From the NCBI RefSeq assembly GCF_002160065.1, contig NZ_NFJW01000002.1, forward strand, positions 1 to 64,000: DNA of 64,000 nt, written 5' to 3'. Shown piece after piece: positions 1 to 64,000 of this stretch. The DNA comes from Collinsella sp. An2 (lineage in GTDB: Bacteria; Actinomycetota; Coriobacteriia; Coriobacteriales; Coriobacteriaceae). The position numbers and the translations under genes were made by a program. The first letter of the stretch is position 1. Every line of letters begins with the position of its first letter. The notes beneath the pieces were generated by a model. The model ran no database searches. It saw nothing but the letters and a program-made list of their open reading frames with translations, and had not been told where the DNA came from.

Positions 1-77
1 CTCAGGGCCCCCACGAGCGAGGCGGAGATGGCGAGCGCGACCCTCCTCGTGTGCTTCTTGTTGACGCAAGCTGTCAT
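1..77 (-). CDS. Secreted or surface protein, N-terminus only (cut by window edge)
   Basis: Only the first 25 codons are in the window. They read MTACVNKKHTRRVALAISAS and then continue LVGAL: a short basic stretch (KKHTRR) followed by a hydrophobic helix, which is the start of a Sec signal peptide. The ATG at 77 is preceded by a strong GGAAGGAGA ribosome binding site. The rest lies to the left of the window, so the mature protein cannot be named. It lies downstream of the tyrosine recombinase gene on the same strand, with a 375-base gap. Confidence 0.6.
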   Translation of the reverse strand, partial: MTACVNKKHTRRVALAISASLVGAL

Positions 78-452
78 ACGTCTTTCTCCTTCCATAAGGA
101 ACAGATAATCGCCAGTTATAGAGTTTAGTCCTTTTATCGCGGTTCTTCTAGCCATACGGCAAAAATGGCCACGACGGCAGACTAAGCTCCACCGGTGTAA
201 GTTAGTCTAACACCGTTTTGCTCTTTGTCCACTTCTTTTTGATTTCATGGCCCAGTTTTATCGCCCCTCTTCACATATGTAGCTGCGATTTTGATGCTGA
301 GAGGCCCGCTGGTACGCCCTTCGGCATACCTCTTTGCGCGGTTGGACCTTGTGCATAATAGCCCATTTTTCTCCCTGCAAACACAACATGTTGATTTATT
401 TTTCGCTTTCTGACCATCATCTTTGTGTTTTGCACACTAACTGGCCCCGCGC
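78..452. promoter_or_regulatory. AT-rich intergenic region between recombinase and secreted-protein gene
   Basis: No gene is visible here. It is clearly more AT-rich than its surroundings. A short imperfect inverted repeat lies at 193-215 (arms CGGTGT/ACACCG around GTTAGTCTAAC), and TTAGTC-type hexamers recur at about 125, 181 and 202. It could hold the promoter of the secreted protein and possibly a binding or recombination site. No convincing -35/-10 pair stands out. Confidence 0.35.
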
Positions 453-1529
453 CTAGCGCATTCCGACCTCTTCTTCCAACACATCGCGCGGATTGTGTTG
501 TTCCATGATCTCGCGCAGCTTTGCCGATGAAACATATGTGTAACGTTCCGTCGTCTTCACCGAGCTGTGTCCCAGCAGCTTCTGTATGTATCGGATGTCC
601 ACGTCCTCCTCGAGCAGCGCCGTCGCAAACGAGTGGCGAAACATGTGCGGGGTGATATGCGTGGGCACGCCCGCCTCCTTGGTCCGCTTGAATATGATCC
701 TGCGCACCGCCTGATCGGTTATCCGCCTTCTCGCCCTATTTAAAAAGAGTGCGTTCGTCTTTGGAACGCACCATGGGCTCAGCTCGTCCTGCCGGTCCTC
801 CAGATAGCTCTCGAGCACCTCCCGCGTGGTCTTTGACCCCAGGATCATCACGCGCTCCTTTGAGCCTTTGCCGAAGATGCGCAGCTGCTGCGACGACATG
901 TCCACGCTGTCCATATTGAGCGCGCAGAGCTCCGACACGCGAATGCCCGTCGCCACCAAGAGCTCTAGGATCGCCTGGTCCCGCAGGGCGAGGTCGGCCT
1001 CGTGCACGGTATGGTCCCCTTTGCGCTTCCTGCGCGCCAGCATGAGACGTCTCGAGTCCACGTCCAGGATGCGCTTGAGCTCTGCGGGCCGAATGATGCG
1101 CGGCAGCAGCAACGGCTGGCGAATGTTGACCTCGAGCTCCTCGAACGGGCTCATCTCTATATATTGCTCGCGCTTGAGCCAGCGGGTCCAAGCGCGAATC
1201 GACGCGAGCTTGCGCCTTACCGTGCTCGCGGCGTGGTTGGCATTCAGATGCGCCATGTATGCCCGCAGCCCTTCGCGGTCTATGGCCCCGCCCATGTCGG
1301 CAAGCCACTCGATGCATTGGCTAATGTCGCAGCTGTACGCCTTGATGGTTTTGTCGTCGAGCCTTCGCTCGTTACGGCATCGCGCTAGATAGGTGTCCAG
1401 GTAGGAGCCCTGCTCGACGCGCGAGAGCTCCGAAGAGGGCCTGGGTTTGCGCCGTGAGCCCTTCTGCCGCAGCCCCGACACCTCCGCGCCTGTCCGCCAA
1501 TCGATACGCGGCTCTCGCTGTTGTGCCAT
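453..1529 (-). CDS. Tyrosine recombinase (XerC/XerD-like integrase)
   Basis: 358 residues. After a basic N-terminal tail of about 45 residues comes a SAM-like core-binding domain (about 45-130) and a C-terminal catalytic domain. The expected residues are visible: Arg in ATGIRVSELC, Lys in GKGSKERV, HxxR in HMFRHSFA, His in LLGHSSVKTT, and the nucleophile Tyr in ERYTYVSS. The ATG at 1529 is preferred over one four codons upstream because GGGAGG sits five bases before it. A basic insertion (ARRKRKGDH) before the first catalytic Arg lengthens it relative to housekeeping XerC/D of about 300 residues. It catalyses site-specific strand exchange. Whether it is the cell's dimer-resolution recombinase or a local inverting/integrating enzyme cannot be settled. 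It precedes a secreted-protein gene on the same strand. Confidence 0.88.
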   Translation of the reverse strand: MAQQREPRIDWRTGAEVSGLRQKGSRRKPRPSSELSRVEQGSYLDTYLARCRNERRLDDKTIKAYSCDISQCIEWLADMGGAIDREGLRAYMAHLNANHAASTVRRKLASIRAWTRWLKREQYIEMSPFEELEVNIRQPLLLPRIIRPAELKRILDVDSRRLMLARRKRKGDHTVHEADLALRDQAILELLVATGIRVSELCALNMDSVDMSSQQLRIFGKGSKERVMILGSKTTREVLESYLEDRQDELSPWCVPKTNALFLNRARRRITDQAVRRIIFKRTKEAGVPTHITPHMFRHSFATALLEEDVDIRYIQKLLGHSSVKTTERYTYVSSAKLREIMEQHNPRDVLEEEVGMR

Positions 1530-1763
1530 GTTGCCTCCCATTCACGCAGGTGACCTGCGGCGCTATCGGGGCGCCGCGCCCGTCATGCAGAGCATGGGGC
1601 AACTATCGCGGCATTGGTCACGCTGCGGCGGCAGGAGGACAAAATTATCGCTCCTTGGTAGGAATATGCAGGATAGACGGCAAACCGCTATGGCATCGGG
1701 GCAGATATGGCCCCTGCCGAGAACGCGATGCGAACACGGCCCGGCGAGAACCTCGCTACCCCG

Positions 1764-2522
1764 CTAGAAGTCGAACGCCTGGGCGATGTCGCAGGAGATC
1801 ACAACGTCCGCGAGCGCGCCTTGCGGCGTGGGGTCCCGGTTCACGATGACGAGGGCGTCGCCGCCGAAATAGCGGATGAGCCCCGCCGCCGGATACACAA
1901 CGAGCGACGTTCCGCCCACGACCAGCAGATCCGCCGATGCAATGGCATCGACCGCACCCATCAGGACGTTCTCGCTCAGCGGCTCCTCATACAGCACCAC
2001 GTCGGGCTTGATGTGCCCGCCGCACGCAGGGCACACCGGCACGCCGCCCGCGTCCTCGTGCTCTCGCGCCACGACCCACTCCGCGCCATAGACCGCCCCG
2101 CACGACTGGCATACGTTGCGATGCACCGAGCCGTGCAGCTCGTACACCCGCTTTGAGCCCGCCGCCTGGTGCAGGCCGTCGATGTTCTGGGTAACCACCG
2201 CGTCCAGCACGCCGTCGCTCTCAAGCTGCGCAAGCTTTCTGTGAGCCTGGTTGGGCTGCGCCCCAAGCGCGATCATGCGCTCGCGATAGAAGTCGAAGAA
2301 CTCCGCTGGATGCGTCTCGTAAAACGAATGCGAGAGCATGGTCTCGGGAGGATACGCGAAGTGCTGGTGGTAGAGACCGTCCACGCTGCGGAAGTCCGGG
2401 ATGCCGCTTGCCGTGGACACGCCCGCGCCGCCAAAGAACACGGCGTGCTTATGGTTCGCAAACAGGCGCCGAAGCGTCTCCTGGGCCTCATGGACATCGA
2501 TGATTGCTGCTGGTTTCGACAT
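1764..2522 (-). CDS. NAD-dependent protein deacylase, Sir2 family
   Basis: 252 residues, the normal size for a bacterial sirtuin (CobB/SrtN type). Visible motifs are the NAD-binding GAGVSTASGIPDFR, the TQNIDGLHQAAG loop, the catalytic His in YELHGSVHRN, and two zinc-binding pairs, CQSCG and CPACGG. It removes acyl groups from protein lysines in the cytoplasm, consuming NAD. The start at ATG 2522 (MSKPAAI) is chosen over an upstream ATG because the conserved fold begins just after it and AAAGGGG lies upstream. It is transcribed divergently from the exonuclease III gene at 2643; both promoters must lie in the intervening 120 bases. Confidence 0.93.
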   Translation of the reverse strand: MSKPAAIIDVHEAQETLRRLFANHKHAVFFGGAGVSTASGIPDFRSVDGLYHQHFAYPPETMLSHSFYETHPAEFFDFYRERMIALGAQPNQAHRKLAQLESDGVLDAVVTQNIDGLHQAAGSKRVYELHGSVHRNVCQSCGAVYGAEWVVAREHEDAGGVPVCPACGGHIKPDVVLYEEPLSENVLMGAVDAIASADLLVVGGTSLVVYPAAGLIRYFGGDALVIVNRDPTPQGALADVVISCDIAQAFDF

Positions 2523-2642
2523 AGAGCCGCCCCTTTCCCTGTGGGATGCCGGCAAACGCCCCGCTTCTCGTAGACGGATGCAGAGCGTCGGGGTACCATC
2601 CTTCCACAAGCACGATACACCCTCCCGACGAAGGAGTTATCC

Positions 2643-3470
2643 ATGTCCGACGCATCCTCCCCCGCCCGCACCTACACGTTCGCCTCGTGGAACGTGAACG
2701 GCCTGCGCGCGGTCCTGAAAAAGGACCCCGGCTTTATCGAAATCGCGGAGTCGCTTGACGTCGACATCCTCGCGCTGCAGGAAACCAAGCTGCAGGAGGG
2801 CCAGGTCGAGGTCGACCTGCCTGGCTATCACCAGATCTGGAGCTATGCAGAGCGCAAAGGCTACTCCGGCACGGCCGTCTTCACGCGCGAAGAGCCGCTG
2901 TCGGTGCGCCGAGCCGACAGCCTGCTGCCGTATGCCGACGGAAGCGAGCTGGTGGCCACGGCCGCTACCGAAGGCCGCGTGTGCGCCCTCGAGTTTGACC
3001 GGTTCTGGTTTGTGGACGTCTACACGCCCAACGCCCAAAACGAGCTTGCGCGCATCGACACGCGCATGGCCTGGGACGACGCCTATCGCTCCTTCCTGCG
3101 CGGCCTTGAGGACGAGACCGACAAGCCCGTGGTCACCTGTGGCGACTTCAACGTTGCCCACGAAGAGATCGACCTCAAGAATCCCCAGAGCAACCGGGGC
3201 AACGCCGGCTTTTCGGACGAGGAGCGCGGGAAGTTCACCGAGCTGCTGGACGCCGGCTTCACCGACACGTTCCGCCTGCTGCACCCGGACGAGACCGGCG
3301 CCTACAGCTGGTGGAGTTACCGCTTCAACGCCCGCAAGAACAACGCGGGATGGCGCATCGACTACTTCCTGGTAAGCGACTCCGTGCGCGACCAGGTGCG
3401 CGAGGCTGCGATTCGCAACGACGTCTACGGCAGCGACCACTGCCCGGTCACGCTCACCATCGACCTCTAA
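2643..3470 (+). CDS. xthA: Exodeoxyribonuclease III (AP endonuclease family 1)
   Basis: 275 residues of the endonuclease/exonuclease/phosphatase fold. Motifs in order: SWNVNGLRA, LQETKLQE (metal-binding Glu), CGDFNVAHEEIDL (catalytic Asp and Asn), DYFLVSD, and the terminal GSDHCPVTL catalytic Asp-His. The enzyme cuts at abasic sites and degrades 3' ends during base-excision repair. The start has AAGGAG at a good distance. The gene converges with the antiporter gene and ends just before a strong hairpin. Confidence 0.95.
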   Translation: MSDASSPARTYTFASWNVNGLRAVLKKDPGFIEIAESLDVDILALQETKLQEGQVEVDLPGYHQIWSYAERKGYSGTAVFTREEPLSVRRADSLLPYADGSELVATAATEGRVCALEFDRFWFVDVYTPNAQNELARIDTRMAWDDAYRSFLRGLEDETDKPVVTCGDFNVAHEEIDLKNPQSNRGNAGFSDEERGKFTELLDAGFTDTFRLLHPDETGAYSWWSYRFNARKNNAGWRIDYFLVSDSVRDQVREAAIRNDVYGSDHCPVTLTIDL

Positions 3471-3529
3471 CGGCGCCGACGCGAAGCGGGCGCGGCGCCA
3501 ACACGCAACAGGCCCGCACCAGACATGAG

Positions 3530-3573
3530 AAGCCCCAGGGGACTTGCCGCACGACGGCACCTCCTGGGGGCTT
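3530..3573. terminator. Bidirectional intrinsic terminator, xthA / antiporter
   Basis: GC-rich stem AGCCCC-AGG pairing with CCTGGGGGCT around a 22-base loop. It lies between two convergent genes whose stop codons are 59 bases upstream (xthA) and 9 bases away (antiporter). It probably serves both directions. Confidence 0.7.
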
Positions 3574-3581
3574 ACTGCGTT

Positions 3582-5588
3582 CTAAGCGCTGAGCAGGGCT
3601 TCCGCTGCCTCAAGGGCCTCGGCTGTGCCGATCATACCCACGCGGTCACCGGCCTCAAGCACCGTCCCGGCATCCAGAAACAGCTCGATATCGGTTCCGC
3701 GCCGCAGCGCGACGGCGTTTGCGCCGGTGCGGGCACGCAGGTCAAGCTGTGCCAGCGTGCACCCCGCAAGCGGGCAACCCTCGCCCACCGATATCCAGTG
3801 CAGGTCGACCTCGGCCAGCGACGCCACCAGGCGCTCAAACGCGTGCATGCGCTTGCCCTGGGCCCCATCGCCCAGCGCCTCGTATCCGCTTGCACGTAGA
3901 TCGTTCGCATAGTCCTGAATCTGCTTGGGTCGATACCCCAGATCAAGCATCGTATGCCGCATAAGCTCGATGCCGCCTTCCAGCTCGGGGCGCACGACGT
4001 CGTCGGCCCCGGCGGCCACGAGTGCTGCCACGCCGTCCTCGGTCTCGGCGCGCGTCACGATGCGCAGGTTCGGGGCAAGCTCACGCGCCTCGCGGGCGAT
4101 CTGCTCGGCCGCTCCGTCACCATTGCCGGCTATCACCAGCACGCGCGCCGTGTCCAGATGCGCATGCGAAAGAATCTCGGAGTTCGCGGCGTCGCCCACC
4201 AGCACGGAGAGGCCATCGGTCTCCGCCTCCTCGGCAACCTGCAGCTCGCGCTCGACCACCAGACAGGGGATGTCCAGGTTCTTCACGACCTCGGTCACGC
4301 AGCGTCCGGCGTGCCCATAGCCCACAACCACCACGTGGCCGCCCAGGTTGTCCGCAGGCGGCTCGAAGTGATGCACATGCCGCTCGTAGAGGCCCGACAA
4401 GCGCTTATGGCCACGCATCCAGTCCTCGATGGGTCCGATTCCCTTAAACACAAACGAGTTGAGCGCGATCGATACCACCGCGCCCCCCAGAATGAGGCTG
4501 TACTGGTCGGCCGAGAGAATGCCCAGCGACATACCCGTCTGGCCAATGATGAACGAGAACTCGCCGATCTGCGCAAGGCCTGCGGCGACGGTAAGCGAGG
4601 TGTGCAAGCCCGCCGAGAGCACCGTGCCCAGCACCATGTTGATGAGCCACTTGCCCACAATGATGAGGGCCACAAGCGCCACGAGCTCGGGCAGGTGCGC
4701 CGCCAGCGTGGCGGGATTCACCATCATGCCCACTGACGCGAAGAAGATGATGGAGAACAGGTCCTTGAAGGGGATGGCCTCGGCTGCCACGCGATGCGAA
4801 AGCTTGGAGCCACCCACCACGACGCCGGCGAGAAACGCGCCAAGGGCCACGGATAGGTCGAAGAACAGCGAGGCGGCCATGGCGGTGCCGAGGGCAATGA
4901 CTACCACGGCAAGCTGGAAGAGCTCGCCGGGGCAGAAGCGCGCGATGCGCGTGAGCAACCAGGGCAGCACGCGCGAGCCCACGACCAGCATGAGGGCCAC
5001 GAAGATGACCGTCTTCGCCAACGCCTCGGCAAGACCGGCCGCAAGCGCAGGGCCCGAAACCTCGCCGGGGCCAAAGAGCACCGGCAGCACCACGAGAATC
5101 ACGACGGTCGCGAGATCCTCCACGATGAGCCATCCCGTGGCGACGCGGCCGCCATGGCTCTGGTAGAGCCCGGCGTCGGTAAGGTTTTTGATGAGCACCA
5201 CGGTCGAGGCGATGCTCACCGACAGGCCGAGCATGATGCCCGCCTCGGCCGACCAGCCAAACGCCATGGCCAGCGCATAGCCGGCAAGCGTTCCCGCCAC
5301 GATCTGCAGAATGGCGCCCGGTATGGCGATGCCTTTGACTTCGAACAGGTCTTTGAGCGAGAAGTGCAAGCCCGTGCTGAACATCATGAACATGACGCCA
5401 ACCTCGGAAAGCTGGTTCATGGCGTCGGAATCTCCGATGAAGCCGGGCGTAAAGGGGCTGACCACCATGCCGCCGACCAGATAGCCGACGATGGGTGGGA
5501 GCCGCAGGGCTCGTGCCACGATTCCGCCGACAAACGCGGCGACAAGCGCGAACACGAACGTCATGAGAAGGATGGTATCTCCGTGCAT
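3582..5588 (-). CDS. Monovalent cation:proton antiporter, CPA2 (KefB/KefC-like) family
   Basis: 668 residues in three parts. Residues ~1-385 form a 12-13 helix Na+/H+ exchanger domain (LRLPPIVGYLVGGMVVSPFT, ALGAFLAGVVVGGSKLSH). Residues ~410-530 are a TrkA-N Rossmann domain with VVVVGYGHAGR. The last ~80 residues are a TrkA-C/RCK_C domain. It most likely exports K+ or Na+ in exchange for protons at the cytoplasmic membrane, gated by nucleotide binding. ATG 5588 is chosen because GGAGG precedes it and it begins directly at the first helix; a longer in-frame extension upstream lacks such a site. Confidence 0.9.
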   Translation of the reverse strand: MHGDTILLMTFVFALVAAFVGGIVARALRLPPIVGYLVGGMVVSPFTPGFIGDSDAMNQLSEVGVMFMMFSTGLHFSLKDLFEVKGIAIPGAILQIVAGTLAGYALAMAFGWSAEAGIMLGLSVSIASTVVLIKNLTDAGLYQSHGGRVATGWLIVEDLATVVILVVLPVLFGPGEVSGPALAAGLAEALAKTVIFVALMLVVGSRVLPWLLTRIARFCPGELFQLAVVVIALGTAMAASLFFDLSVALGAFLAGVVVGGSKLSHRVAAEAIPFKDLFSIIFFASVGMMVNPATLAAHLPELVALVALIIVGKWLINMVLGTVLSAGLHTSLTVAAGLAQIGEFSFIIGQTGMSLGILSADQYSLILGGAVVSIALNSFVFKGIGPIEDWMRGHKRLSGLYERHVHHFEPPADNLGGHVVVVGYGHAGRCVTEVVKNLDIPCLVVERELQVAEEAETDGLSVLVGDAANSEILSHAHLDTARVLVIAGNGDGAAEQIAREARELAPNLRIVTRAETEDGVAALVAAGADDVVRPELEGGIELMRHTMLDLGYRPKQIQDYANDLRASGYEALGDGAQGKRMHAFERLVASLAEVDLHWISVGEGCPLAGCTLAQLDLRARTGANAVALRRGTDIELFLDAGTVLEAGDRVGMIGTAEALEAAEALLSA

Positions 5589-5718
5589 AGGACCTCCGAT
5601 GGGGTCGGGGGTGGACGGCGGTTGCCGCAGGACAAGAAGCATTGCATCGTCTGAGGTACCGCCCCGAAGATATGCGAACGAAAACGCCGCAGACACCCTG
5701 GGTGCACCATTTCGACAA

Positions 5719-5753
5719 GGCGCGGGTCCTGTCATAAAGGCAGAGCCCGCGCC
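5719..5753 (-). terminator. Candidate terminator downstream of the 5881 gene
   Basis: Perfect 8-bp arms GGCGCGGG/CCCGCGCC with a 19-base loop, about 130 bases downstream of the 5881-8052 gene on the minus strand. The trailing T-run is weak (TTGTC). The rest of 5589-5880 shows no gene; the antiporter promoter must lie in it. Confidence 0.45.
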
Positions 5754-5880
5754 AGACGCAACAAAACGCTAATTGACATTATGTTTACCCACGTTTTGGA
5801 CAGGATATTCCAAGAATCCGCAGGTATTTGGGTATACCGTGCATCTAGGTGGGCAGCAGCGACCTCAAACCATGAAAAGG

Positions 5881-8052
5881 CTACCGGCTTCGACCCGAGC
5901 GAGAGCGCGACGTCTTCGAGCGACCGGTCGCTTCTTCGCCCTGTCGCCAGGCGACGACCCCCTCATCGATCTTGGCACGATTGCCTCGGTTTCGAATGGC
6001 GTAGTAGGCACCAAATCCTGCAGCGAGCACCAGCACGCCGACACCGAGGCCTGCGCCGTTGGGCAGCATAAGCCCCGAACCCATAACCGTGTCGAGCCCC
6101 TCCGAGCCGCCCACCGGGGTGGCCACAGCCCGGTGGGCATCGGGCGAAAGCGCGACGATGGCGCCGCCTGCCGCACAGAACATCGAACCATCGCGATTCG
6201 CCACCGGAGCCGGGCTCGCAACAGACGACGCCTCAGAGGCGCCCTCCCCTGCAGCTGCCTGCGGGGCAAGATCGGCCCGTCGCTCGACCGTCGCTGCTGC
6301 AAGGCCCTGGTCTGCAGCAAACGTTGCGATGTAGAGGCCGCCGTCGCTGCCCACATATTGCAGCTCGATGGTCGCCTCGCGCCCGTTCTCGCCATAGACA
6401 CCGGCAAACAGGCCGCCCGTCGCACAGGGCGCCGCGACCGAAGCCGTTACCTGCGGCGCCGCCGGCGCGGCAAAGCAGGCGTCCGAGCCTGTCGACGTTC
6501 CTTGCCCGACCTCGGACGCGTTGGCGTCCGCCGCCTGCGTCTCGCGCACACGCTCAACATCTTCGACGGCCTGCGAGAGGTCGAGCTCGACGAGCTTGGT
6601 CTCGGCGACGGCTGCCCCTCCGGCGGCGGTCTCTTCGGTAGCGCTCGCTGTACCGTCGCCGCCCGCAGCTTCACTGCCGCGCGCCTCGCCGGCGGCGCTC
6701 GTCGCGCCACTGTCGCCCGCGGCTTCACTGCCGCCCGTCGCATCGCCATCGCCCGACGCCTCGACGACCAGATAGGCGTCTCCGCCCACGACAACAGGCC
6801 GAATGTTGCGCGCGTCCCCATCGATGCGGCACGGCTCGCTGAAGCCCAATCCCCCGTCGGTCACGTCCACAACGCGCGCCTCCGACACCGGCGTCGAAGA
6901 CGCCCCGTCCTCCGCCGACGCTCCCTCAACAGATGCGACGACCACGAAAATCGAAGGGTCGCCCGCACCCGTAGAAACGGCTCCGATGCGACCGGCCACA
7001 GGGCCCGCCTGCTCCAGTTTGGCCAGGGTCTCCCCTGCTTCGTATCCAAGCAGGTATAGCGTTGCATCTCCCCGGCAGAACAGCAGGCCGTCATCGGTCG
7101 CATAGAGCGAGAGGTCGGTAGCGCCAGACGCCGACGAGCCCGCAGTGGGAGTCGCAGAACCCTCGCCCGCAGCATTGCCCGCCGCCGATCCTGCGCCGCC
7201 TGGCGTCACCGTCCAAAGCAGGCTGCCGTCCAGAGAGGAATAGGCGGCCATCACGACATCGCCGCCCTCGCTCGACTCGGACGCGTCGGCACCCTCGGCG
7301 GCAAACGCGACGTACACGCAGCCGTCGTGCTCGGCGATATCCGAGCTTACGGCCCACGACGACCCGGCGGGCGCCGGCAGCGCCTGCGTCTCCCACGCCT
7401 TCATCAGATCCTCGTCGTATGCCACCAGCTGGCCCGACTCCGTGGGCACCACGAGCACGCCATCGACGAACGCGGCGCCAGACTCCTGCGGCATCCGGGA
7501 AGGGAGCTCGGTACGAGCGAGTTCGGAGCCGCTTGCCGCATCCAGCTTGAGAATCGTCGTGCCGTACGCCACATACATATAGGTGCTCTGACCCGCCTGC
7601 CGCAGCGCCAACATGGAGACGGCCGCCTCAGACACGGCCTGTACGGCGCCCGCGTTCTCCGACGCCGACGCATCCACGCCACCGACCTCGCCTTTCGCCG
7701 ATTCCGCAGCCGAGCCTTCGATCAAAGCCGACAGCGTGACGCGCCACGCCTCGTCGCCCGAAACAGGAGCGCTTACCGGCACGGCACCCGGAGCTATGGA
7801 CTCCGCCGCCGTGGTCGCATAGCCCGGCCACGCGGTATAGGAATCGGTAAAGGTCGAAGCCGCAGCGTCTCCGTCGGCCGCCGCGCTGTCGGCAAACGCG
7901 TTCGGTGTCGCAGCGGGTCCCGTCGCAAGAACCCCGGCCACAAGAGCGGCCGAAAGGGCGAAGGCGCTCGCAAGGCCCGCGGCCCTCGCCCGCGAACTGC
8001 GGGCAGTATCCGCACGCCCGGCACGACGCTTCGTCCTGTTGTCTCGGAACAT
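5881..8052 (-). CDS. Secreted, membrane-anchored protein, possible beta-propeller
   Basis: 723 residues. It starts with a basic, Arg-rich N-terminus (RTKRRAGRADTARSSRARA) and a hydrophobic signal helix (~28-50). It ends with a helix (GVGVLVLAAGFGAYYAIRN) and a basic tail (KTSRSRSGRSR), so the bulk should be extracytoplasmic and held by the C-terminal helix. The middle contains strand-like repeats such as GTTILKLDAASGSELA and AYSSLDGSLLWTVTPGG, which resemble PQQ-type beta-propeller blades. Between them are low-complexity Gly/Ala/Ser/Glu/Thr linkers (for example ATGGSEAAGDSGATSAAGEA). AGGAGGAG precedes the start. I do not recognise a specific family; a cell-surface scaffold or sensor is a guess. 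Confidence 0.6.
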   Translation of the reverse strand: MFRDNRTKRRAGRADTARSSRARAAGLASAFALSAALVAGVLATGPAATPNAFADSAAADGDAAASTFTDSYTAWPGYATTAAESIAPGAVPVSAPVSGDEAWRVTLSALIEGSAAESAKGEVGGVDASASENAGAVQAVSEAAVSMLALRQAGQSTYMYVAYGTTILKLDAASGSELARTELPSRMPQESGAAFVDGVLVVPTESGQLVAYDEDLMKAWETQALPAPAGSSWAVSSDIAEHDGCVYVAFAAEGADASESSEGGDVVMAAYSSLDGSLLWTVTPGGAGSAAGNAAGEGSATPTAGSSASGATDLSLYATDDGLLFCRGDATLYLLGYEAGETLAKLEQAGPVAGRIGAVSTGAGDPSIFVVVASVEGASAEDGASSTPVSEARVVDVTDGGLGFSEPCRIDGDARNIRPVVVGGDAYLVVEASGDGDATGGSEAAGDSGATSAAGEARGSEAAGGDGTASATEETAAGGAAVAETKLVELDLSQAVEDVERVRETQAADANASEVGQGTSTGSDACFAAPAAPQVTASVAAPCATGGLFAGVYGENGREATIELQYVGSDGGLYIATFAADQGLAAATVERRADLAPQAAAGEGASEASSVASPAPVANRDGSMFCAAGGAIVALSPDAHRAVATPVGGSEGLDTVMGSGLMLPNGAGLGVGVLVLAAGFGAYYAIRNRGNRAKIDEGVVAWRQGEEATGRSKTSRSRSGRSR

Positions 8053-8464
8053 CGGCTCCTCCTGTCTGCCACATCTGCGCCAACAACAAGCGCCCTGGTG
8101 ACGAACTGTTTCTCCCAGTGTACCCGCGGTGTCCTGCAGTGCACGTTAAAGCGACGCTCACCATGCTTTTCGCGTGCTTATTCGCTGGACGTTTCTCAAG
8201 AGCCGCCGCATTCCCGCAGCGACAGCCGCTCGCTGCGGTATCATCTGTGGCAAAACCGGGGAGGGCAACGGTTAGGCTGGCGGTTCGCGCGCCTACGGGG
8301 ACAGTCGGCCACGCATGTGGACTGGCAGCCTTTGGCTGTTGGAAGAAGCTTGCTGCCGCACGGCAGCACTGGTCAACGAGACATGACGCGCCATGCGCCA
8401 ATTTCCAGCTCGACCACAAGCACGCTGACCCCCGGCGACGACAACGACATCGACTGGGGGATAC
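8053..8464 (+). promoter_or_regulatory. Upstream region and possible long leader of glmU
   Basis: 412 bases with no convincing gene, between two divergent genes, so it carries both promoters. The part nearest glmU is rich in short complementary segments, for example a GCTGCC/GGCAGC hairpin with a GCAC loop at 8352-8367 preceded by CTGGCAGCC and GGCTGTTGG. This suggests a structured 5' leader. I could not match it to a known riboswitch class. Confidence 0.3.
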
Positions 8465-9862
8465 ATGGAGGCAACCGCCATCATCCTTGCTGCGGGCGAA
8501 GGCACCCGCATGAAGTCCAACCACGCCAAGGTCTCGCACGAGATTCTTGGCAAGCCCATGATCTGCTGGGTCGTCGACGCCGCGCTCGCCGCTGGCGTGA
8601 CCCGCGTGGTCGTCGTTATCGGCAGCCACGCAGACGAGGTGCGCACGCTGCTGGAAGCCTCCTACGGCACGCGCGAAGACGCCCACATCGAGTGCGTTGA
8701 GCAGACCGAGCGCCTGGGCACCGGTCACGCCGTGCGCGTGGCGCTGGATGCCACGGGTATCGACGCCGGCCCCGTTGTGGTGCTCAATGGCGACCTCCCG
8801 CTGATTCAGCCTCAAACCGTCGAGCAGTTTGCCCAGTCGGTCGCCGACGGCTCCTGCGCGGCTTCCATCCTCACCTGCACCCCGCCCGACCCCTTTGGCT
8901 ACGGGCGCCTGGAGCTCGACGAGCACGGCGACGTCGTGCGCAACATCGAGCAGAAAGATTGCACGCCCGAACAGGCCGCGACCCTGCTTGAGTGCAACAT
9001 GGGCTGCTATGCGTTTGACGGGGCCCAGCTGGCGGCGCATATCGGCGAGGTCGGATGCGACAACGCCCAGGGTGAGTACTACCTGCCCGACATGATTGAG
9101 ATCCTGAGGTCCGCCGGCCAGACCGTGCGCATCTGCCACCTCGATGACTATCGCGAGGCGCTTGGCGTCAACAGCCGTGCGCAGCTCGCCCAGATCACCG
9201 CCATCGCGCGCGACCGCGAGAACGAGCGCCATATGGCCGAAGGCGTCACCATCATCGACCCCACCAGCACCTGGATCGCGCCGGGGGTCACCATCGGCCG
9301 CGATACGGTTGTCTGGCCGCTTACATTCCTGCTCGGCGACACCCATGTGGGCGAGGGCTGCGTCGTCGGCCCCAACACCCGCCTCACCGACTGCCGCGTG
9401 GGCGATGGCTCATCCGTCGAGGAGACCGTGGGCATCCAGGCCGTCATCGAGCGCGAGGTCTCCGTGGGCCCGCGCGCCTACCTGCGCCCCGGCGCCCACA
9501 TACTCGACCACGCCCATGTGGGCACGCACGTCGAGATCAAGAACTCCACCATCGGCGAGGGCTCCAAGGTCCCGCACCTCTCGTACATCGGCGACACGCA
9601 GATGGGTGCCGGCGTGAACATCGGCGCCGGATCCATCACCTGCAACTACGACGGCAAGCACAAAAATGCAACCGTAATCGGAGACCGTACGTTCATCGGT
9701 TCCGATACCATGATGGTTGCTCCTGTTCACATTGGCTCCGACGTCATCACGGGCGCCGGCGGCACCATCACCAAGGATGTTCCTGACGGCGCGCTCGCCC
9801 TCGAGCGTACCGAGCAGCACATCGTAGAGGGTTACACCGAGCGCAGGCGCGCTCGTCTGTAG
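8465..9862 (+). CDS. glmU: Bifunctional GlmU: GlcN-1-P acetyltransferase / GlcNAc-1-P uridylyltransferase
   Basis: 465 residues, standard for GlmU. The N-terminal uridylyltransferase half opens with ILAAGEGTRMKS (nucleotide-binding loop) and includes LGTGHAV and NGDLPLI. From about residue 255 the left-handed beta-helix acetyltransferase runs with hexapeptide repeats (VTIGRDTVVWP, VGTHVEIKNSTIGEGSKVPH, GAGVNIGAGSITCNYDGKHK). It makes UDP-N-acetylglucosamine for peptidoglycan and wall polymers. It lies 48 bases upstream of prs on the same strand; the glmU-prs pairing is common in Gram-positives and suggests co-transcription. Confidence 0.97.
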   Translation: MEATAIILAAGEGTRMKSNHAKVSHEILGKPMICWVVDAALAAGVTRVVVVIGSHADEVRTLLEASYGTREDAHIECVEQTERLGTGHAVRVALDATGIDAGPVVVLNGDLPLIQPQTVEQFAQSVADGSCAASILTCTPPDPFGYGRLELDEHGDVVRNIEQKDCTPEQAATLLECNMGCYAFDGAQLAAHIGEVGCDNAQGEYYLPDMIEILRSAGQTVRICHLDDYREALGVNSRAQLAQITAIARDRENERHMAEGVTIIDPTSTWIAPGVTIGRDTVVWPLTFLLGDTHVGEGCVVGPNTRLTDCRVGDGSSVEETVGIQAVIEREVSVGPRAYLRPGAHILDHAHVGTHVEIKNSTIGEGSKVPHLSYIGDTQMGAGVNIGAGSITCNYDGKHKNATVIGDRTFIGSDTMMVAPVHIGSDVITGAGGTITKDVPDGALALERTEQHIVEGYTERRRARL

Positions 9863-9910
9863 CGAACAACGCTAGGGCAAGGCAGTCCACAACAAAAGGA
9901 GAACGGGCAG

Positions 9911-10897
9911 ATGCCAACACAGGACCACAAATTGACCCATCAGATGTATAAGACGCTGCGTCTGTATTCGGGGTCGTGTAACCGGCCGCTTGCGCAGAAA
10001 ATCGCTGACATCCTGGGTGTCGAGCTCTCGGGTCTTGCCCTTGAGAAGTTTGCGAACGGCGAGATCTACGCCCGCTTTGACGAGTCCGTTCGTGGCGCGG
10101 ACGTCTTCCTGGTGCAGTCCATTGCAGGAGCCAGCGTCAACGACATGCTGATGGAGCTGCTGGTGGCCACCGACGCCGCCAAGCGCGCCTCGGCCCGCAC
10201 CATCACCGCGGTCATCACCCACTATGCGTATGCGCGCCAGGACCGCAAGGCCGCCCCGCGCGAGCCCATCACCGCTCGCCTGGTGGCCAACCTGCTTGAG
10301 CGCGCCGGTGTCGACCGCATCATCACCCTCGACCTGCACCAGGGCCAGATCCAGGGCTTCTTCGATATTCCGGTGAACCAGCTGTCTGCGCTGCCGCTGT
10401 TTGGCGACTACTACAACGCCATGGGCTTCGACACCGACAACCTCGTGGTCGTCTCCCCCGACGTGGGCCGCGCCAAAGCCGCCAAGATGCTCTCCGACAT
10501 GCTGGGCTGCGACCTGGCCATTGCTCACAAGGGCCGCCCGCGCCACAACGCCGCCGAGGTCATGGGCATCATCGGTGACATCGAGGGCAAGACCTGCATC
10601 ATCAACGACGACATGATCGACACCGCGGGCACCCTGTGCGCCGGCGTCAAGGAGCTCAAGAAGATGGGCGCTGGCGACATCTACGTGTGCGCCACGCATG
10701 GCATTTTCTCGGGTCCGGCCATCGAGCGCCTGAACAACGCGCCCATCGTCGAGTGCCTGGTAACCGACTCCATCCCCGTTGAGGTGGGCGGCAAGATCAA
10801 GACCATCTCCGTGGCCCAGGAGTTTGCCGACGCCATCAACGCCGTGTACGAGGAGCACTCGGTTTCCAAGCTCGTCGGCGGCGATTTCGCTCTGTAG
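9911..10897 (+). CDS. prs: Ribose-phosphate pyrophosphokinase (PRPP synthetase)
   Basis: 328 residues. Class I PRPP synthetase features: FANGEIYARFDESVRGADVF near the N-terminus, HYAYARQDRK (ATP flexible loop), TLDLHQGQIQGFFDIP, and the PRPP-binding loop NDDMIDTAGTL. It converts ribose 5-phosphate and ATP to PRPP, feeding purine, pyrimidine, NAD, His and Trp synthesis; purF and carAB in this window draw on this pool. AAAAGGAG precedes the start. It follows glmU closely and is followed by a strong terminator. Confidence 0.97.
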   Translation: MPTQDHKLTHQMYKTLRLYSGSCNRPLAQKIADILGVELSGLALEKFANGEIYARFDESVRGADVFLVQSIAGASVNDMLMELLVATDAAKRASARTITAVITHYAYARQDRKAAPREPITARLVANLLERAGVDRIITLDLHQGQIQGFFDIPVNQLSALPLFGDYYNAMGFDTDNLVVVSPDVGRAKAAKMLSDMLGCDLAIAHKGRPRHNAAEVMGIIGDIEGKTCIINDDMIDTAGTLCAGVKELKKMGAGDIYVCATHGIFSGPAIERLNNAPIVECLVTDSIPVEVGGKIKTISVAQEFADAINAVYEEHSVSKLVGGDFAL

Positions 10898-11083
10898 CGG
10901 AGGTTGTCGCGGGGCCTGTACGGGGCTGTCGCAGGGCTGGCGCGGGGCCGTCTCGGCACCGGCGTCTCGCGTTGCCTACGCGCCACCGTCGCGCCGCATT
11001 CCCGCCACCTTCGCGGACTTGGCCCGCCACGATGAAGGCCCTCAGGCTTGGACCGCCACGATGAGGCAATCTGTTGCTAACGA

Positions 11084-11124
11084 GCCTCCCGTCATTGCTT
11101 CCACGCAGCGCCGGGAGGCTTTTT
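11084..11124 (+). terminator. Rho-independent terminator after prs
   Basis: Stem GCCTCCCG/CGGGAGGC with a 20-base loop, followed directly by TTTTTCT. It is the first clear terminator after prs. The 10898-11083 stretch between them shows no gene, only GC-rich spacer with repeated CGGGGCTGT-like segments. Confidence 0.85.
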
Positions 11125-11278
11125 CTATCGTTCTGACAGCGACGGGCATCGCGCCTACCCCACGGGCCGAGGCACGGCAACCGACGGGAAATGCGCTCTC
11201 TCCTCCAATCCAAGCGCGGCAATCAGCAGAGATTCCGCACGCAACCCTTCGCGCGAGACTGACCCTCTGCCCCCTCGA

Positions 11279-12406
11279 TCAAGCCGGAGGCAGGCCGACG
11301 CTGCGGCGCAGGCCGTCCAGCAGCTTCGCCTGACGGGCACCCTGCTCCTGCGTTTGACGCTGAAAACGACGTCCCGCCGACCGATAGATAGACCGGACCA
11401 TCGCCTCAAGCGCACCCAGATCCCTCATCTGACCTTTGTTGATAACGATCACTCGCACGCCCATGCCGCGCAGACCGTTGCTGCGTCCCTCGTCATGAAT
11501 GTGCGCGTTCTCCGCCTCACGCCCAACGCCGCTGTATTCGACGTCGGTCTTGGCAGCCGGTATATAGGCGTCGCACACAGCATACGGGACGCCGGACGCC
11601 ATGTTTGTCGCCTGCGTATCGAAATCGATGCGGTGGTTCAACTTCATGCCGCCCTTTGGCAGCAGGCGGCATCCAAACCCGCCGTGGCGCTGCGGCAGCC
11701 CCAGCTGACCAGCCATAATCGCCTCGGCCGGAGACGCCGCCCCGGGCATAGCGAAATTCACTACCATCTGAAACGTGACGTCCTTGCTGCCTCTGCTCAG
11801 CCGGGAAACGCGACGAAGCTCCTGAATCGTTGTCGCAGGCATGCAGACAGAGTGCTCTTGCTCGACCGGACGCACCGGCCGCGCGTGGTCGGCTTCGCGG
11901 AGCTCTCGCCGAAGGCGCTCTGGCCAGACTTCTCCCCACTCGATATCCCATGTCGCCTCGGCTGGAAGGGTATAGGTCCCTAAGAACTCCGTCACCAGCA
12001 TGAACACCTCGGCAAAGCTCTTGCCTCGCGCGTATTGCATGGCCGCCAAGGCGGGAGACGCACAGTACAGGCCCGGCAAGACGCGCATGAGCATGCCCCG
12101 CTCCAGCTCGCGGCTTTGAACGCGACAGCGAATGCCCTCCCGCTTGCGTCGCGCCAAATCGTTTCCAACCAACACCTGCAGCTCTTCGCCAAGCTCATGG
12201 CCGAAGAACCCCTGGCGTTCCAGCTCGGCCCAATCGATTCGCGCCTTGTTGGGAACACAACTCTCGAGCGCGCGCTTAATCTCGATGCGCCCGACCGACG
12301 TCCACGGCAGGCTGCGGTACCGCTGCCGCGCCCATCGAATGGCTCGAATGGTAGAAATGCCTGATAAAACCAACGCCCCCACTGCCAAACGCCCCCAATC
12401 TCCCAC
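11279..12406 (-). CDS. Hypothetical protein, possible PD-(D/E)XK nuclease-like core
   Basis: Up to 375 residues; the start is uncertain because the first codon is GTG without a clear ribosome binding site, and an internal GTG is possible. The N-terminal half has winged-helix-like basic segments (GRIEIKRALES, ELERGMLMRVLPGLYCASPA). The C-terminal half holds VCDAYIPAAKTDVEYSG followed by HIHDEGRSNGLRGMGVRVIVI. An Asp, then V-E on a strand, then a basic helix and a hydrophobic strand fit the layout of a minimal PD-(D/E)XK fold, as in AbiEi-associated proteins of actinobacteria. The catalytic assignment is inference from pattern only. It stands alone, convergent with prs. Confidence 0.5.
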   Translation of the reverse strand: MGDWGRLAVGALVLSGISTIRAIRWARQRYRSLPWTSVGRIEIKRALESCVPNKARIDWAELERQGFFGHELGEELQVLVGNDLARRKREGIRCRVQSRELERGMLMRVLPGLYCASPALAAMQYARGKSFAEVFMLVTEFLGTYTLPAEATWDIEWGEVWPERLRRELREADHARPVRPVEQEHSVCMPATTIQELRRVSRLSRGSKDVTFQMVVNFAMPGAASPAEAIMAGQLGLPQRHGGFGCRLLPKGGMKLNHRIDFDTQATNMASGVPYAVCDAYIPAAKTDVEYSGVGREAENAHIHDEGRSNGLRGMGVRVIVINKGQMRDLGALEAMVRSIYRSAGRRFQRQTQEQGARQAKLLDGLRRSVGLPPA

Positions 12407-12676
12407 CTGTGCCCGACTATAGACGCATCGGCTGAAACCGACGTCCGAGCGGGCTGAGCGGTCGCTCAGCGCTTGTGGGCGTACGCCGATTCTCTGTCGA
12501 GGTTTTCAACAACACCCCACGTCAGAGGGCTTGTTTTTTCGATCTTGCCGCCTGAGGACGCCTGAAATTGCCTTCGCTTGCTGCCCTCCATAGCTCATTC
12601 AAAACGGGTGAAACCGTTTGACTTTGACTGTTCCCGCCATCAGTATGAATAGGTCAAACAACGAAAGGAGGCCCGC
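12407..12676 (+). promoter_or_regulatory. Upstream region of pth
   Basis: 270 bases without a gene. Two overlapping TTGACT hexamers occur at about 12617-12630, followed by TATGAAT near 12645. They could form a promoter for pth, but the spacing to either hexamer is not ideal. AAAGGAGG at 12663-12670 is the pth ribosome binding site. Confidence 0.3.
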
Positions 12677-13306
12677 ATGGCAGCTGCGCAGCCGGGCAAG
12701 ATCCGCATGGTGGCCGGCCTGGGCAACCCGGGGTCCGAATACGCCGAAACCAGACATAACGCCGGGTTTAAGACCGTTGACGAGCTGGGTCGCCGTGCCG
12801 GTGTGGGCTATTGGAAAAACCAGCTGGGCGCCGAGGTCGCCGTCGTGAAGGTAAACGACCCCGAGGAGCCCGGATGCCAGCGCGATGTGGTGCTCGTCAA
12901 GCCCCAGAGCTTCATGAATACGAGTGGTGGTCCCATCTCTAAGCTCTGCAAAGAATACGGTGTAAGCGCCACCGAGCTGCTTGTTGTACACGACGAGCTG
13001 GACATTCCCGAGGGCGATGTCCGCGTGAAGGTCGGAGGCGGACACGCTGGCCACAACGGCCTGCGCTCGATTATCGACAAACTGGGGAGCCGAGACTTCA
13101 GCCGCATTCGCGTGGGAATCGGCGATCCTCCGGGACGCATGCCCGTAGCCGATTTCGTACTCAAGCAGCTGCGCGGCAAAGAGGCCGAAGCCTTTACCGA
13201 CACCACCATGCGCGCGGCCGATGCCTGCGAGCTCGCGCTGACCCGCGGCGTGGTGTTCGCGCGTGACCATGTTAACGGATCCGCAGCGAGCAACGGCAAG
13301 CACTAG
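12677..13306 (+). CDS. pth: Peptidyl-tRNA hydrolase
   Basis: 209 residues, typical of Pth. Conserved: GLGNPGSEYAETRHNAGF with the catalytic His and Asn, KPQSFMNTSGG, VVHDELDIPEGDVRVK with the catalytic Asp, and GGGHAGHNGLRSI. It releases peptides from peptidyl-tRNAs that drop off the ribosome and is essential in most bacteria. AAAGGAGG lies just upstream. It stands alone, followed by a palindromic intergenic repeat and an insertion sequence. Confidence 0.97.
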   Translation: MAAAQPGKIRMVAGLGNPGSEYAETRHNAGFKTVDELGRRAGVGYWKNQLGAEVAVVKVNDPEEPGCQRDVVLVKPQSFMNTSGGPISKLCKEYGVSATELLVVHDELDIPEGDVRVKVGGGHAGHNGLRSIIDKLGSRDFSRIRVGIGDPPGRMPVADFVLKQLRGKEAEAFTDTTMRAADACELALTRGVVFARDHVNGSAASNGKH

Positions 13307-13459
13307 CCAAGCAGCGAACGGCGAGCCTGCAGCGTTGGCGTGGTGTCGAACCGGTTGTTCTCGTCCGACGTCCCGCCAGGCTCCGCCGCCCGATGCGTCC
13401 TCGCGACCCGTTACCCCGGCGCCCGCAGCGTCCCCGCGGCCCGTTCGCCTTACACCGTT

Positions 13460-13537
13460 TTAGACCAGCAACTAGATTTGACTATCTTTACGCCTGTTTT
13501 GACGCGTTTTCTTTGTCAATTCTAGTTGCTGGTCTAA
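13460..13537. repeat. Palindromic intergenic repeat, TTAGwCCAGCAACT family, copy 1
   Basis: Outer arms TTAGACCAGCAACTAGA (13460-13476) and TCTAGTTGCTGGTCTAA (13521-13537) are perfectly complementary over 17 bp. The next 8 positions (TTTGACTA against TTGTCAAT) continue as an imperfect stem. The loop is T-rich. Copies 2 and 3 at 43596 and 58354 share arm sequence and length. Flanked by pth and an IS30-type element; the sequence from 13538 to 13713 holds only degenerate GGCGAGAC-like repeats. Confidence 0.85.
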
Positions 13538-13713
13538 CTTTGTATGAAGCGAGACGGCGGGGCGGCGCGTCGGCGAGACAGCGGGTCGGCGGGACGATGT
13601 GCCGGCGGCCCAACGAGTTGGCGAGACGGCGCATCAACGAGTCGACGACCACGCGCCGCCGCCTCCGCAGCACCTTGCCGTCACGTCGCCTCGTCACCGC
13701 GCCCCATCGCCGC

Positions 13714-13725
13714 CGCACGACCATT
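13714..13725 (+). repeat. Direct repeat flanking the IS (left)
   Basis: CGCACGACCATT, identical to 15373-15384 on the other side of the insertion sequence. It abuts the left terminal inverted repeat, so it reads as a target-site duplication. Confidence 0.8.
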
Positions 13726-13850
13726 GGTTGATTCCCAACCTCAGCGCAACACCCCCTTGCAATAGGGTCTTTCCCGAGGCCAGCGCTACGCCCTCGGTCT
13801 CCGCGATCCGGCGGAACCGCAGGTCGCAAGGGGCCCGCGGCCGTCCCCAG

Positions 13851-13922
13851 CCCGTTGCGCTGGGTCCTGGAGGCATGCTCCGCCCGCCCGCCGGCCGTGG
13901 GTCCCGGACCCAGCGCAACGGG
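13851..13922. repeat. Subterminal inverted repeat in the IS
   Basis: Arms CCCGTTGCGCTGGGTCC (13851-13867) and its exact complement at 13906-13922, 17 bp each, lie just after the transposase stop. The core shares GTTGCGCTG with the terminal repeats, so it may be a transposase binding site or a transcription terminator. Confidence 0.7.
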
Positions 13923-13951
13923 CTCGCGCTCGCCGTATCCGGCGCCCCGCC

Positions 13952-15238
13952 CTACCCCCTCAGGGGGCGCTCGCCCCTCTCCGCGCGGGCGCGCTCGATG
14001 CATGCCGGGGTCAGGTCGAGCTCGGACGGGTCGAGGAGCTCTATGCCGTAGGCGTCCATGATCGCCCTCGCGTCGTCGCCGAAGGCGGCCAGCAGCATCC
14101 GGGCCGGGGGCATGAACGCCAGGACGCCGCGCGGCTCGGAGTTCAGCTGGCTCATCAGCAGGGAGCAGTCGGCCGGCGCGAGCCGGTCGAACGATATGCC
14201 GCGGCCCTTGGGCAGCAGCTTCCTCACCTCGACGTGGTTCCTCTCGCACGCGCCCTTCTGGTCCGAGCGCATCGGGTCGCAGTAGAACAGCCTGGTCTCC
14301 CCGGGCCCCTCGCCGAACGCCGCGGCTATCGCGGCCTCGTCGGCGAACTCGCTGCCGTTGTCGGTGAGCACGCACCGGAAGACGCGGCGCACGCCGTCCC
14401 TCCCGAGCACCCTCCCGATCCCGAGCAGCACCCGCTTCGTCTCCTCGGACGTCTTCGCCGCCATCGGCAGCGCCAGCTGGAACCTGGCCGCCCTGTTGTG
14501 CAGCGTCAGGAGGCAGGCCGAGTCGGACTGCCTGCCCTCGACGGTGTCCATCTCCCAGCAGCCGTCCCGGGCGTCCTGCGGCAGCGCGAGGAAGGCGGCG
14601 TACGACCTGCGGTCGGAGTGGCGGGTCCCGCCGCCCCCGGGCTTCCTCTTGCGGGGCTTGTAGCCGACCTTCCTCCGCAGCTCCATGTTGCTCATGCCGC
14701 CGTAGCCCTCGTCCACCCAGCGGTAGATGGTCGACCGCGAGGCGCCGAGGGACGGGCGCGTCGCGGCGATCTGGGCGGGCGACAGCCCGCGCGCCAGGTC
14801 CGACCGTATCGTCTCGAGCTTCATGGCCATGCCCGACTCGGTCTCGTCGACCCCCTTGCGCGCCTCCCGGAGCTCCTCGTCGGCCAGCGCCTGCGCCCTC
14901 ACGGCCCGGTACGCGGCCTTGGGCCTCCTGGAGCAGCCGCAGCGCCTCTTGTTGCACCCGTTGCACACGCCCGGCGGCGCCGCCAGCAGCCCGCACAGCC
15001 CGGGCTGGTCCCCCTCGGGGAACCGCTGCCCCTCCATGTCCCTGGGGCTCAGGTACACCCTGTTCCTCTTGACCTCGCGCGTGACGGTCGACGGCGCCCT
15101 GCCGAGCCTGCGCGCGATCTCGCGCATGCTCTCGCCCCTGTCGAGGCCGCGCTCTATCCCGCGGCGGTCGTCGAGGGTGAGCCTCGGGTAGGACCTCTGC
15201 TCGGCCAGCGGCCCCGCCTTACCCTTTCTCCTGGGCAT
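13952..15238 (-). CDS. IS30-family transposase
   Basis: 428 residues. The N-terminal helix-turn-helix (HTH_38) reads ERGLDRGESMREIARRLGRAP followed by STVTREVKRN. A cysteine-rich segment (CNGCNKRRCGC) follows at about 105-115. A second HTH-like segment (LSPAQIAATRP) precedes the DDE integrase core: Asp in EMDTVEG, Asp in LTDNGSEF, Glu in ACERNHVEVRK. The ATG at 15238 has GGAGGGG upstream; longer in-frame extensions would run through the inverted repeat. The frame is intact, so the element could be active. Confidence 0.92.
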   Translation of the reverse strand: MPRRKGKAGPLAEQRSYPRLTLDDRRGIERGLDRGESMREIARRLGRAPSTVTREVKRNRVYLSPRDMEGQRFPEGDQPGLCGLLAAPPGVCNGCNKRRCGCSRRPKAAYRAVRAQALADEELREARKGVDETESGMAMKLETIRSDLARGLSPAQIAATRPSLGASRSTIYRWVDEGYGGMSNMELRRKVGYKPRKRKPGGGGTRHSDRRSYAAFLALPQDARDGCWEMDTVEGRQSDSACLLTLHNRAARFQLALPMAAKTSEETKRVLLGIGRVLGRDGVRRVFRCVLTDNGSEFADEAAIAAAFGEGPGETRLFYCDPMRSDQKGACERNHVEVRKLLPKGRGISFDRLAPADCSLLMSQLNSEPRGVLAFMPPARMLLAAFGDDARAIMDAYGIELLDPSELDLTPACIERARAERGERPLRG

Positions 15239-15285
15239 ATCGCCCCTCCTCTCCGGGACCGGCCGCTCCGGTCCCTCGGGGGAGA

Positions 15286-15343
15286 GGCTACGCGTTCCAG
15301 GACCCAGCGCAACGCGTTGCGCTGGGTCCTGGAACGCGTAGCC
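15286..15343. repeat. 58-bp perfect palindrome at the transposase promoter
   Basis: The sequence is its own reverse complement over 58 bases without a mismatch, centred on AACGCGTT at about 15314. It consists of two head-to-head copies of the GTTGCGCTGGGTCCTGG unit. It sits between the right terminal repeat and the transposase start, where a promoter or transposase-binding site would be expected. Confidence 0.9.
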
Positions 15344-15372
15344 CTCGTTGCGCTGAGGTTGGAAATCAAACC

Positions 15373-15384
15373 CGCACGACCATT
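15373..15384 (+). repeat. Direct repeat flanking the IS (right)
   Basis: CGCACGACCATT, identical to 13714-13725. The remaining 230 bases to the nfnA-like start contain no gene and probably carry its promoter (TATAAG near 15537). Confidence 0.8.
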
Positions 15385-15613
15385 CAGCCATGACATCCAA
15401 GCATGCGCCGACCTCGGAAGGGGGTTTACCCCGGCGCAGGGTATACTGGAGCTTGTATGTGTACCTGGTTTGTCACACGCGACAGAGCTTGTGGGCAGGT
15501 CGCCTTCCACAAACAGCACCGTGCCGCGCGCCATGTATAAGCAGGGTACAAGTCGAGCCGTGGGCGCAGGGCATCCCCTGTGCGAACGGCTCCTCGTATC
15601 AGAGAGGGGTTTT

Positions 15614-16453
15614 ATGTACAAGATCCTGAAGAAGACGCAGTTCTCGGAGAAGGTCTTCGAGTTCCGCGTCCATGCGCCCAGGATGGCCAAGCATGCGCAC
15701 GCCGGCCAGTTCCTTATGGTGCGCATCAACGAAACGGGCGAGCGCGTGCCGTTCACCTTTGCCAACTGGAACTCTGAAGAGGGCTGGATCGAGTTCATCT
15801 TCATGGTCGTGGGCAAGACCACGGAGTGCCTCTCCAAGCTCAACGAGGGCGACGAGATCCAGGACATCACCGGGCCTTTGGGCTGCCCCACCGAGATCGA
15901 TGGCGACCGCGTGGTCATTCTCGGCGGCGGCGTGGGCCTGGCCATCGCCTACCCCGTCGCGCGCACCATGTGCGAGGCCGGCAAGAAAGTCTCCGTCATC
16001 ATGGGCGCCCGCACCAAGGACCTCCTTATCCTGACCGAGCAGTTCGAGGCCCTGCCGCTCGAGAACCTCTTCATTACCACCGACGATGGCTCCATGGGCG
16101 AGAAGGGCGTGGTCACCGCCCCGCTCGAGCGTCTGTGCCAGGCTGGCGAGGTCGACTCCGCCTTCGCTGTGGGCCCCGTGCCGATGATGAAGTTCTCGGC
16201 CCTTACCTGCCAGAAATATAACGTGCCCATCGTAGCGTCGCTCAACCCCATCATGGTCGACGGCACCGGCATGTGCGGCTGCTGCCGCGTCGAGGTGGGC
16301 GGCAAGACCAAGTTCGCCTGCGTCGACGGACCCGATTTTGACGCGACCCAGGTCGACTGGGACGACCTCGCCAAGCGCCAGGCCACCTACCGCACCGAAG
16401 AGGCCGCATCCATGAAGCATTACGAGGAGGAGTGCGCATGCCAGCAGAAGTAA
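15614..16453 (+). CDS. Ferredoxin-NADP reductase / NfnA-like FAD and [2Fe-2S] subunit
   Basis: 279 residues. Layout: an N-terminal beta-barrel FAD domain with MVRINETGERVPFTFANW, an NAD(P)-binding domain with VVILGGGVGLAIAYPVARTM, and a C-terminal Cys cluster (GTGMCGCCRVEVGG, then FACVDGPDFD) for a [2Fe-2S] centre. This matches the sulfide dehydrogenase/NfnA/PyrK-type electron transfer subunit. It overlaps the next gene by 16 bases, implying translational coupling and a complex. With its partner it most likely transfers electrons between NADH, NADPH and ferredoxin. The ATG at 15614 follows GAGAGGGG; an open frame extends far upstream but only through the IS. Confidence 0.85.
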   Translation: MYKILKKTQFSEKVFEFRVHAPRMAKHAHAGQFLMVRINETGERVPFTFANWNSEEGWIEFIFMVVGKTTECLSKLNEGDEIQDITGPLGCPTEIDGDRVVILGGGVGLAIAYPVARTMCEAGKKVSVIMGARTKDLLILTEQFEALPLENLFITTDDGSMGEKGVVTAPLERLCQAGEVDSAFAVGPVPMMKFSALTCQKYNVPIVASLNPIMVDGTGMCGCCRVEVGGKTKFACVDGPDFDATQVDWDDLAKRQATYRTEEAASMKHYEEECACQQK

Positions 16454-17877
16454 CCGGCGCCGCCGCGAACGCAGGCACCGAGCCCAAGAAGTATCGTCCG
16501 AGCCGCGGCCCGCGCGTCGCCCCCAACGAGGAGCCTGCCGCCGAACGTGCCCGCGACTTCCGCCCCGTCGACACAGGCTTTACCAAGGCCGACGCCATCG
16601 CCGAGGCCAACCGCTGCCTCGACTGCAAGAAACCGCTGTGCATGGAGGGCTGCCCGGTGGGCGTCCACATCCCGCAGTTCATCGAGAAGATTCGCGAGGA
16701 AGACTGGGCCGGCGCGCTCGAGACCATCAAGCAAGACAATCTGCTGCCTTCTGTGTGCGGCCGCGTGTGCCCACAGGAAGATCAGTGCGAGGGCAAGTGC
16801 ATCCTGGGCCGCAAGGGCGAACCCGTGGCGATTGGCCAGCTTGAGCGCATGTTGGGCGACATGGCCGACGAGGTGGGCAAGGCCCCCGAGGTCAAGCCCA
16901 AGAACGGCAAGAAGGTCGCCATCGTGGGCTCCGGCCCCAGCGGCATCGCCTGCGCCGGCGAGCTCGCACGCGAAGGCTTTGACGTCACCGTGTTCGAGGC
17001 GTTCTTCACGGGCGGCGGCGTGCTGACCTACGGCATCCCCGAGTTCCGCCTGCCCAAGACCATCGTCAAGCGCGAGATCGACAGCCTGGAGCAGCTCGGC
17101 GTGCACTTTGAGTACAACTCGGTGGCCGGCCGCCTGTTCACCGCCGAGGAGCTCTTCGACGAGGACGGCTTCGATGCGCTCTACCTGGCCGTGGGCGCGG
17201 GCCTGCCACGCTTCCTCAACGTGCCCGGCGAGAACCTCCCCGGCGTGTACTGCGCCAACGAGTTCCTTACGCGCACCAACCTTATGAAGGCGTACGACTT
17301 CCCCGAGTACGACACCCCCATCAAGCACGGCAAGCAGGTCGTGGTGTTCGGCGGCGGCAACGTGGCCATGGACGCCGCGCGCACCGCGCTGCGCCTGGGT
17401 GCCGACAAGGTGACGCTCGCCTACCGCCGCACCGAGGCCGAGATGCCCGCCCGTAAGGCCGAGATTCACCACGCCAAGGAGGAAGGTATCGAGTTCCTGG
17501 AGCTCGTCGCACCCATTGAGTTCACCGCGGGCGAGGACGGCTTCGTAAACGCGATCCACCTGCAGAAGATGGAGCTCGGTGAGCCCGACGACTCCGGTCG
17601 TCGTCGCCCCGTGCCGATCGAGGGCGAGACGATCGAGATCCCATGCGACATCGCTATCACCGCTATTGGCACGAACGCCAACCCGTTTGCCGGACCGGCC
17701 TCGGGCGTCGAGCCCAACAAGTGGGGCTACATCGACACCGACGACAACGGCCGCACGTCTAACCCGCGCGTGTGGGCCGGTGGCGACATTGTGACCGGCG
17801 CTGCAACCGTTATTCTGGCCATGGGCGCCGGCAAGAAGGCCGCCGCGTCTATCAAGGAGACGCTGCTCGCCGAATAG
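16438..17877 (+). CDS. NfnB / GltD-like NADPH-dependent oxidoreductase
   Basis: 479 residues. The N-terminal double-cluster domain has CLDCKKPLCMEGCPVGVHIP and CGRVCPQEDQCEGKCILG, eight-plus Cys for two [4Fe-4S] centres. Then come FAD (VAIVGSGPSGIACAGELARE) and NADPH (VVVFGGGNVAMDAARTALRLG) Rossmann domains and the terminal IVTGAATVILAMGAGKKAA. This is the glutamate synthase small-subunit/NfnB family. Its coupling to an NfnA-type gene, and the absence of a gltB large subunit here, favour the Nfn (NADH-dependent ferredoxin:NADP+ oxidoreductase) role over glutamate synthase. GGAGGAG precedes ATG 16438 inside the upstream gene. Confidence 0.87.
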   Translation: MPAEVTGAAANAGTEPKKYRPSRGPRVAPNEEPAAERARDFRPVDTGFTKADAIAEANRCLDCKKPLCMEGCPVGVHIPQFIEKIREEDWAGALETIKQDNLLPSVCGRVCPQEDQCEGKCILGRKGEPVAIGQLERMLGDMADEVGKAPEVKPKNGKKVAIVGSGPSGIACAGELAREGFDVTVFEAFFTGGGVLTYGIPEFRLPKTIVKREIDSLEQLGVHFEYNSVAGRLFTAEELFDEDGFDALYLAVGAGLPRFLNVPGENLPGVYCANEFLTRTNLMKAYDFPEYDTPIKHGKQVVVFGGGNVAMDAARTALRLGADKVTLAYRRTEAEMPARKAEIHHAKEEGIEFLELVAPIEFTAGEDGFVNAIHLQKMELGEPDDSGRRRPVPIEGETIEIPCDIAITAIGTNANPFAGPASGVEPNKWGYIDTDDNGRTSNPRVWAGGDIVTGAATVILAMGAGKKAAASIKETLLAE

Positions 17878-17967
17878 GCATGACGAAGGGTATGACGTTC
17901 GCGATAAGCCGACCGCCAGACCCCCGCAGAAGTCGCGCGGACGTCATGTTCTGTCCGCCATATAAGC

Positions 17968-18005
17968 GAAGGGGCTGCCGTTGAACAACCAACGGCGGCC
18001 CCTTC
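17968..18005 (+). terminator. Terminator after the nfn pair
   Basis: Long stem GAAGGGGCTGCCGTTG pairing with CAACGGCGGCCCCTTC (one mismatch) with a 6-base loop, then CTGCGTT. It is 91 bases after the nfnB-like stop. Confidence 0.75.
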
Positions 18006-18025
18006 TGCGTTCCACATGCCTCAAC

Positions 18026-18187
18026 TGGACAAATTTTCGAGAAGTCTGTAATGCTTCCTGGGAAATGCTTGTGCGGTTTTCCCAACGCGCAGGTAGATGG
18101 CGGTGTGCACCCCAGTTTACCTGGGCGGAGAGCAAACCGCACCATCAAAACGTAGGAAACATTACAGACTTCTCGATTTTTTGTCCA
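18026..18187. repeat. Giant intergenic palindrome (162 bp)
   Basis: Long imperfect inverted repeat. Left arm from TGGACAAATTTTCGAGAAG; the right arm ends in CTTCTCGATTTTTTGTCCA. The arms pair over about 50 bases, including CGAGAAGTCTGTAATG and GTGCGGTTT, with an inner GGTGTGCACC hairpin. No open reading frame of note. The single-strand fold would be a very long hairpin. I do not recognise it as a known element. Confidence 0.8.
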
Positions 18188-18200
18188 CCTAAGCGCCGTC

Positions 18201-18246
18201 TGTGATTCGGTTGGGCCCATCATTTGTGATCCGGTTGGGTCCATCA
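18201..18246. repeat. Two tandem 22-base units
   Basis: TGTGATTCGGTTGGGCCCAT plus CA at 18201-18222 and TGTGATCCGGTTGGGTCCAT plus CA at 18225-18246, differing at two positions. They sit next to the giant palindrome. The remaining bases to 18354 hold nothing I can identify. Confidence 0.7.
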
Positions 18247-18354
18247 GGCGCCGCGAGCCTTGTCACGACATCCGCGAAAGGCCTTGTTGCCCTACGCTCG
18301 CGATGCCGCCCGCCCCATCGCATGCCCTTCTGGACGCGGCAACGTGATCTTGCC

Positions 18355-19692
18355 TTAATTCAAATCCTCTGCGTCGATAACCTGCATCCAAGCGATATAT
18401 ACATTGGGATAGTGCGCGTACAGCACCTGCATAGGGTCAAGATCGAGCGCTAAATCGGACACGAGCGAAGCAATGCCACCAGCCGACACCAAATCTTGCT
18501 GCGTGGGAATCTGCTCTCCTAGCTTCTCCACGAAAGCGTCGACGCGCTCGCGGTCTTCAGGAACGTAAGGGCAATCGACCCCAACGTTCTTCTTAAACGC
18601 CGCCTTCATTGCGTCGTAGCGTTCGTCAAACCCGTCATCGCCGTATCCGGGCAGCCACAGGTCGTGACCATAGCGTGCATAGCCCCACGATGCCAGCGGC
18701 AACCGCGGCACCAGGTCACTTGGGTTCATGATGTTGAAGATGTTGTCGTACAGCGCTTCCCCCGTGTTGCCCAGCTGCGTGACTTCTGGCGTAGCGAATG
18801 TGTAGCAGTAGATGTTCGACAGCGGGGCGAGCGGGCGCAGGCTGGTGGTCATGTCGTCCGCGTACGATGCGGCGAGGTTTGCCGTTGCAGCTCCTCGGGA
18901 ATGTCCGGTAAAGAGCAGGGCTACCTCCGCGTTGGGGTTGGCGGCGTACTCATCGGTAAGCATTGTGGACAGGCTTTCCACAATCTCGTCGGCAGCGCGC
19001 ATGAAGCCCTCGTGGTCGATGGCCTCCATGTCGTAATCCGACGCGTTGCCCATGTTGAAATCGCTCAGCCACTCCGCACCATAGCTGCCGCGGATCGAAA
19101 CGAGATACAGGACCTTTGTGTCGCCTGACGAGCTCGTGAGATGCTTGGTCGCCACCGAGTAGGCCACCACGTCGTCAGTACCCGCAAAGAAGTCGATCAC
19201 CTCGTCGAAGATCTCGCTGCGGTACTGGTAGGACGCCGTTGAAATGGTTTCGAACCCAAGCGAGGCCAGTGCGTTTTCCATGTATGCCGGTGCGTTGGAC
19301 CCCTGCTGGTAGTACGCAGATTCCGAGTTAGCCGCCGCAGAGAGCACCGAGCACGTGGTAGCCAGCTCGTGGTTGTAGACCGTAGGGTCCTGGAAGAACC
19401 AGTCGTCGTCCCAGGCCACCTCGGTGGCCACACGTTGACCGTCGGTGGCCGCCATGCTTGTGAATTCGACCTCGGTGGTAAAGGCGCCCGCATGTTGGGA
19501 CGCGTCCTCGAGCGGTGTCGCCGCAGTTGGCGCGGCAATCGTGGCAAGTCCCAAGCGCTCCTCTTCCAAGCGGTTGTGCACGGCAACGCCCACATAGACG
19601 CCCGCGCCCACCAGAAGCACAAGCACCACCAAGGCCACGTGCACAAACCACGGATGCCGCACGCGAAATGGCGTTCGTTTTGTTGTCCCCAT
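18355..19692 (-). CDS. Membrane-anchored lipase-like alpha/beta hydrolase (class 3 lipase fold)
   Basis: 445 residues. A basic N-terminus is followed by one transmembrane helix (about 17-40, FVHVALVVLVLLVGAGVYVG). The large C-terminal part should face outward. It holds the nucleophile elbow LLFTGHSRGAATANL (Ser of GHSRG) preceded by a lid region, then an Asp in NPSDLVPRLP and a later His (for example YGHDLWLPGYG) completing a plausible triad. This is the class 3 lipase pattern; the substrate is unknown. ATG 19692 has GGGGGAA upstream; an open extension to 19845 lacks support. Confidence 0.72.
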   Translation of the reverse strand: MGTTKRTPFRVRHPWFVHVALVVLVLLVGAGVYVGVAVHNRLEEERLGLATIAAPTAATPLEDASQHAGAFTTEVEFTSMAATDGQRVATEVAWDDDWFFQDPTVYNHELATTCSVLSAAANSESAYYQQGSNAPAYMENALASLGFETISTASYQYRSEIFDEVIDFFAGTDDVVAYSVATKHLTSSSGDTKVLYLVSIRGSYGAEWLSDFNMGNASDYDMEAIDHEGFMRAADEIVESLSTMLTDEYAANPNAEVALLFTGHSRGAATANLAASYADDMTTSLRPLAPLSNIYCYTFATPEVTQLGNTGEALYDNIFNIMNPSDLVPRLPLASWGYARYGHDLWLPGYGDDGFDERYDAMKAAFKKNVGVDCPYVPEDRERVDAFVEKLGEQIPTQQDLVSAGGIASLVSDLALDLDPMQVLYAHYPNVYIAWMQVIDAEDLN

Positions 19693-19910
19693 AGTTCCCC
19701 CGACAGCCGGCAATAGTGCTTCGAATATAGCCTCCGCCCGACCTCCCCCGCCCAGAAGCGCCGCACTGAGGTCTTCGTTGAAGGTCTGGTGATACTCGCA
19801 GGCCTGGACCTTACAAATGGGCAACGCCGGCCGCTGCACACGCACCAGGGCAGCAGACTGACCCTACGACACACAGCGCACGTCACAAGCCGCAGACCAC
19901 CAACAAGAAA

Positions 19911-19942
19911 AGGCGGCTTCGAGCGCTTGCCCGAAACCGCCT
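19911..19942 (-). terminator. Terminator of the glu transporter operon
   Basis: On the minus strand AGGCGGTTTCGGGC pairs with GCTCGAAGCCGCCT (two mismatches) and is followed by TTTTCTTG. It is 35 bases downstream of the cytidylate-kinase-like stop, the last gene of the operon. Confidence 0.8.
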
Positions 19943-19976
19943 CATATGCCCCTATCGCACCGTGTATAACGCCGGT

Positions 19977-20729
19977 TTAGTCCACCTTGGCATTCACGTG
20001 CAGGGTGTCGTCGTCCTCGATGACCGTGTGCGGAACCGAGGTCTCCTTCTCGTCCAGCCCCAGCTCGTGCAGCTTGGAGCGATAGGCGGCGGCGATCACG
20101 TCCACACAGCCCTGACGTCCCAGCTTGGCGCGGTTGACCACGATGTCCTTACCCATGTCCATGCGCCACTTGCCAGCCGAGTACCGCTTGTAGAAGCTCT
20201 CACGGGCACGTTGCATCTTGCGAACAAGCTTCACGCCCTTTGCGTGGGTAAGTCCGCGCTTCTTGCTCACGATCTCGACGCGGTCCTCAAACGGCGCCGT
20301 CACAAGCACGGCGATGTGGTTCGGGTTCGAACGCAGCAGATAGTCCGACAGACGCCCCTCGATGATGCAGCTCTCGGTGGCGCCCAGGTCCACGATCACG
20401 CGCGCCATGGCCTCCCAAAGCTTGTCCGCTACGGTTCGAGCGTCAACGCGGTCGGGCATGAACGCCATGAACTCGGCGGCGAGCCGCTCGTCGTAGGCGG
20501 CCATCTTGTCCACCGACTCGCCGGCGCGCAGCGACGAACGCACCAGGATCTCGTTGTCGTACAGCGGGATGCCCAGCTCGCTCGAGAGCATCTTGCCAAC
20601 CTCGTGCCCCTCGGCGCCGAAGTCGCGCGCGATGGTGATGACGACCGGCTGGCCGGCGCGATCGGCGTCCTCGCCGGTAGCCCGGGCCTCGAGCCTGCTC
20701 TTGATGGACGGTCGGGTGATGATCCTCAT
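19977..20729 (-). CDS. Cytidylate-kinase-like protein
   Basis: 250 residues. After a ~28-residue polar leader comes VVITIARDFGAEGHEVGKML, the P-loop-like glycine-rich start of the cytidylate kinase-like family (Cytidylate_kin2). Then SCIIEGRLSDYLLRSNPN, an EGR segment typical of the family, and a Lys/Arg-rich lid (MQRARESFYKRYSAGKWRMD). Family members bind nucleotides and are often found beside transporters or regulators; true CMP kinase activity is not shown. It is 12 bases after the second permease gene, so it is part of the glu operon. Confidence 0.75.
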   Translation of the reverse strand: MRIITRPSIKSRLEARATGEDADRAGQPVVITIARDFGAEGHEVGKMLSSELGIPLYDNEILVRSSLRAGESVDKMAAYDERLAAEFMAFMPDRVDARTVADKLWEAMARVIVDLGATESCIIEGRLSDYLLRSNPNHIAVLVTAPFEDRVEIVSKKRGLTHAKGVKLVRKMQRARESFYKRYSAGKWRMDMGKDIVVNRAKLGRQGCVDVIAAAYRSKLHELGLDEKETSVPHTVIEDDDTLHVNAKVD

Positions 20730-20741
20730 GGCAACTCCCTC

Positions 20742-21389
20742 TTACGCGGCGACCACGCGGCGCTGGTAGGCACGCACGATCAGCGAGATACCGAAGTTCA
20801 AGACGAAGTATAGCAAGAAGACGAATCCGTACAGCAGCAGCACCTGGTCGAGGTTGGACGTGTAGCCCATGACCACCTTCGCCGAGAACATGAACTCGGC
20901 GACGTTGATGCCCGCGAGGTACGAGGAGTCCTTGATGACCGTCGTGCACTGGCTGAAGAGTGCCGGGATGATCGTCTTGAACGTCTGCGGCAGGATGATA
21001 AGACGCATGCTCTGGAAGAATCCGAAGCCCTGGCTCTGCGCGGCCTCGAACTGGCTCTTGGGGATGGAGTTGAAGCCGCCGCGCACGATCTCGGCGATGA
21101 CTGCCGACGTGAAGATCGTGAACGCCAGCACCGAGATGAACACGTCGTTGCCCTTCACCGTGAAGTAGATGAAGAGGATCCACAGCAGGTTCGGCGTGCA
21201 ACGGAAGAGCTCGATGTAGGCCGAGACGATCCACTTGAAAATCGAGAGCTTGCCGGTGCAGTACTGCTTCACCATGGCGAGTACCGTGCCCAGGATAATC
21301 GAGAACACAATCGCCAAGGCCGAGATCTCGAGGGTCTTGAGGAAGCCGGTAAGAATGAAGGTGACGTTTGCCTGAGTAAAGATCTCCAT
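20742..21389 (-). CDS. Amino-acid ABC transporter permease (GluD-like)
   Basis: 215 residues with about five membrane helices and the His/Glu/Gln permease signature. The EAA loop SIPKSQFEAAQSQGFGFFQS contacts the ATPase. It begins directly with a short N-terminal helix region. The 3-base gap to the preceding permease indicates coupled translation. The gene order ATPase, binding protein, permease, permease matches gluABCD of Corynebacterium; this is the fourth position. Confidence 0.88.
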   Translation of the reverse strand: MEIFTQANVTFILTGFLKTLEISALAIVFSIILGTVLAMVKQYCTGKLSIFKWIVSAYIELFRCTPNLLWILFIYFTVKGNDVFISVLAFTIFTSAVIAEIVRGGFNSIPKSQFEAAQSQGFGFFQSMRLIILPQTFKTIIPALFSQCTTVIKDSSYLAGINVAEFMFSAKVVMGYTSNLDQVLLLYGFVFLLYFVLNFGISLIVRAYQRRVVAA

Positions 21390-21392
21390 GCT

Positions 21393-22139
21393 CTACGCCT
21401 CCTTCGCAGCGTCGGTGGTGATGCCCGGAATGACCTTGGCGCGCGGCTTGCGCTTGGAGCGCTTCTCCAGGTACTGCACGAGCAGCGCCAGCGGGAAGCA
21501 GATGATGAAGTACAGCACGCAGGCCATGATGTAGCCCTGCAGGTAGCCGTAGGTCGACACGAAGTTGTCCGCGTTGTACATGAGGTCGCCACCGGCGATG
21601 AGCGCAAGCACCGAGGTGTTCTTGACCAGGTTGAGCGCCTGGTTGCAGAGCGGCGGCAGGATGACCTTGAACGTCTGCGGCAGAATGATGTAGCCGTACG
21701 CCTGCACGCGGCTGAAGCCTTGCGACAGCGCAGCCTCCATCTGGCCGCGCGGCACCGCCTCGATGCCCGTGCGGATGACCTCGGAGATGTAGGCGGCGTG
21801 ATACAGGCCGACGCCCACCGCGCCGATCACGAACGAAGAAATGCGCACCGGGCTCGGCGTGTTCAGAATGGCCTGCAGCACACGCGGGCCGGCCATATAG
21901 TAGAAGAACACCTGCACCGGCAACGGGGTATTCTGGAAGAACTCGACATAGACGCGGCTGATGGCGCGGAGGATCCGCGAGCGCGTGGTCGAGAAGATGC
22001 CCAGGATGGTGCCAAGCACCAGCGAGATCGCCAGGCCGGCAACGACCACCTGCAGCGTGAAGAAGAACCCGTCCCAGAACGGCTCCATGCTGCTAAGGGT
22101 GATCTCCCAGCGCCTGGGGTCTAGCAGCCCATCGAGCAT
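21393..22139 (-). CDS. Amino-acid ABC transporter permease (GluC-like)
   Basis: 248 residues, HisM/GlnP-type permease with the EAA loop AVPRGQMEAALSQGFSRVQA and a basic C-terminal tail (KRSKRKPRAK). AAAGGAG precedes ATG 22139; an upstream in-frame ATG at 22253 would add 38 residues with no helix and is rejected. It pairs with the next permease as a heterodimer. The substrate class (glutamate, glutamine or aspartate) is inferred from gene order only. Confidence 0.88.
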   Translation of the reverse strand: MLDGLLDPRRWEITLSSMEPFWDGFFFTLQVVVAGLAISLVLGTILGIFSTTRSRILRAISRVYVEFFQNTPLPVQVFFYYMAGPRVLQAILNTPSPVRISSFVIGAVGVGLYHAAYISEVIRTGIEAVPRGQMEAALSQGFSRVQAYGYIILPQTFKVILPPLCNQALNLVKNTSVLALIAGGDLMYNADNFVSTYGYLQGYIMACVLYFIICFPLALLVQYLEKRSKRKPRAKVIPGITTDAAKEA

Positions 22140-22239
22140 AGCCTCTCCTTTCCCAATCTGTCCCAACAAGGGACCGGTGCATGTCACCGGCACAGCGTAT
22201 TCCGGCCGAGCACCCGCCTCTTCTTGAGACAAGGAGATG

Positions 22240-22277
22240 CCGAGGGCGGGCACGACGCGCGTCGCCCGCCCTCGGCA
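22240..22277 (-). promoter_or_regulatory. Strong intercistronic hairpin between binding-protein and permease genes
   Basis: Perfect 13-bp arms GCCGAGGGCGGGC and GCCCGCCCTCGGC. The 12-base loop holds a further palindrome (CGACGCGCGTCG overlapping the stem). No T-run follows. Such hairpins after a binding-protein gene usually stabilise the upstream message or attenuate, giving more binding protein than permease. Confidence 0.7.
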
Positions 22278-22294
22278 CCATCAATAACGTACGT

Positions 22295-23164
22295 TTACGC
22301 GCTGGCGCCGAGCCAGGTCTGGATCTCCTCGTCCATCCAGCCGTTGTCGAGCAGCTCCTGCACGGTGTCGTCGACCACCTTGGACAGGTCGGAGCCCTTC
22401 TTGGTGGCAACGCCGTAGTCCTGCGTGCCAAACTCGATGTCGGGCTCGACAAGCTCCTTGTTGTCGTTCATATAGGTGTTGAGCGTGGAGCGGTCCATGG
22501 CGAACGCGTCGACGTTGCCGGACTCGAGCGCGGAGTTAATGGACGGGTAGTCCGGATACTCCTGGAAGGTCGGGGTGGCGTCGATGCCCTGGTCGGAGAG
22601 CATCTGGGTCACGGCGTCCTTGGTGGTGGAGCCCTGCGACACGCCGATGATCTTGCCGTCGAGGTCGGCCATCTTGGTGATGCCGGAGCTCTTCATGACC
22701 ATGATGCCCACCGAGTCGGTGCGGTACGGCGTAGAGAAGTCCCAGTCCTCCTCGCGCTCGGGAGTGATGGTATAGGTAGCCACGATGACATCGAGCGTAT
22801 CGTTGTCGATAAGCGGGCCGCGGGTCTTAGGAGTCACGGCGGTGAACTCGCAGAGCTCCTTCTCCTTGGCCTCGTCATAGGTCACGCCGAGCACGGCGGC
22901 CGCCAGCTGATAGCAGAGGTCGATCTCGAGGCCCTCGTACTGATTGGTCTCGGTGTTGAGATAGCCGTAGCCAAGCACGTCCTGCTTGACGCCGCAGGCC
23001 AGCTTGCCGCGGTCCTTGATGGCCTGAATCTTCGAGCTGCCGTCTCCGCTGCTGGAGCCGGAGCCGGCCGTGTCGGAGCTGCAGCCAGCCAGGAAGCCAG
23101 AGCCGGCGACTGCAAAGGTTCCCAGGCCAAGCGCCTGAATGAACTGACGACGGGAGATGGACAT
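22295..23164 (-). CDS. Amino-acid ABC transporter substrate-binding lipoprotein (GluB-like)
   Basis: 289 residues. The N-terminus has a twin-arginine-like SRRQFIQALGLG, a hydrophobic helix and the lipobox LAGC, so it should be a lipoprotein, perhaps Tat-exported. Then comes a Ser/Gly linker and the periplasmic-binding fold of family 3 (GLEIDLCYQLAAAVLG, DVIVATYTITPEREEDWDFS, DLDGKIIGVSQGSTT). It captures the amino acid outside the cell. ATG 23164 follows AAAGGGGA. A 7-bp hairpin (CGTGGGG/CCCCACG at 23249-23268) lies between it and the ATPase gene. Confidence 0.9.
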   Translation of the reverse strand: MSISRRQFIQALGLGTFAVAGSGFLAGCSSDTAGSGSSSGDGSSKIQAIKDRGKLACGVKQDVLGYGYLNTETNQYEGLEIDLCYQLAAAVLGVTYDEAKEKELCEFTAVTPKTRGPLIDNDTLDVIVATYTITPEREEDWDFSTPYRTDSVGIMVMKSSGITKMADLDGKIIGVSQGSTTKDAVTQMLSDQGIDATPTFQEYPDYPSINSALESGNVDAFAMDRSTLNTYMNDNKELVEPDIEFGTQDYGVATKKGSDLSKVVDDTVQELLDNGWMDEEIQTWLGASA

Positions 23165-23281
23165 GGTGTTCCCCTTTCTCTTGGACGTCCGCACGTGGGA
23201 CGTATCTTAAGGCGCATCGGGTAGCGCCAGAAGACCATGGGTGCGCGCCGTGGGGACTCTCCCCCACGAGCGGCAACGCGC

Positions 23282-24016
23282 TTAGTGCAGGATCTTGTTG
23301 AGGAAGTCCTGGCAGCGCGGATTCTGCGGGTTGGTGAAGAAGTGCTCGGGCGTGCCCTCCTCCAGGATCTGACCGTCATCCATGAACAGCACGCGGTCGG
23401 CGACCTGCTTGGCGAAGTTCATCTCGTGGGTGACGCAGATCATGGTGATGTTGTCGTGAGCGAGCTCGATCATGACGTCGAGCACCTCCTGGATCATCTC
23501 GGGGTCGAGCGCCGAGGTGGGCTCGTCAAAGAGGATGATCGGCTGCTTGGTGCACATGGCGCGAGCGATGGCGACGCGCTGCTGCTGGCCGCCCGAGAGG
23601 TTCTGCGGATACTCGCCGGCCTTCTGCGCCAGGCCGACGCGCTCGAGCGCGGCCATGGCAATCTTGTTTGCCTCGTCCTTGCTCTTCTTCTGGAGCTTGA
23701 TGGGCGCAAGCGTCAGGTTGCCGAGCACCGTCATGTTGGGATAGAGATTGAACTGCTGGAACACCATGGAGGAGTACTTGCGGGCCATCTCCAGGTGGTT
23801 CTTCTTGGTAAGCGGTGTGCCGTCGATGATGACCTGGCCGGAGGTGGGCTCCTCGAGGAAGTCGACGCAGCGGATGAGCGTGGACTTGCCCGAGCCGGAC
23901 GGACCGATCACGACGACCTTCTCGCCCGCCTTCACCGTGAGGTTGATGTCCTTCAGCACGTGGAGGTCGCCAAAGTACTTATTCAACCCCTTAATCTCAA
24001 TCATGTTCTCGGCCAT
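23282..24016 (-). CDS. Amino-acid ABC transporter ATP-binding protein (GluA/GlnQ-like)
   Basis: 244 residues. Walker [15 protein letters not shown]-loop [16 protein letters not shown], signature [15 protein letters not shown], Walker [17 protein letters not shown] and the switch His in [11 protein letters not shown]. This is the polar amino-acid uptake ATPase family. It is the first gene of a five-gene minus-strand operon. ATG 24016 is preferred over the GTG six bases upstream because AAGGAA is better spaced. Confidence 0.93.
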
Positions 24017-24235
24017 GGGCACGATTCCTTCCTGTCAGACACGCATACAACCGGACATAGTGCCCGGAGCGGGCCAGATGGCATGACGTATACGATTCGG
24101 TCTCCCATTGTACGGTGGGCCGGCCACTCCGACAGAGCGTGTCGCGAGCTGCAACGCGCAGGAAACTGAGACGTTACAAACCCCCAGGTGCCAGACCTTG
24201 CATACAAATGAGTAAATCGCCGTACAATGTGCAAA

Positions 24236-24264
24236 AGTATACCCAATTGGATAATTACTATACA
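24236..24264 (-). promoter_or_regulatory. Candidate promoter of the glu operon
   Basis: On the minus strand TATACT (24236-24241) has a TGTATA hexamer 17 bases upstream (24259-24264). The -10 is good and the -35 weak. It lies in an AT-rich block upstream of the first gene. The rest of 24023-24361 contains no gene; near 24283-24360 GGCGCCCC/GGGGCGCC arms may terminate the yqeY message. Confidence 0.35.
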
Positions 24265-24361
24265 CTTTAGCAGAGTGGAGTGCACAGGCGCCCCGCGTTT
24301 TTCGCGGCCGCGCGATCCGAGGGCCTGCGGCGCGGAAGAGCAGGGGCGCCGCGCGACACCG

Positions 24362-24805
24362 CTATGCCAGGCGGCTCTGGACCTCCTTGGCGGCTGCGGC
24401 CTTATCGAAGTTGCCGCCCGTCGCCTTGTTGAGCGCGCCCATGACGCGACCCATGTCCTTGCGGGTGGTCGCGCCGACCTCGCCGATGGTCTTCTCGATG
24501 AGCGCAACCAGCTCATCGCCGGAAAGCTGCGCCGGCAGCAGGCTCTCCAGAATCTTCACCTGCTCGGTCAGGGTGTCCGTGCGCTCCTGGTTGTTGGCCG
24601 CCTTGATGGACATCTCCAGCGTCTCGTTCGTCTGCTTGATGAGGCGCTTCACCATGTTGTTGACGTCTTCCTCGGTGGCGTCGCGGCGCTCGTTCACCTC
24701 GACGTTTTTCACCTCGGCCATCACCTGGCGGATGATGGACAGGCGCGTCTTGTCCTTCGCCTTCATAGCGGCGACCATCTCGTCGTGCAGCTCTTGGTTG
24801 GTCAT
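24362..24805 (-). CDS. GatB/YqeY domain protein
   Basis: 147 residues, all in the YqeY fold: helical N-terminal half (MVAAMKAKDKTRLSIIRQVM) and C-terminal SLLPAQLSGDELVALIEKTI, then DMGRVMGALNKATGGNFDK. It resembles the tail domain of the GatB amidotransferase subunit and may bind tRNA; the physiological role is not established. GAAAGGAAG lies before the start. It follows the foldase gene by 81 bases. Confidence 0.9.
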   Translation of the reverse strand: MTNQELHDEMVAAMKAKDKTRLSIIRQVMAEVKNVEVNERRDATEEDVNNMVKRLIKQTNETLEMSIKAANNQERTDTLTEQVKILESLLPAQLSGDELVALIEKTIGEVGATTRKDMGRVMGALNKATGGNFDKAAAAKEVQSRLA

Positions 24806-24886
24806 AATGCTTCCTTTCTAGCAAACGGGCGCCCCGCAAGGCGCCCGATCAATCACATCTGGTCACAGGGCTCGTCCGGGCCGTGG

Positions 24887-26104
24887 CTACTGGGCGCTGC
24901 CCTCGTCGGTCGAGGAGCTCACGCCGCTCATGTCCACGTTGTAGGGAACGTTCTCGGGCATGGGGTTGATCTCGATGTCCGCTGCGTCCACGTAATCGTT
25001 GAGCCAGTTGTTGTAGTCGGTCTGGGCGTTGTTGGACGTAATGGTGTCGGAGAGCTTGTCGCGCAGGTTCTCGGGGATCTGGTCAATCGAGGTGACCTCG
25101 CCGTCCACATGGAAGTAGTCGGTGCACTTGATGATGTGGAAGCCGTAAGAGCTCTCAACGACGCCGCTGATCTGGTCCTTCGAAAGCGCCGACAGCGCGT
25201 CCTGGTACTCGGTCACAAACGAGGTGAGCTTATCCCAACCCACGTCGCCGCCGTCGTCGGCCGAACTGTCCTCGGAGTACTCCTTGGCAGCGTCCTCAAA
25301 CGAGATCTCGCCGTTGTTGATCTTGTCCAGGATGTCCTGTGCCTTCTGACGCGCCTCCTCCTTGGTGGCGTCGTCGGCGTCGGAGTCGACCTTGATGAGG
25401 ATGTGCGAGGAGCGGCGAGCGTCGTTATAGGTGTCGATGTTGTCGTTCACGTACTCGATGATCTCGTCGTCCGTGGGATCCTTCTCGGGCGCGACCTTGT
25501 CGCGGAGCTTCTGCTGGGCCAGGCTCGACTCCATGCTCTGCAGGTAAGTGTCCTTGGTATAGCCCACGTTGGTGAGGGTCTCCAGAGCCTTGTCCTCGGA
25601 GTCGTAGTTGGCAACGAAGTCATCCCAGGCCTTGTCGAGGTCGTCCTGGGTGACGGTGATGTCGTACTCCTTCTCGGCCTGCGTGATGAGGTACTGGCGC
25701 GCGTACTGGTTAATGACGTTCTCGCGGTAGCTCTCGGGCGTCATACCGCTGTTGGCCAGGTACTGGGCCCAACCCTCGTCGCTGCCGTAGCCCATGGAGC
25801 TGCGTGTGCTCATGATCTGGCGGGTGACGGTGTCCTCGGTGATGTTCACGCCGTTGACCGTCGCGGCGACGCCGCCGGTAAGCGTGTAGTCGTCGTCGGA
25901 AGACTGGAACTGGCTGAGCACGCCCGAGCACGCCATGGCGGTCACCGACAGCAGCATGGCCGCGACGCCAATGGCCACCAAGATGTACTTGGCACCCTTG
26001 CTGAGCGCCTTCTTGCCCTCGCGCTTGAAGTCGGCCTTGGTGGCGGGCTTCTTCTCGCCCTCGGCACCCTCGCGCTTCTTGTTGTGGTTCTTCTTCATTG
26101 CCAT
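24887..26104 (-). CDS. Membrane-anchored peptidyl-prolyl isomerase (PpiC/PrsA-like foldase)
   Basis: 405 residues. A very basic N-terminus (KKNHNKKREGAEGEKKPATK) is followed by one transmembrane segment (~38-60). Then a SurA-N-like helical chaperone domain (VNGVNITEDTVTRQIMSTRS) and a parvulin domain (~215-320: RRSSHILIKVD, GEISFEDAAKEYSED, GVVESSYGFHIIKC). It should assist folding of exported proteins at the outer face. AMAC does not fit a lipobox well, so a helix anchor is preferred over a lipoprotein. ATG 26104 follows AAAGGAT; the upstream extension is non-coding in character. Confidence 0.88.
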   Translation of the reverse strand: MAMKKNHNKKREGAEGEKKPATKADFKREGKKALSKGAKYILVAIGVAAMLLSVTAMACSGVLSQFQSSDDDYTLTGGVAATVNGVNITEDTVTRQIMSTRSSMGYGSDEGWAQYLANSGMTPESYRENVINQYARQYLITQAEKEYDITVTQDDLDKAWDDFVANYDSEDKALETLTNVGYTKDTYLQSMESSLAQQKLRDKVAPEKDPTDDEIIEYVNDNIDTYNDARRSSHILIKVDSDADDATKEEARQKAQDILDKINNGEISFEDAAKEYSEDSSADDGGDVGWDKLTSFVTEYQDALSALSKDQISGVVESSYGFHIIKCTDYFHVDGEVTSIDQIPENLRDKLSDTITSNNAQTDYNNWLNDYVDAADIEINPMPENVPYNVDMSGVSSSTDEGSAQ

Positions 26105-26306
26105 GGTCGATCCTTTGATGTGGCCGCGGCCCCGCCGTCGCACGCCCCAGAAGAACGCCTCGACAACTAAGCCGCAGGATGATGCCCTCGTTGTACAAAC
26201 GCGCCTATTGTCGCACATTGCACGGGCCCGCTGCCACCACAGCAAAGCGTGTCCCAGCAAGCACCATATTCGTGAAGAAAGGCTGAAGGGGACAGTCAAA
26301 TAGCAG

Positions 26307-26349
26307 CATCCCCAGGGAGCCTGCCTGCCGGCGGCGCCCCCTGGGGATG
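26307..26349 (-). terminator. Terminator of purN
   Basis: Perfect 11-bp arms CATCCCCAGGG/CCCTGGGGATG with a 21-base loop, 43 bases downstream of the purN stop on the minus strand. The trailing sequence has only a short T stretch. Confidence 0.6.
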
Positions 26350-26391
26350 GACGTGATCTATGGCGATGGTCGCCTTTCGAATAACGGCCTG

Positions 26392-27273
26392 CTATGCCGT
26401 GGCGATCGACACGGTAAGGTCGGGCCGCACGGTTACGCGACCTTCGGCGAGCAGCTGAACCACCTGAGGATACAGGCGATGCTCGACGGCGTGGATGGCG
26501 GCCTCGAGGTCATCGACCGTCATGCCCTCCTCCACGCGCACAGGCTCCTGCGCAATGATAGGGCCCTGGTCGTAGACCTCGTTGGCGAAGTGCACCGTCA
26601 CGCCGGTCACCTTCACGCCGCGCGCGTAGGCGTCGGCAATACCGTGGGCACCCTGGAAGCTGGGAAGCAGCGCCGGATGCAGGTTGACGACACGGTTGGG
26701 CCACAGCGCCAGCAGCGGCTCGTGCACCTTGCGCATGTAGCCGGCCATGATGATGTACTCGGCCCCTGCGTGCTTGAGCTCCGTGGCAATAACCTCGTCG
26801 GCCACCCACGGGTCCTGGGCGTAGAGTTCCTTCGACAGCGCGAGCGTTTGGATGCCGGCGTCCGCGGCGCGCTTGAGCCCGGCTGCGGAGGGACGGCTCG
26901 AGATGACCATGACAACCTGCGCGTTGAGCGAACCGTCGGCAATGCGGTCGATGAGCGCCTGCAGATTGGTACCCGAACCCGAGATGAGCACGCCGATCTT
27001 GAGCGGCTCGGCCGTACCGGCAGCGACCTCCGCGGCGCGGCGGGCCTGAATGTCGTTGCCCGTCTCGCCATCGAGCCCCGCGGCGCGCAGGCGCTCCACG
27101 GCGTGGGCGACGGCTGCGGCATAGGCGGCGTCGTCCCCCTCGGCTGCGGCGACCAGCGCGCGGTTCACCTCGTGCTCGGCTCCCTTGCCAAAGAACTGCT
27201 CGCTCGGCTGTGCCTCGGGCGGCAGCCCCGCCTCCTCGACCAGTCGGCGATACTCCTCGTCGTTAGCGCTCAT
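26392..27273 (-). CDS. purN: Phosphoribosylglycinamide formyltransferase with N-terminal extension
   Basis: 293 residues against about 200 for typical PurN. The formyltransferase domain starts near residue 93 (IGVLISGSGTNLQALIDRIA) and carries the catalytic Asn-His (VVNLHPALLPSFQGAHG) and Asp (VYDQGPIIAQ). It transfers a formyl group from 10-formyl-THF to GAR in purine synthesis. The first ~92 residues (SANDEEYRRLVEEAGLPPEA onward) are an acidic, Ala-rich helical extension I do not recognise. The ATG overlaps the purM stop by 11 bases (ATGAGCGCTAA), so the extension is likely real and translation coupled. Confidence 0.93.
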   Translation of the reverse strand: MSANDEEYRRLVEEAGLPPEAQPSEQFFGKGAEHEVNRALVAAAEGDDAAYAAAVAHAVERLRAAGLDGETGNDIQARRAAEVAAGTAEPLKIGVLISGSGTNLQALIDRIADGSLNAQVVMVISSRPSAAGLKRAADAGIQTLALSKELYAQDPWVADEVIATELKHAGAEYIIMAGYMRKVHEPLLALWPNRVVNLHPALLPSFQGAHGIADAYARGVKVTGVTVHFANEVYDQGPIIAQEPVRVEEGMTVDDLEAAIHAVEHRLYPQVVQLLAEGRVTVRPDLTVSIATA

Positions 27274-28369
27274 CGGAGTACACCACCTTGCCGCTGCCGG
27301 GTACGCAGGCGCCCACGTGGAAGGGACGCTCGCCCATGGCCTCAAGGGCGGCCATGACGCCGGCCTCCTCCTCGGCCGGGCAGATGATCATGAGGCCAAC
27401 GCCCATGTTGAAAGTCTTGCAGGCCTCGTTGGGGGTAAGACCGGCCTGGCGCGCAATGTAGGAGATGACGGGCGGCATGTCCCAGCCCATCTCCTTGCCG
27501 TCGCGCTCGACCACGGCGTCGACGTCGGAGGCAAGCGCACGGTTGAGGTTCTCGGTGATGCCTCCGCCCGTAATGTGGGCGATGGCGTGCACGGTGACGC
27601 CACCGCGCAGAAGCTCCAGGATAGGCTTCACGTAGATGCGCGTGGGCTCCAACAGGGCATCGGCGAGCGAACGGCCGCCGAGCTCCTCAAGCGGCTGCTC
27701 GAGCTCGGCCCGCTTGGCCTCGGCCTCGGGGGTGCCAGGCACGATACCGTCGACGCCGATCATGCGGCGCACCAGCGAGTATCCGTTTGAATGCACGCCC
27801 GAGCTCGGCAGGCCGATGATGGCGTCGCCGGGACGGACGTTTGCCGGGTCGAGCATCTTGGGCCGATCGACCACGCCCACGGTGAAGCCGGCCATGTCAT
27901 AGTCGTCGGGACGCATGACGCCGGGATGCTCGGCCATCTCGCCGCCCACGAGCGCGCAGCCCGCGAGCTTGCAGCCGTCGGCCACGCCCTTCACGATCTT
28001 GGCCATGTGCTCGGCCTGAATATGCCCGATGGCAACGTAGTCCAGAAAGAACAGCGGCTCGGCGCCGGAGGCCAGAATGTCGTTCACGCACATGGCGACG
28101 AGGTCCTGGCCCACGGTCTCGTGGCGGTCGAGAATCTGAGCGAGCACGAGCTTGGTGCCCACGCCATCGGTGCCGGAGATGAGAACGGGGTCCTCCATGT
28201 CCTTGAGCGCGGCGGCGGAGAAGAGCCCGCCAAAACCGCCGATGCCGCCGATGACCTCGGGACGGTTGGTCTCGGCGACCATCTGCTTGATGGCGTCGAC
28301 GGCGCGGCCGCCCTCGGCGGTATCGACGCCGGCATCCTCGTAGGTCACATGCTTGGGTGTGTCGCTCAT
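27263..28369 (-). CDS. purM: Phosphoribosylformylglycinamidine cyclo-ligase (AIR synthetase)
   Basis: 368 residues, normal for PurM. Motifs: YEDAGVDTAEGGRAVDAIK, SGTDGVGTKLVLAQIL, DLVAMCVNDILASGAEPLFF, GGEMAEHPGVM and SSGVHSNGYSLVRRM. It closes the imidazole ring of AIR from FGAM. ATG 28369 (MSDTPKHV) is preferred over ATG six bases upstream because AAAGGA overlaps the latter. It is coupled to purN downstream. Upstream the usual purF neighbour is separated from it by the 28692-30404 gene. Confidence 0.96.
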   Translation of the reverse strand: MSDTPKHVTYEDAGVDTAEGGRAVDAIKQMVAETNRPEVIGGIGGFGGLFSAAALKDMEDPVLISGTDGVGTKLVLAQILDRHETVGQDLVAMCVNDILASGAEPLFFLDYVAIGHIQAEHMAKIVKGVADGCKLAGCALVGGEMAEHPGVMRPDDYDMAGFTVGVVDRPKMLDPANVRPGDAIIGLPSSGVHSNGYSLVRRMIGVDGIVPGTPEAEAKRAELEQPLEELGGRSLADALLEPTRIYVKPILELLRGGVTVHAIAHITGGGITENLNRALASDVDAVVERDGKEMGWDMPPVISYIARQAGLTPNEACKTFNMGVGLMIICPAEEEAGVMAALEAMGERPFHVGACVPGSGKVVYSDER

Positions 28370-28493
28370 GCGCATCCTTTCCCAGGTGGGTCACGTATGC
28401 ACACATCATAGCAGGTAGCGATGCGCGACGGCTCGCCTTCGAGCCGAAGCGTCCATCGAACATCTCTTAACTCGCAATCAGCTCTCAGACGAG

Positions 28494-28643
28494 CTCTCCG
28501 ATTGTCTCTTTAACTGAGAGATAATCGGAGAGATAGTAGAGAGATATCTGAGAGATGAGCCATATCGGAGAGTTCCGAGACGTCTGGCCAGGTAAAACAA
28601 CTCTTCGAGAGCCGCGCCCTATCGAAGAGGTAACGGAGAGGTG
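28494..28643 (+). repeat. 150-bp direct repeat, left copy
   Basis: About 90 percent identical, base for base and without gaps by eye (about 14 differences), to 30454-30603. It contains an internal palindrome CTCTCCGATTgTCTCT/AGAGATAATCGGAGAG and many AGAGAT/ATCTCT units. It lies between purM and the Schlafen-like gene. Confidence 0.9.
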
Positions 28644-28691
28644 CTCCAGGTCGAAGAGGTCCGGCTCCAACTCTCCGCGTCTCGCATCCAC

Positions 28692-30404
28692 CTACTTCAA
28701 CATATATCTCCTGTTCCTGCTGTGTGCTCCAGCCGTTGGGCTCACCAGCCCTGCATCAATCAGCGCGGGCAATGCGTAGCGCACCTTTGACACCGAAGTT
28801 CCCAGCGCGCCTGCAAGTTCCTTCGCCCCATACGCTTTGCCAGGCTCCATGAGGGCAAGTATCGCTTGACGCAACTCTTCCGCAGAAGCTCGTCCCGATG
28901 TTTTGCGGGCCTTGTCTTGAACAACGCTATAACCATGATCAGCATCGCCACACAGCAGACCTTGATCGATCAACCGAGAGCACGCATCGCGAATGTCATC
29001 GGAATCCCAGCCCAAAGCAGTCCGTATGCTCGGAACGGTCATCGAAGCTCCGCGATTGCGCAGAAGCGCAAGCAAGGTCTCTTCCTTGACGTCCAGCTCG
29101 CGTCCTGCGTGCTGTGCAATCCACTCTCGATTGCGCATGAGCTCGGCGCCATGACGAGCAAATATCACGGTAAAGGAGTCATACTTTGCGACAAAATGTG
29201 GACGGCTCAGCGATCGAGACTCCATCTCTCGAATCATCGAGCTGACTCCCGAGCCCTGGCTTTCAGCCACATAGCCCCCGTCGTGCTCAAGCGGCACCGC
29301 CCCCATCAAGCTCATGAGCTTGGCATTTCGACAGCGAGACTCTCCATCCTCAAGATTGTCGAGCGTCTTTCCTCCCCAAAGCCCGCCAGGATTTGTAACC
29401 TCGATACGATCGGGATAGATGTCCACGCTTACCGCCTGCCCTAAAAACATGGGCGAATACTCGCGATGAATCACCGCATTCGCCAACGCCTCGCGCAGCG
29501 CCTCTTTAGGAACCTCCCACTCATCGTGCCGGCCCGCACCGACGACATATGAAATCGTGCGAACATTTCGTCCGATTGCCGCGAGCGCATCCTCGATACA
29601 TGCCGAGAGCGGACCATCACATATCTGACGGTCGAGGAATCGCGGAGCGCCTGGCTCTGACTTCTGTGTGCCAGGGTGTACGGCAACGTCGATTACAAGC
29701 TTTGGGAAGTATTGTTGCGGATACACGCCGGTCGCTAGCAGGCCAGCAAGCCGCACCGCGCCTGCCTTATTTGTTATGTTCAAGCGGTTAAGCTGCTGTT
29801 CGCGCGTCTCTGCACCGCGCAGCACGCGAGGGCTTTGCTGCCTTCGCCCCTCTATTACTGCGGTGACCAAATCTCCGTCGAGGTCTTCAATCGTCGCTTC
29901 GGGCACTACCTCGCCATCTGCATCGCTGGGAACAAGTACGCTTTGCATCTCATATAGCTCGGATGCCGAAAGGCGTATGTCCTTATCATCAACTCGCTTA
30001 TAGCTTCCGCCTTGGATGCCGCGAGCAAGAATGAAGCAGGGTCGCTCCTGAATCGGGAGCCGCTCGATTTCTATGAGAAGCACCTGTTGGTCATCGACCA
30101 TGCCGCGCGAAAGCTCGTAACGCGGAGGATGAACCACCAAAGATGCGCTTTCTCCGTCCCCAATACCCTCGACAAACTGGTCGCGGACACGATCGATATC
30201 GAACTGCTCTGTTGGAGCAAACCCCTCCTGCTCATCTATGCCGCATATGATGAGGCCACCAGACGTGTTGGCGAAGGCGCTCACCGTCTCCCAAATGTCG
30301 TGACTGAGACCACGACCGCATTTCTTCGCCTCGACCGTTGCGTCGTCAGTACCTTGCTTACGGAGGCGAGCGACAATGTTTTCGAGCTGATCAGCGGGCA
30401 CCAT
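28692..30404 (-). CDS. Schlafen/AlbA_2-type protein with ATPase-like and winged-helix domains
   Basis: 570 residues. N-terminal AlbA_2 (Schlafen) domain: TVEAKKCGRGLSHDIWETVS, FANTSGGLIICGIDE, and GSYKRVDDKDIRLSASEL. The middle (about 290-420) fits the HATPase_c_4 group (REALANAVIHREYS, VDIYPDRIEVTNPGGL, GSGVSSMIREM). The last ~130 residues hold two winged-helix segments (SMTVPSIRTALGWDSDDIRD; YGAKELAGALGTSVSKVRYA). Such proteins are annotated as DNA-binding regulators and some are linked to defence; the role here is unknown. Base composition is visibly lower in GC than purF and purM. It is bounded by two 150-bp direct repeats inside the pur cluster, suggesting it was acquired. Confidence 0.85.
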   Translation of the reverse strand: MVPADQLENIVARLRKQGTDDATVEAKKCGRGLSHDIWETVSAFANTSGGLIICGIDEQEGFAPTEQFDIDRVRDQFVEGIGDGESASLVVHPPRYELSRGMVDDQQVLLIEIERLPIQERPCFILARGIQGGSYKRVDDKDIRLSASELYEMQSVLVPSDADGEVVPEATIEDLDGDLVTAVIEGRRQQSPRVLRGAETREQQLNRLNITNKAGAVRLAGLLATGVYPQQYFPKLVIDVAVHPGTQKSEPGAPRFLDRQICDGPLSACIEDALAAIGRNVRTISYVVGAGRHDEWEVPKEALREALANAVIHREYSPMFLGQAVSVDIYPDRIEVTNPGGLWGGKTLDNLEDGESRCRNAKLMSLMGAVPLEHDGGYVAESQGSGVSSMIREMESRSLSRPHFVAKYDSFTVIFARHGAELMRNREWIAQHAGRELDVKEETLLALLRNRGASMTVPSIRTALGWDSDDIRDACSRLIDQGLLCGDADHGYSVVQDKARKTSGRASAEELRQAILALMEPGKAYGAKELAGALGTSVSKVRYALPALIDAGLVSPTAGAHSRNRRYMLK

Positions 30405-30453
30405 GGGACTTCTCTCCGTTCATCTCTACGATATCTCTCAGAATACCATGTAT

Positions 30454-30603
30454 CTCTCCGATTATCTCTTTAACTGAGAGATAATCGGAGAGATAGTAGA
30501 GAGCTATCTGAGAGATAAGCCATATCGGAGAGCTCCAAGGCGTCTGACCAGGCAAAACACCTCTTCGAGAGATGCTCCCTATCGAAGAGCTAACGGAGAG
30601 CTG
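30454..30603 (+). repeat. 150-bp direct repeat, right copy
   Basis: Partner of 28494-28643. Here the internal palindrome is perfect: CTCTCCGATTATCTCT (30454-30469) and AGAGATAATCGGAGAG (30477-30492), 16 bp per arm. It starts 49 bases upstream of the Schlafen-like start codon and ends 21 bases after the purF stop, so it could hold the promoter of the former and affect termination of the latter. Confidence 0.9.
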
Positions 30604-30624
30604 CGCCCCAAGTCAAACCGGCGG

Positions 30625-32274
30625 CTAGGCTCCAAGATGCAGCTCTTCCCACGTGCGGTCGCGCTCTTTCTGCTCGACCACGTCGCGCGGCAGCACCGTA
30701 GGCTGCGTGAGGTTGCAGGGGTCGTAACCGGGCATAAACTTGTCGCGGCCAAAGCTTTCGGGAATGGCAACCGGGTACACGCCCGTGAAGCACGCCGTGC
30801 AATAGCCGTGTGCAGGATGGTCGTCACCGGTCTTTGCCGCAGCGCAAGGCGGTACGCAGGCGAGCAGCCCCTGAACCGACAAAAACGCAAGGGAGTCGGC
30901 GCCAATGAACTCGCAGATCTCGTCGACCGACTTGTTCGCGCTGATAAGCTGCGCCTGCACGTCGGTGTCGATGCCATAGAAGCACGGCCACACGACCTCC
31001 GGCGAGTTGATGCGCACGTGGACCTCGGCCGCGCCCGCCTGGCGCAGCATCTTCACGAGCTGCACCATGGTGGTGCCGCGCACAATGGAGTCGTCGATCA
31101 CCACAAGGCGCTTGCCAGCGATGTTGTCGCGCAGCGGGTTGAGCTTCATGCGCACGCCCATCGCACGAAGCTCCTGCGTGGGCTGGATGAACGTACGGGC
31201 CACATAGCGGTTCTTGATAAGCCCCTCGCCAAAGGGAATGCCACTCTCCAGCGCGTAGCCCTCCGCCGGCGGCAGGCCGCTGTCGGGCACGCCGATGACC
31301 ATGTCGGCGTCCACCGGCGCCTCGCGCGCAAGCTGCCGCCCCATGTCGTAGCGACAGGCATAGACCGACTTGCCGGCCATGATGGAGTCGGGACGCGCAA
31401 AGTAGACCTGCTCGAAGATGCACTCGGCCGTCTCCTTTGCCGCGGGCACACCCTGCTCAAAGACAAGGCCTTCGGCGTTCACGCGCAAGATCTCGCCGGG
31501 ACGAATGTCGCGCACATAGACCGCGCCCACGATGTCGAGCGCGCAGGTCTCGGACGCCACGACCCAGCCGGCGGCATCGATCTCGCCGGCCTCGGTGCCG
31601 GGGCGCGCAATGATGTCGCGCCCTTCGTCGTCCTGTTTGGGCAGGTAGCCCAGCACCAGTGGGCGAATGCCATACGGATCGCGAAACGCATACAGGGCCT
31701 GCTCGTTGATGAGCGCCATGGCATAGCCACCACGCACGAGCTCCATGGTCTTGCGAATGCCCTCGCGCAGATGCTTGGTGCGCTGCGTGAAGTAGCCGAT
31801 GAGCTTGGCCGCGACCTCAGAGTCGGAGTTGGAGAGGAAGCTCACGCCTAGGTCAATGAGCTGGCGGCGCAGCTCATCGGTATTCACCAGCGTGCCGTTA
31901 TGGGCCAGGGCGATGATGACGTCGTTGATAGTGGAGAGATGCGGCTGGGCGGCCTCCCAGCTCTTCGCGCCGGCGGTGCCATAGCGCACGTGTCCCACGG
32001 CGAGCTGGCCTGTGAGCGTCGAGAGGTCGGCGTCGGAGAACACCTGGTCACACAGGCCCAGGTCCTTGCGCACCAGAACGGTACCGCCGTCGCCCACGGC
32101 AATGCCCGCAGACTCCTGCCCGCGGTGCTGGAGCGCCTTCAAGCCAAAATAGGTGAGGCGCGCAACATCGCGTCCCGGCGCCCAGATGCCGAAGACGCCG
32201 CACTCCTCGTGAAGCTGGTCCGCCTCGGCCGGATCAGCCTGCCAGCTCGCCCCGCGCCGCTCCTCTACACTCAT
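30625..32274 (-). CDS. purF: Amidophosphoribosyltransferase (glutamine PRPP amidotransferase)
   Basis: 549 residues. A 24-residue propeptide precedes Cys25 (ECGVFGIW), the N-terminal nucleophile after cleavage. The glutaminase domain (ALQHRGQESAGIAV) is followed by the phosphoribosyltransferase domain with the PRPP loop VVIDDSIVRGTTMVQLV. Cys residues near the C-terminus (ACVPPCAAAKT, YCTACFTG) resemble the [4Fe-4S] ligands of the Bacillus-type enzyme. First committed step of purine synthesis, using PRPP from prs. It probably headed a purF-purM-purN operon before the Schlafen-like gene came between. Confidence 0.96.
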   Translation of the reverse strand: MSVEERRGASWQADPAEADQLHEECGVFGIWAPGRDVARLTYFGLKALQHRGQESAGIAVGDGGTVLVRKDLGLCDQVFSDADLSTLTGQLAVGHVRYGTAGAKSWEAAQPHLSTINDVIIALAHNGTLVNTDELRRQLIDLGVSFLSNSDSEVAAKLIGYFTQRTKHLREGIRKTMELVRGGYAMALINEQALYAFRDPYGIRPLVLGYLPKQDDEGRDIIARPGTEAGEIDAAGWVVASETCALDIVGAVYVRDIRPGEILRVNAEGLVFEQGVPAAKETAECIFEQVYFARPDSIMAGKSVYACRYDMGRQLAREAPVDADMVIGVPDSGLPPAEGYALESGIPFGEGLIKNRYVARTFIQPTQELRAMGVRMKLNPLRDNIAGKRLVVIDDSIVRGTTMVQLVKMLRQAGAAEVHVRINSPEVVWPCFYGIDTDVQAQLISANKSVDEICEFIGADSLAFLSVQGLLACVPPCAAAKTGDDHPAHGYCTACFTGVYPVAIPESFGRDKFMPGYDPCNLTQPTVLPRDVVEQKERDRTWEELHLGA

Positions 32275-32395
32275 GCCGTCTCCCCTTTCGGAATGGTTGT
32301 AACGGGCACATTATGGCAAATCAGCGGACCTTCGACCATGGCGAGCTCGATTTCACATGGCACGCAACAGCGTTTGTCCGTCCTCGCAAGCAAAC

Positions 32396-32425
32396 GGCCC
32401 GCCCTGCAGCCTGGCAGGACGGGCC
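32396..32425 (-). terminator. Terminator of the PTS operon
   Basis: Arms GGCCCGCCCTGC/GCAGGACGGGCC (one mismatch) with a 6-base loop, followed on the minus strand by GTTTGCTTG. It lies 38 bases after the EIIA stop. The rest of 32275-32462 is the purF upstream region. Confidence 0.7.
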
Positions 32426-32462
32426 TCGCATGTTCAACAATCTGTCGAAAAGCACAGAAGCG

Positions 32463-32936
32463 CTATGCGCAGTACTTCTTCATGGTCTCGGCCATGCCCT
32501 CGGGCGTGGTCTGTGCGCGAATATCCGCCACGGTCTCCTCCTCCATGAAGACACCCATGAGCGCCTGGAGTACCGCGACCTGGCCCTCGGCGTGCGCGAG
32601 CAGGCCCAGGTTCACAATAAGCTCGGCGGGAATGTCGCCGCCGATGCCCGCCATGCCCTCAAAGATCACCGGCTCCTTGGGCTTGATGACGGCGATGTAG
32701 GGCTTGATGAGATGCTCGGGGTCCACATGCGGCAGCGCGACCGAGATGTGCTCGAACGCAAGGCCGGTGGGATAGTTCTTCTCGCGCGTCTCGATGGCGT
32801 CGAGCCAGCTCTCCTTCACATAGCCCTTCTCCATGAGGATCTTGGACATCTTGGAGAAGAAGTCAAAGCGATCGGTCGCCTCGAAGTCAAAGAAGACGAG
32901 CTCGGGGGTGAACAGGCTGGTATCAACGGTAGACAT
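32463..32936 (-). CDS. PTS EIIA component (fructose/mannitol-type EIIA-2 fold)
   Basis: 157 residues. EIIA-2 fold with the phosphorylated His in FEHISVALPHVDPEHLIKPY, and upstream RFDFFSKMSKILMEKGYVKE typical of the family. It receives phosphate from HPr and passes it to EIIB. Last gene of the operon; with the EIIB and EIIC upstream it completes a galactitol-type (Gat) permease. ATG 32936 follows AAGGAA. Confidence 0.88.
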   Translation of the reverse strand: MSTVDTSLFTPELVFFDFEATDRFDFFSKMSKILMEKGYVKESWLDAIETREKNYPTGLAFEHISVALPHVDPEHLIKPYIAVIKPKEPVIFEGMAGIGGDIPAELIVNLGLLAHAEGQVAVLQALMGVFMEEETVADIRAQTTPEGMAETMKKYCA

Positions 32937-33007
32937 GGGTGGTTCCTTCCTGTGTGTTGGAAATCGTCGCGAATGCAGCGCGCCCAGGGCACGCAAGGCC
33001 GCCCTGG

Positions 33008-33889
33008 TTAGGCAACCGGCTCGGCGCCGTTGGCGAAGACCTTGATGACCTGCGTGAAGTCCTCAAGCAGGCGACCGTAGGCGGCAACGGAGAGCTTGCT
33101 CCAGTACACCACATCGCCTGCGCCGCGCGCAGCGTCGACGGCCGCGGATGCAGCCTCGCCGGCGAACTTGTCGCCATAGGTGAAGTAGTTGATCTTGCGG
33201 ATGCCCGCGTCGATCGCCTTATGGTAGTCCTCATCCGAGACGCCCGAGCCGCCGTGCATGACGAGCGGCACCTTCACGCGGTCGCGAATCTGGGTCAAGA
33301 CATCGAAGGACAGGTGGGGCTCGCCCTTGTAGATGCCGTGCACGGTGCCGAAGGAGCACGCCAGCGCGTCAAGGCAGGTGGCCTCGACAAACTCGCGGGC
33401 CTGGTCGGGGTCGGTGTAGATGGCGCCGGCTTCCTCGGCCGTGCCGCCCTGGGCCGTGGCGCCGCCCTCGCGCGAGCCCATGGAGCCAAGCTCGCACTCC
33501 AGGCCACAGTCGAAGTCGTGGCACATGGCGGCAGCACGCGCAGAATTCTCGACGTTCACCTCATAGGGCTCCATGGAGCCGTCGTACATGACGCCGGTGA
33601 AGCCCAGCTCAAGGGCGCGGCGCATGTAGGAGAGATGCTCGCAGTGGTCCAGGTGCACGCACACCGGAACGCTTGCGCGCTCGGCGAGCGCCACCATGGC
33701 GGGGCCCACGACATCGAGCGGGGCCACGTCCTCGTGGACCTCGGCATGGCCGAGCATCACAGGGTAGCCCGTGGCCTCGGCGGCGTCGATGACGGCACGC
33801 ATGGCCTCGAGCGTAGGAGCGTTGAACTGGCCGATAGCCATGTTGTTCTGTTCGGCGATGGCGCAGATATCGCGCAGGTTGACAAGCAT
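33008..33889 (-). CDS. Class II fructose/tagatose-bisphosphate aldolase
   Basis: 293 residues. Class II aldolase motifs: PVCVHLDHCEHLSYMRRALE (catalytic Asp and a zinc His), ECELGSMGSREGG, the zinc His in FGTVHGIYKGEP, and VPLVMHGGSGVSDED, then KINYFTYGDK. It cleaves a ketose bisphosphate to DHAP and an aldehyde. GatY/KbaY-like length. Cotranscribed with the PTS, so it acts on the imported sugar phosphate. Neither a 6-phospho-kinase nor a dehydrogenase is present beside it, so the actual substrate is open. Confidence 0.88.
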   Translation of the reverse strand: MLVNLRDICAIAEQNNMAIGQFNAPTLEAMRAVIDAAEATGYPVMLGHAEVHEDVAPLDVVGPAMVALAERASVPVCVHLDHCEHLSYMRRALELGFTGVMYDGSMEPYEVNVENSARAAAMCHDFDCGLECELGSMGSREGGATAQGGTAEEAGAIYTDPDQAREFVEATCLDALACSFGTVHGIYKGEPHLSFDVLTQIRDRVKVPLVMHGGSGVSDEDYHKAIDAGIRKINYFTYGDKFAGEAASAAVDAARGAGDVVYWSKLSVAAYGRLLEDFTQVIKVFANGAEPVA

Positions 33890-33946
33890 GGTGGTCCTTT
33901 CTGAGACGATGGGGGTTCGGTGGCACGCCTAAAAGCGGCGCCACCG

Positions 33947-34582
33947 CTAATGGCGCTTCTTGCGACGGTGACGCCTTCCGGTGGGAGCGGCCGTGGGCTT
34001 CTCGGCGTCCTCGAGCTTGCGAGCCTCGGCCCGGCGCGCTCGGACACGGATGTTGTCGGGGTCAAGGCGCGCCTCGGTATCGAGGAAAAACTGGTAGAGC
34101 GCCTCGCCGCGCTCGCCGTCGGGCGTATACATGTCGCCGCAGCCCACGAAGTAGCGTCCGCGCAGGATGCCGCCGCCGTTCACGCGTATGTAGGCGCTGC
34201 GAACCTGGCCGTTCTCGCGCACCGGCATACGGATGATCTCGGCTATGGGATACACATCCCGGCGACCAAACGACTCGAGCGTAAGAGCTTCGTCGGAAAG
34301 CGTCACCACACGCGGATAGCACTTGGCCACAAAGGTGTTGAACACCGTGTAGACGCCTACGACAAGCACCAGCAGTGCGATGGGCACCAATACGCGTGAA
34401 GCGATCATGACGAGGGCAACCGGAATGGCGATGGCACCCACTACGCCCGGCACCATCACATCAAAGCGGTAGCGATGCGGGTCGTAGGTAAAGGTCACAG
34501 GACCGCTTGCAGCAGATGCCGCCTGGCCTTCTGCCGGCGCCATCTGCCCGTCCTTTCCGGCTCGTCGACGGTCGTCGCTCAC
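33947..34582 (-). CDS. Hypothetical two-helix membrane protein, PH-like domain
   Basis: 211 residues. A soluble N-terminal tail of about 40 residues precedes two close membrane helices (VMVPGVVGAIAIPVALVMIA and LVPIALLVLVVGVYTVF). Then a beta-rich domain (VVTLSDEALTLESFGRRDVY, RSAYIRVNGGGILRGRYFVG) resembling bacterial PH-like domains, and a very basic tail (TGRRHRRKKRH). I do not recognise a family. It lies inside the PTS operon between EIIC and the aldolase, so it may be a transport accessory, though this is only positional. Confidence 0.6.
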   Translation of the reverse strand: MSDDRRRAGKDGQMAPAEGQAASAASGPVTFTYDPHRYRFDVMVPGVVGAIAIPVALVMIASRVLVPIALLVLVVGVYTVFNTFVAKCYPRVVTLSDEALTLESFGRRDVYPIAEIIRMPVRENGQVRSAYIRVNGGGILRGRYFVGCGDMYTPDGERGEALYQFFLDTEARLDPDNIRVRARRAEARKLEDAEKPTAAPTGRRHRRKKRH

Positions 34583-34633
34583 GATGCTCCCTTCTTTCAG
34601 CCGTACCCGGCCGATACGTCTGGCCCGATACGT

Positions 34634-34671
34634 CGCGGGGCCCGCGCCCGGATGCGAGCGCGGGCCCCGCG
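34634..34671 (-). promoter_or_regulatory. Very stable intercistronic hairpin in the PTS operon
   Basis: Perfect 14-bp arms CGCGGGGCCCGCGC/GCGCGGGCCCCGCG with a 10-base loop, between EIIC and the PH-like gene. No T-run on the minus strand, so partial termination or message stabilisation is likely. CGATACGTC is repeated in tandem beside it (about 34611-34634). Confidence 0.65.
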
Positions 34672-34731
34672 GAACTTGGCGGTCACGCCAGGGTTATACC
34701 CCAAACAGATGCAGCGTCGCTGTAGCGCGCG

Positions 34732-36141
34732 CTACTGCTCCTGGGCGTGCAGCTCTGCGGCCTCCTTGAGGATGCGCGAACGGTTCCAGATGGCGAAGAT
34801 GATCGCCAGGACACCGGTGACGCCCACGCACAGGTAGCCGTTCAGGTTGCTCAGGAACACGAAGATGAACGTGAGCGGGTTGGCGCCGTCGCAAAGCGAA
34901 GAGATCATGGCGTTGGCGCTGCCGGCAGCGCTCGCGATGTCAAAGCCGGACTGCAGGGCAGCCTGAGTCTGGAACGGAGCCATGTAGGTGGAGATGAGCA
35001 GGCCGACGGCCAGCACGATGATGCCGACGATGAGGCCACGGAAGCCGTTCTGGTTCACGATCGGGGTGATGAGAACGAGCATGTAGGTAGCGGTGGACAG
35101 GTCGCCGAACGGGATGACCTGGTTGCCGAGCGGCTGCAGCAGCACGGCGAGCAGCAGCATGACAGGGATCAGGATGAGAGCGAGCGACAGGGTCACGGGG
35201 TGGCCGACGCCCACGGCGGAGTCGAGGCCGATGTACATCTTGCCACGGCTCTTGAAGTGCTTCTGGATGAACTCAGAGGCAGCGTCGGAGATGGGGAGCA
35301 GGCCCTCCATGAGCAGCGCAGCCATGCGCGGAATGAGCACCAGCACGGCGCCCAGCGACACGCCGAGCGTAAGGATGGTGGTCACAGAACCGGCGATGTC
35401 GGCGGTGTCGAAGTAGGCGATGCAGCCGATGACGATACCGATGATGGTGCCCACGAACAGCGGCTCGCCGAAGACGCCGAACTTCTTCTGCATGGACTCG
35501 ACGTCGATGTTGATGTCACGCACGCCGGGGATCTTGTCGATGACCCAGTTCACGAACATGGCGATCGGCGCGAAAGCTGCGGTGAAGCCGTGGGGCAGCG
35601 AAACGCCCGGCATGCCAAGCGACTTCTCCACCTGGGGCGCGGTGATGTCGCCCAGGATGAGGATGACGACCATGTTTATGATAGCCGCGGCAAAGCCCAG
35701 CATGATGTTGTCGGTGATGATGGCGACGATGGAGCCGGTGAAGGCGAAGTGCCAGTAGTTCCAGATGTCGACGTCAACCGTCTGGGTGGTGTTGGTGATG
35801 AGCATGAGGATATTCACCACGAGGCCCAGCGGGATGATGAACAGGCCCACGGTGGAGCCCATTGCGATGGCCGAAGAAGCAGGCCAGCCGACGTCGATGA
35901 TGTTCAGCGCAAGGCCGAAGCGGTCGGTCATGGCCTCAACCGCAGGCGCCAGGTTGGTGCCCAGCACGTTGTTGATGACCAGGTTCAGGCCGATGAAGCC
36001 CACGCCGACGGTAAGGCCGGCCTTCAGGCTCTTGCCGAAGCCCGCACCAAGCGCGGTGCCGATGATGGTGATGATGATGGGCATCATGACCGAGACGCCA
36101 AGGCCCTGAATAAAGGTAAAGAAAGCTAGGATCGCGTCCAT
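34732..36141 (-). CDS. PTS EIIC component, galactitol (Gat) family
   Basis: 469 residues, about 11-12 membrane helices. Family-typical segments: SVMMPIIITIIGTALGAGFG at the N-terminus, VGWPASSAIAMGSTVGLFII, and GLDSAVGVGHPVTLSLALIL (conserved GHP in the substrate path). It is the membrane channel that translocates and phosphorylates the sugar or polyol. Its Gat-family assignment is strong, but Gat-family EIIC also carries other pentitols and hexitols, so galactitol is not proven. Confidence 0.9.
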   Translation of the reverse strand: MDAILAFFTFIQGLGVSVMMPIIITIIGTALGAGFGKSLKAGLTVGVGFIGLNLVINNVLGTNLAPAVEAMTDRFGLALNIIDVGWPASSAIAMGSTVGLFIIPLGLVVNILMLITNTTQTVDVDIWNYWHFAFTGSIVAIITDNIMLGFAAAIINMVVILILGDITAPQVEKSLGMPGVSLPHGFTAAFAPIAMFVNWVIDKIPGVRDINIDVESMQKKFGVFGEPLFVGTIIGIVIGCIAYFDTADIAGSVTTILTLGVSLGAVLVLIPRMAALLMEGLLPISDAASEFIQKHFKSRGKMYIGLDSAVGVGHPVTLSLALILIPVMLLLAVLLQPLGNQVIPFGDLSTATYMLVLITPIVNQNGFRGLIVGIIVLAVGLLISTYMAPFQTQAALQSGFDIASAAGSANAMISSLCDGANPLTFIFVFLSNLNGYLCVGVTGVLAIIFAIWNRSRILKEAAELHAQEQ

Positions 36142-36192
36142 TGTCCCTCTTTTCTATTAACGCATGTGATCGGAAGGCGGGTTGCGCCCCCT

Positions 36193-36212
36193 GCTCCGAA
36201 TGCCTTCGGAGC
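36193..36212 (-). promoter_or_regulatory. Intercistronic hairpin between EIIB and EIIC
   Basis: Perfect 8-bp arms GCTCCGAA/TTCGGAGC with a 4-base loop, between the EIIB stop and the EIIC ribosome binding site. Likely message processing or stability element. Confidence 0.5.
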
Positions 36213-36231
36213 GCCGCCGCAAGGCGACCGA

Positions 36232-36516
36232 TTACTTCTTGAGGATCTCAAGAATCTGCTGCTCAGCAGCAGGACGACCCATTCCGGTGAGGAACGGCAC
36301 GCCGTTCACGTACGGACAAGGCAGTCCGTCGGGGACCACCGTGGTCGAGATGAGCAGATCGGCAGACTCGGCACGGTTGACCGCCTCGGCGATCGCGCAC
36401 TGCGTGATGCTGTACTGCCCGGCAAGCCCGTTGGCGTCCAGGAAGTCCGACACCTTCTTTGCCACGGCCGTAGACGTCGCAATGCCCGAGCCGCACGCCA
36501 GGATAATGTTCTTCAC
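36232..36516 (-). CDS. PTS EIIB component, galactitol-type
   Basis: 94 residues, the usual size of a free-standing EIIB-Gat. The phosphorylated Cys is in IILACGSGIATSTAVAKKV, the conserved P-loop-like start. The start is GTG 36516 with AAAGGAGGG just upstream; an ATG-led extension to 36606 has no support. It relays phosphate from EIIA to the sugar in EIIC. Confidence 0.9.
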   Translation of the reverse strand: MKNIILACGSGIATSTAVAKKVSDFLDANGLAGQYSITQCAIAEAVNRAESADLLISTTVVPDGLPCPYVNGVPFLTGMGRPAAEQQILEILKK

Positions 36517-36595
36517 GATACCCTCCTTTCTCGCAATTTGTTGGGCCGGGCGGCAGAACCCGACTCCCACTACCATATAGGACAAATGCCTTCGG

Positions 36596-37117
36596 CTACT
36601 CGCCAATGACGATTACTTTGACCTTGCGCGTACGCTCGCGCGTGCGGTCGAAGTCAACGAAGTAGATGCTGGCAAGGCCGTTCATCTGCAGCTTGCCGTC
36701 CTCGACCTCGAAGGTCTGGTTGCTGCCGACGATGGTGGAACGCAGATGGGCGTCACCGTTCCACAGCATCGTGCGGTCGCCGCCGGGAAGCCAGGAATCC
36801 AGGTTGGGCCAGGACTCGACCTCCTCGAAGTGCTGGATGCCCGGATAGCGATACGTCTTCCAGTCGTGCTGCTCGGGGAAGATCTTGTCCAGACCATCCG
36901 AGAGGTCGGCCTGCAGGAAGGTGTCGCCCGCCGGCGTGTGGTCGTGGTCATACTCCTCGGAGAACACGGCGCAGGTCGTGTGGCACGAAATGACGACGAC
37001 GATGCCCTCTTTCACGCCCGACTCGGCAATGACGCCCTCGACGCCCTCGGTAATGTCCACATACGTGGGCTTTCCCGCCAGCGTCTGCATCTCGAGCTTG
37101 CCCTTATAGACGGTCAT
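36596..37117 (-). CDS. YjbQ family protein (UPF0047)
   Basis: 173 residues. Family motifs VVVISCHTTCAVFSEEYDHD (metal-site His) and LWNGDAHLRSTIVGSNQT are present. YjbQ of E. coli has weak thiamin-phosphate synthase activity, and the true function is debated. In this operon it is placed between the isomerase-like gene and EIIB, which suggests a role with the imported sugar phosphate rather than thiamin. GAGGCATAGGCC spacing to the preceding gene is only 3 bases, so translation is likely coupled. Confidence 0.88.
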   Translation of the reverse strand: MTVYKGKLEMQTLAGKPTYVDITEGVEGVIAESGVKEGIVVVISCHTTCAVFSEEYDHDHTPAGDTFLQADLSDGLDKIFPEQHDWKTYRYPGIQHFEEVESWPNLDSWLPGGDRTMLWNGDAHLRSTIVGSNQTFEVEDGKLQMNGLASIYFVDFDRTRERTRKVKVIVIGE

Positions 37118-37120
37118 GGC

Positions 37121-37825
37121 CTATGCCTCCTTGCAGAAATCGGTGCGGGCCTGGTCGAGGGCTGCGAACATCTCCTCGAGCGTCGCCATGGGGTCGGGCG
37201 CCGCAACGATACCGGAGGTGCCACCCGTGCCGTCAGCGCCGTACTTGATGGCGTCGTACACGTTCTGGCCGCTCGAGATGCCGGCGGCCTGAAGCACCAG
37301 GGTCTCCGGCGAGACGGCCTTCACGGCCTCGGTCGATCCACGCATGTAGTCCTCGCCGGCAACCTGGCCGGTGCCGATGAGGCTCGTGAGCTCGCAGACC
37401 ATGACGTCGGGGTGGAGCTGCGCGATCGCTGCGCCCTCCTCCACCGAGTCGGCGCACACCACGGTGAGGATTCCGACCTCGTTAGCGCGCGCGATGGTCG
37501 CGGCGAGCTCATGCACGGTCAGGGGATTCTCGGCGTGGTTCAAAAACGTCGCCTTGATGCCGGCGGCGGCCAACGCCTCGGGCAGGATGTGGCCCATGCC
37601 GCGGCCCGGCTTGAGGCTCTCCATGGCCTGGGCGCAGGGAATGAGGTGGGGGCATTCAGCCACGATATGAGGCAGGTCGACCAGCTGGGCCGTGAACAGG
37701 CAATCCAGGTCGTAGCGCGCGGCCAGCTCGTCCGCCTTGCGGGCAAGCGCGTAGGTCTGTTCGCCGTAAAGATACGATTTGGGGTTCACGACGAAGAACG
37801 GCTTCCGAAGCTTGGTCTTCTGCAT
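37121..37825 (-). CDS. Triosephosphate-isomerase-like protein
   Basis: 234 residues. TIM-barrel with the three catalytic positions: Lys in VVNPKSYLYG, His in FLNHAENP, and Glu in VMVCELTSLIGTGQVAGE, followed by the phosphate-binding GADGTGGTSG near the end. The glycolytic enzyme is normally more conserved and about 250 residues, so this looks like a specialised paralogue of the archaeal-like type. It would interconvert DHAP and G3P from the aldolase, or a related phosphate. Start: ATG 37825; GTG 37831 has better spacing to AAAGGAG and may be the real one. First gene of the PTS operon. Confidence 0.82.
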   Translation of the reverse strand: MQKTKLRKPFFVVNPKSYLYGEQTYALARKADELAARYDLDCLFTAQLVDLPHIVAECPHLIPCAQAMESLKPGRGMGHILPEALAAAGIKATFLNHAENPLTVHELAATIARANEVGILTVVCADSVEEGAAIAQLHPDVMVCELTSLIGTGQVAGEDYMRGSTEAVKAVSPETLVLQAAGISSGQNVYDAIKYGADGTGGTSGIVAAPDPMATLEEMFAALDQARTDFCKEA

Positions 37826-38018
37826 AGGCACCACTGCTCCTTTCCTCTGCCCGCGCCGCCGTGGCGCGAGACGTGGCCCTGGTTCGCGCGCCGCGAGGGC
37901 GCGGAAACCCCTCCCCCGTTGGCCCAGAGGGCCTGCCGCGGCCAGACACGGCGATCGGAGACATGCCATCGCGTAGGGTGGGAGACTGGACGTTGGCTCG
38001 GGGGCGGGGATGAATTGT

Positions 38019-38047
38019 GTACGCAACTTGTATATGAAGTTGTGTAC
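38019..38047. promoter_or_regulatory. Operator-like palindrome upstream of the PTS operon
   Basis: Inverted repeat with arms GTACgCAACTT and AAGTTGtGTAC (one mismatch) around a 7-base centre, in an AT-rich stretch that also holds TTGTGTACAAG. It lies ~190 bases upstream of the first PTS gene, beside a minus-strand TATAAA near 38055. The symmetry suits a GntR/UTRA repressor such as the one at 40671. Confidence 0.6.
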
Positions 38048-38181
38048 AAGTTCTTTATACTTGCAATCGTCTCGCACCCCGGTCGTGCGGGCCGCTTTTC
38101 CCGCAAACGGTCGATTTTATGGGGTGGGCGGCGGCTGATACAATGCCGTCGTTCCCATGAATATCGACAAGGGAGGCACCC

Positions 38182-38589
38182 ATGTCTCAATCCGCACCCT
38201 CGATCGACGCCTGGCTCGCCGAGGCCAAGCAGGACCCCGACTTTCAACAGTGCGGCATGTACCTGGTACATAACGGTGTGGTGCGCGCCACGCCGAAGGC
38301 CCGCGTGCGCGAGGGCGTCTCGGGCGGCGTCGAGGCCGATAGCTCGGTTGCGCGCCTCACGTTTTCCTACGACGCCGACAAGGTCAAGCGCGCCATCGAC
38401 GACGCTCGCGCCCTGCCCGGCATCTTCTACGTGCGCGTCTGGCTGAACGAAGGAGAGCTCGCCGTGGGCGACGACATCATGTACGTGCTCGTCGGCGGCG
38501 ACATTCGTCCACACGTGATCGACGCGCTGCAGACCCTGGTCGGCACGATCAAGAACACGTGCGTCAACGAGGTCGAGCACGAGGCGTAA
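38182..38589 (+). CDS. MoaE-like molybdopterin synthase subunit family protein
   Basis: 135 residues. The C-terminal half has the MoaE pattern: a helix, then RVWLNEGELAVGDDIMYVLV, then HVIDALQTLVGTIKNTCVNE in the place of the hydrolysing and sulfur-transfer region. The N-terminal LVHNGVVRATPKARVREG matches the strand carrying the substrate-binding Arg. True MoaE normally ends with PIWKKE; here the corresponding lysine region (TIKNTC) is altered. No other molybdenum cofactor gene is nearby. It may be a divergent member with another role. AAGGGAGG precedes the start. Confidence 0.6.
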   Translation: MSQSAPSIDAWLAEAKQDPDFQQCGMYLVHNGVVRATPKARVREGVSGGVEADSSVARLTFSYDADKVKRAIDDARALPGIFYVRVWLNEGELAVGDDIMYVLVGGDIRPHVIDALQTLVGTIKNTCVNEVEHEA

Positions 38590-38669
38590 GACGGAGCTAC
38601 GAAACCCCGGGCGAGATGTGGTGGCTGTGGCAGATGTGGCGTGCTGCAACTCGTCCGGAACTGCCGACA

Positions 38670-38836
38670 CCTCGTTCTGCGGCAATCCACACGCTTGCAC
38701 GCTCAATTGTGGCAATCCACACGGTCGAAAACTATTCTTCGGCAATCCACACGCTCAAGGGGCCAAAATAGGGCCCTGAGCGTGTGGATTGCCGCAGAAC
38801 GAGGCCTCACAGAACCTTAAGCGTGTACATTGCCGC
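38670..38836. repeat. GGCAATCCACACG repeat cluster with nested palindromes
   Basis: Three forward copies of GGCAATCCACACG start at 38681, 38711 and 38741, exactly 30 bases apart. An inverted copy at 38781-38793 and a degenerate one at 38822-38834 follow. The outer pair CCTCGTTCTGCGGCAATCCA... (38670-38695) and 38779-38804 is perfectly complementary over 26 bp. The inner pair 38740-38757 and 38777-38794 is complementary over 18 bp around GGGGCC/GGGCCC. Only about four units, so not a CRISPR array. Confidence 0.85.
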
Positions 38837-38860
38837 ACTACAGCAGACATGAAGCAAGAA

Positions 38861-38895
38861 GGCGGGCGCCCAAGCTGTTTGGACGCCCGCCTTTG
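38861..38895. terminator. Terminator between MoaE-like and CmpB-like genes
   Basis: Stem GGCGGGCG/CGCCCGCC with loop, followed on the plus strand by TTTGTTGG and preceded by AGAA. It probably serves the convergent genes on both sides. Confidence 0.75.
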
Positions 38896-38919
38896 TTGGT
38901 TGCGATTGTCTACGCCGAG

Positions 38920-40239
38920 CTACACCGACGGCTGCGCGACTGCCTCGGCCATCTTGGACGCGTCCACACGGCCGGAGTCCTCAGGCGTGATCGTCATGCT
39001 CTGGAACCGGTGCTCCATATAGGAGTTGTCGAAGTTTTTGGCATAGAACTCCTCGACCGGCGAGCTCGGCGAAATGCCCGAGACGCGCTCGAACCAGCAG
39101 TCGAGCGACTGAAGCGTCATGACGGCGTTCACCATCATAAGCACGGCGCAAATCGTGGTAAGCGAGTAGCGCATCTTCCAGGGAATCATGTTGATGACCT
39201 TAAGCAGGTGCGGCAGGCACAGCTTGATCCACACAAAGCCCAGCACGCCCCACATGCACATGAACGGCGTGCTCGTGCGCCCGCCAAAGAGGGCCGCCAC
39301 CGGGTCGGGGAAACCGAAGAGCGTCGTGCCGGTATAGTCCCAGGCGACGGCGCCGAACGCCGCCTGCATGAACCAGCTCACGAACGCCTCGAACAGGCCG
39401 CCGATCACAGCGGAGACCACAAAGATGAGCACCGGGTTCGACCGATAGAACCGGTTGAGCGCCACCGTCATCAGCACGGCGCCGATGCCGTAGATGGGCG
39501 AGAAGGGCCCGAAGAGCATGCCGGCGCGGTCCTGGTATACGCCGGGGTCGACCACAACCATGTGCCAGATGACCTCGATGATGAGGCCGAGCACGCTGCA
39601 GACCACGAACACCCAGAAGATGTTGAAGAAGTTGAGCTGGATGTAGCCGCGTCCTTCAAGGTCGCGACCAAGCATGCCCGCCTCGGCCGCCTCGCGGTCG
39701 ACGAGGTCGCGCAGCTGACGCTGAAGGCGGCGCTCCTGGCGCAGGGACGGGTCGACCGTGACCGAGAGCGCCAGCAGAATGACCAGCTGAATGAACGGGG
39801 CGATGAGGTGCTCGCCGATGCCCTGGAGCATGATGTCAAACAGGAACTGCACCAGGTTCAGCGCAAGCAGGGCGTGGGACCAACGGGCGGCGTTGCGCCT
39901 GTGGTTGCGCAGGATCGAGACGCCAAAGAAGATGAGGGCGCCCGCCGTCACCACGGCGACGATAAAGCTCATCACCGACAGAATGGTGGTCAGCGTGGGG
40001 TCGGAGCCTACGGTGATGAGGTCGGGGCGGCTGTTGAGCGCCCACACCAACATGCCGATGAAGATGGCCGCCATCGGCAGGGTGACGATGCCGTCGATCA
40101 AGCACAGCAGACCATACACCTTGGCTACCAGCGGAATCTTCTTACGCTGCTCGGGCGTCGTGATGTTGGGGTCCAGGTCGTTGCCGGGCAGGTCGTAGTC
40201 TTTGAGGGCGGCATGTTTGCCGATGGGCTGCTCGCTCAT
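38920..40239 (-). CDS. Multi-pass membrane protein, putative ABC permease (CmpB-like, PF06541 type)
   Basis: 439 residues with about 8-9 membrane helices. The central part (FGPFSPIYGIGAVLMTVAL, VIGGLFEAFVSWFMQ, WDYTGTTLFGF) matches the CmpB-like putative ABC-transporter permease family. The N-terminal ~150 residues form an additional four-helix module. No ATPase gene lies beside it, so its partner, if any, is elsewhere. ATG 40239 follows AAGGAG. Function is unknown; the C-terminal cytoplasmic-looking tail is short. Confidence 0.7.
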   Translation of the reverse strand: MSEQPIGKHAALKDYDLPGNDLDPNITTPEQRKKIPLVAKVYGLLCLIDGIVTLPMAAIFIGMLVWALNSRPDLITVGSDPTLTTILSVMSFIVAVVTAGALIFFGVSILRNHRRNAARWSHALLALNLVQFLFDIMLQGIGEHLIAPFIQLVILLALSVTVDPSLRQERRLQRQLRDLVDREAAEAGMLGRDLEGRGYIQLNFFNIFWVFVVCSVLGLIIEVIWHMVVVDPGVYQDRAGMLFGPFSPIYGIGAVLMTVALNRFYRSNPVLIFVVSAVIGGLFEAFVSWFMQAAFGAVAWDYTGTTLFGFPDPVAALFGGRTSTPFMCMWGVLGFVWIKLCLPHLLKVINMIPWKMRYSLTTICAVLMMVNAVMTLQSLDCWFERVSGISPSSPVEEFYAKNFDNSYMEHRFQSMTITPEDSGRVDASKMAEAVAQPSV

Positions 40240-40670
40240 AGTTCTCCTTGGTGAGGAATTCGCTCTGTTTAGGCAGAAAACCAACGTAACTGATGGGGCC
40301 ATCATACCGCGCCGACGCCTGATAGACGCCCCAGAGCAGAGAAGAGCTGCGATTGGACCGTCCGTTGTAGCCGGCGGATGCCCCGATGGGCGAACGGGGA
40401 GTCTGCCCCCGCCGACGTGCTGTCGCTGCCCCTCCTCGCGCGCCCTCACTCGCTTCACCCTTCGCGCGCTCGCCCGCTCTCGCTCGTCAACTCGCTCACC
40501 TGTCCCCGCTGGCGCGCTCTCGCTTGCCCACGCTCTCGCCCGCCTCTCCCCGCTCCCGCTTGCCCCTCCCTCACTCGCCCCATTTTCTAGGGTGGCCATC
40601 GAAAGCAGCCTTACGCCATGCGCCGTTTTGGGTATCGTGTCTCCCAGAGGGGAAAGGAAAGGGAGCGTCC
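40240..40670. other. Intergenic region with a pyrimidine-rich simple stretch
   Basis: Divergent promoters for the membrane protein and the GntR regulator must lie here. The part at 40418-40590 is strongly pyrimidine-biased on the plus strand, with repeated CTCGCCCGC and CTCTCGC units, and holds no credible gene. GGAAAGGGAG (40660-40667) is the ribosome binding site of the regulator. Confidence 0.5.
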
Positions 40671-41495
40671 ATGACAGCTCGGGTACTCAAATCAGAAGGG
40701 TCTTTTATAGACGATGCGTCATCAGCCCTTATGGGCGACGAGACCATCGATCGTTCCCGCCACGCGGGCGACTCCAAACCGTCGCCTGCGCTTCACGTTC
40801 AGCTGGCGGACATCATCCGCGAGAAGATCTATGGGCACGAATGGGGATCGAACAGCAAGATTCCCTCCGAGCACGAGCTCATGGTCCGCTTTGACCTCGC
40901 GCGCGGCACCGTGCGACGGGCGATCAGCCTGCTGGTCGACGAAGGCTTGCTGGCGCGTCGCCACGGCAAGGGCACCTTCGTGGCAGAGCCGGGTATCTCG
41001 CACGCCGCCGGTGCACGGCCATTCTCCTTTGCCGCCACCCTCCACGAACAGGGCAAAGACTTCGTGACGCGCGTCGCTGACGCCTGGGTCACGCCCGCCT
41101 CGCCGGATGTGGCACGCGAGCTTGAGGTCGCGCCCGGCACCGACGTCATGTTCCTTCGGCGCGTGCGCTCGGTGGACGGCGAGCCCATCATGTGCCAGGA
41201 AAGCTGGCTCAACCTGAGCGAATGCCCCGGACTGCCCGATACCGACTTTACGCAGGAGCCGCTCTTTGACGCCGTGCAGCGCTGCTCAGGACGCAAGATC
41301 AAGTATTCGCACATGCACTACTGCGCGCGCATTGCGGGCAAAGAGCATGGCGAGCTGCTGGGATGCGACGAGGCGGCGGCGGTTCTACTGCTCGAGCAGA
41401 CCATTCGCTTGGTGGACAAGAAGGTCATTGAATGGAGCACCACCTGGTTCAAACCGGGCCAGTCGGTGGTGACCGACGCCGTACAACCCGACTAG
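40671..41495 (+). CDS. GntR-family (HutC/UTRA) transcriptional regulator
   Basis: 274 residues. An unusual ~38-residue N-terminal extension precedes the GntR winged helix (ADIIREKIYGHEWGSNSKIP; SEHELMVRFDLARGTVRRAI; GLLARRHGKGTFVAEPG). The C-terminal UTRA effector domain (VMFLRRVRSVDGEPIMCQES; TTWFKPGQSVVTD) binds sugar phosphates or similar. A likely target is the PTS operon 3 kb away, since UTRA regulators usually control sugar uptake and an operator-like palindrome lies upstream of that operon; this is inference. Confidence 0.9.
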   Translation: MTARVLKSEGSFIDDASSALMGDETIDRSRHAGDSKPSPALHVQLADIIREKIYGHEWGSNSKIPSEHELMVRFDLARGTVRRAISLLVDEGLLARRHGKGTFVAEPGISHAAGARPFSFAATLHEQGKDFVTRVADAWVTPASPDVARELEVAPGTDVMFLRRVRSVDGEPIMCQESWLNLSECPGLPDTDFTQEPLFDAVQRCSGRKIKYSHMHYCARIAGKEHGELLGCDEAAAVLLLEQTIRLVDKKVIEWSTTWFKPGQSVVTDAVQPD

Positions 41496-41607
41496 GAACG
41501 CGTCGAGCGCGCATGCAGACGCGGGGCGGCACCCGCGCCGGTGAATCAGGACGAGCGTGCGAAGGCATGCGGCCGTGCACGCGGCGCTCCTGGCGGGTCT
41601 CGATGCG

Positions 41608-42855
41608 CTAAGCCAGCGTCTCCTCCAGCGTACAAACCATGACGGCGCGGCTCGGCGAAGGAATGATGTTGTCGCTGCAGGTGATGAGCGTGAGCACCCG
41701 TGTTGCCGCCTGAGCGCGCTCCGAGGCGTCGTCTGCCTGAGCAGCCGCCCGGTCGAGCAGCCCGGTCAGATAGTCCGCAAGCGTCGGGTCGTCACCGAAG
41801 TTGGTTGTGCGCGCCTCGAGGTACGAGTCCTCCACAAGCGCCGTCATGAGCGGGCGGAAACGGTAGGTCGCGTCGCGAGTGATGTAGTAGACATCCTGCC
41901 AGGTATCGAACACTTGCTGGTCCTGCGTTTGATTCACCTGGTTGAACATGGCGCCGTCGAGCATCTGATGCCCATAGAGCACCGTCTGCTGGTCCACGAC
42001 GCCGGGCGCCGTGTTGGCACAGTCCATAAAAATCGAACCCGACGCGTTCGCCGTTCCGTTAAACAGGTGGTCCAGATACGTCGTGTTGTCGGAAGTCTGC
42101 ACCACCGGATAGTTGATGTTGGTGCCCGGAATGTAAATCCACCCCACCACATCGGGGTTGATAGCTGCAAGCTCGTCGAAATTCGGCTGCGGAATAGAGC
42201 TGCCCTCCGCTTCCGTGTCGTCTATCGGGGCAAGCGTCGCCAGGTCGTCATAGACCCCCTGCGCCTCGCGGTACCCCAACTGCGCGGAGATGAAGATGCC
42301 GGCCGCGGCGAGCAGAAGCGCGACGCCCGCCACCGCCAAGCAGATGGACAGCACCTGAGCAGGTGTGCGGCGGCGTTTTGCGCCGGCGGGGCGGTTGCTT
42401 GCAGAAGCGCCCACTGAGGCGTCGCGGGCGTGAGAGGCAGATACGCGCCGGCCGCGCTGGGGTGCCAAGGCCCGCTGAGCGACCGCCTTGCCCCGTGGGG
42501 TTGCTGAGGGCCGCTGAGCAGCAGCCCTGCCGCTCGGGGATGCGCCGCGAGCACGGGCGCCGCTCCTCGCACCGGGAACCACCGGCCGCACGCCGGCCGC
42601 GCCCGACATGGGCGTAGAGACAGGTCGCACGCCCTTACGTGGCGCAGCATGCGCTCCAGCCGGCCGCGCCGCCGAGGCGGGGCGCGCAACAGGCCGGTCC
42701 GTCGACCCGGGACGTGTAGCAGGCCGAGCACCCGTGGCCGCATGGGCCCTGGGCGCGGACGCGTGCGCCACCGGACCATTCTGACGAGGCTTCGGCTGCT
42801 CATACTCCCCAGCTGGGGCCGCATGCTTAAAGCGTTTTCCCTGATACTCGGTCAT
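41608..42855 (-). CDS. Class B sortase with long basic N-terminal tail
   Basis: 415 residues. A ~170-residue cytoplasmic tail rich in Ala, Arg, Pro and Gly precedes one transmembrane helix (LSICLAVAGVALLLAAAGIF). The sortase domain (from about 210) has the B-class layout: VVGWIYIPGTNINYPVV, catalytic His in TVLYGHQMLDGAMF, catalytic Cys in VLTLITCSDN and Arg in SPSRAVMV. It joins sorting-signal proteins to the wall. The pilin-like protein at 61161 ends in LPSTG, a class A/C/E-type signal, so this enzyme may not be its partner. ATG 42855 follows AAAAGGGG. Confidence 0.9.
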   Translation of the reverse strand: MTEYQGKRFKHAAPAGEYEQPKPRQNGPVAHASAPRAHAATGARPATRPGSTDRPVARPASAARPAGAHAAPRKGVRPVSTPMSGAAGVRPVVPGARSGARARGASPSGRAAAQRPSATPRGKAVAQRALAPQRGRRVSASHARDASVGASASNRPAGAKRRRTPAQVLSICLAVAGVALLLAAAGIFISAQLGYREAQGVYDDLATLAPIDDTEAEGSSIPQPNFDELAAINPDVVGWIYIPGTNINYPVVQTSDNTTYLDHLFNGTANASGSIFMDCANTAPGVVDQQTVLYGHQMLDGAMFNQVNQTQDQQVFDTWQDVYYITRDATYRFRPLMTALVEDSYLEARTTNFGDDPTLADYLTGLLDRAAAQADDASERAQAATRVLTLITCSDNIIPSPSRAVMVCTLEETLA

Positions 42856-42908
42856 CGCTTGCCCCTTTTCAGCGCGTTTGCCCAAGCCCTCGCCCCTCGA
42901 ACGCTCGA

Positions 42909-42946
42909 GCACCCCGTCCGCACCACGCAGAGCGCGGACGGGGTGC
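42909..42946 (-). terminator. Terminator of purE
   Basis: Perfect 13-bp arms GCACCCCGTCCGC/GCGGACGGGGTGC with a 12-base loop, 16 bases after the purE stop on the minus strand. T-run absent. Confidence 0.65.
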
Positions 42947-42961
42947 TGCGGCAGCGGGATG

Positions 42962-43435
42962 TTAGGCCTCGGCCATCTCCTGCTTCATCTTGGTAATCGT
43001 CTCGCGATACTCGGGCATGGTGGCGCCCAGAATCTGCGTGGCGTAAATGGCGGCGTTCTTGGCGCCGTTGATGGCGACGCACGCCACCGGCACGCCGGAA
43101 GGCATCTGAACCATGGACAGCAGCGAGTCCAGGCCGCCCAGGTCGCTCGTCTTCATGGGAACGCCGATCACCGGCAGCGGCGTGAAGGCAGCCACGACGC
43201 CGCCCAGATGCGCCGCCTTGCCAGCGGCCGCGATGATCACCTTGATGCCGCGGTCGGCAGCGGAGCCGGCCCATTCATGCACCTTGTCGGGATTGCGGTG
43301 CGCGCTCGCAATGACCAGCTCGTACGGCACGCCCAGCGCCTCGAGCTCGGCCGTGCAGCCCTCCATGGTGGGAAGATCCGACTTCGATCCCATGATGATG
43401 CCAACGAGCGGGGCCTTCTCCTGCGTATCGGCCAT
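42962..43435 (-). CDS. purE: N5-carboxyaminoimidazole ribonucleotide mutase
   Basis: 157 residues, standard class I Pur[17 protein letters not shown] opens the fold, [17 protein letters not shown] carries the catalytic His, and [20 protein letters not shown] and [20 protein letters not shown] follow. Rearranges N5-CAIR to CAIR in purine synthesis. Away from the purF/M/N cluster and with no purK beside it. ATG 43435 follows AAAGGAGG. Confidence 0.96.
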
Positions 43436-43595
43436 GACGTCCTCCTTTGTCGATGTTTCGATGCGCCTCGATGCGCTGCCAATAAGTATAGCCCGTGGTG
43501 GGTTGTATCCCCTCAAGCGCAGCAGAGCTTCGACGCGCTCCGGCGAGACATCGAGCGACGCCCGCGCCGTCCGAGAGCCCCACCGAATGGCAAAC

Positions 43596-43712
43596 TTAGT
43601 CCAGCAACTGGATTTGACTAACAAAAGGCTCGATTTTGGGGCTAAATCTAGTCAATTGTAGTTGCCAGACTATCTTTCACCTCACGCTAGTCAAATCCAG
43701 TTGCTGGACTAA
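43596..43712. repeat. Palindromic intergenic repeat, TTAGTCCAGCAACT family, compound copy 2
   Basis: TTAGTCCAGCAACTGGATTT with GACTA (43596-43620) is perfectly complementary to 43688-43712 over 25 bp. Between them a third, partial arm TAGTCAATTGTAGTTGCCAG (from 43649) also pairs with the first. So a normal-length element has gained an extra arm. Followed by GAGCGATTGGACG repeated at 43750 and 43778. The intergenic region 43436-43828 holds no gene. Confidence 0.85.
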
Positions 43713-43828
43713 CACCCCGTCGGGCAAACGATTATGCGAAAGGCTGGGCGAGCGATTGGACGGACAGGCGGCTAGATGAGCGATTGGACGAGCAGGCACG
43801 TCCTGGAACATGAAGCGCCCCAGCCCCC

Positions 43829-44812
43829 CTATCGACGACGATTCACGCGCGGAACGCCGTAGGCATCCAGAAGCTGAATGATCTGCTCGGGTTGGTTGAG
43901 CATCCAGCTTGCAATGCGCAACACGCTTCGGCCGCCAACGGTCAGCCGAGACTCACGGTCGCGCTCCGCCCGGGCCACGGCCGCAATCGATCTGCCGCCA
44001 CGCATGCGCTCGTCGGTGTACTTGGACAGGCCGTCGAGCTCTCCAATCACGACCGACCCGTCGGCAAGCTCCCAGTAGTAGTCGACGCGCAGCGGACGGC
44101 CCGGCATCACGGGGTCCTCAATCTCGACCTGCAAGCGCGGTTCGACAAACCCCGCCTCAATCATGATGCCACGGGCGATGGATTCCCCTCCCGACTCGCT
44201 CAACGGATTCGCATACTTTGCCGCAAGCCGTGCGACCGGCGCTCCGTCGCGGCGAAACACCAGTCGATCGACCTGCCGAGCGAACTCGTCGTGGTCCAGC
44301 CGGTACAGCCGCAGCACCGAGTCGGCAATGGCGAGCGCCTCGGGAAACGGCGATGCGAGCATGCAATCCACCGCCGCATCGACCAGCCCCACCACGCGAA
44401 CGCCGCGCTGCATGTACCGGCCGCCTCCCAAGCCACCGGGAGGACATGCATGCTGGTAGACCCGTGCGCCGCGCCGATACGTGAGCCCGTTGCGACCCAC
44501 CACGTGATAGATTCCCAGCTGACGATACGACACCCACAGCCCATAGGCCGCGGCAGCCGAGAAGCTGCAAAACACCCAATCCCGGTCGGCCTGGGAGAGC
44601 GTCCGCATCACAGCGACCGCTCTCTCCGGTTCCGTCAGGTCAAGCCACCATGTTCGGCGGGCAAATTGCCGGGGAAACGGGGAGACCAGGCTCCCGCCGA
44701 CACGGTTGAGCATCGCCTGGTAATCGTTTCGATTCCCTGGCACGGCGCAAACGCCGCCGCTCTCCGCCACATCCAGCAGCACGCCTATCCGCGCTTCCAC
44801 TTTCTGAGACAT
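43829..44812 (-). CDS. AbiEi-like / PD-(D/E)XK nuclease-like protein
   Basis: 327 residues. N-terminal winged-helix-like part (about 1-80), a middle region with VVGRNGLTYRRGARVYQH as in AbiEi-type proteins, and a C-terminal VSR-like nuclease pattern: Glu in SGGESIARGIMIEAG, Asp in LRVDYYWELADG, and VIGELDGLSKYTDERM (E-x-D), then a basic SVLRIASW segment. This domain order is common in actinobacteria and often unlinked to a toxin gene. Function unknown; nuclease activity is inferred from residues only. No partner gene of toxin type adjoins it. Confidence 0.7.
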   Translation of the reverse strand: MSQKVEARIGVLLDVAESGGVCAVPGNRNDYQAMLNRVGGSLVSPFPRQFARRTWWLDLTEPERAVAVMRTLSQADRDWVFCSFSAAAAYGLWVSYRQLGIYHVVGRNGLTYRRGARVYQHACPPGGLGGGRYMQRGVRVVGLVDAAVDCMLASPFPEALAIADSVLRLYRLDHDEFARQVDRLVFRRDGAPVARLAAKYANPLSESGGESIARGIMIEAGFVEPRLQVEIEDPVMPGRPLRVDYYWELADGSVVIGELDGLSKYTDERMRGGRSIAAVARAERDRESRLTVGGRSVLRIASWMLNQPEQIIQLLDAYGVPRVNRRR

Positions 44813-44949
44813 AGGCTCGCCCCCGCAACACTCGACCGACCGTCACGCCGAGCATACGCGGCACCTCTTACCAAATTCGACGGCCCGTCTTACAGGAACC
44901 TCCCCCGTATCTGACCCATTTCTTGCCGGAACATCGTTTCATAAGCTTA

Positions 44950-44989
44950 CGGGGGCGGCGCCTCCAACCGGTTTCGGCGCACGCCCCCG
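44950..44989 (-). terminator. Hairpin downstream of the YfcC-type transporter gene
   Basis: CGGGGGCGGCGCC pairs with GGCGC-A-CGCCCCCG (one bulge) around a 13-base loop, 95 bases after the transporter stop on the minus strand. No long T-run. The remaining 44813-45084 sequence shows no gene. Confidence 0.55.
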
Positions 44990-45084
44990 CTTCTCGGGCA
45001 AAAATCTTTTGTAAAGAGTCGCGTCGAGGCCCCTGGACTCCACAGATCCACCACGAAGGGGACCACAGAGTCAACAGCGAGTCG

Positions 45085-46554
45085 CTACAGCACAAGCATC
45101 AGCACGGTGAGTACAGCGGCGGTCACTACGGTTAGCACCACGAAGAACTTCGCCGTGAGCTTCAGGAAGCTCGTATAGCTGGTGCGCGCGAGCTCCAGAC
45201 CAGACACAATGACGCCGTTCGTAGGCGCGATCATCGCTACGACGCCATGCGCCGCCACGTAGATCATGATCATAATCTCGGACGAGAAATGCAGGCTGTC
45301 CGCAAGCGGCCCCATGATGGGCATAGAGACGGTCGCCATGCCGGAGCTCGACGGAATAAGGAACGACAGCACGAAGTACAGAGCATAGCTCGCCGGGGCA
45401 AAGACCACCGCCGAGACGCCACTCAGCGCAGACGCGGCGGCCTCAAGCACGAAGACGTCAAGCCCCGTTTGCGTCATAAGCACCGAGATGGCGCGGGCGA
45501 CAGCGATCACGAGCGCCGTCGAGATCATGGTGGAGGCACCGTCAACGAAGGTGTTCACCAGCTCCTTCTCGGAAAGGCCGCCCACGAGCCCGATCACGAT
45601 AGAGACCACGAAGAACCAGATGCCGCACTCGGTGAAGTACCACTCGCCCAGCGGCAGACCGGTCAGGATCGCGCTCCACGCCGTGCCGGGGTTATCGGGC
45701 GTGGCGCCCAGCGTAAACACGTCGATGCCAAAGCTCTCCCATGGAATGAAGGCCACAATCATCACCACGAACGACAGCGCAAAGAGCGCCAGTACGAGCT
45801 TCTGCTTGCCGGTAAGGCGCGCACCTGCGAGGTCGGTCGCGTCATCCGTCTCGCCGCTATAGGCGCGCTCCATGGCCGCCAGCTCGTCTGTTGTCATAGC
45901 CGACGCCGAACGGTCGGCCTTGACGCGCTTCGCGTAGCGCATAACAAAGACGATGCCCATAACCTCGGAGATAACAAACAGCAGGAACCCCACGGGAATC
46001 ACGATACCCTGGTTGACCGCGATGCCCTTGTCGGTGAGCGCGGCGGAGGCGATGGCGACCGAGAACGGATTCACCGTAGAGCCCAGCGTGCCCAGGCCGG
46101 CGCCCAAAAGCACAATGAGCGCGCCCACCATGGAGTCAAACCCCATGGCAAAGGTCACCGAGGCAAGCAGGATGTAGAAGGGAATGGTTTCCTCCATCAT
46201 GCCGTAGGTGGACCCGCAGACGCCGAACAGAATCATAAGCACGGGGATGAGCAACACGTCGCGGTCTCCCAGCTTGCGCACGAGCGCGGCCACGCCGGCG
46301 TCAAGCGCACCCGTCTTGTTGACGATGGCCAAAAAGCCGCCCAGCACGATCACGAACAGGCACACGTCGATGGCGTTCTTGAAGCCCTCGAACGGCGCCT
46401 GCATGACCTGGGCGAGCGTGGCGCCCGTGACGTCGGGTGTAAAGGCCGCCACGATCCAGGTGCACAGGGCAACCAGCACGAGGCAGGCGAACAGAATGGT
46501 GAACGAGGTCGGCATGCCCCGTTTCTTCTTGGCTTTCTTGGCAGACTCAGCCAT
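45085..46554 (-). CDS. YfcC family transporter (C4-dicarboxylate/amino-acid type)
   Basis: 489 residues with about 12 helices. YfcC-type segments: FKNAIDVCLFVIVLGGFLAI, GVCGSTYGMMEETIPFYILL, and PSSSGMATVSMPIMGPLAD near the C-terminus. It moves a small carboxylate or amino-acid derivative across the membrane. The M20 amidohydrolase gene ends 15 bases before its start, so the pair is an operon: uptake plus hydrolysis of an acylated amino acid or similar amide is the simplest reading. The N-terminus is Lys-rich. Confidence 0.88.
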   Translation of the reverse strand: MAESAKKAKKKRGMPTSFTILFACLVLVALCTWIVAAFTPDVTGATLAQVMQAPFEGFKNAIDVCLFVIVLGGFLAIVNKTGALDAGVAALVRKLGDRDVLLIPVLMILFGVCGSTYGMMEETIPFYILLASVTFAMGFDSMVGALIVLLGAGLGTLGSTVNPFSVAIASAALTDKGIAVNQGIVIPVGFLLFVISEVMGIVFVMRYAKRVKADRSASAMTTDELAAMERAYSGETDDATDLAGARLTGKQKLVLALFALSFVVMIVAFIPWESFGIDVFTLGATPDNPGTAWSAILTGLPLGEWYFTECGIWFFVVSIVIGLVGGLSEKELVNTFVDGASTMISTALVIAVARAISVLMTQTGLDVFVLEAAASALSGVSAVVFAPASYALYFVLSFLIPSSSGMATVSMPIMGPLADSLHFSSEIMIMIYVAAHGVVAMIAPTNGVIVSGLELARTSYTSFLKLTAKFFVVLTVVTAAVLTVLMLVL

Positions 46555-46569
46555 AACTTCCTCTCTTAA

Positions 46570-47763
46570 CTACGCGCGGTGCGCCACATACTCGAACGCG
46601 CTGTTGGCCAGCAGCGCCGATCCCTTCCAGAACACCGACTCGTCGAAGTCGACGTTGGGATGGTGCATGCCGCACCCCTCGTGGCCAGGCAACGTGCCCG
46701 TGCCCAGAATGAAATAGGTCGTCGGCACCTCCTGTGAAAGAATCGCCAGGTCATCGGTACCAGAGAACGGCTTCTCAATCTGACGAACCTCATCGTCAAA
46801 CAGCTCGGCCGCATAGCCGCAGAGCTCCTCGGTGAGGGCCGGGTCGTTATAGGTATTGGGCACGCCGCGCAGGAAGCGCACGCTCGCCTCTCCGCCAAAC
46901 GCCTGCGCGACGCCCTCGACCATGCGCTCGGCGCGGCGCTTGAAGTCGGCGCGCACCTGGGCGTCCTGCGTACGGAGCGTCCCCAGCATGCTTGCGGTCT
47001 CGGGAATCACGTTTGCGGCGCGACCCGCCTCGATCTTGCCAAAGGTCGCCACGCAGACCTGCGTGGGATCGACCTCGCGGGCGATGCCGTTTTGGAACCC
47101 CTGGTAAATATGGCAGGCGATGTTGATGGGGTCGATGCCCTGGTGCGGCGTGGAGCCATGCGCACCGCGGCCCTTGATCGTGACCTCGATATCGTCGATG
47201 GACGAGAAGATGGTGCCGGACCTGGTATAGACCGCCCCTGCCTCGAAGTCGAGCGCCTGCACGTGCAACGCGCACACGGCATCGACGTGCGGGTTCTCGA
47301 GCACGCCGCCCGCAAGCACTGCGTCGCCGCCACAGATGTCGACCGGTGCCACGCCCTCTTCGTCGGGCTGGAAGAGCAGTTTCACGCAGCCGGCGAGCTC
47401 GGCCTCGTGCGCCTTGAGAATGCGCGCGGCGCCCAGCAGCATGGCCGCGTGGGTGTCGTGGCCGCAAGCGTGCATGTTGTCGTTCGTGGCGGCAAAGGGC
47501 AGACCCGTCTCCTCCTCGACCGGCAGGGCATCGTAGTCGGCGCGCAGCAAGATGCAAGGGCCGGCAGCCGGGTCGCCCAGCTGGGTCAGCAGGCCGCCCT
47601 CGCACGGCACGCTCACCTCGTAGCCCATCTCCTCAAGCCGACGGCGCACGTAGGCCTGGGTCTCGGGCAGATCAAACCCCAGCTCGGGATGCTGATGGAG
47701 CCAGCGGCGGTCGGCCACGATCTGCTCTTGGATCGCACGGGCCTCGTCGATGACGCTCTTCAC
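46570..47763 (-). CDS. M20 family amidohydrolase (aminoacylase/carboxypeptidase type)
   Basis: 397 residues. Metal and catalytic residues of the M20D group: LHQHPELGFDLPET, NMHACGHDTHAAMLLGAARI (Cys, His, Asp, His) and LLFQPDEEGV; a dimerisation domain starts at IKGRGAHGSTPHQGID; a terminal His in EGCGMHHPNVDFD. Cleaves N-acyl or N-aryl amides, substrate not set. GTG 47763 with AGGAGG upstream is taken as start; ATG-led extensions overlap the carB gene. Operonic with the transporter. Confidence 0.92.
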   Translation of the reverse strand: MKSVIDEARAIQEQIVADRRWLHQHPELGFDLPETQAYVRRRLEEMGYEVSVPCEGGLLTQLGDPAAGPCILLRADYDALPVEEETGLPFAATNDNMHACGHDTHAAMLLGAARILKAHEAELAGCVKLLFQPDEEGVAPVDICGGDAVLAGGVLENPHVDAVCALHVQALDFEAGAVYTRSGTIFSSIDDIEVTIKGRGAHGSTPHQGIDPINIACHIYQGFQNGIAREVDPTQVCVATFGKIEAGRAANVIPETASMLGTLRTQDAQVRADFKRRAERMVEGVAQAFGGEASVRFLRGVPNTYNDPALTEELCGYAAELFDDEVRQIEKPFSGTDDLAILSQEVPTTYFILGTGTLPGHEGCGMHHPNVDFDESVFWKGSALLANSAFEYVAHRA

Positions 47764-47800
47764 GAAAACCTCCTGTCCCCTCGCCGCGTCGTCGCGGCAG

Positions 47801-47826
47801 AAAAAGGGCCGCTTGACGCGACCCTT
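47801..47826 (-). terminator. Terminator of carB
   Basis: On the minus strand AAGGGTCGC pairs with GCGGCCCTT (one mismatch) with a 5-base loop and is followed by TTTCTG. It lies 68 bases after the carB stop and just before the ribosome binding site of the amidohydrolase, so the latter starts a new transcript. Confidence 0.8.
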
Positions 47827-47893
47827 CACGTAACAACGTATGCATGATAGACGAAGAACGGGACCGGAGGGGGTCCATTGTGCGTATCGCTCG

Positions 47894-51187
<3,294 letters not shown>

Positions 51188-51394
51188 GGTCGCCTCCGTT
51201 TTAGTCTTCTCGATCCCTTCGTCTTTTCCAGCCACCGCATATCGGGCTTCACTCGTCAGTCGCCGCACGCTAGGCGTGCTCCCTCCTCGTTCAACCCGAT
51301 CTGCGGCACCTGGAAAAGCCGCTTACATAGCTGGATTTCATCCCTTAGTTCGGGATTGCGCTGGCACCGCGTATGGGTGCCGACGCGTCTCAAG

Positions 51395-52924
<1,530 letters not shown>

Positions 52925-53059
52925 GTTCTCTCCTTTTCGGTCTCTCCGTACCGCTTTAAAGGGCTTTTAGTTGTAGGTATTGTAGAACGACTTGCGCATG
53001 TGGTGGAAGTCGTTGGGCAATTCATTCAAGTATTCTTATCTTGACGCCACTTTATGCAT

Positions 53060-53081
53060 GGCCGTGCAGATTCACACGGCC
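53060..53081 (-). terminator. Hairpin downstream of the SGNH hydrolase gene
   Basis: Perfect 7-bp arms GGCCGTG/CACGGCC with an 8-base loop, 59 bases after the hydrolase stop on the minus strand. Weak T content. The carA promoter lies between this and 52925. Confidence 0.45.
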
Positions 53082-53139
53082 GTTTCCCGCTCCCACGGCC
53101 GAACGGTCGTATAGCGGCCGCCACAGGAGGCTGCGCGCA

Positions 53140-53808
53140 CTACGCCATGTCAAGCAGGTGATGGATCGTCGGCGCCAGCACGCCCGTCAGGCGGTCAAAG
53201 CCCTCGTCGTTAAGGTGCAGGCCGTCGCGGTAAAACTCCGCCCGCGTACGACCCCGCTCGTCGATGAACTCTGGAAACGCATCCACAAACGTCACGGCGT
53301 CGTCGCAAATCAGCTCGCGCTCCTGCGCAAAGATCATCCGCAGCAAATCGTTGCTGCGGATGCCAGATCCTTGCCGGTATCCATTGATCTCTTCGATGCA
53401 GGGCAGCGGCGACCACAGCAGCACCTTGGCGTCGGGGCAGTTCCCGCGTATAAGGTCCACGAGGTCGCGCACGTGAAGGGCAATCTCACGCGGGCTTGCC
53501 ATGACGGTGTTGCCCAGGTCGTTGGTGCCCACCATCAGCACGACGAGGCGCGGGCGATACTTGATGACGCCTTCATCGGCCATCCAAAGCAGCTCTTCCG
53601 ACACCGAGCCGGCGATGCCGCAGTTGTATTTGAGCGCAAGCTCCGGATAGCACCGCTCGATGGGATAGATCTCGGTGAGGGAGTCGCCGAAGAAGACCAC
53701 GCCGCCCGGCCGGGCATCGCGCGTCTGGTGCACAATCGCAAGCATGCGCTCAAGCTGCTGCTCGCGCAGCTGAAAAAACCGGGGGTTGTAGGTCATCTGT
53801 TCACGCAT
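53140..53808 (-). CDS. SGNH/GDSL-family hydrolase
   Basis: 222 residues. Block I VVFFGDSLTEIYPIERCYPE (Ser nucleophile), block III VVLMVGTNDLGNT (Asn), block V DGLHLNDEGFDRL (Asp and His). No signal peptide, so cytoplasmic. Acts as an esterase on an acyl or acetyl ester; the substrate is unknown. ATG 53808 is used; a frame extending to 53874 starts within unrelated repeats (CTCGTAGCTGCAAGGCTCTG). Confidence 0.88.
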   Translation of the reverse strand: MREQMTYNPRFFQLREQQLERMLAIVHQTRDARPGGVVFFGDSLTEIYPIERCYPELALKYNCGIAGSVSEELLWMADEGVIKYRPRLVVLMVGTNDLGNTVMASPREIALHVRDLVDLIRGNCPDAKVLLWSPLPCIEEINGYRQGSGIRSNDLLRMIFAQERELICDDAVTFVDAFPEFIDERGRTRAEFYRDGLHLNDEGFDRLTGVLAPTIHHLLDMA

Positions 53809-54065
53809 CGCGGGTTCCCTTCGAGGCGGCGGCAAGCGCCTTCCGTAGCTGCACGGCTCTGCTCGTAGCTGCAAGGCTCTGCTCGTGGCGGCAAAGCCCC
53901 GTTCATCATAGACGTGTTGCGCCGGCCGCGTTGCCGCGGAGTCGCTTCACCCAAATTGTTTCAAGCATGTGTTGTTCTCGCGCATGCCCGCAGGCCCGCG
54001 AACGGCGTACTATGCTGGTCACGCACGCTGGTCCATAAGTCCGCGGAAGAAAGAAGGAAATCCGT

Positions 54066-54965
54066 ATGTCCAACGAAATCTCTGGCGCCGCGCCAACCCA
54101 GACCCTCTACCAGCGCGAGGGGGCCTACATTCCCCGTGTCGCCGCCGTCCACGACCTGTGCGGCTACGGCAAATGCTCGCTCGGCGTAGCGATCCCGGTG
54201 CTCTCGGCCGCCGGCTGCGACGTCTGCCCCGTTCCGACGGGGCTGTTCTCCAGCCACACCGCGTTCCCCGGCTGGTACATGCACGACACCACCAACATCC
54301 TGACCGACTACCTGGATGCCTGGAAGAACATCGGCGTCCAGATCGACGCCATCTACTCTGGATTCCTGGGTGCGCCTGAGCAGGTCGACCGCATTCGCGA
54401 CCTGTACAGCATGTATCCCAAGGCCCTGCGCGTCGTCGACCCCGTCATGGCCGACCACGGCAAGGTCTACCCCACGTACTCCCCCGAGCTCTGCGCTGCC
54501 ATGGCTGAGCTCGCAGAGGGCGCCGACATCCTGACGCCCAACCTCACCGAGGCCGCCATCATCCTGGACCGCCCCATCGGCGATGCCTGGGCGGGCGAGA
54601 ACATCTCGGACGACGACGCGCACGAACTTGTTGAGGCCCTGCTGGGCAAGGGCACGAAGACCGTGGTCCTCAAGGGCATCCAGCGCGGCGACGGGCTCAT
54701 CCGCAACTTCGTGGGCTCGCAGGACGGTGCGTTCTTTGAGGTGAACAACGAACTGCTGCCCTATATGCTTCACGGCACCGGCGACCTGTATTGCTCGTGC
54801 CTGCTCGCCGCCGTCATGGCTGGCCAGCCGCTCGACGAGGCCGTGCGCTTCGCGGGCGACTTCGTGCACGACGCCATGATCGTGTCTTCGAAGCAGCCGC
54901 AGTTCCAGGACCGCGGCGTGTCGTTTGAGCCGCTGCTGGGCAAGGTCTGCAACCTGCTGAAATAA
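54066..54965 (+). CDS. Pyridoxal/pyridoxamine kinase (PdxY/PdxK-like)
   Basis: 299 residues, ribokinase-like fold. VAAVHDLCGYGKCSLGVAIP opens the domain, then PVPTGLFSSHTAFPGW and VVDPVMADHGKVY, and the catalytic MLHGTGDLYCSCLLAA with the base Asp in GTGD. Phosphorylates vitamin B6 vitamers to make PLP or PMP. It is alone on the plus strand and followed by a strong terminator. AGAAGGAAA precedes the start. Confidence 0.9.
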   Translation: MSNEISGAAPTQTLYQREGAYIPRVAAVHDLCGYGKCSLGVAIPVLSAAGCDVCPVPTGLFSSHTAFPGWYMHDTTNILTDYLDAWKNIGVQIDAIYSGFLGAPEQVDRIRDLYSMYPKALRVVDPVMADHGKVYPTYSPELCAAMAELAEGADILTPNLTEAAIILDRPIGDAWAGENISDDDAHELVEALLGKGTKTVVLKGIQRGDGLIRNFVGSQDGAFFEVNNELLPYMLHGTGDLYCSCLLAAVMAGQPLDEAVRFAGDFVHDAMIVSSKQPQFQDRGVSFEPLLGKVCNLLK

Positions 54966-54991
54966 CTGTTGCGGCGCCAACAAAACCGCTA

Positions 54992-55027
54992 GGCGGGCCC
55001 GTCCACCCTAGGTGACGGGCCCGCCTT
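54992..55027 (+). terminator. Terminator of the pyridoxal kinase gene
   Basis: Perfect 13-bp arms AGGCGGGCCCGTC/GACGGGCCCGCCT with a 10-base loop, followed by TCGTG, 27 bases after the stop. Confidence 0.8.
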
Positions 55028-55102
55028 CGTGTAAACAGGCTACAAACGGGCCATGGAAATGCGCGTCTGGTCGCGCGGCAACCCCAATCTCCGCCGTCGG
55101 GA

Positions 55103-55246
55103 AAACTCGTTTCGTTTTTATGCAGTTGTTTCCAGAATTCCCGAGTAGACCGCCTTTTGAGGCCTCTGAATCCAGGGGTTTCGTCGTCGAAATTGGCCGT
55201 CTACTCGGGGATTCCCGAACTAACTGCATAAAAACGAAACGAGTTT
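55103..55246. repeat. Giant intergenic palindrome (144 bp)
   Basis: Left arm 55103-55150 begins AAACTCGTTTCGTTTTTATG and right arm 55199-55246 is its reverse complement with roughly six mismatches over 48 bases (ending CGAAACGAGTTT). The 48-base loop contains a further small GAGGCCTC palindrome. It resembles the 18026 element in size but not in sequence. No gene in 55028-55375. Confidence 0.85.
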
Positions 55247-55375
55247 CTGACGAGAATTTAATGACCCACTGTTACTGATGTCGGAAGCCGTCTCGAGCTG
55301 GCCGCGCAGGCGCGTCCAAGGAAAGGCCCAGCCCCAGACGGCATGAATACAGTCGATTCGAAGCGTTTGCGCGGC

Positions 55376-56377
55376 TTACTCCGCCGGATCGGACTCCTCG
55401 GCCTCGGCAGCTGCGACGGAGCCCTGCACCTCTTCGGGCGTGCGGGTGGTCGGCCCGCCCAGGAAGATCTCGCTGCCGCGCAGCTTGCGCTCAAGCATCT
55501 GCTCGTACTGCTGCTCCTCGTAGGCGTCCTGTGTGAGCCTCGGGTCCTCGATGAGGGACGACACAGAGTTCACCTGCTCCTGGATGCGGCTTGTCACCTG
55601 CTCGTCCATGCCGATGATGCGCAGCTCCCAGTCGATGCTCGACGTCGAAGAGCGGCTCGGCTTGCTCCACACGAACGTAAGGATCGCGCGGCGCGTGCCT
55701 GTGGCCGGCAGAAGGCCAAACAGACGGTCGCGCTGGATGTTGCCATCGTCGTCCACATAGGCGTACACGTTGTACGTCACCGTATCGATGCGGTCGTTGA
55801 GCAGCGCGTTGGTGGCCAGTGCCGCTGCCTGGATCTGACCGTTGGAAAGCAGCTCGAGCTCGTTGGCGGAATCGGTGTCAACCACGCTCACCTCAAGATC
55901 GCCGTTGCGCTGATCGGCATGGTCCACCGTGAAGTTGCGGGGGAACTGCGTAAAGCCGTTGCCCCACTCAAGGCCGCCTTCCAGGGCGTTGGTAACCGTC
56001 TCGCGCGTGACGGACTCCGAGAGGTTCGAGGTGTTCAGACGGCGGCTCACGCCATAGAAGATCTGCATGCCCACAATGAGCACCATGACCACCAGCACAA
56101 AGCCCACGGCCGTGCGGGTGATGGTGTCGCCCACCTTGGAGCCGGAGGGGTCCTCTGCCGAGAGCGGGTCGACCTTCGAGCTGCCGCGGCGCTCGCGGTC
56201 GGACTCCACCATGCGCTTCATGGCGCCCTTGTCGCCGGCCTTCTTTGCGGCGACGCGGAACTTCAGGCGACGCTCGCGGTCGCGTTCGCGGTCGGGGTCG
56301 AGCACGCCGGACTCATCGAGCTCGGAAAAGAGCTCGCTTACCTCATCGGGTGTGAGTTGCCGCTTCTTCGCCATCAT
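55376..56377 (-). CDS. Hypothetical single-helix membrane protein linked to an ABC exporter
   Basis: 333 residues. The first ~90 are charged (ERDRERRLKFRVAAKKAGDK), then one transmembrane helix (TAVGFVLVVMVLIVGMQIFY), then a domain with alternating strands (NGDLEVSVVDTDSANELELL, VYAYVDDDGNIQRDRLFG) likely outside, and an acidic tail. I do not recognise a family. It starts 24 bases after the ABC exporter stop, so the two are probably one operon. Weak ribosome binding site, two adjacent ATG codons at the start. Confidence 0.65.
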   Translation of the reverse strand: MMAKKRQLTPDEVSELFSELDESGVLDPDRERDRERRLKFRVAAKKAGDKGAMKRMVESDRERRGSSKVDPLSAEDPSGSKVGDTITRTAVGFVLVVMVLIVGMQIFYGVSRRLNTSNLSESVTRETVTNALEGGLEWGNGFTQFPRNFTVDHADQRNGDLEVSVVDTDSANELELLSNGQIQAAALATNALLNDRIDTVTYNVYAYVDDDGNIQRDRLFGLLPATGTRRAILTFVWSKPSRSSTSSIDWELRIIGMDEQVTSRIQEQVNSVSSLIEDPRLTQDAYEEQQYEQMLERKLRGSEIFLGGPTTRTPEEVQGSVAAAEAEESDPAE

Positions 56378-56401
56378 GCGCCCATCAACGTGCCGTCAGA
56401 C

Positions 56402-58252
56402 CTAGCGACGCGCGATATCCCCCGCGGGCTCGTCGAGCTCGCGGGCGCGCACGCCTTCAAACTGCATTCGATAGTAACGGGCGTAGGTGCCCCCGCGGGC
56501 GAGAAGCTCCTCATGCGTGCCACGTTCCACGACCTGACCATGTTCGACCGTCGCGATTTCGTCGGCGCCCTTAATGGTGGACAGGCGGTGGGCGATGATG
56601 ATCGTCGTGCGGTCGGCCGCCAGACGCTCAAGCGACTCCTGCACCGCCTCTTCGCTCTCGTTGTCGAGCGCCGAGGTTGCCTCGTCCAAAATAAGGATCT
56701 TCGGGTCCTTCAGGAAGACGCGGGCGATGGCGATGCGCTGCTTCTGTCCGCCCGACAGCCTGCCGCCGCGCTCGCCCACCACGGTGTCGTAGCCGTCCTC
56801 AAGCGACTCGATGAACTCATGGATGTTCGCACGGCGCGCGGCCTCGGCGATCTCGGCGTCTGTAGCTCCGGGACGCCCGTAGGCGATGTTCTCGCGGATG
56901 GTTCCGTCAAACAGGTACACATCCTGCTGCACAAGGCCGATCGCGCGGCGCAGGCTCTCCTGCGTGACGTCGCGCACGTCCTGGCCGTCGATGCTGATCG
57001 AGCCGCCCTGAACGTCATAAAAGCGCGGCAGCAGCGAGCACGTGGTGGACTTGCCGCCGCCCGACGGTCCCACCAGCGCGATGGTCTCGCCCGGACGAAT
57101 CGACAGGTTCAGGTGATCGATGACTGGACGCTCTCCGCGGCCATACGCGCCGTCGCCCAGCTCGCGGTCCTCGTAGGTAAAGCACACGTCGCGGTACTCG
57201 ATGGCGCCGCTCGTGACCTTGAGGTCCGTCGCCCCCGGCTTGTCCTGGATGTCGGGCGTGCTCATGAGCACCTCGTCCATGCGCTTGAAGCCGGCGATGG
57301 CCTTCTGGAAGGTCTCGGTGGAGTTCACGAGCGTCTCGATGGGGGTTGTGAACAGGCTGATGTACAGCGCGAAGGTGCCCATGTCGATGGCGCTCATGCG
57401 GCCGTCCGCCACCAGGCAGCCGCCCACCACCACGACGAGCGTAAAGAGCGCGCCGGTCATGAGGGCGCTCGTGGCCTGGTAGGTTCCCATGACGCGGTAC
57501 ATGGCCTCCTTGGAGTCCAGGTAGCGGTCGTTGGAGGCGCGGAACTTCGCGCGCTCGGTCTCTTCGTTTGCAAAGGACTTCACCACGCGCATGCCGGCGA
57601 GCGAATCCTGCAGCTGCGAATTCACGCCCGAGATCTTCACGCGGTTGTCGCTGTAGACGGCGCGCATGCGCAGGTTCTGCACGACCATGATCGCCACGAA
57701 GATTGCGGTGACCACCGCCATGACGCCGGTGAGCGCCGGGGAGATGGTAAAGAGGATCACGAACGCGCCGATGATCTCGACCCCGCAGATGATGATCCAC
57801 TCGGGAACGTGGTGCGCGGCCTCGCAGATATCAAAGAGGTCGTTGACCACACGGCTCATCATGTCGCCCGAGTTCACGCGGTCGAAGTAGCTAAAGCTGA
57901 AGCGCTCGTACTGGTCGAAGAGGTCCTGGCGCATCTTGGACTCCATGCGCGCACCCATGATGTGGCCCTGCGCCGACACGAAGTAGCGGCATCCACACCG
58001 GATGAGGTACATGACAACGAGGCCGGCGGCTACCATGCCGATAGAGGCCATGATGGCTGCGGGACCCTCGGTGAACAGCCCGTTGGTAAGCGAGCGCAGG
58101 ATGACGGGAAACGCCAGGTCGATGCCGGCGATGATGAGCGCGCAGACCGTATCGGCTATGAACAGGTGCTTCTGCGGTCCGTAATAGGCCAAAAAGCGGC
58201 GGAGCATGGTCTTGGGGCGCGCGGCGGTGCGCGAGGAAGTTGAACTGGTCAC
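56402..58252 (-). CDS. ABC exporter, fused permease and ATPase (MdlB/MsbA-like)
   Basis: 616 residues. Six helices in the first ~320, then the ATPase with Walker A LVGPSGGGKSTTCSLL, Q-loop IGLVQQDVYLFDG, signature RLSGGQKQRIAIARVF, Walker B ILILDEATSALDNE and switch His IIAHRLSTIKGADE. Half-transporter acting as homodimer or with an unlinked partner; the exported substrate is not evident. The start is GTG 58252 with AAGGAAA upstream. Possibly coupled to the following membrane protein. Confidence 0.92.
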   Translation of the reverse strand: MTSSTSSRTAARPKTMLRRFLAYYGPQKHLFIADTVCALIIAGIDLAFPVILRSLTNGLFTEGPAAIMASIGMVAAGLVVMYLIRCGCRYFVSAQGHIMGARMESKMRQDLFDQYERFSFSYFDRVNSGDMMSRVVNDLFDICEAAHHVPEWIIICGVEIIGAFVILFTISPALTGVMAVVTAIFVAIMVVQNLRMRAVYSDNRVKISGVNSQLQDSLAGMRVVKSFANEETERAKFRASNDRYLDSKEAMYRVMGTYQATSALMTGALFTLVVVVGGCLVADGRMSAIDMGTFALYISLFTTPIETLVNSTETFQKAIAGFKRMDEVLMSTPDIQDKPGATDLKVTSGAIEYRDVCFTYEDRELGDGAYGRGERPVIDHLNLSIRPGETIALVGPSGGGKSTTCSLLPRFYDVQGGSISIDGQDVRDVTQESLRRAIGLVQQDVYLFDGTIRENIAYGRPGATDAEIAEAARRANIHEFIESLEDGYDTVVGERGGRLSGGQKQRIAIARVFLKDPKILILDEATSALDNESEEAVQESLERLAADRTTIIIAHRLSTIKGADEIATVEHGQVVERGTHEELLARGGTYARYYRMQFEGVRARELDEPAGDIARR

Positions 58253-58353
58253 GGCGTTTCCTTGCTTGAAGTCGTGTTTGAGCTGTACAACGTAGTGCAG
58301 CCAACCAGTATATACGCGGGGCGGCAACGGAACGGCGGCTTGATGGCGGCTTT

Positions 58354-58430
58354 TTAGTCCAGCAACTACTTTTGACTAACTTTAGGCCCGTTTTTCGGCC
58401 GAAACTTAGTCAATGGTAGTTGCTGAACTA
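58354..58430. repeat. Palindromic intergenic repeat, TTAGTCCAGCAACT family, copy 3
   Basis: TTAGTCCAGCAACTACTTTT followed by GACTAA (58354-58379) faces TTAGTCAATGGTAGTTGCTG plus AACTA (58406-58430), complementary with a few mismatches. The central GGCCCGTTTTTCGGCC is a further hairpin. Located between the ABC exporter and the second NUDIX gene, in 58253-58472, which holds no gene. Confidence 0.85.
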
Positions 58431-58472
58431 CGTTTGGGATGTTTGCACGGCGAGCAGACGAGCGGCTCGACG

Positions 58473-59105
58473 CTACGAAGCGGACAACGTCGTCCGAGCA
58501 TGCGCCGCCAACACGCCAGCAACCGTCTTCGCATCGGTGATGGACCCGCCCAGCGCGGCCAGCACCAGCTCGCGCAGGTCCACCATGTCCACGTTCAGAA
58601 ACTCGTCGGCATCGGGACTCGTACCCACGAAGTGCAGCCCGTGGGCCAGATACACCCGCACCACCTCGTCCGTGTAGCCCGGCGAGGCCGCCACCGACAC
58701 CAGCGGCTCCAATCGGTCCGCTACAAAGCCGGTCTCCTCGCGCAGCTCACGGCGAGCAGCCGAAGCGGGATCCTCACCGGGGTCGAGCTTGCCCGCGGGA
58801 ATCTCGACCGTCACGGCATCAAACGGCACGCGATACTGACGCACCACCGGCACCTGTCCCTGCGGCGTTATGGCTACCACGCCAACACCGCCCGGGTGCC
58901 GCACAACGTCGCGCTCCTCATGGGCGCCGTCGGGCAGCGTCACCTGCAGGTTGTGCACGTCAATGACGCCGCCGCGCCAAATGTGCTCGTCGCCATTGAT
59001 ATGCTCGTGCAAGGCGGCGTCACGCGGGTCGGCGTCTCCGGCAATATACGGTCGCGAGGGCCAAGGCGACTCGGGCTCCGCGGCGCTCAAAGGGTTCTGC
59101 GCCAT
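58473..59105 (-). CDS. NUDIX hydrolase, ADP-ribose pyrophosphatase-like (second copy)
   Basis: 210 residues. Nudix box GKLDPGEDPASAARRELREE with TGF following; the upstream VPVVRQYRVPFDAVTVEIPA and the downstream PDADEFLNVDMVDLRELVLA match ADP-ribose pyrophosphatases. It starts two bases after the stop of the upstream NUDIX gene (TAG CC ATG), so the pair is translated together. Sequence similarity along their whole length indicates tandem duplication. Confidence 0.9.
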   Translation of the reverse strand: MAQNPLSAAEPESPWPSRPYIAGDADPRDAALHEHINGDEHIWRGGVIDVHNLQVTLPDGAHEERDVVRHPGGVGVVAITPQGQVPVVRQYRVPFDAVTVEIPAGKLDPGEDPASAARRELREETGFVADRLEPLVSVAASPGYTDEVVRVYLAHGLHFVGTSPDADEFLNVDMVDLRELVLAALGGSITDAKTVAGVLAAHARTTLSAS

Positions 59106-59107
59106 GG

Positions 59108-59839
59108 CTACTCCTCTGCCAGACGATGCGCCATGACCTCGCAGGCAAGGGCGCCCACCACGGTCTTTGCGTCTTCGATCTTGCCGTCCAGCACGGCGTC
59201 CACCAGCTCGTTTACCGGCACCAGGTCGACGTTTAGGAACTCGTCCTCGTCGGGCTCGGCACCTTCGAAGCCCAGCTGCGTGGCCAGGTAGATGTGGATC
59301 AGCTCGTCGGAGAATCCGCAGGACGAGGCGATGGTGGTGAGGTAGGCGATGCAGCCCGCCACGAAGCCCGTCTCTTCTTTGAGCTCGCGCTTCGCGCACT
59401 CGAGCGGCTCCTCGCCGGGGTCAAGCTTGCCGGCGGGGATCTCGACCGTCACGCGGTCGAGCGCGGTGCGGTACTGGCGCACCAGGGCGATCTTGCCTGT
59501 TTCGGTAAGGGCCACAATGGCTACGGCGCCGCGGTGACGCACCACGTCGCGCACGGAGGTCCTGCCGTTCGGCAGGCGCACGTCCAGCCGTTCAACGTTG
59601 AAGATCTTGCCCGACCAGGCGATTTCACTCGAAAGAATCTGCTCGTGCAGGTCGGCGTCGTGCTCGGCCTCGTCGCCTAAGATGAGCGAAGGCACTTCCT
59701 CCGGCTCGGGACTCTCGGTCGTCTCGTAGGGCCCGCGGCCCGTGTCGTCGGGCTCGCAGGCGCACTGTTCGGCACCATCCGGACACGGCTCGGCAGGTGC
59801 CTCCTCGCCCGAAACGACCTTCTCCTGATCCTCCGCCAT
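59108..59839 (-). CDS. NUDIX hydrolase, ADP-ribose pyrophosphatase-like (first copy)
   Basis: 243 residues. A ~60-residue acidic leader (GEEAPAEPCPDGAEQCACEP) precedes the NUDIX domain. The box reads GKLDPGEEPLECAKRELKEE followed by TGF, and flanking motifs IALVRQYRTALDRVTVEIPA and EPDEDEFLNVDLVPVNELVD are shared with the downstream copy. Probably hydrolyses ADP-ribose or related nucleotide diphosphates. GGAGGAGGA before ATG 59839. Confidence 0.9.
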   Translation of the reverse strand: MAEDQEKVVSGEEAPAEPCPDGAEQCACEPDDTGRGPYETTESPEPEEVPSLILGDEAEHDADLHEQILSSEIAWSGKIFNVERLDVRLPNGRTSVRDVVRHRGAVAIVALTETGKIALVRQYRTALDRVTVEIPAGKLDPGEEPLECAKRELKEETGFVAGCIAYLTTIASSCGFSDELIHIYLATQLGFEGAEPDEDEFLNVDLVPVNELVDAVLDGKIEDAKTVVGALACEVMAHRLAEE

Positions 59840-59956
59840 GGGTCCTCCTCCCCGCGCCGCGCACCGGCCGGCGTGGCCGCGCGGCGTCTGGAACGTTCGC
59901 ACAATCACGCTAGTTGTACCCAACATGAAGAGGGGTCGATACCTTGTGGGCGAAGC

Positions 59957-60409
59957 CTATGCCGATGCAGAGGCGTCGGGGTTCGTGTCGCCCTTTGTTC
60001 TGCGTCGACGCGAGCGGCGCTGCTTGAGCAGCGTGGCGTGCTCGATGCCTTGTTCGGTTGCCTGATACACGTTGCCCAGTTGGGCTCCGGTGGGGCTGAA
60101 CACCGGGGTCGAAACGATGTCGCCCTCGCGACGCAGGCGGGTCAGTGCGCGGTCGAGGGTGCGTCCGCAGCAGCCCAGACGCTGTACCAGGTCGGTTTTG
60201 CGAAACGTGACCGACCCGTGAATCTCGGTCTCGCGCGCGATCATTTCCAGCACGCGCTCGTGGATGAACGCGTGCCGGCCGTCGATTTCGGTGCTGACGC
60301 CGCGAAGCGACGAGTTGCCCACGCCTTCGCGCGCGGGCGTAGGACGCTTCGCGTCACCTTCCTGGGAAGGACCCCCCCCCAGGCCGTTTTTGAGCAAATC
60401 TGTGGTCAT
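59957..60409 (-). CDS. Winged-helix protein with G9 tract near the start (paralogue of 60783 gene)
   Basis: 150 residues. The winged-helix core is FRKTDLVQRLGCCGRTLDRA, then LTRLRREGDIVSTP, then GAQLGNVYQATEQGIEHATL and a basic tail (KQRRSRRRRTK). It is clearly paralogous to the gene at 60783 (same GRHAFIHERVLEMI and STPVF-TGAQLGN segments). Codons 9-12 hold nine G bases in a row (CTG GGG GGG GGT), so slippage would alter the frame of everything downstream. Its role is unknown; DNA binding is likely. Start ATG 60409. Confidence 0.75.
   Translation of the reverse strand: MTTDLLKNGLGGGPSQEGDAKRPTPAREGVGNSSLRGVSTEIDGRHAFIHERVLEMIARETEIHGSVTFRKTDLVQRLGCCGRTLDRALTRLRREGDIVSTPVFSPTGAQLGNVYQATEQGIEHATLLKQRRSRRRRTKGDTNPDASASA
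60372..60380 (-). repeat. Homopolymer of nine G (coding strand)
   Basis: Nine C on the plus strand, i.e. G9 in the mRNA, inside codons 9-12 of the winged-helix gene. Longest homopolymer I see in the window; such tracts are typical of slipped-strand phase variation. Confidence 0.9.
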
Positions 60410-60492
60410 GAGAGCTCCATTGCATTTGCGTGGCGAACGGTGCGAAACCGCAGCAGGCGCCGCACGTCCAACGGTGTATTGCAATCACTTTA

Positions 60493-60535
60493 GGGGACCC
60501 ACACAATCCTGCCAGTTCATGTTATGTGGGTCCCC
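60493..60535. promoter_or_regulatory. Inverted repeat upstream of the G9 winged-helix gene
   Basis: Perfect 11-bp arms GGGGACCCACA/TGTGGGTCCCC separated by 21 bases, 84 bases upstream of the start codon. No T-run, and the wide spacing looks more like an operator or two half-sites than a terminator. Region 60410-60782 has no gene. Confidence 0.55.
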
Positions 60536-60732
60536 CATTGTTTTATGAGTTTTCTAACATCTTTTTTTGGCGTTTCACCTGGTGTTTTCCGTTCGCCGAT
60601 TTCTTCTGCAGAAGCTGTGGTGTTCGGCGGTGCGCAGGCGTGGTGGAGGGTGATTATAAGGTGCTATGCGACTGTTGATTGCGAGCTGGGTGTCGGGTGC
60701 TCCGAACCGTGTCCGCGCCACGCAAGCGCAAA

Positions 60733-60765
60733 GGACCGGCACGGGATGCTCCCCGCACCGGCCCC
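60733..60765 (-). terminator. Terminator after the 60783 gene
   Basis: On the minus strand GGGGCCGGTGCGGG pairs with CCCGTGCCGGTCC (near perfect) and is followed by TTTGCG, 18 bases after the stop. Confidence 0.75.
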
Positions 60766-60782
60766 TATGGTTTGCAGCCGCT

Positions 60783-61160
60783 CTAGCAGGCTGCCTCTGC
60801 GCTCTTGGGCTTATCCTGGCCCGCAGGCTTCGGACGCTTCTCCGCCCGGAAGGTCTTCGCATGGGCGATGCCCGCTTCCGTGGCGCGGTACTCGTTGCCA
60901 AGCTGCGCGCCCGTCTCGCCGAACACCGGCGTCGAGACGACCTCGCCCGAGCGCCGCAGCCTCACGAGAGCGTTGTCGAGCGAGCGCTCGCAGCATCCCA
61001 GGCGGTGCGCCAGGTCCGCTTTGCGGAACGTGACCGACCCCCGAATCTCGGTCTCGCGCACGATCATCTCCAGCACGCGTTCGTGCACGAACGCGTGCCG
61101 GCCGTTGATCTTCCTGCTGATACCCTTGAGCGACGAGCCCTCGCCGCTCTTGAGCGCCAC
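60783..61160 (-). CDS. Winged-helix protein directly behind the pilin-like gene
   Basis: 125 residues. Core: FRKADLAHRLGCCERSLDNA, then LVRLRRSGEVVSTP, then GAQLGNEYRATEAGIAHA. The start is GTG at 61160, the base right after the pilin-like stop codon (TAG GTG), so it depends on translation of that gene, and it has no clear ribosome binding site of its own. Together with its paralogue at 59957 it forms a regulator-like pair beside a surface protein. DNA target unknown. Confidence 0.78.
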   Translation of the reverse strand: MALKSGEGSSLKGISRKINGRHAFVHERVLEMIVRETEIRGSVTFRKADLAHRLGCCERSLDNALVRLRRSGEVVSTPVFGETGAQLGNEYRATEAGIAHAKTFRAEKRPKPAGQDKPKSAEAAC

Positions 61161-64000
61161 CTACCGCTCACCCCGCTTCCGGATTACGTGAGCCGCGCCC
61201 AGGCATGCCACGCCGATGGCCGCCGTCGCGATGACCGCGCCCAGCATGGCGTCGCCGGTGCTGGGGAGCGTTTCGGTGGGCTGCTCCGGTTTCACGGGCT
61301 GTTCCGGCGTGCTCGGCGTCGAGGGGTTCTCTGGCGTTACCGGGGTTTCCGGAGTCTCGGGCTGCTCGGGGGTCTCCGGAGTCTCAGGCGTCGTGGGCTC
61401 CTCGGGAGTCGTCGGGGTCTCCGGCTCTTCGGGCTCGGGAGTGTTCGGCTTCTCGGGCTCGTGCTCCCCCGGAGGTGTCGTGGGCGGGGTGTAGGTGTTG
61501 GTGAACTTCAGGTCATCGCCACCAGACGTCACCGTAGCAACCAGCTGGCCCTGTCCGTCATCCGTGACACTCACGTGGACGGTGCGGGACGGAATCTTAT
61601 CGTAGGAAACACCACTCTGGCGGTCGTTGACCTCAGTGATGGTGTAGTCATATTCGCCCGCAGTCGTGAACGTGATGGGGCCGAAGGTCACTTTGCCGTT
61701 CTCATCGTTGGTCACCTTCTTCTCGTTGGGCATAGGAGCACCCTCGGAACCTGTGAGCTCGAAGGTGAACCGCCCCGCGGTGAGCTCAGCGCCCTTCAGG
61801 ACCTTGGTTGCCTCGATCGTCGCCGATGTTGAAGTAGGCGTATAAGTGTTAACAAAAGCGAACAGCGGGCCGCTGACCGGATCGGCGACGGCGGTCAGGT
61901 TGCCTTTCCCGTCGTCCGTCAACGTAATCGTGAACGTCCTGGTCGCGGTCGCGTCGTTCGTCACCGACTCGACGGAACCGGATTCGGTCACGGTGTACGT
62001 GAAGGTCTTCGATCGGGAACCGTCGGCGGCGGTCTCGACGCCGGCAAGGTTGTCGAGGTCGAACGAGATGGCACCGAACGTCACGTTGCCGTTCACATCA
62101 TTGGTCGCGGTGGCACCGTCGCCCTCCGGCATCGGCGCGGCCGGGTCGTCCGAGGACAGCGTGAATGTGAACAGGCCCTCCAAGTCGGGATTCGCGGCCT
62201 CGCCGTCGGCGTAGACGAACGACTTGCTGCCGGACGGGGCCACCTCCACCGACTCGCCGGTAGAGTACGTGTTCGTGAACGCGATGCCGCCTCCAGGCAG
62301 GTTGGCGGTGGCAGTCAGCGTGCCGTCGCCGCTGTCCACGACCGTGACCGTGAAGTTAAAACTGCTCGCATTGGCGCTCACGCCGGCGGGCAGACTGTTG
62401 GTCACCTCGTAGGCGGTGTAGTTCAGCGTCCACGTGCGCTGGCCATCGGCGTTCACACCCTTGGTCGCGTAGCCAGCAGTGACCGCCTGCGGCAGCGAGG
62501 TCAGCGTGCCCGTACCCTCATCCGCGGTCGTGTAGCCGAGGCTGCCGAAGCTGACGGTGCCGTCGGCGGTGTTTTTCGCGGTGGCGACCGGATCGAGAAG
62601 GCCGTTCGCGGTGCGTGGGGCGATGGCAAACGAGAACTCGTCGGCCTGCAGGCCGCGTCCGGTCAGCGTCTTGGTCGCAGACACGTTGGCGGCACCGCTA
62701 TCACCGGTCGTAGCTTTATAGGTGTTAGTGAACACGAGCGCATCGGAGGCATCATCGCCCGTTGTCACCAAAGTCGCCTCAAGCTGACCCGTCATCTGAT
62801 TCGGGGCGACGCTCACGGTTACGACCTTCTGCGACTCGTCCTTGGAGAGGCCCTCGATGCTGAAGTCGTTTTCGGTTACCACAAATTGATAGGTGCCCTC
62901 AGCGCTGAACGTGATGTTGCCGAACGACTTCTGATGCACGCCATCGCCGTTCTCATCAGTCGCGCTGATAGAAATCGACGCCGGATTAGGCATGGTCACG
63001 GTGCCGACCTTAACGGCTTCCTCGGTTTCTTCGCCATACGGAGCAATCGTGAAGTCAAAGCTCCAACCATCGTCCCAGTCGGTGCCCACCACACGCTTGG
63101 TCACCACCAGGTTGGTGGCACCGTCGAGCATGGCGCTCGGTGCCCATGTATTGGTCACCGTGGTGGTCGCGGTCTCATTGAACTCAATCGTGCCTATCTG
63201 GTTATCGTCGTACAAGGTCTTGAAGTTTGCCACCTGCTCCTCGGTCACCTGATAGGTAACACCTGCGGGGATATTAGTGAATTGCGCGGTCTGGCCGGCT
63301 TCTAACTGGAACGTCACTGCGCCGTCTTCACCCACGGTGACATCCGCGGCTTCACCATCGCCGATTGCCAGCCGCATGCCGGCAGCCGTAGCTTCGTCCT
63401 GCGTCAGCGCAATGGTGTCCTCCTGACCCTCTTCCGCAGGATGCACAAAGGTCACCGTGAAGTCGAATGTCGCATCCTGGTTAGCGCCCTGACCTGTCAC
63501 CACCTTGGTTACATTGAGCGCGCCAACCTGCTGGTCTTTGATGTGCACAATGGTCACGCCGGTGAACAGATTAGTGACGTTCGCGCTGATATCCTGACGA
63601 GGCGTTGTTGCATGATCGGCAATGTCGCACTGCTCAATTGACAAGCCCGGGACCCCCGCCTCTACGGTATAGGCCCCTCCACTCATCATCTCGTAGTCGA
63701 GCACCGCATCGCCGTCATCCGCAAACTCAAGATGCTGAGTTGATGCACTGCCGTTCGGAACCCATTTCCAAGAGCCATCGTTCTGCTGCTCACGCAACTG
63801 CGGCGTCGCAACGATATCGTGCAGCGTCGCGTCAACATCGTCGGCGGTGGCAAACTGTACCATCGAACGCACGATACGTCCCACGCCGCGGGTCACGCTG
63901 ACTCCGTCGCCATCCGTTCCAGCGTCGGCGTACACGCCCGTGTCGTCGACGATGATTTTGGCAAAGTTCTGGTTCAGCGCATAGCTACTCGGAGCCGCCG
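61161..64000 (-). CDS. Pilin-like LPSTG surface protein with tandem isopeptide domains (5' end beyond window)
   Basis: At least 945 residues; the frame stays open to the right edge, so the start and signal peptide are missing. Several tandem domains each begin near a TK segment (LNVTKVVTGQG, LVVTKRVVGTD, VSATKTLTGRG, IEATKVLKGAEL) and end in FTNTY or a variant, the pattern of Spy0128/FctA-type isopeptide-bonded pilin domains. Typical acidic motif: GEYDYTITEVNDRQ. Then a Pro/Glu/Thr-rich wall spacer (EPEKPNTPEPEEPETPTTPE), the sorting signal LPSTGD, a hydrophobic helix and the tail RKRGER. It should be anchored to peptidoglycan by a sortase and act as an adhesin or pilus subunit. Confidence 0.9.
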   Translation of the reverse strand, partial: AAPSSYALNQNFAKIIVDDTGVYADAGTDGDGVSVTRGVGRIVRSMVQFATADDVDATLHDIVATPQLREQQNDGSWKWVPNGSASTQHLEFADDGDAVLDYEMMSGGAYTVEAGVPGLSIEQCDIADHATTPRQDISANVTNLFTGVTIVHIKDQQVGALNVTKVVTGQGANQDATFDFTVTFVHPAEEGQEDTIALTQDEATAAGMRLAIGDGEAADVTVGEDGAVTFQLEAGQTAQFTNIPAGVTYQVTEEQVANFKTLYDDNQIGTIEFNETATTTVTNTWAPSAMLDGATNLVVTKRVVGTDWDDGWSFDFTIAPYGEETEEAVKVGTVTMPNPASISISATDENGDGVHQKSFGNITFSAEGTYQFVVTENDFSIEGLSKDESQKVVTVSVAPNQMTGQLEATLVTTGDDASDALVFTNTYKATTGDSGAANVSATKTLTGRGLQADEFSFAIAPRTANGLLDPVATAKNTADGTVSFGSLGYTTADEGTGTLTSLPQAVTAGYATKGVNADGQRTWTLNYTAYEVTNSLPAGVSANASSFNFTVTVVDSGDGTLTATANLPGGGIAFTNTYSTGESVEVAPSGSKSFVYADGEAANPDLEGLFTFTLSSDDPAAPMPEGDGATATNDVNGNVTFGAISFDLDNLAGVETAADGSRSKTFTYTVTESGSVESVTNDATATRTFTITLTDDGKGNLTAVADPVSGPLFAFVNTYTPTSTSATIEATKVLKGAELTAGRFTFELTGSEGAPMPNEKKVTNDENGKVTFGPITFTTAGEYDYTITEVNDRQSGVSYDKIPSRTVHVSVTDDGQGQLVATVTSGGDDLKFTNTYTPPTTPPGEHEPEKPNTPEPEEPETPTTPEEPTTPETPETPEQPETPETPVTPENPSTPSTPEQPVKPEQPTETLPSTGDAMLGAVIATAAIGVACLGAAHVIRKRGER

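Follow-up and report, generated by a model that had tools for sequence, protein, structure and literature searches.

In the stretch of DNA analysed here (64,000 nucleotides, hereafter 'the window'), a Schlafen-type gene lies between purF and purM with a copy of the same direct repeat on either side of it. A preliminary description of the locus took this layout for a 'cassette' that had been inserted, or could be lost, by recombination between the repeats. The question raised by the locus is what these repeats are: the ends of an inserted unit, control sites belonging to the gene that they flank, or both.

The gene and its product

The features referred to in the text are as follows (nucleotide positions are those of the window; residue numbers are those of the Schlafen-type protein).

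28692..30404, minus strand: Schlafen-type gene, 570 aa (open reading frame, Pfam, AF2, Foldseek)
aa 21-144: SLFN_AlbA_2 domain (Pfam PF04326)
aa 322-415: HATPase_c_4 domain (Pfam PF13749)
aa about 418-494 and 505-570: two C-terminal winged-helix-like domains (AF2 secondary structure)
30625..32274, minus strand: purF (name assigned by reading the protein; 59 of 65 family genomes have a homologue)
27263..28375, minus strand: purM (name assigned by reading the protein; 63 of 65 family genomes have a homologue)
30454..30607, no strand assigned: start-side (upstream) repeat, a GAGAG/CTCTC-core array with a period of 11-12 bp in its first part
28494..28647, no strand assigned: stop-side (downstream) repeat, in the same orientation as the upstream copy and located upstream of purM
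30451..30495, no strand assigned: perfect palindrome with 19-bp arms and a 7-nt loop, in the upstream repeat copy
28489..28537, no strand assigned: imperfect palindrome (86%) with 21-nt arms, in the downstream repeat copy
30405..30453, no strand assigned: extra occurrences of the motif (CTCTC at 30412 and 30435), lying between the upstream repeat and the start codon

By its domains, the product is a member of the Schlafen/AlbA_2 - HATPase - wHTH proteins. It matches PF13749 with an E-value of 5.6e-22 (78 bits against a cut-off of 26) and PF04326 with one of 6.9e-10 (39.9 bits against a cut-off of 25.3), and a GntR-like helix-turn-helix in Pfam comes just under its cut-off (24.4 against 27). 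The AF2 model, computed from 40 family proteins (mean pLDDT 90.4), has two winged-helix-like units at its C-terminal end, and Foldseek also gives SelB winged helices as matches to it; the best solved structure returned for the whole model is 3lmm (E 4.8e-27, TM 0.37). Three candidate acidic residues are conserved among 64 family proteins (D20 in 58, E25 in 63 and E58 in 61), and, from their spacing, these may be the equivalents of the SLFN13 triad, that is, of the catalytic residues of Schlafen RNases.

As had been described, the gene between the repeats is lower in GC (0.57) than its 1.5-kb flanks (0.62-0.64). Purine genes stand on both sides, and a defence-gene neighbourhood is absent in the window; one relative (L183) adjoins hsdR. 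PADLOC has no dedicated defence model for the protein and gives partial matches only, the best being to pAgo (E 8.9e-11) over part of that model.

The repeats as a motif array

The two direct repeats are 154 nt each and 90.3% identical, with an E-value (1e-57) that rules out a chance origin; they stand 44 bp past the stop codon and 49 bp before the start codon. The length and likeness first given for them (about 150 bp and about 90%) were close to these values, but the end point then assigned, 30603, falls short of the second copy, which ends at 30607. Similarly, the perfect palindrome reported by the gene's start is present but exceeds the 16 bp originally ascribed to it, having 19-bp arms about its loop.

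Both copies have their first four GAGAG cores at spacings of 12, 11 and 11 bp, and none of the 40 core positions is affected by the 15 mismatches that separate the copies (P 0.0085). The further CTCTC copies on the start-codon side lie outside the duplicated 154-bp block. Rather than being the anonymous ends of a cassette, the repeats are two instances of the type of motif array that stands upstream of the genes of relatives (see below).

Within its own genome (2,536,743 bases), the repeat finds its two copies and its own inverted self-match, with the next match being of 18 bp (E 0.04); three GAGAG in a row at intervals of 4-9 bp occur in these 2.54 Mb only at the Schlafen locus. The reversed-pattern control for the latter search is uninformative, because GAGAG is identical when read backwards. 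With two copies only, and an array exclusive to the locus, a multi-copy repeat or the end of an IS is ruled out for this genome. Elsewhere in the window, an element that is about 82 bp long and imperfectly palindromic occurs three times (13460-13541, 43596-43677 and 58354-58435), the copies being 68-77% alike.

Palindromic arrays might act not as DNA operators but as RNA hairpins, either as terminators or as ligands of the Schlafen RNase. The strong folding of the start-side array as RNA (z -5.4 on one strand and -6.1 on the other) speaks for this, although any long palindrome would fold so; moreover, a T-run terminator is reported at neither window array, and the arrays of relatives are strings of short motifs with a spacing of 11-12 bp (where measured or read), as for phasing along the DNA helix. 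We regard the hairpin reading as very improbable. A simple scan of positions 28340-30700 found no sigma-70 promoter-like site.

The purF-purM slot in relatives

The gap between purF and purM was compared, by hand computation from match coordinates, in those 58 of the 65 family genomes in which the two genes share a contig; the other seven were left out, either with a gene missing or with purF and purM on separate contigs. The two genes are less than 600 bp apart in 45 of the 58, which bears out the earlier statement that they are usually contiguous. Far from being carried by all relatives at this site, a gene of the family stands between purF and purM in only two of the 58 genomes, namely that of the window and that of C. 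tanakaei YIT 12063 (G045), whose proteins form a sister pair in the tree (support 96/71). Motif copies are present upstream of the C. tanakaei orthologue; the stop codon of this gene lies about 50 bp from purM, and it has no downstream repeat. Two genomes of the same genus, G001 (gap 412 bp) and G002 (gap 163 bp), have no Schlafen gene at purF-purM and no copy of the repeat, and a one-array empty site was not found in this slot. In G034, a different gene with SLFN_AlbA_2 and HATPase_c_4 domains (480 aa; L091, 370-1812, minus strand) occupies the slot and has no arrays.

The interval itself deserves comment. Gaps of more than 600 bp occur in 13 of the 58 genomes, and, since their contents are unrelated to each other (for example, a surface protein with FctA/VWA domains in L094 and PTS genes in L095), they suggest that purF-purM is an insertion hotspot. 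Two of these inserts also lie between direct repeats: one of about 4 kb and of GntR/PTS type (named by reading) in G023 (L087), between 107-bp repeats of 94% identity that consist of the 3' end of the last gene and an apparent terminator; and one of ABC-transporter type in G031 (L090; GC 0.45), between 190-bp repeats of 92.6% identity that end in inverted repeats and resemble paired miniature elements.

Arrays across the family

From the Coriobacteriales, 133 copies of the family gene were collected, 91 of them different. An upstream 7-mer array (p<=0.01 against shuffles) is found at 40 of the 87 genes with enough upstream sequence. When the proteins are clustered at 80% amino-acid identity, and three clusters with short flanks are removed, 62 clusters are left, of which 22 have an upstream array at p<=0.01 and 27 at p<=0.05; the remaining 35 have no significant upstream array even at the latter threshold. 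Motifs vary by lineage, and include GAGAGATA, TTAGAGAGA, TGTCAGTGACA, CTGCGACA, CTTATTCA and CTTTCCA, amongst others. The preliminary description had proposed a search for the same repeat around other genes: in its own genome the repeat goes no further than its two copies, but relatives have lineage-specific arrays of their own.

Most of the 62 clusters have no second array. We called a gene two-sided when a stretch of 30 bp or more is common to the 350 bp on its start side and the 350 bp on its stop side, a rule that fires in 21 of 62 clusters against 2 of 175 control genes taken from the same stretches and from the window (Fisher 5e-12); the two controls concerned are an ORF within a duplication in the window and a gene beside a 43-bp repeat. 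Upstream regions of the controls hold a 7-mer at least five times in just 2 of 175 cases, both of which, judged by position, border a family gene's own array. By eye, 17 of the 21 clusters are motif arrays: the 49-bp repeats by L015 and its relatives, and the repeats by L027, L143 and L205, appear terminator-like or unrelated and were set aside as not being gene arrays, which brings the automatic 21 down to 17. Two further loci, L153 and L201, have arrays by eye but lie below the rule and were left out of the count. The two-sided state changes 11 times on the tree, and so comes and goes. The layout is a recurrent class, wider than the purF-purM site, and its recurrence in the family rules out a one-off event between these two genes.

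A second purine neighbourhood is provided by G044 (L118), where a family gene with dnaB on one side and purA-purD on the other (named by reading) is enclosed by CTGCGACA arrays at 8073-8157 and 9982-10045. Such settings invite an explanation by regulatory duplication, in which the arrays serve as operators and nothing more, the stop-side copy came about by chance or for control of the next gene (purM-purN in the window, purA-purD in G044), and loss of the gene is a trivial by-product. The position of the downstream array, just before a purine gene in the window and before purA-purD in G044, fits with this, as do the sparing of core positions in both repeat copies of the window and the single array of C. 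tanakaei in the same slot; yet the genes downstream vary amongst the two-sided cases (sdh/frd-like in L044, others elsewhere), and 17 of 62 clusters share the matched-array layout, for which the tree requires 11 label changes. Taken with the relocated pairs described below, we find regulatory duplication rather unlikely.

Across the family, the neighbourhoods include purF-purM, dnaB-purA, larE, valS, ligA, hsdR and tRNA-Met (the larE, valS, ligA, dnaB, purA and tRNA neighbours being named by reading), and this variety weakens the idea of a purine-specific regulator.

Relatives turn up in collections of plasmids (3 records), phages (23 records) and viruses (23 loci), and every one of them is distant except L291 (37%). 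Among the 12 of 23 viral loci inspected by eye, an upstream array is present in L291 only, and a matched array pair in none. Distant family relatives (24% identity) are encoded by satellite phages of Streptococcus; in one of these, Javan593 (L314, 3971-5461), the relative adjoins an integrase.

Loss of the gene and relocation of the unit

For nine two-sided cassettes, the left and right flanks were joined and looked for in 395 genomes; among the matches listed, empty sites were found for at least one of the nine, the cassette of G040 (L140). Compared with this, G038 and G037 have the left flank, exactly one array and the right flank, without the gene; identity to the G040 flanks is 77% (G038) and 78% (G037) on the left, and 97% (G038) and 93% (G037) on the right. 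The single array of G038 is a chimera, its left part following the upstream copy and its right part the downstream copy, and as such is the expected product of a deletion between direct repeats; that of G037 is shorter and less clear.

A further case, tested by flank alone, is that of G173 against G169 and G166 (L160/L162), where the flanks are the same and the gene is absent. The junction here falls at motif copies, of which two are left in place of a complete array, and some 70 bp beyond the left array is absent as well. Four relatives share the start-side flank of L168 only to between -164 and -218, and provide no clean empty site.

The notion of an inserted or losable cassette has, in this way, survived in part: the gene is an insertion with respect to most relatives, and the anticipated empty site with exactly one repeat exists at the G040 cassette, but no one-repeat site is seen at purF-purM.

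Movement between loci can be followed in a pairwise comparison of 373 pairs at 70-99.5% protein identity. In many, the shared flanks extend well past the gene. In three pairs that sit at different loci and have two-sided arrays, DNA homology stops near the outer array edges on both sides: it runs from -87 to +91 in L168/L183 (90% amino-acid identity), from -181 to +148 in L193/L197 (85%) and from -129 to +72 in L192/L195 (80%). Such an end to homology is not predicted by regulatory duplication. The pair L204/L215 (88%) is a counter-case: its shared DNA is limited to -98 to +6, and no array was detected at L215. Beyond the arrays of L183, L195, L218 and L189 stand outer direct repeats of 48-106 bp, which are at most candidate target-site duplications; that of L218 carries, by eye, a tRNA-Met-like sequence.

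The arrays of a cassette can resemble each other more closely than they resemble those of a sister: copies within L193 and L197 score 0.99 and 0.95, against 0.78 and 0.82 between the sisters, and copies within L190 and L206 score 0.98 and 0.93, against 0.61 and 0.59. In the recently split pairs L168/L183, L192/L218 and L160/L162, the orthologous array copies are the more alike, and in L150/L151 likeness within and between cassettes differs little. The two arrays of a cassette would thus either arise together or become homogenised in the long run, in some lineages at least.

An autonomous mobile element, whose protein would use its nuclease and ATPase parts to cut and join DNA at the arrays in the manner of transposon ends or long terminal repeats, could account for much of this: for a unit of a single gene and a pair of arrays that is met at different loci and ends close to the arrays, for copies within a cassette that can be nearly identical, as if made by insertion, for the existence of solo arrays, and for the retention of the candidate acidic residues D20, E25 and E58 in the family. 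We nevertheless think it quite improbable, given that neither Pfam nor Foldseek finds a known recombinase or transposase fold in the protein, that no target-site duplication or free circle is shown, that the array pair was found once per genome (in the one genome tested), and that ordinary recombination and horizontal transfer explain both loss and spread. The unit also has no transposase or integrase among its open reading frames and Pfam domains, there being a single long ORF between the repeats.

A model for the locus

Bringing these observations together, we think it probable that the locus is an array-gene-array cassette, housing a self-repressed Schlafen effector or regulator that is both nomadic and losable. 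The protein would be a conditional nuclease, whose N-terminal SLFN/AlbA_2 domain probably cleaves nucleic acids and whose middle part is GHKL-type ATPase-like, whilst its C-terminal winged helices may bind the short-motif arrays private to the gene's lineage, here of GAGAG type. Occupancy of the start-side array would then repress the gene's own transcription. More tentatively, the stop-side array could be a second anchor or a block to read-through; it also lies upstream of purM, and may influence this gene.

Since the two arrays match almost exactly and run in the same direction, a recombination event from one to the other would delete the gene and leave one array behind, as the comparison in a relative suggests; and three pairs of relatives point to a gene that travels between loci with little beyond its arrays. 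For the window copy itself, insertion or loss through its repeats is plausible. The likely benefit to the host would be a conditional defence against phages or other stress, although for the window gene any link to phage defence is by analogy with the literature on its family.

A bolder form of the model would make the unit an undescribed class of single-gene mobile element in Actinomycetota, consisting of a Schlafen-type protein with private palindromic arrays that serve as both operators and element ends. Insertion would create the near-identical arrays at its two ends, loss would leave a solo-array 'scar', and motif and binding domain would turn over fast and jointly; we judge this form of the model to be unlikely.

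Bacterial Schlafens are widespread and little understood, and are now linked to phage defence. The array-gene-array layout makes their control approachable through predicted binding sites that are readable from sequence, and solo arrays mark the past residence of Schlafen genes, such that gain and loss can be read as well; the layout also bears on how a dangerous RNase stays silent, and spreads without a transposase.

Comparison with known systems

Several known arrangements resemble this one in part. RAYT genes are single genes that lie between matched, lineage-private REP/REPIN palindromes, and are defined by an HuH transposase and many REP copies; the window unit has no transposase domain, and its arrays are not scattered through the genome. 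LTR elements have near-identical direct repeats at both ends and leave solo LTRs after recombination, but here the likeness is one of analogy only, for the window unit is bacterial, lacks a reverse transcriptase or integrase, and has motif arrays for repeats. At the level of fold, the best whole-chain match, which is also a weak match in sequence, is DIP2311 of Corynebacterium diphtheriae (PDB 3lmm), itself uncharacterised; identity is 18-20% and the TM-score 0.36-0.42, a value low enough to indicate that the domain arrangement of the window protein differs from that of 3lmm.

Schlafen - minimal histidine kinase - wHTH proteins have been described as tightly associated, in at least 1017 taxa, with BREX and related defence loci, in an account that also cites a preprint on anti-phage activity (PMC12839542). 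To judge from the available part of this account, their domain order is the same as that of the window protein, but the window gene differs from the BREX-linked Schlafens in standing alone, between purF and purM, and the flanking private arrays and solo-array scars are features of the window family that this part does not mention (PMC12839542). A literature search in a limited collection found no account of arrays flanking Schlafen genes.

For the proposed mode of control there is a partial precedent in RptR, a repressor of a restriction-modification/toxin island that binds three short direct repeats in its own promoter (PMC12255303). As described in the available part of that source, RptR is a small four-helix protein, with repeats on one side only and no pair flanking the gene; its example shows, all the same, that repeated short operators are used for the silencing of defence genes (PMC12255303).

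Follow-up and report, generated by a model that had tools for sequence, protein, structure and literature searches.

A homopolymeric tract in the first codons of a gene for a DNA-binding protein beside a surface antigen is a classic design of slipped-strand control, and the locus described here raises the question of what such a tract would switch when it lies in a small winged-helix (wHTH) gene near a sortase-anchored surface-protein gene. The window, i.e., the whole 64-kb stretch of DNA that was analyzed, covers positions 1-64000 of a contig of 263,854 bases in a Coriobacteriaceae genome (2.54 Mb, 46 contigs, 99.9% complete). The comparison set consisted of 67 genomes of the family, which are draft assemblies with one genome per species and include as genus-mates Enorma phocaeensis An718 (G001) and Candidatus Limicola stercorigallinarum. 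Genome-wide G-tract counts come from a pattern search, in which 16 overlapping pattern matches represent 13 runs of at least nine G, and ON and OFF denote the state of the frame in the assembled sequence. The initial annotation proposed a slipped-strand switch beside a surface antigen. It was right as to the kind of switch, but the main switches appear to sit in the surface-protein genes, the tract in the regulator being an extra one.

Organization of the locus

The surface-protein gene, the 3' part of which occupies 61161..64000 on the minus strand, encodes FctA, DUF7601, and SpaA domains together with an LPSTG signal and runs past the window edge to an ATG at contig position 66334 (locus L006, outside the window). 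The term pilin-like suits its product as regards domain content, which includes isopeptide domains of the FctA/Spy0128-like type and SpaA domains. A G9 tract at contig positions 66294-66302, beginning at nt 33, leaves this gene out of frame (OFF) as assembled, and the frame read from the ATG stops after 18 codons. Lengths of G7, G10, or G13 would restore the ON frame, and at G10 the product would have 1724 aa and a signal peptide. The initial annotation could not see this tract, as the window ends within the gene. The next gene upstream encodes a 2743-aa LPGTG protein with a VWA domain and 12 FctA domains (ATG at 75579); its G10 tract at 75542-75551, starting at nt 29, is likewise OFF as assembled and would be ON at G11 or G8, and wHTH copy 3 lies behind it.

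Immediately behind the LPSTG gene, wHTH copy 2 (60783..61160, minus strand, 125 aa) begins with a GTG at 61160, which is the very base after the LPSTG stop codon (61163-61161), as had been reported initially. Copies 2 and 1 are separated by 373 nt that include a dyad at 60493..60535, formed by GGGGACCCACA (60535-60525) and TGTGGGTCCCC (60503-60493), which is a candidate operator or terminator; no similar dyad was found at the other loci examined in this genome. The nearest sortase genes lie approximately 19 kb or more from the locus. One of the three in the genome (41626..42138, minus strand; PF04203 above cut-off), although not adjacent, is a candidate for the anchoring enzyme.

Copy 1 of the wHTH gene (59957..60409, minus strand) encodes 150 aa from an ATG at 60409, which is preceded 5 nt upstream by a GGAG ribosome-binding site (60415..60418, minus strand), and shares 61% identity with copy 2. 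Its tract is indeed G9, as first noted, but it occupies codons 10-13 (nt 30-38 of the ORF; 60372..60380, minus strand) rather than codons 9-12. At G9 the gene is in frame (ON); the nonsense product would have 55 aa with G8 and 18 aa with G10. This is the sole run of at least eight G within the window, where taken alone the number of G8 runs shows no excess over chance (3.5 expected in shuffles). Approximately 0.0008 tracts would be expected by chance within the initial 60 nt of all five wHTH genes of this genome. Nevertheless, because chance alone would place about 0.3 tracts near a start codon somewhere in a genome, the case for the copy 1 tract draws its strength mainly from the similar design of the neighboring genes.

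Start-proximal G-tracts in this genome and its relatives

Six of the 13 runs of at least nine G in this genome lie at the sense 5' ends of ORFs, compared with approximately 0.34 expected (P ~5e-7). Besides the LPSTG and LPGTG genes and copy 1, they include three further surface-protein genes with the tract in codons 11-14. SLH domains were detected in the products of two of these (L037, OFF; L041, ON), while the third (L045, OFF), which is cut by the end of its locus, shares with the other two a YDG domain and the start. As assembled, four of the six genes are out of frame (the LPSTG gene, the LPGTG gene, and two of the SLH type) and two are in frame (one SLH gene and copy 1). One more tract of at least nine G (L042) occupies a putative promoter spacer, TTGAAA-N18-TATCCT, before an SLH gene, and in E. 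phocaeensis a G10 tract is found in a similar position, in the putative spacer TTGACA-N18-TATGCT before an LPKTG gene (L077).

In 14 genes from several genera, six in this genome and eight in relatives, the tract starts at nt 28-33 after the ATG; these comprise 13 surface-protein genes and copy 1. Wrong frames stop after 13-31 codons in 12 of the 14 and are longer in the remaining two, reaching 71 codons in the LPSTG gene and 56 in copy 1. Of the 13 tract-bearing surface-protein genes, 10 are out of frame in their assemblies, a fraction near the two thirds that freely varying tract lengths would produce. Tract length also differs between orthologues, with G9 (ON) in G056 versus G10 (OFF) in G057 between near-identical flanks, and G10 in G034 versus G7 in G014. 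In the manner of contingency loci, then, a homopolymer in the coding start or in the promoter spacer is positioned to set frame or spacing, and its length differs between close genomes in sister surface-protein genes. The architecture and these orthologue length differences make slipped-strand ON/OFF control beside the surface antigen a well-supported reading. Taken with the recurrent design and the observed frames, they are strong indirect evidence for slippage, which is probable in this strain as well.

Two further features of the tracts were considered and set aside. That three tracts fall within 15 kb of one another is only weakly significant after correction (P ~0.11), and such clustering was rejected as proof by itself. 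A hairpin following the tract is strong after the LPGTG tract, two SLH tracts, and the copy 1 tract, but it is absent in the relatives and was rejected as a common aid to slippage.

A family of winged-helix proteins linked to surface-protein genes

Members of the wHTH family number 37 solid copies in 16 of the 67 genomes, with one weak match in a seventeenth. In agreement with the linkage to LPxTG genes that the initial annotation had proposed to check, the family is not found mostly away from surface-protein genes: of the 37 copies, 29 immediately follow a surface-protein gene whose product has a tail resembling a sorting signal (one of them, at L056, being truncated), and 21 begin 0-6 nt from the stop codon of that gene. 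In the genome studied here, FctA domains occur in exactly four proteins, the gene of each being followed by a wHTH gene. The unlinked copies are copy 1 and seven others, among them one at a purD-Nudix site in E. phocaeensis, which persists there while the surface-protein genes are missing and no FctA protein is left.

The association is not reciprocal. Many Collinsella genomes contain FctA genes without a wHTH gene, and four sampled genomes (G034, G014, G005, and G038) have a start-proximal tract with no wHTH gene close by. Because Collinsella-group FctA genes without a close wHTH gene also carry tracts, the idea that the regulator is required for the switch was rejected.

A contig search with a single wHTH protein gave no matches, while a profile search of contigs, in which one narrow pattern was used, identified 23 loci, all in Coriobacteriaceae or their genera. 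Invariant residues of the family include RH.F..ER and G.Q..N.Y. The RH.F..ER motif was found in no curated family searched, and no curated Pfam or NCBIfam model claims the family among the matches listed. HTH_Crp_2 weakly matches 28 of 30 members, although it falls below cut-off in the member examined; Pfam MarR matches 8 of 30 (best E 1.1e-4), and NCBIfam matches are weak. An AlphaFold model of copy 2 predicts a winged helix (pLDDT 87), the best PDB fold matches of which are MarR-like and modest (best E 1.5e-3, TM 0.47). The small proteins behind the surface-protein genes are assigned to a predicted winged-helix DNA-binding family, with confidence in the fold.

A possible common operator was also sought. 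The dyad TATCGC-N6-10-GCGATA followed by TGCGCA occurs upstream of many surface-protein genes in genomes of genus g4; as it is absent upstream of the surface-protein genes of the present genome and also occurs elsewhere, it was rejected as an operator. No shared operator was found among the loci of this genome.

A proposed mechanism and its alternatives

The explanation that we consider probable is that the locus is a phase-variable surface-protein island with coupled regulators and a detached, separately switched paralogue. The large sortase-anchored genes of the island would each begin with a leader of approximately 10 codons, followed by a G9-G10 tract, at which replication slippage would shift the signal peptide and the body of the protein into or out of frame. 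Translation of a wHTH gene that starts at or near the stop codon of the surface-protein gene would depend mainly on ribosomes that have read that gene to its end. In Bifidobacterium breve, a wrong-frame G-tract cuts transcription within approximately 600 nt by polarity, and tract length decides the expression of downstream genes (PMC9187656). Because an OFF tract may in this way lower downstream transcription as well, the wHTH genes that start within 6 nt of a surface-gene stop should turn ON and OFF together with their surface-protein genes, as both the anatomy of the locus and the Bifidobacterium precedent suggest. Through effects on the promoters of its own surface operon or of others, each wHTH protein may then signal whether the switch is ON or OFF. 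Copy 1, with the same leader and G-tract before the conserved core, would be a detached paralogue, ON as assembled, the level of which switches independently of the adjoining LPSTG gene; slippage at its tract is suggested by its similarity to the surface-gene switches. The further idea of copy 1 as an ancient separate regulator was rejected, as the tree gives it no firm place.

It is somewhat improbable that only the surface-protein genes are phase-variable, with the wHTH genes being constitutive or unrelated hitch-hikers and the copy 1 tract a fixed, in-frame glycine-rich stretch. Copy 1 is in frame and is the only one of 37 copies with a tract, its N-terminal extension bearing the tract is missing in all other family members aligned, and the eight unlinked copies, including the one in E. 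phocaeensis, all speak for this reading. However, copy 1 matches the switched surface-protein genes in its ribosome-binding site and in how long its leader and tract are, two consecutive GGG codons have a chance of only about 2% (GGG accounts for 16% of glycine codons), and the start-to-stop coupling seen in 21 copies is at odds with an unrelated passenger. Alternatively, and this is possible though doubtful, the wHTH proteins may be operon-tail regulators of other cell functions, such as growth, metabolism, or other surface layers, rather than of surface operons. Their location at the operon end, the persistence of unlinked copies, and the repression of flagella in the MrpJ/PapX precedent (PMC9820224) fit this role, but MrpJ itself does both, and the fact that a genome has several copies, each paired with a surface-protein gene, better fits self or cross control of surface genes.

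The remaining alternatives concern the tracts themselves. The true start of copy 1 could be a GTG at codon 30 (60322-60320), past the tract and at the conserved core of the family, so that the G9 tract would lie in the 5' UTR and tune rather than switch expression; the family core does align from GVGNSSLRG onward, yet the ribosome-binding site is good before the ATG and poor before the GTG (GAAGG one base away), and the distance from the ATG to the tract matches that of the other switches, which makes this start quite unlikely. Least probable, and indeed hardly credible, is that the tract lengths are homopolymer assembly errors and that the surface-protein genes are really in frame. Although the assemblies are drafts of many contigs in which homopolymer counts may be off by one, tracts recur at a fixed position in independent assemblies of several genera, and the out-of-frame fraction of the surface-protein genes is close to that of random lengths.

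The phase-variable island with coupled regulators may be taken a step further, as a tentative proposal that is at present doubtful. In such a two-tier stochastic program, each switched surface-protein gene would also make a linked repressor or activator of other surface operons, and the detached G-tract regulator would reset the set. If so, slippage at a few tracts would generate many heritable, coordinated surface states within one population.

Implications

Phase variation did not appear, in relevant form, in the literature searched for Collinsella and Coriobacteriaceae. With the tracts described here, the G-tract slippage known for genes of sortase-anchored proteins in Bifidobacterium would extend to a further major family of gut actinobacteria, including Collinsella, Enorma, and relatives, and start-stop proximity would tie an undescribed family of regulators to the switch. 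Surface-protein genes with a linked wHTH gene may provide a model for coordinated, as opposed to independent, phase variation in commensals. It is also predicted that many draft genomes miscall giant surface proteins with G-tracts as truncated.

Comparison with known systems

The closest system in mechanism is that of the G-tract pili of Bifidobacterium. As in B. breve bbr_0113 and bbr_1889, a gut commensal of the actinobacteria has a G-tract near the start of an LPxTG pilin-type gene; the length of the tract decides whether a short upstream ORF is continuous with the main body, the tract lying here between the ATG and the signal peptide, and there are several clusters per genome in which the out-of-frame state is common (PMC9187656). 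In contrast to B. breve, where the operon continues with further pilins and a dedicated sortase, the operon here continues with a wHTH regulator, and SLH-type proteins and one regulator possess the same tract device. Slippage was measured in the B. breve pili, while here it is deduced from sequence.

In logic, the closest relatives are MrpJ and PapX, in which the gene for a DNA-binding protein similarly lies last in, or just after, a phase-variable adhesin operon, and a genome has several such paralogues, each belonging to its own operon (PMC9820224). No MrpJ/PapX model was among the Pfam and NCBIfam matches listed for the wHTH family, and the switch in those Gram-negative chaperone-usher fimbriae differs from the present one, being promoter inversion or Dam methylation. 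The closest regulator precedent is mga of group A Streptococcus, in which homopolymer slippage affects a regulator of a surface protein, the M protein; the mga tract is C7/C8 from base 1571, whereas the tract of copy 1 is near the start of its gene and surface-protein genes have tracts as well (PMC10330708). In their predicted fold, the wHTH proteins resemble MarR/Crp-type regulators in having three helices, a wing, and a further helix, but unlike these show no effector domain or long dimer domain. As far as the published descriptions show (PMC9187656; PMC9820224; PMC10330708), none of these systems brings together a switched surface-protein gene, a regulator coupled to it, and a regulator paralogue with a switch of its own.

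G tracts within and upstream of surface-protein genes

The Collinsella sp. An2 genome (G000) contains three further surface-protein genes with start-proximal G tracts, at C1:242972 (locus L037), C23:181524 (L041) and C45:38582 (L045). SLH domains are present in two of the three proteins, the third being cut by the locus end, and all three genes share a start layout in which GCCATG is followed after 30-31 nt by a G9 or G10 tract and then by a short inverted repeat that shows compensatory changes (GACGCTC-GTTCT-GAGCGTC versus GATGCTC-ATTCT-GAGCATC). As assembled, two are OFF and one is ON with respect to the ATG frame. Start-proximal G7-G10 tracts also occur in giant FctA surface genes of four genomes without a close wHTH protein (L109 in G034, L110 in G014, L114 in G005 and L120 in G038). 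All four are out of frame in the assemblies, and their starts are probably miscalled in the draft annotations.

G9/G10 tracts were also found in putative promoter spacers, before an SLH gene of An2 (TTGAAA-N18-TATCCT; L042, ~3970-4010) and before an LPKTG gene of E. phocaeensis (TTGACA-N18-TATGCT; L077, ~9310-9340). Transcriptional phase variation is likely at both loci.

Dyads and gene arrangement

In relatives' loci, a dyad centred on CTATCGC/GCGATAG and followed by TGCGCA is conserved ~60-100 nt ahead of the surface-gene start (L046, L047, L049, L050, L053, L056 and L059, and in variant form L055) and is a candidate operator or RNA hairpin. It is absent from the An2 loci. A perfect 11-bp dyad, GGGGACCCACA/TGTGGGTCCCC, lies ~85-125 nt ahead of the copy 1 wHTH start (window 60493-60535).

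At L056 (~13240-13680; G053), a large deletion within the surface gene, or a collapse of its repeats, has left just the signal peptide and the sorting tail ahead of an intact wHTH gene. In the Collinsella-group genome G014, G runs of up to 40 lie on both strands within 150 bases (C6:692176-692328) and may be an assembly artefact.

Downstream of copy 1, two adjoining Nudix-type hydrolase-like genes (window 58473-59926) appear by eye to be tandem paralogues. The purD-to-Nudix site holds a surface island in An2, whereas in E. phocaeensis (L054) it holds a lone wHTH gene.
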